Shown here in pieces: positions 1 through 10,827 of a DNA stretch of 10,827 nucleotides (position 1 is the first letter of the stretch; each line of letters opens with the position of its first letter). Source of the stretch: Candidatus Poribacteria bacterium. GTDB taxonomy: Bacteria; Poribacteria; DTPJ01; WJIO01. The notes beneath the pieces are model-generated. The model made no database searches. It was given only the letters and a program-made list of their open reading frames with translations, and was not told the origin of the DNA. Location of the stretch: the NCBI GenBank assembly GCA_014730235.1, contig WJIO01000196.1:1-10827 (forward strand). The letters run 5' to 3'. Position numbers and translations under genes: made by a program.

Positions 1-283
1 AAACATCGCTTTGTGTGATTTTTGGCCTGGCTATATCCTGATACTGATCTGGCAGGTTAGCGCGCTCCATCATCTGAATTGGCGGTTTCAGGATATTGTG
101 ACGCCGTCTTTGAATTTGTTTCACCGACTTCAGTAACTGCACATTCATGGTTTCTTTAGGTTTTTGGATATTGTGCAAAACAAAGCTGCCCATTAACAAA
201 AACGCAGCCATGTGTATACATAGAGAGATAAGAAAAAACTGCAAACGTGTATTACTTTTCCTGACTATAATTGTCGAAATCAT
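1..283 (-). CDS. TonB-like energy transducer, N-terminal fragment (runs off window)
   Basis: Translating the minus strand from the ATG at 283-281 gives 94 open codons up to the window edge, so the C-terminal part is missing. The first 13 or so residues are basic (R8, K9, R13). A single hydrophobic segment follows at about residues 14-37, with S20-L-C-I-H24. This reproduces the Ser-x3-His pattern of the E. coli TonB membrane helix, which is needed for coupling to ExbB/ExbD. After it comes a charged, extended region with prolines (IQKPKE, LKPPIQ), as expected for the periplasmic linker. By family knowledge such a protein would carry proton-motive-force energy to an outer-membrane receptor. No strong Shine-Dalgarno precedes the ATG, and Met25 is inside the helix and so an unlikely start. 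The C-terminal TonB domain cannot be checked here; another single-pass protein of the TonB/TolA type is the main alternative. Confidence 0.6.
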   Translation of the reverse strand, partial: MISTIIVRKSNTRLQFFLISLCIHMAAFLLMGSFVLHNIQKPKETMNVQLLKSVKQIQRRRHNILKPPIQMMERANLPDQYQDIARPKITQSDV

Positions 284-406
284 CTTTTATCACTTACTTG
301 TATAAATAATAGGCCCTTCCAGCAGTGGCCATTATGCTATAGGCTAAGCTATTAATTAGCGGGAAACGCATTAAGGTTTTTTCACGACTTATTAGTTAAT
401 ACATTT

Positions 407-570
407 GGATCTTCCGAATTGAGTGTGGAAATAATTTAAAAACTTTCTAAGTATGCATTCCTGAGAAAGCAGGAATTCAATATTTATGCGGATCTACTGG
501 ATTCCTGCTTTCGCAGGAATGACAAGCTGAGGGAATTTTCAATTATAACAACACTAAACCCGGAAGAACC
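407..570. mobile_element. 164-bp MITE-like element, copy 1
   Basis: The element has a left arm (407-455), a core (456-521) and a right arm (522-570). The outer ends are inverted repeats fitting GGNNCTTCCGRRTTNAGTGT. The core has a 20-bp hairpin unit at each end, of the form ATTCC-N10-GGAAT, around a spacer of about 24 bp. The 8 bases just outside each end are ATACATTT (399-406) and ATATATTT (571-578), 7 of 8 identical, as expected for an aged target-site duplication. There is no coding capacity, so it would need a transposase supplied from elsewhere. The right arm, read on the minus strand, matches the left arm of copy 2 at 46 of 49 positions. Confidence 0.75.
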
Positions 571-856
571 ATATATTTTAATCTTCCTCATAAAATAGAT
601 TTCTTGACAATTATTATTGCAAGACACATACCAACATCTTGTTTTCCATAAAAACACTATAAAGCCAGTATTATCAATACTTCCTATGCATATTTTATAG
701 ATGTAATACATTATTAGATGTATATTAACTGGGCACTAGAAGTTTACATTTAACCTTAAATCATCTGTAAATGCGCAACATAACTTGTTTTAAGCAAATG
801 ATCACAAACTATACACTAGTTTCGGGGTTTATTTCAATTTCAGAAAAAAACTCATA

Positions 857-885
857 TTGACAATAAATATCTAAAAAGTTAAACT
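857..885 (+). promoter_or_regulatory. Sigma-70-type promoter for the MBL gene
   Basis: A perfect -35 box TTGACA (857-862) is followed after 17 bp by TAAACT (880-885), which matches 4 of 6 consensus -10 bases. Transcription would begin near 892 and give a leader of about 55 nt before the ATG at 947. Spacing and position are ideal. It may also drive the downstream DUF4038-like and beta-helix genes. Confidence 0.55.
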
Positions 886-933
886 GTTTTTATCCATCAG
901 ATAAATTGTATTGCTGAATTGTTTTTTACTTTT

Positions 934-940
934 AAGGAGA
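934..940 (+). promoter_or_regulatory. Ribosome binding site fixing the MBL start
   Basis: AAGGAGA lies 6 nt before the ATG at 947. An in-frame TTG at 911 would extend the protein by 12 residues, but it has no Shine-Dalgarno, and using it would put this ribosome binding site inside the coding region. The ATG at 947 is therefore preferred. Confidence 0.8.
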
Positions 941-946
941 AATTTT

Positions 947-2776
947 ATGCCCACCAGCTATAATCAATTAAGCGAACATATCTATATTTATTATGGAAAC
1001 ATAAATGTCGGCATATTAAAAGATAACAACAGGGCTTTATTATTTGATTTTGGTGATGGCGCAGTATCCGAAATTCTGGATTTGATTGAAATAGATGAGA
1101 TAGATATGATTTTATTTACCCATCATCATAGGGATCAGGCATCGGGTATAAAAAAAATATCCAGCAGTGATATCCGATTGGGAGTTCCTGTTCAGGAAAT
1201 CCAGTGGTTTCAGGATGTGGAAAGCTTCTGGAACAATCCGGAAAAACGATGGCATATATACGATATACATCCCCATACCCTTATGCTTTCGGAATCCGTT
1301 AAAAATTTTGAAGTAACACCCTATAAGGGTGGAGATAATATAAAATGGGGGCAGGCCAGTATTTCAGTCATGGATACACACGGACATACTGACGGAAGCG
1401 TTTCTTATTTTGTAGAGGTCGATGGAAAAAAGATTGTATTTTCCGGGGATGTTATATATGACAAAGGTCAAATCTGGGAGCTTTACAGTCTTCAGAAAGG
1501 TGAAACTACCTCCGATTATCATGGCTTTTTAGGAAGTAGAAAAGAATTGAAATCAAGTCTGAATAAAATCCGTTCTATGAAGCCTGATATGCTGATACCT
1601 TCTCATGGCAGGATTATGAATAGACCTAAAGAAGCTGTAGATTTGCTGATAAAAAGGCTTGATGAATGTTATGATAAATACGTGGCTATTTCGGCCCTGC
1701 GGTATTATTTTCCCGAAATGTTTGCCAAATTCCAGGACAGAGAAGGGCATATGCCTATAAGAAAAGGTAAACCAAATCCTGAATTTTTACGCCATTTCGG
1801 GACTTCGTGGGTCATAATATCCGAATCGGGTAATGCCTTTGTGCTGGACTGCGGGGGACAGAACGTTATAAAACAACTTCAGGAAATGCAAAAATCAGGG
1901 GAGATAGAAGATATAGATGGCCTATGGATAACCCACTACCATGACGACCATGTGGATGCAATACCCAATTTCAAGAAAGTCTTCGGATGTCCTGTATATG
2001 CTGACTCCAGTGTGGCCATGATTGTGGAAAATCCCAGAGGATTTCGTTATCCATGTATATCCCCATCAGTAATTGATATAGATAATGTAACTAGGGATGG
2101 AGAATCCTGGAACTGGGAGGAATTTAAATTCACAGCTTATCATTTCCCGGGACAGACATATTATCACGGTGGCCTTTTGGTGGAAGGTAATGATTTAAAG
2201 CTTTTCTTTGCAGGAGATTCATTTACCATGTCGGGGATTGACGATTATTGTTCAGGCAACCGCAACTGGTTAGGCGAAAACACGGGCTTTGATCGATGTC
2301 TCAAACTCATGCAGGAGCTAAAACCCACTCACATTTTTAACTGCCATGTAGATACAGCCTTTGATTTCACCCAAGAAGAACTGGACTTCATACGGAAAAA
2401 CCTGAGTTATCGTGAGAAAATATACGGCGACCTTTTCCCCTGGGATTCACCAAATTATGGCATGGATGAATACTGGATCAGATGCTATCCATATGATCAG
2501 GATACAGAAGCCGGGAAAAATGTGGAATTATCTGCTAAAGTTTATAACCATTCAGAAAGGAAAAAATCTATTGTATGTAAACCAGAATTGCCAAAGGGAT
2601 GGGAAGAAGTAGCTGAAAAATCAACACAGGTAAAACCCAGGACCGAAGGTAGTCTGACTTTTAATATTAATGTGCCGAAAAACCTGGATAAGAGTATTCT
2701 GGTTATACCTTTTCATATAATCTATGATGGACGGAATTTGGGACAGTTTCGGGAGTCCATGTTGTTTATCAAATAG
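947..2776 (+). CDS. Tandem metallo-beta-lactamase-fold hydrolase with C-terminal beta-sandwich
   Basis: A 609-residue protein with two MBL-fold domains. Domain 1 (about 1-250) has the metal motif H59-H-H61-R-D63-Q64, then H147 in a THGHTDGS motif, D168 in SGDV and H220 in IPSHG. Domain 2 (about 275-490) has the canonical H330-Y-H332-D-D334-H335, D424 in AGDS and H467 in NCH. Its third histidine position, normally PGH, reads PGQ (Q403), with H407 nearby. Residues about 510-609 look like a small all-beta domain of the NEW3/NPCBM-associated type. There is no signal peptide, so it is probably cytoplasmic. By family it should be a di-metal hydrolase, but esters, lactones, phosphodiesters or thioesters are all possible and the substrate is unknown. 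Each domain keeps most of its ligands but lacks one. It is the first gene of a same-strand run, 116 bp (taking the TTG start) ahead of a DUF4038-like glycosidase, which suggests a role in glycan or lactone metabolism. The fold assignment is secure. Confidence 0.88.
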   Translation: MPTSYNQLSEHIYIYYGNINVGILKDNNRALLFDFGDGAVSEILDLIEIDEIDMILFTHHHRDQASGIKKISSSDIRLGVPVQEIQWFQDVESFWNNPEKRWHIYDIHPHTLMLSESVKNFEVTPYKGGDNIKWGQASISVMDTHGHTDGSVSYFVEVDGKKIVFSGDVIYDKGQIWELYSLQKGETTSDYHGFLGSRKELKSSLNKIRSMKPDMLIPSHGRIMNRPKEAVDLLIKRLDECYDKYVAISALRYYFPEMFAKFQDREGHMPIRKGKPNPEFLRHFGTSWVIISESGNAFVLDCGGQNVIKQLQEMQKSGEIEDIDGLWITHYHDDHVDAIPNFKKVFGCPVYADSSVAMIVENPRGFRYPCISPSVIDIDNVTRDGESWNWEEFKFTAYHFPGQTYYHGGLLVEGNDLKLFFAGDSFTMSGIDDYCSGNRNWLGENTGFDRCLKLMQELKPTHIFNCHVDTAFDFTQEELDFIRKNLSYREKIYGDLFPWDSPNYGMDEYWIRCYPYDQDTEAGKNVELSAKVYNHSERKKSIVCKPELPKGWEEVAEKSTQVKPRTEGSLTFNINVPKNLDKSILVIPFHIIYDGRNLGQFRESMLFIK

Positions 2777-2879
2777 CTTAATCTGAATGGTTTACTCGCT
2801 AAATAATAATCAATGATTTTCGTAGTAGTGTTACGGCATGCCTTGTACCTACTTAGTACACAGATTATCGTTAAACTAT

Positions 2880-2885
2880 GAGGTG
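2880..2885 (+). promoter_or_regulatory. Ribosome binding site for the signal-bearing start
   Basis: GAGGTG lies 7 nt before a TTG codon at 2893 that opens an M-KK-hydrophobic leader. An ATG at 2878 in the same frame has no Shine-Dalgarno upstream and overlaps this site. A second site, GGAGGT at 2955-2960, lies 4 nt before an in-frame ATG at 2965. The gene thus has two candidate initiation sites 72 nt apart. Confidence 0.5.
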
Positions 2886-2892
2886 GTCTTTT

Positions 2893-4263
2893 TTGAAAAA
2901 GCTAATTATCCTGATAATTTTAATTTCGTTATTAATATCCAACAACTCAAACCCGGAGGTAAACATGGACAGAATTCAGATATACAAAGAAAACCCCAGA
3001 TACTGGCAGTATAAGGGAAAGCCGGTTTTACTCATTGGCGGCTCAGTGGAGGACAACCTCTTCCAGATACCGGATATTAAAGAGCATCTCGACCTGTTAA
3101 GCTCTGTAGGCGGTAACTATGTCCGTTGCACCATGAGTTGCCGGGACGAGGGCAACGTGTGGCCCTTTAAGAAGGTTGGCGATCTGTATGAACTGGAACA
3201 ATGGAACGACGAGTTCTGGCGGCGTTTCAGCAACTTTCTGGAACTAACATCTCAGCGAGATATAATAATACAGATAGAGGTATGGGCTACCTTTGATTAC
3301 TATCGGGATAACTGGGAAGTAAACCCCTTTAATCCCAAAAACAACAGCACCTACACAGCCGAAGAGACCGGCCTTCCGACGGTTGTAAAGACCCATCCCA
3401 CCCGAACGGAAAATAACTTCTTCTGGTCTGTGCCAAAGGAGAACAACCAGCAAACAGTGTTGAAGTATCAGCATAAATTTGTAGAAAAGATGCTTTCTTA
3501 CTCCCTGAAATACGGCAACGTGCTTTACTGCATGGACAACGAAACCAGCGTTACACCGGCCTGGGGTGAATACTGGTCAAACTACATCAAGGACAGGGCG
3601 AAGGAAGCCGGTGTAAGCGTTGAAACCACCGAGATGTGGGACGCATGGGATTTATCCCACAAACAACACAAGAATACCTTTGACCATCCTGAAACCTACT
3701 CCTTCTGTGACATATCCCAGAATAACCACCAAAAGGGCCAGACTCATTGGGATAACACACAGAAATTCCGGGCTGAATTATCACTCCTCAGACCCATAAA
3801 CAACATCAAGATATATGGTGCGGATACAGGGCGTTTCGGGGATGATCGGGACGGCCTGGAAAGGTTCTGGCGTAATGTATTGGGAGGATTCGCATCTGCC
3901 CGATTCCATCGCCCGGATTCGGGGCAGGGGTTAAATGAAAATGCCCAGAATCATCTCAAAAGTATGAGAATGCTGGCTGACAGCATGGATATATTTACCT
4001 GCAAACCCGGCAACGATTTGCTGTCAAACCGCAGTGAAAACAGCGCATATCTCACATCAAACCCCGGCATCGAGTATGCCGTATTCTTCCCCAACGGTGA
4101 ACCTGTGGATATTAATCTTAAAGATGCTGAAGGTAATATAAAGGCAAGATGGCTGGACATTGCCAAAAGCCAATGGGCCAAGGATGAAATTCTACCGGGC
4201 GGTAAAGTTGTTACTTTGACACCTCCCGGAAAAGGTTACTGGGCCGTATTGATGAATAGGTAA
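2893..4263 (+). CDS. DUF4038-like glycoside hydrolase, (beta/alpha)8 fold, putative exported
   Basis: From the TTG at 2893 the protein has 456 residues; from the ATG at 2878, 461. Numbering here uses 2878. Residues 6-21 form a Lys-Lys plus hydrophobic leader (KKLIILIILISLLIS), a signal peptide or membrane anchor without a lipobox Cys. The rest fits a DUF4038-like barrel: YKGKPVLLIGG near 45-55, VGGNYVRCTM near 77-86 and an IIIQIEVW strand at 129-136. A D-N221-E222-T motif at the end of a strand matches the Asn-Glu acid/base pair of clan GH-A. The nucleophile strand is not clear to me; IKIYGADTGRFGD (310-322) is a candidate region. About 375-461 is a small beta domain ending in TPPGKGYWAVL, like the C-terminal sandwich that often follows DUF4038. 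The gene ends 12 bp before the beta-helix gene, whose ribosome binding site overlaps this stop. The ATG at 2965 would give a 432-residue form without the leader. Glycosidase activity is inferred and the substrate is unknown. Confidence 0.8.
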   Translation: MKKLIILIILISLLISNNSNPEVNMDRIQIYKENPRYWQYKGKPVLLIGGSVEDNLFQIPDIKEHLDLLSSVGGNYVRCTMSCRDEGNVWPFKKVGDLYELEQWNDEFWRRFSNFLELTSQRDIIIQIEVWATFDYYRDNWEVNPFNPKNNSTYTAEETGLPTVVKTHPTRTENNFFWSVPKENNQQTVLKYQHKFVEKMLSYSLKYGNVLYCMDNETSVTPAWGEYWSNYIKDRAKEAGVSVETTEMWDAWDLSHKQHKNTFDHPETYSFCDISQNNHQKGQTHWDNTQKFRAELSLLRPINNIKIYGADTGRFGDDRDGLERFWRNVLGGFASARFHRPDSGQGLNENAQNHLKSMRMLADSMDIFTCKPGNDLLSNRSENSAYLTSNPGIEYAVFFPNGEPVDINLKDAEGNIKARWLDIAKSQWAKDEILPGGKVVTLTPPGKGYWAVLMNR

Positions 4264-4275
4264 AGGAGCTTCATT

Positions 4276-6090
4276 ATGTATTGTATAAAGAAAAAGTCAC
4301 TTAACCCACCGGTATTCCTGCCCGATGGTTCAGAGTTTAAGACATGGGAAGAACAATTAAGCTTCACTAAAACCTATTGGGTGGATAACTCCAATCCCTC
4401 GGCATCGGATGATAATCCGGGAAGCAGAAATGAACCTTTTCGCAGTATAAACCGGGCGGCTAAGCTTTTGCAACCCGGGGAAAGGGTGGTTGTAAAAGCT
4501 GGCGTGTATCGCGAATGTGTAAAACCCGTAAGAGGCGGTCTGAGTCCTGATAAGATGATCAGCTACCAGGCCGAACCGGGGGTTATAATAAAGGGTTCTG
4601 AGTCAGTAACCGGTGGTTGGGAATTTGCTGAGGAATGGAATTACTCCCGGGATGAATATAAAATCTGGACTCTGGAACTAGACAAGTTAATTAAGGGGTC
4701 ATATAATCCTTTTGGTGTTATTAATCTGCCTAAGTTTGTGGCTCAGACATGTTTTACGCCGCTACCGGAGCTTATGTCCGGTCTTTTGGGTCGTCGGGGA
4801 TTGGTTTTTCAGGATGGCAAACCTCTCAAGCAGGTGAGTAAATACTCCGATCTGCATACATCCGACGGAACATACTGGACGGAAGCAAACGGACAGGTTA
4901 TTCATGTAAGGTTTTATGATGATATTGATCCAGACGTAGCGGAAATAGAGATCACAACCCGGGAACAGGCTTTTGCCCCGGTTGAATATGGTCTGGGATT
5001 TATACATGTAAGTGGTTTTGCCATCGAACAGGTAGCCGACGGTTTCCCCTGGCCCCAACGGGCGGCTTTATCAACCATGCGTGGACATCACTGGATTATT
5101 GAGGACAACACCATAAGATGGTCAAATGCCCTGGGTATTGACGTTGGCAGGTCTGAGGTTGATATGAAACTGCCGGAGAAATGCGGTTATCATATTGTAA
5201 GAAGAAACACTGTAGAGGACTGCGGAATATGCGGCATAGCTGGAACAGGCCCATTAAAAGAAACGCTTATTGAAGAAAACCAGATCAGCCGATGTGGATG
5301 GCATAATGTAGAAAGATATTACGAATGTGCCGGTATCAAAACCCATCATAACCATGATACCCTTATCCGAAGAAATGTCATCAGGGACATGATGAACGCA
5401 TCGGGAATATGGATGGACTATGGAAACCAGAACTCCCGGTGTTGTGAAAACGTAATCATAAATACAGATTCCATATTTGGCGGCATATTCATGGAAGCGT
5501 CTCATATTCCCTGTATGGTGGATAACAACTTTATATGGGGTTCAACAAGTCATGGTATATATGAACATGATACAGACTATCTCACCATTGCCCATAACTT
5601 CATAGCGCATGCCGACGGCGCGGGGATATGCCTGAAACTGGGGCAAACTGATCGCTGGGTGAATGGTCGGGGTGCTACCGCCCGAAAACACCGGGTTTTG
5701 AATAATGTTATTACAAACTGCGGTCGCCTGATAGAAATATCCAATATTGATAACGTTTCAGATGGAAACATTTTTGGTTCTCACTCAGAACAGGGCCCAC
5801 TTCGCATCCTGAGACCTGTGGAAAACCATAATTTCAAAAGCTGGCAGGATTTCATGAGTTGGGATTTAAACGGAGTCCAGGGAAACGTTGAGGCTGCATT
5901 TGATCCTGAAGCACTGATCCTGAAATGGTACTTTGATGGTGAAATACCCGAATGCGAGCCGGTTGAGGGTATACTTGAGGATATAATCGGCACAGCGCGA
6001 CCCACAAATAAAGTCGAACCCGGGCCCTTTGCCAAAGTTCCCGATAAACCAAGTCAGATTTATCTCGATCCTCGCCGCCACAAGAGATAA
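4276..6090 (+). CDS. Right-handed parallel beta-helix protein
   Basis: A 604-residue protein. After a short N-terminal tail, residues 34-86 (YWVDNSNPS, DDNPGS..PFRSINRAAKLLQPGERVVVKAGVYRE) are the typical opening of DUF1565/pectate-lyase-like helix proteins. An inserted beta-rich segment lies around 110-235. Then come repeated short turns of the NNxI/ENxI type (EDNTIRWS, RRNTVEDCG, EENQISRCG, RRNVIRDM, ENVIINT, DNNFIW, HNFIAHA, NNVITNCG) from about 276 to 482. Such folds bind or cleave acidic or branched polysaccharides, acting as lyases, hydrolases or epimerases; catalytic residues cannot be assigned. The start is fixed by AAGGAG at 4263-4268, 7 nt upstream and overlapping the previous stop codon, which implies coupling to the DUF4038-like gene. 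No signal peptide is visible at the N-terminus (MYCIKKKSLNPP), which is unusual for a polysaccharide-active beta-helix. The first residues could be a leader-less export form, or the protein may work in the cytoplasm. Confidence 0.85.
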   Translation: MYCIKKKSLNPPVFLPDGSEFKTWEEQLSFTKTYWVDNSNPSASDDNPGSRNEPFRSINRAAKLLQPGERVVVKAGVYRECVKPVRGGLSPDKMISYQAEPGVIIKGSESVTGGWEFAEEWNYSRDEYKIWTLELDKLIKGSYNPFGVINLPKFVAQTCFTPLPELMSGLLGRRGLVFQDGKPLKQVSKYSDLHTSDGTYWTEANGQVIHVRFYDDIDPDVAEIEITTREQAFAPVEYGLGFIHVSGFAIEQVADGFPWPQRAALSTMRGHHWIIEDNTIRWSNALGIDVGRSEVDMKLPEKCGYHIVRRNTVEDCGICGIAGTGPLKETLIEENQISRCGWHNVERYYECAGIKTHHNHDTLIRRNVIRDMMNASGIWMDYGNQNSRCCENVIINTDSIFGGIFMEASHIPCMVDNNFIWGSTSHGIYEHDTDYLTIAHNFIAHADGAGICLKLGQTDRWVNGRGATARKHRVLNNVITNCGRLIEISNIDNVSDGNIFGSHSEQGPLRILRPVENHNFKSWQDFMSWDLNGVQGNVEAAFDPEALILKWYFDGEIPECEPVEGILEDIIGTARPTNKVEPGPFAKVPDKPSQIYLDPRRHKR

Positions 6091-6105
6091 TTTATATACA
6101 AATTT

Positions 6106-6269
6106 GGTTCTTCCGGGTTAAGTGTGGTTATAATTGAAAATTTCCTCAGCTTGTCATTCCTGCGAAAGCAGGAATACAGTCTTTATGCCGATCTACTGGA
6201 TTTCTGTTTTCGCAGGAATGACAGCATAAAGAAGTTTCTTATCTTTACCACACTGAACCCGGAAGTGCC
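6106..6269. mobile_element. 164-bp MITE-like element, copy 2, with 8-bp target duplication
   Basis: Left arm 6106-6154, core 6155-6220 and right arm 6221-6269, exactly the same partition as copy 1. The terminal inverted repeats fit GGNNCTTCCGRRTTNAGTGT. The element is flanked by the perfect direct repeat ACAAATTT at 6098-6105 and 6270-6277, a target-site duplication that defines both ends to the base. The insertion lies 7 bp after the stop codon of the beta-helix gene. The left hairpin unit of the core, at 6156-6175, is an 8-bp stem closed by a GAAA loop on the plus strand. GG-ended repeats with 8-bp AT-rich duplications are, from memory, typical of the ISL3 family; IS66-type elements also make 8-bp duplications. 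Confidence 0.85.
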
Positions 6270-6305
6270 ACAAATTTTTATTGTTTGACGACGTAAAATT
6301 AATTG

Positions 6306-6342
6306 TATAGATTGGGTTTGGAAAATCCAAACCCAATCTATA
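6306..6342. terminator. Perfect 17-bp hairpin between convergent genes
   Basis: Positions 6306-6322 pair without a mismatch with 6326-6342 around a 3-nt AAA loop. The hairpin lies 20 bp beyond the stop codon of the minus-strand URO-D gene and downstream of the plus-strand beta-helix gene. It is therefore placed to end transcription from both sides. On the minus strand the stem is followed by a broken T-rich tract (ACAATTAATTTTA), and on the plus strand by only a short one (ACTTTTC), so it is not a textbook poly-U terminator. Confidence 0.7.
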
Positions 6343-6362
6343 TAAGACTTTTCAACTACTAA

Positions 6363-7427
6363 TCATCGCAAGGCTTCATCAATCATGGTCAAGTAATTTT
6401 CTACCGGTATATAATCGGGAATACTGTTTCCTGAGCCTATGGCAAATCTGCCGCCGGGAGAGCAATCATCTATAACTTTTCGGACATATTTTCTCAGATC
6501 ATCCGGTGAAAACCTGGTGAGTTTATCAACATCTACACCGCCTAAAACACCAATACAATCATCCCACTGTTTTTTAAATTCGGCCATAGGGATAATCGCG
6601 TCTTCAAAGCTGTGTTTTGCGTCTATCTTTACGAAATCAATCAGGTCGGGCATTATCTCATTAACGTTGCCGCAGGAATGTAGAAAATAGGGTAAATCGG
6701 CGTCATGAGTCATTTCCGCAAACTTTTTATGCCAGGGCAAGGTATACTTTTTCAGGTCTTTAGGTGAGATCATAGTGGCTGTCCTGAAACCCATATCATC
6801 ACCGGGGAATATAGCTATGACTTTCTCCAGTTGCAATAGTCTTTCATAATATTTAGTCATTAGCCCTCCCACTCGCTGACATACAGCGTCCACCAGATTA
6901 GCCTGATCATGCAAGGCTATACAGAGGGTTTCGTAACCCATGAGAGAACTTAAATGCTCATACATCCCACCGGCATGACAGACGATCAAACCCATACCAT
7001 CCGGCAGATTCTCATTAACATACTCATAGGGGTAAAAATTCGCTTCTTTTGGGTCTGGCCAGGGATATTTTTCAAATTCCTCCCAGTTTGTGATAGGTCC
7101 AGCAGCAGTTTCGGCATAAGAGCGTCCAGAATCACCACCCGGGCGGCTGGGACGCGGAAAACTCATGGATAATTCCAGACGTACAAAATCATAACCGAGT
7201 CTATACCAGAAGGTTATAAAATTATCCCAGTATGCGGTTCGACCTTCGAGAGTGGATGGATCGGCCCATTTACACCCCATCATCTCCAATACAGGTTTCA
7301 TTACCGGGGTGTTTACCAGGTATTCTACAAGTCTTGGGCGATCTTGCTCTTTGTCTGTCAATACCGCGCTTAAAAAGGCTTCATAATCGGGTTTTGGATC
7401 TGCCAGGGGAACTTTCAGTTTGTTCAT
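6363..7427 (-). CDS. Uroporphyrinogen decarboxylase (URO-D) family protein, methyltransferase-like
   Basis: A 354-residue protein, the usual length for URO-D-fold proteins. Features seen are GLIVCHAGGMYEHLSSLMGYE near 146-166, IFPGDDMGFRTATMISPKDLKKYTLPWHKK near 206-235, and H250-S-C252-G-N with DFVKIDAKHSFED near 264-276. GVLGGVDVDKL lies near 293-303 and GSGNSIPDYIPVENYL near 331-346. The H-x-C motif matches two of the zinc ligands of MtaA/MtbA-type methyl-cobamide:CoM methyltransferases. The third ligand, usually a Cys in a GC-x-P context near the C-terminus, reads Ser332 here, while C322 lies 10 residues earlier. It is therefore unlikely to be the haem-pathway HemE and more like the carbohydrate-locus URO-D paralogues whose reaction is not established. 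The start has an AGGAAGGA ribosome binding site 5 nt upstream. The gene is cytoplasmic and divergent from the GH20-like gene, with which it shares a 191-bp promoter region. Confidence 0.85.
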   Translation of the reverse strand: MNKLKVPLADPKPDYEAFLSAVLTDKEQDRPRLVEYLVNTPVMKPVLEMMGCKWADPSTLEGRTAYWDNFITFWYRLGYDFVRLELSMSFPRPSRPGGDSGRSYAETAAGPITNWEEFEKYPWPDPKEANFYPYEYVNENLPDGMGLIVCHAGGMYEHLSSLMGYETLCIALHDQANLVDAVCQRVGGLMTKYYERLLQLEKVIAIFPGDDMGFRTATMISPKDLKKYTLPWHKKFAEMTHDADLPYFLHSCGNVNEIMPDLIDFVKIDAKHSFEDAIIPMAEFKKQWDDCIGVLGGVDVDKLTRFSPDDLRKYVRKVIDDCSPGGRFAIGSGNSIPDYIPVENYLTMIDEALR

Positions 7428-7618
7428 ATATTCCTTCCTTCTGCCATTCTATAAAAAATGTGTGCACTATTATACTTTTATACTTTTGCAAAATACTTAT
7501 TTTCGTACTTATAAAAACTATATCACAATTCCCTGTTGACTTCACGAAAAAAAACAATTAAAATGCCAACGAGCCAGACACGATAATAAACACACGCCCA
7601 AATTATGGAGGTAAAACA
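7428..7618. promoter_or_regulatory. Divergent promoter region, URO-D and GH20-like genes
   Basis: This AT-rich 191-bp spacer holds the plus-strand promoter at 7536-7564 and a possible minus-strand -10 box (TATAAT on the minus strand, 7474-7469) for the URO-D gene, whose -35 I cannot identify. Next to that box, TATACTTT occurs twice with 8-bp spacing (7471-7478 and 7479-7486), which could be a direct-repeat operator. No regulator gene is present in the window. Confidence 0.4.
7536..7564 (+). promoter_or_regulatory. Sigma-70-type promoter for the GH20-like gene
   Basis: TTGACT (7536-7541) and TAAAAT (7559-7564) are separated by 17 bp, and each matches 5 of 6 consensus bases. Transcription would start near 7571, giving a leader of about 48 nt with GGAGGT at 7607-7612. 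Confidence 0.6.
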
Positions 7619-8614
7619 ATGTCTGAAATAAGGATTGGAAAAGGTAAAGATTGGTCTTTCAGGGGTTTTTGCCTGGGAGTTCCAGCACAGAATGATATGG
7701 ATATTTTTAAACGCTTAATCACCGAAGTAATGCCTGAATATAAATGCAATGCCCTGGTATTACTTATTAGATACCGATACCAATTTAAAAGTCACCCGGA
7801 AGTTGCTGATCGAGGAGCACTTACAGGAGATCAGGCGGCTGAATTGGTGGATATATGCAGGGAAAGTGGAATTCGTCTTATACCAAAAATGAATTTGATG
7901 GGACATCAATCGGAGAAAAAGCGGGGATCGGAGCAGGGGTTACTGCGGGCCTTCCCGGAATTTGACGAAACACCGGAAATGGACGAAGTTCGCTACTGCC
8001 GAAGCCTTTGCCCCCTTCATCCTGAAGTATCCGACGTGGTCTTTGATCTGGCTGATGAAATAATAGAGGCTTTTAACGCCGATGCCATCCACGTCGGGCT
8101 GGATGAAGTATTTGAAATCGGGAAATGTCCCCGGTGTAAAGATATTAATAACGCTAAATTATTTACCGACTGGGTTAATACCCTTCATAGCCACTTAACC
8201 GGTGAGAAAAACGCCGAAATGTTTGTGTGGGGAGATAGATTCCTGGACGGTGAAAGCACAGGTTACGGCGAATGGGAAGCTTCCAGGAATGACACATGGA
8301 GTATGGTGGATGATGCCGCAAAGGATATTGTTATCTGCGACTGGCACTATGGAGTTCGGGAGCAATATCCCTCTGTGCCATATTTTACCGGTAAAGGGTT
8401 TCGTCTGTTGGCTTGTCCCTGGAGAAATATAGACGCGACAAAAGCTTTTGCCGAATACCTTTCGGAAAACATGAACGACAGGGTTATGGGAGTATTACAA
8501 ACCAGTTGGTGTAATGCCGGTATGGTAGCCCGTTACCTTTGTGATGAAGATGATGAAGTTGAAGATGTTGCCAAGCAGGTTGGAGAATCATTTAAGTTTC
8601 TTATGACTTTTTAA
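7619..8614 (+). CDS. GH20-like single-domain glycosidase
   Basis: A 331-residue protein that is essentially one (beta/alpha)8 barrel. The start is fixed by GGAGGT 6 nt upstream. Barrel landmarks are RGFCLGVP (15-22), CNALVLLIRYRYQF (43-56), GIRLIPKMNLMGHQS (84-98) and ADAIHVGLDEVFE (154-166). The D162-E163 pair fits the catalytic Asp-Glu of family GH20, in which the Asp supports the substrate acetamido group and the Glu is the acid/base. Later come MFVWGDRFL (201-209), IVICDWHYG (237-245) and QTSWCNAG (294-301). The N-terminal GH20b domain of classical hexosaminidases is missing, and there is no signal peptide, so it is probably cytoplasmic. A C170-P-R-C173 motif straight after the catalytic strand could bind a metal. 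The likely activity is exo-beta-N-acetylhexosaminidase or a related glycosidase; substrate unproven. It lies 212 bp before the transporter gene on the same strand. Confidence 0.8.
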   Translation: MSEIRIGKGKDWSFRGFCLGVPAQNDMDIFKRLITEVMPEYKCNALVLLIRYRYQFKSHPEVADRGALTGDQAAELVDICRESGIRLIPKMNLMGHQSEKKRGSEQGLLRAFPEFDETPEMDEVRYCRSLCPLHPEVSDVVFDLADEIIEAFNADAIHVGLDEVFEIGKCPRCKDINNAKLFTDWVNTLHSHLTGEKNAEMFVWGDRFLDGESTGYGEWEASRNDTWSMVDDAAKDIVICDWHYGVREQYPSVPYFTGKGFRLLACPWRNIDATKAFAEYLSENMNDRVMGVLQTSWCNAGMVARYLCDEDDEVEDVAKQVGESFKFLMTF

Positions 8615-8663
8615 TTATTTGGCCCTCCGACCCGGATGTGGAAATGTAAAAAATATTTTCCGA

Positions 8664-8691
8664 TTAGTAATCGTTAAAAAATGGATATAAT
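8664..8691 (+). promoter_or_regulatory. Possible promoter for the transporter-GH4 pair
   Basis: TATAAT at 8686-8691 is a perfect -10 box, but the upstream TTAGTA at 8664-8669 (16-bp spacing) matches only 3 of 6 -35 bases. If used, transcription would begin near 8698 and the inverted repeat at 8704-8765 would form at the very 5' end of the transcript. Confidence 0.3.
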
Positions 8692-8703
8692 TTAGTTGTC
8701 ATT

Positions 8704-8765
8704 TCCTGCGAAAGCATGAATCCAGAAAACACATTATGAAGGACTGGATTTATGCTTTCGCAGGA
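8704..8765. repeat. Core-type inverted repeat, copy 3
   Basis: A 22-bp arm (8704-8725) pairs with 8744-8765 with one mismatch that is G-U compatible, around an 18-nt loop. The outer bases (TCCTGCGAAAGCA) are the same hairpin unit found in the cores of the two 164-bp elements. However, the loop sequence differs and no matching pair of terminal arms or target duplication surrounds it. It lies 90 bp after the GH20-like stop and 61 bp before the transporter start. It could act as a terminator or as a leader hairpin, though no T tract follows. Confidence 0.7.
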
Positions 8766-8826
8766 ATGGGCATATGACTATATTTGTTGAGTATTAAGCC
8801 AGCTTTATTCATATCAGGAGATTTTT

Positions 8827-10554
8827 ATGGATATTAAATATATTGTAGTTTTTGGTTATCTGGGGTTAACGCTTCTTCTAGGGATATATAGTTATCGGTA
8901 TTCCAAAAAGTCTCTGGCTGATTATTTTCTGGCCGGGCGTGGGATCGGACCTATTGTTTTATTCTTTACAATGGCAGCCACTAACTTCAGCGCATTTACA
9001 ATTTTTGGTTTCTCCGGTGAGGGATACAGATCAGGTTATGCCTACTATCCCTTGATGGGATTCGGCACTGGCTTTATGGCTTTGAGCTTTTTTGTCATTG
9101 GTCGTCGGGCCTGGTTGATGGGTAAAAAGCGAGGATACATAACACCGCCGGAGTTAATCGGTGACAGGTTTAAAAGTGAAAACCTCAGGCTGATATATCT
9201 GGCTGTGATGGTAATATTTACGCTGCCGTATATCGCATTACAACCCAGAGGCGCAGGTCTGGCTCTGGAAAGCCTGCTTGGTATTCCATATTTCCAGGGC
9301 GCGGTCATAATTACTGTCTTTGTGCTTATATATGTATTTCTGGGAGGTATGCGAGGCATTGCGTGGACGGATGTTCTACAAGGGATCATGATGCTGGTGT
9401 TTATGTTGATAGCTGTCAGAATTGTAGCATCGGCCTATGGCGGATTATTCTCTGCCAATTATGCTGTCCGTTCAGAATATCCCGTATTATTTGGCAGACC
9501 AGGCATGGCTGGAAAATATACTATAGGTCTTACCTTGAGCTATATGATGCTGTGGTTTTTCTGTGACCCTCTGTTTCCCCAATTATTTCAGCGTTTCTTC
9601 GCAGCCAAAAACGAAAAATCCCTGAAAGTCACCATGATCCTGTATCCCTTGATTACAGGTCTGCTTTTTTTACTACCTATAACCATTGGTGTTTTGGGCA
9701 GACTTACCTTCCCTGATCTGGAAGGTAGAGCTGCTGACAGCATACTCCCTATGCTGTTAAACGAACATACGGCTGGTTGGTTAGGTGCTCTGATCCTTTC
9801 CAGCGCGCTGGCGGCTTTAATGTCCACCGCTGACTCTCAGTTTTTAACTCTCAGTTCTATGTTGACAAGGGATATATATGAGGTAGTTCTGAAACGTGAA
9901 TCCAAAAATGAGCATATTATCGGTCGGGTTCTGGTGGTTATACTTGCTGTCATCGGTCTGGCCTTAGCGTATAAACCTCCGTCAACTATATTGCAGATCG
10001 CCACCCAGACGTTTACAGGTCTGGCCGTGCTGTTTCCTGCCACCTTTGCGGCTTTATACTGGCGGCGCGCAACGGCTAAAGGTGCAATATGGTCAATACT
10101 TGTGGGTGAATTTCTGGTTGTTTTGTATTATCTCAAGAGCACTTATGCCAATGACCCTGAATTTGCCATGCAGTATACATGGGGAGCGGATGTGTTAAAG
10201 GTTATACCAACTTTCGGACTACTACCAGTAATACCAATACTTATTGTAACTTCCCTTGTACTTATCATAGTTTCATTATTTACTTCGATTTCAAAAGAAC
10301 ACGTTGAAGAATATTTCAAAGATTTACCCACTATAAACCCGGAGAAACGAAAATACATGTATCTATGGATAGCTATATTCGGTATAATGTTTATCGCCAG
10401 TATAGACTTCTGGGCCTGGGGTTCAAATACTATTACTTTTCTGGGATACCCCTGGTGGATTTGGTATTTTATCGGTTTAAATCTTATTCTTACAATTGCA
10501 ATGGTTGTATTTTCAAATAAATACTGGACTGATTCTTACAAAGAAGGAGAATAA
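8827..10554 (+). CDS. Sodium:solute symporter (SSS/SLC5 family)
   Basis: A 575-residue inner-membrane transporter of usual family length with about 14 hydrophobic segments. Family landmarks are YFLAGRGIGPIVLFFTMAATNFSAFTIFG (33-61), GYITPPELIGDRF (103-115) and FLGGMRGIAWTDVLQG (171-186). SSALAALMSTADSQFLTLSSMLTRDIY (325-351) follows, in which S333-T334 align with the sodium-site Ser340-Thr341 of PutP. The last helices (about 512-563) are separated from the preceding ones by a hydrophilic loop at 486-511. It should couple sodium entry to uptake of a sugar, sugar acid or similar small organic solute; specificity cannot be read. AGGAG lies 6 nt before the ATG. The GH4 gene starts 3 bp after its stop, so the two form a clear transcription unit and the imported compound is probably the GH4 substrate. 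Confidence 0.92.
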   Translation: MDIKYIVVFGYLGLTLLLGIYSYRYSKKSLADYFLAGRGIGPIVLFFTMAATNFSAFTIFGFSGEGYRSGYAYYPLMGFGTGFMALSFFVIGRRAWLMGKKRGYITPPELIGDRFKSENLRLIYLAVMVIFTLPYIALQPRGAGLALESLLGIPYFQGAVIITVFVLIYVFLGGMRGIAWTDVLQGIMMLVFMLIAVRIVASAYGGLFSANYAVRSEYPVLFGRPGMAGKYTIGLTLSYMMLWFFCDPLFPQLFQRFFAAKNEKSLKVTMILYPLITGLLFLLPITIGVLGRLTFPDLEGRAADSILPMLLNEHTAGWLGALILSSALAALMSTADSQFLTLSSMLTRDIYEVVLKRESKNEHIIGRVLVVILAVIGLALAYKPPSTILQIATQTFTGLAVLFPATFAALYWRRATAKGAIWSILVGEFLVVLYYLKSTYANDPEFAMQYTWGADVLKVIPTFGLLPVIPILIVTSLVLIIVSLFTSISKEHVEEYFKDLPTINPEKRKYMYLWIAIFGIMFIASIDFWAWGSNTITFLGYPWWIWYFIGLNLILTIAMVVFSNKYWTDSYKEGE

Positions 10555-10557
10555 TTC

Positions 10558-10827
10558 ATGGCAAAAATAGTAATTATCGGCGCAGGAAGCGGATTTGGAC
10601 AAAGGCTTTCCCTGGATATAATGGCCTATGAAGAGCTTAGAGGTGGAACCATAAGCCTTGTGGATATAAACCCGGACCACCTCGATCCGGTGGTAGAATT
10701 TGTGAAGAAAGCCGCCGAGGTAAACAACGTGGAGATGACTATTGAAGGGGCAGTAGAACGCGAGGATGTTCTGAAAGGTGCTGATTATGTGATAACAGCC
10801 ATTAGCGTCGGTGGCCCGGCTTATGAC
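10558..10827 (+). CDS. Glycoside hydrolase family 4 protein, N-terminal fragment (runs off window)
   Basis: Ninety codons are present before the window ends. The N-terminus MAKIVIIGAGSGFG is a Rossmann dinucleotide-binding loop, LVDIN at 34-38 supplies the acidic residue for NAD ribose, and GADYVITAISVGG (74-86) is typical of GH4. GH4 enzymes act in the cytoplasm and need NAD and usually a divalent metal such as Mn. They oxidise and then cleave alpha- or beta-glycosides, including glucosides, galactosides, galacturonides, glucuronides and 6-phosphoglycosides. The residues that separate these types lie beyond the window edge. AAGGAGA lies 7 nt before the ATG and overlaps the end of the symporter gene, which implies coupled translation. 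A lactate/malate dehydrogenase-fold relative is the alternative, but the context favours GH4. Confidence 0.85.
   Translation, partial: MAKIVIIGAGSGFGQRLSLDIMAYEELRGGTISLVDINPDHLDPVVEFVKKAAEVNNVEMTIEGAVEREDVLKGADYVITAISVGGPAYD

Follow-up and report, generated by a model that had tools for sequence, protein, structure and literature searches.

Hairpin cores in either orientation relative to the arms in an ISL3-type MITE family of a Candidatus Poribacteria genome

Two palindromic elements in the window, the 10,827-nucleotide stretch of Candidatus Poribacteria DNA analysed here, belong with their relatives to an ISL3-type MITE family in which a central hairpin core is found in both orientations relative to the arms. 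We consider it somewhat probable (roughly 55%) that the flipped cores were generated by template switching or by hairpin/cruciform recombination within this MITE, and that transposition spread both forms. Palindromic MITEs are commonly treated as fixed units. The genome described here carries about 400 copies with a modular, nested and orientation-free interior, and the direction of an element as read from one arm can conflict with that read from the core.

Both window elements are 164-bp arm-core-arm palindromes with different second arms, copy 1 having the layout C-core-A' and copy 2 the layout A-core-B'. They fold much better than shuffled sequences, with DNA z-scores of -11.6 and -7.3. Their parts are as follows.

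399-406, no strand: left target duplication of copy 1 (ATACATTT), identical to 571-578 at 7 of 8 positions, in an 8-bp register set on 135 copies
407-455, + strand: left arm of copy 1, type C, with the ISL3-type terminal repeat GGATCTTCCGAATTGAGTGTGG (alignment and arm typing)
454-523, + strand: core hairpin of copy 1, 70-bp class, with the spacer in the TCTTTATGCGGATCTA direction on the + strand
481-496, + strand: directional spacer of copy 1 (TATTTATGCGGATCTA), from a pattern match with one mismatch (C122:481-500)
522-570, - strand: right arm of copy 1, type A when read on the - strand, 46 of 49 positions matching 6106-6154
571-578, no strand: right target duplication of copy 1 (ATATATTT), in the 8-bp register
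6098-6105, no strand: left target duplication of copy 2 (ACAAATTT), 8 of 8 positions matching 6270-6277
6106-6154, + strand: left arm of copy 2, type A, with the terminal repeat GGTTCTTCCGGGTTAAGTGTGG (alignment and arm typing)
6153-6222, + strand: core hairpin of copy 2, 70-bp class, with the spacer direction of copy 1
6180-6195, + strand: directional spacer of copy 2 (TCTTTATGCCGATCTA), from a pattern match
6221-6269, - strand: right arm of copy 2, type B (alignment and arm typing)
6270-6277, no strand: right target duplication of copy 2 (ACAAATTT), 8 of 8 positions matching 6098-6105

An earlier, sequence-only reading had matched the left arm of copy 2 (6106-6154) to the reverse complement of the right arm of copy 1 (522-570) at 46 of 49 positions, and the two cores (456-521 and 6155-6220) in the same direction at 59 of 66. 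Realignment returned both values, and 51 of 66 with one core reversed. The remaining arm pairings between the two copies are just 29-34 of 49 identical, so that arm A truly has opposite polarity with respect to the core in copies 1 and 2. Because the cores are near-palindromes (50-52 of 66 positions identical to their own reverse complement), direction is carried only by the central 16-24 nucleotides, TCTTTATGCGGATCTA and its neighbours. The opposed arm/core pattern is far above chance and was seen again in dozens of copies. That the elements point in opposite directions is correct for arm A, the one arm from which it had been concluded; the second arms are of types C and B. The further claim, that the core has flipped relative to the arms in one copy, applies at the level of the family, where orientation is not fixed. 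Within the window pair a flip looks the same as an arm exchange, since copy 1 carries no arm of type B, and the marker of the main inverted lineage is missing from its core.

The assignment to an ISL3-type MITE follows from the ISL3-matching ends and the 8-bp target duplications. In the host assembly, a single MAG of 5.53 Mb in 451 contigs (91.6% complete, 4.8% contamination), terminal half-sites (CTTCCGGGTTNAGTGTGG, at most 2 mismatches) number 394 plus 406 genome-wide, against 0-1 for a reversed control, from which we estimate about 400 copies of these short (roughly 110-200 bp), non-coding, dispersed palindromes. A sample of 137 distinct elements was taken from fetched loci and 20-kb tiles. 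Perfect 8-bp flank duplications were present in 51 of 135 copies and another 30 matched at 7 of 8 positions, with registers 7 and 9 far weaker and a match of at least 7 of 8 expected in 2.7% of random pairings. The distribution is bimodal, with duplications matching at 7-8 positions in about 60% of the checked copies and no matching ones in about 40%. In other phyla the terminal repeat also bounds complete ISL3-family insertion sequences, whose transposases match PF01610; the repeat was not found in viral contigs. ISL3 transposases in the host genome are represented by fragments only, located at contig ends, one of which has a similar end (GGTTCATCCGGTTAATGCGTAG) beside its stop codon. Mobility is presumably provided in trans by a transposase of the ISL3 family. 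The window had no match in Rfam, and no paper turned up in a text search for the core sequence.

Core orientation was scored across the A/B elements with 70- or 111-bp cores, with arm A placed on the left. Both orientations occur, 22 plus and 17 minus, and the fixed orientation that the sequence-only reading had named as evidence against itself was not seen. Of the window pair, copy 2 scores as plus and copy 1, on the basis of its sole A arm, as minus. Intact target duplications are equally common in the two classes (12 of 22 plus and 9 of 17 minus copies). The 111-bp composite core is found in a 4:4 ratio and flips as a rigid unit, which places the breakpoints in its outermost inverted repeat of about 15 bp. 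On a tree of the arms, 8 changes of orientation are required (bootstrap 8-11; 13 when shuffled), two of them forced by well-supported branches. Orientation thus appears clustered and yet repeatedly changed, with a small tree signal from arms too short for a firm tree. The core marker T25 is present in 8 of 11 minus copies and 1 of 18 plus copies (P = 0.0003), which means that many minus copies share an origin and that independent flips are fewer than flipped copies. An identical-flank search for one locus with two core orientations returned no true pair among the matches listed, which came from shared target sequences and from nesting within a different repeat.

The clearest case of inversion is provided by elements L036 (plus) and L006 (minus), which occupy separate loci (C175 and C77, with target duplications matching at 8/8 and 7/8 positions, respectively) and are mutually nearest by both arms and core among 30. 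Their left arms are identical at 47 of 47 positions and their right arms at 45 of 47, while the cores agree at 57 of 70 positions directly and at 69 of 70 with one of them inverted. We regard this pair as decisive for an apparent inversion of the core with all else kept, the spacer being inverted between unchanged flanking arms. It is the only clean sister pair with an inverted core.

The stems point to copying within the hairpin. Across 42 cores, complementary changes on both sides of the stem were counted 18 times, against 3.4 expected and a maximum of 9 in 1000 shuffles, although the count is inflated by shared ancestry, as relatedness was not fully removed. Template switching between inverted repeats has been reported to give arm homogenisation together with spacer inversion (PMC8604942; PMC8794818), and we favour it because stem homogenisation with spacer inversion is this published signature. 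Most spacer inversions in the literature are far smaller, at 2-5 bp in coding DNA (PMC8604942). In the proposed model, the inverted repeats of the core (about 15-27 bp) would promote a template switch by DNA polymerase, or hairpin/cruciform recombination. Either event would copy one stem onto the other and leave the central spacer, or the whole core, inverted relative to the arms, and both core forms would then be multiplied by transposition. We infer that template switching was the molecular step, and that most flipped copies, copy 1 of the window included, were made by inversion and not by arm exchange. A family of this kind would allow template switching, loop inversion and inter-copy exchange to be measured purely from sequence.

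The interior of the family is modular. At the centre of the MITE lies a portable hairpin core (GTCATTCC...GGAATGAC), also present in at least two unrelated outer elements, here named F2 and F3. Every arm extends from the terminal repeat as far as a shared GTCATTCCTGC. A and B are the commonest arms (A/B elements make up 88 of 137), C, D and E are present too, and core classes of 26, 47, 67, 70, 71 and 111 bp, plus rare others, are found with arms A-E in many combinations. In about 13 hybrids, an ISL3-MITE arm is joined across the core to an arm of F2 or F3. The family shows how MITE families gain new interiors. The 26-bp class, with loop GAAA in 20 and TTTC in 15 A/B elements, was set aside as a source of extra flips, because both forms can derive from the 70-bp core through loss of 44 bp between direct repeats (GCAGGAAT or ATTCCTGC). 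In some cases a larger repeat with CCAAGCATAAATTTTATGTC at its boundaries encloses the ISL3-MITE (L147:3299, L067:2481, L099:5056 and others; 52 half-sites in 0.95 Mb), so that one genome holds three levels of nested repeats. In G001, a genome of the same order, a related core lies inside an unrelated outer sequence (AAATGTGGAGCATTTTCATTTTTATATGGC...; L164-L173), often at contig ends. The window contains one further hairpin of this type:

8697-8768, + strand: third core-type hairpin, found among the window repeats, with a different spacer and without ISL3-type ends; an F2-type arm adjoins it at about 8664-8696

Together, this hairpin and its F2-type arm (GTAATCGTTAAAAAATGGATATAATTTAGTT) make the segment 8664-8782 a member or hybrid of another outer-element family. 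It is conceivable, but unlikely, that the core serves as a portable site devoted to recombination, a symmetric hub where cassettes of several unrelated MITE families are repeatedly exchanged and inverted, by a recombinase or by the replication machinery, so that new mobile elements arise combinatorially.

Homologous recombination or gene conversion among dispersed copies might instead have swapped arms or inserted the core either way, and copy 1 would then be an arm-swapped element whose core never flipped at its own site. Such exchange is feasible because an 11-bp sequence is shared by both core boundaries in a palindromic arrangement (GTCATTCCTGC...GCAGGAATGAC). The many arm and core combinations, the hybrids with F2 and F3 arms, the copies without matching duplications and the C arm in place of B in copy 1 all agree with it. 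Arm and core distances are uncorrelated, as are left and right arms; exchange would give both of these null correlations, and so would a star-like burst. Against exchange, L036 and L006 retain both arms and, apart from one base, the whole core, which would demand a conversion tract limited to the core and an inverted sister as donor, and intact target duplications are as frequent in flipped copies as in others. As the general explanation of the flipped cores, we hold exchange to be possible but doubtful. Exchange at the symmetric core boundary occurs as well, and could account for part of the data, copy 1 included.

The sequence-only reading had offered recombination between the two hairpin units, gene conversion and a site-specific invertase as mechanisms. 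Recombination or copying at the level of the hairpin and exchange between copies are supported by L036/L006, the homogenised stems and the hybrids; the invertase is not supported. An invertase flipping the core in place, with the core as its inversion site, would suit the near-equal orientation numbers (22:17), and four generic serine recombinase genes are present in the genome. However, no recombinase was seen among the scanned window genes, and, in a genome search covering serine and IS110/Piv-type recombinases, the core is absent from the two of the four serine-recombinase loci that were checked. Orientation is also partly tied to core lineage, unlike that of a freely switching site, and the related core in G001 has a single orientation in 7 of 7 complete copies read. 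We consider an invertase most improbable. An IS110/Piv-type variant was dropped, as the genome has no fitting gene.

False joining of cores and arms by short-read assembly of palindromic repeats was also considered. The MAG is fragmented, palindromes assemble badly, and many elements have no matching target duplications. Yet individual copies carry private arm and stem mutations, target duplications are far above chance in both orientation classes, three of four sister-group members lie well inside contigs, and a 150-base read, if that length was used, would cover the core and both arm junctions. An assembly artefact is therefore very unlikely.

Several known systems resemble this family in part. 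It shares with ISL3-family insertion sequences and MITEs the terminal repeat (GGYTCTTCCGGGTT...), the 8-bp target duplication and the small non-coding palindromes. Unlike ISL3-derived MITEs, it has a portable hairpin core as its interior, with no remnant of a transposase gene, and this core is common to other outer elements and occurs in both directions. As in template-switch inversions (PMC8604942, PMC8794818), stems are changed together on both sides and the spacer is inverted with the arms otherwise kept; here, in contrast, the inverted segment is larger (24-80 bp), a mobile element multiplies the products, and the event itself is deduced from sequence. The Correia elements of Neisseria and other nested bacterial MITEs (PMC2649163) are likewise short palindromes with inverted repeats, an inner core and intergenic dispersal, but have other ends and another sequence. 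Like REP/REPIN units with RAYT (Y1) transposases, the core is a dispersed hairpin, and it is close to them in size and shape, but this reading was dropped because the host has a single Y1_Tnp gene, and the core is missing at its locus. As in invertible promoters and invertons, a segment between inverted repeats occurs in both directions; in contrast to these, there are hundreds of dispersed copies, no linked invertase was found among the window genes scanned, and the orientations are compared between loci.

Immediately after copy 2, where genes converge, lies a 20-bp inverted repeat (6303-6345) that is near-perfect and has a 3-bp loop; it is likely a transcription terminator. The window genes between 911 and 10554 encode a metallo-beta-lactamase-fold protein, a putative collagen-binding domain protein, a right-handed beta-helix protein, a uroporphyrinogen decarboxylase-type protein, a GH20-type hydrolase and a sodium:solute symporter, a set that looks like a carbohydrate-use cluster.
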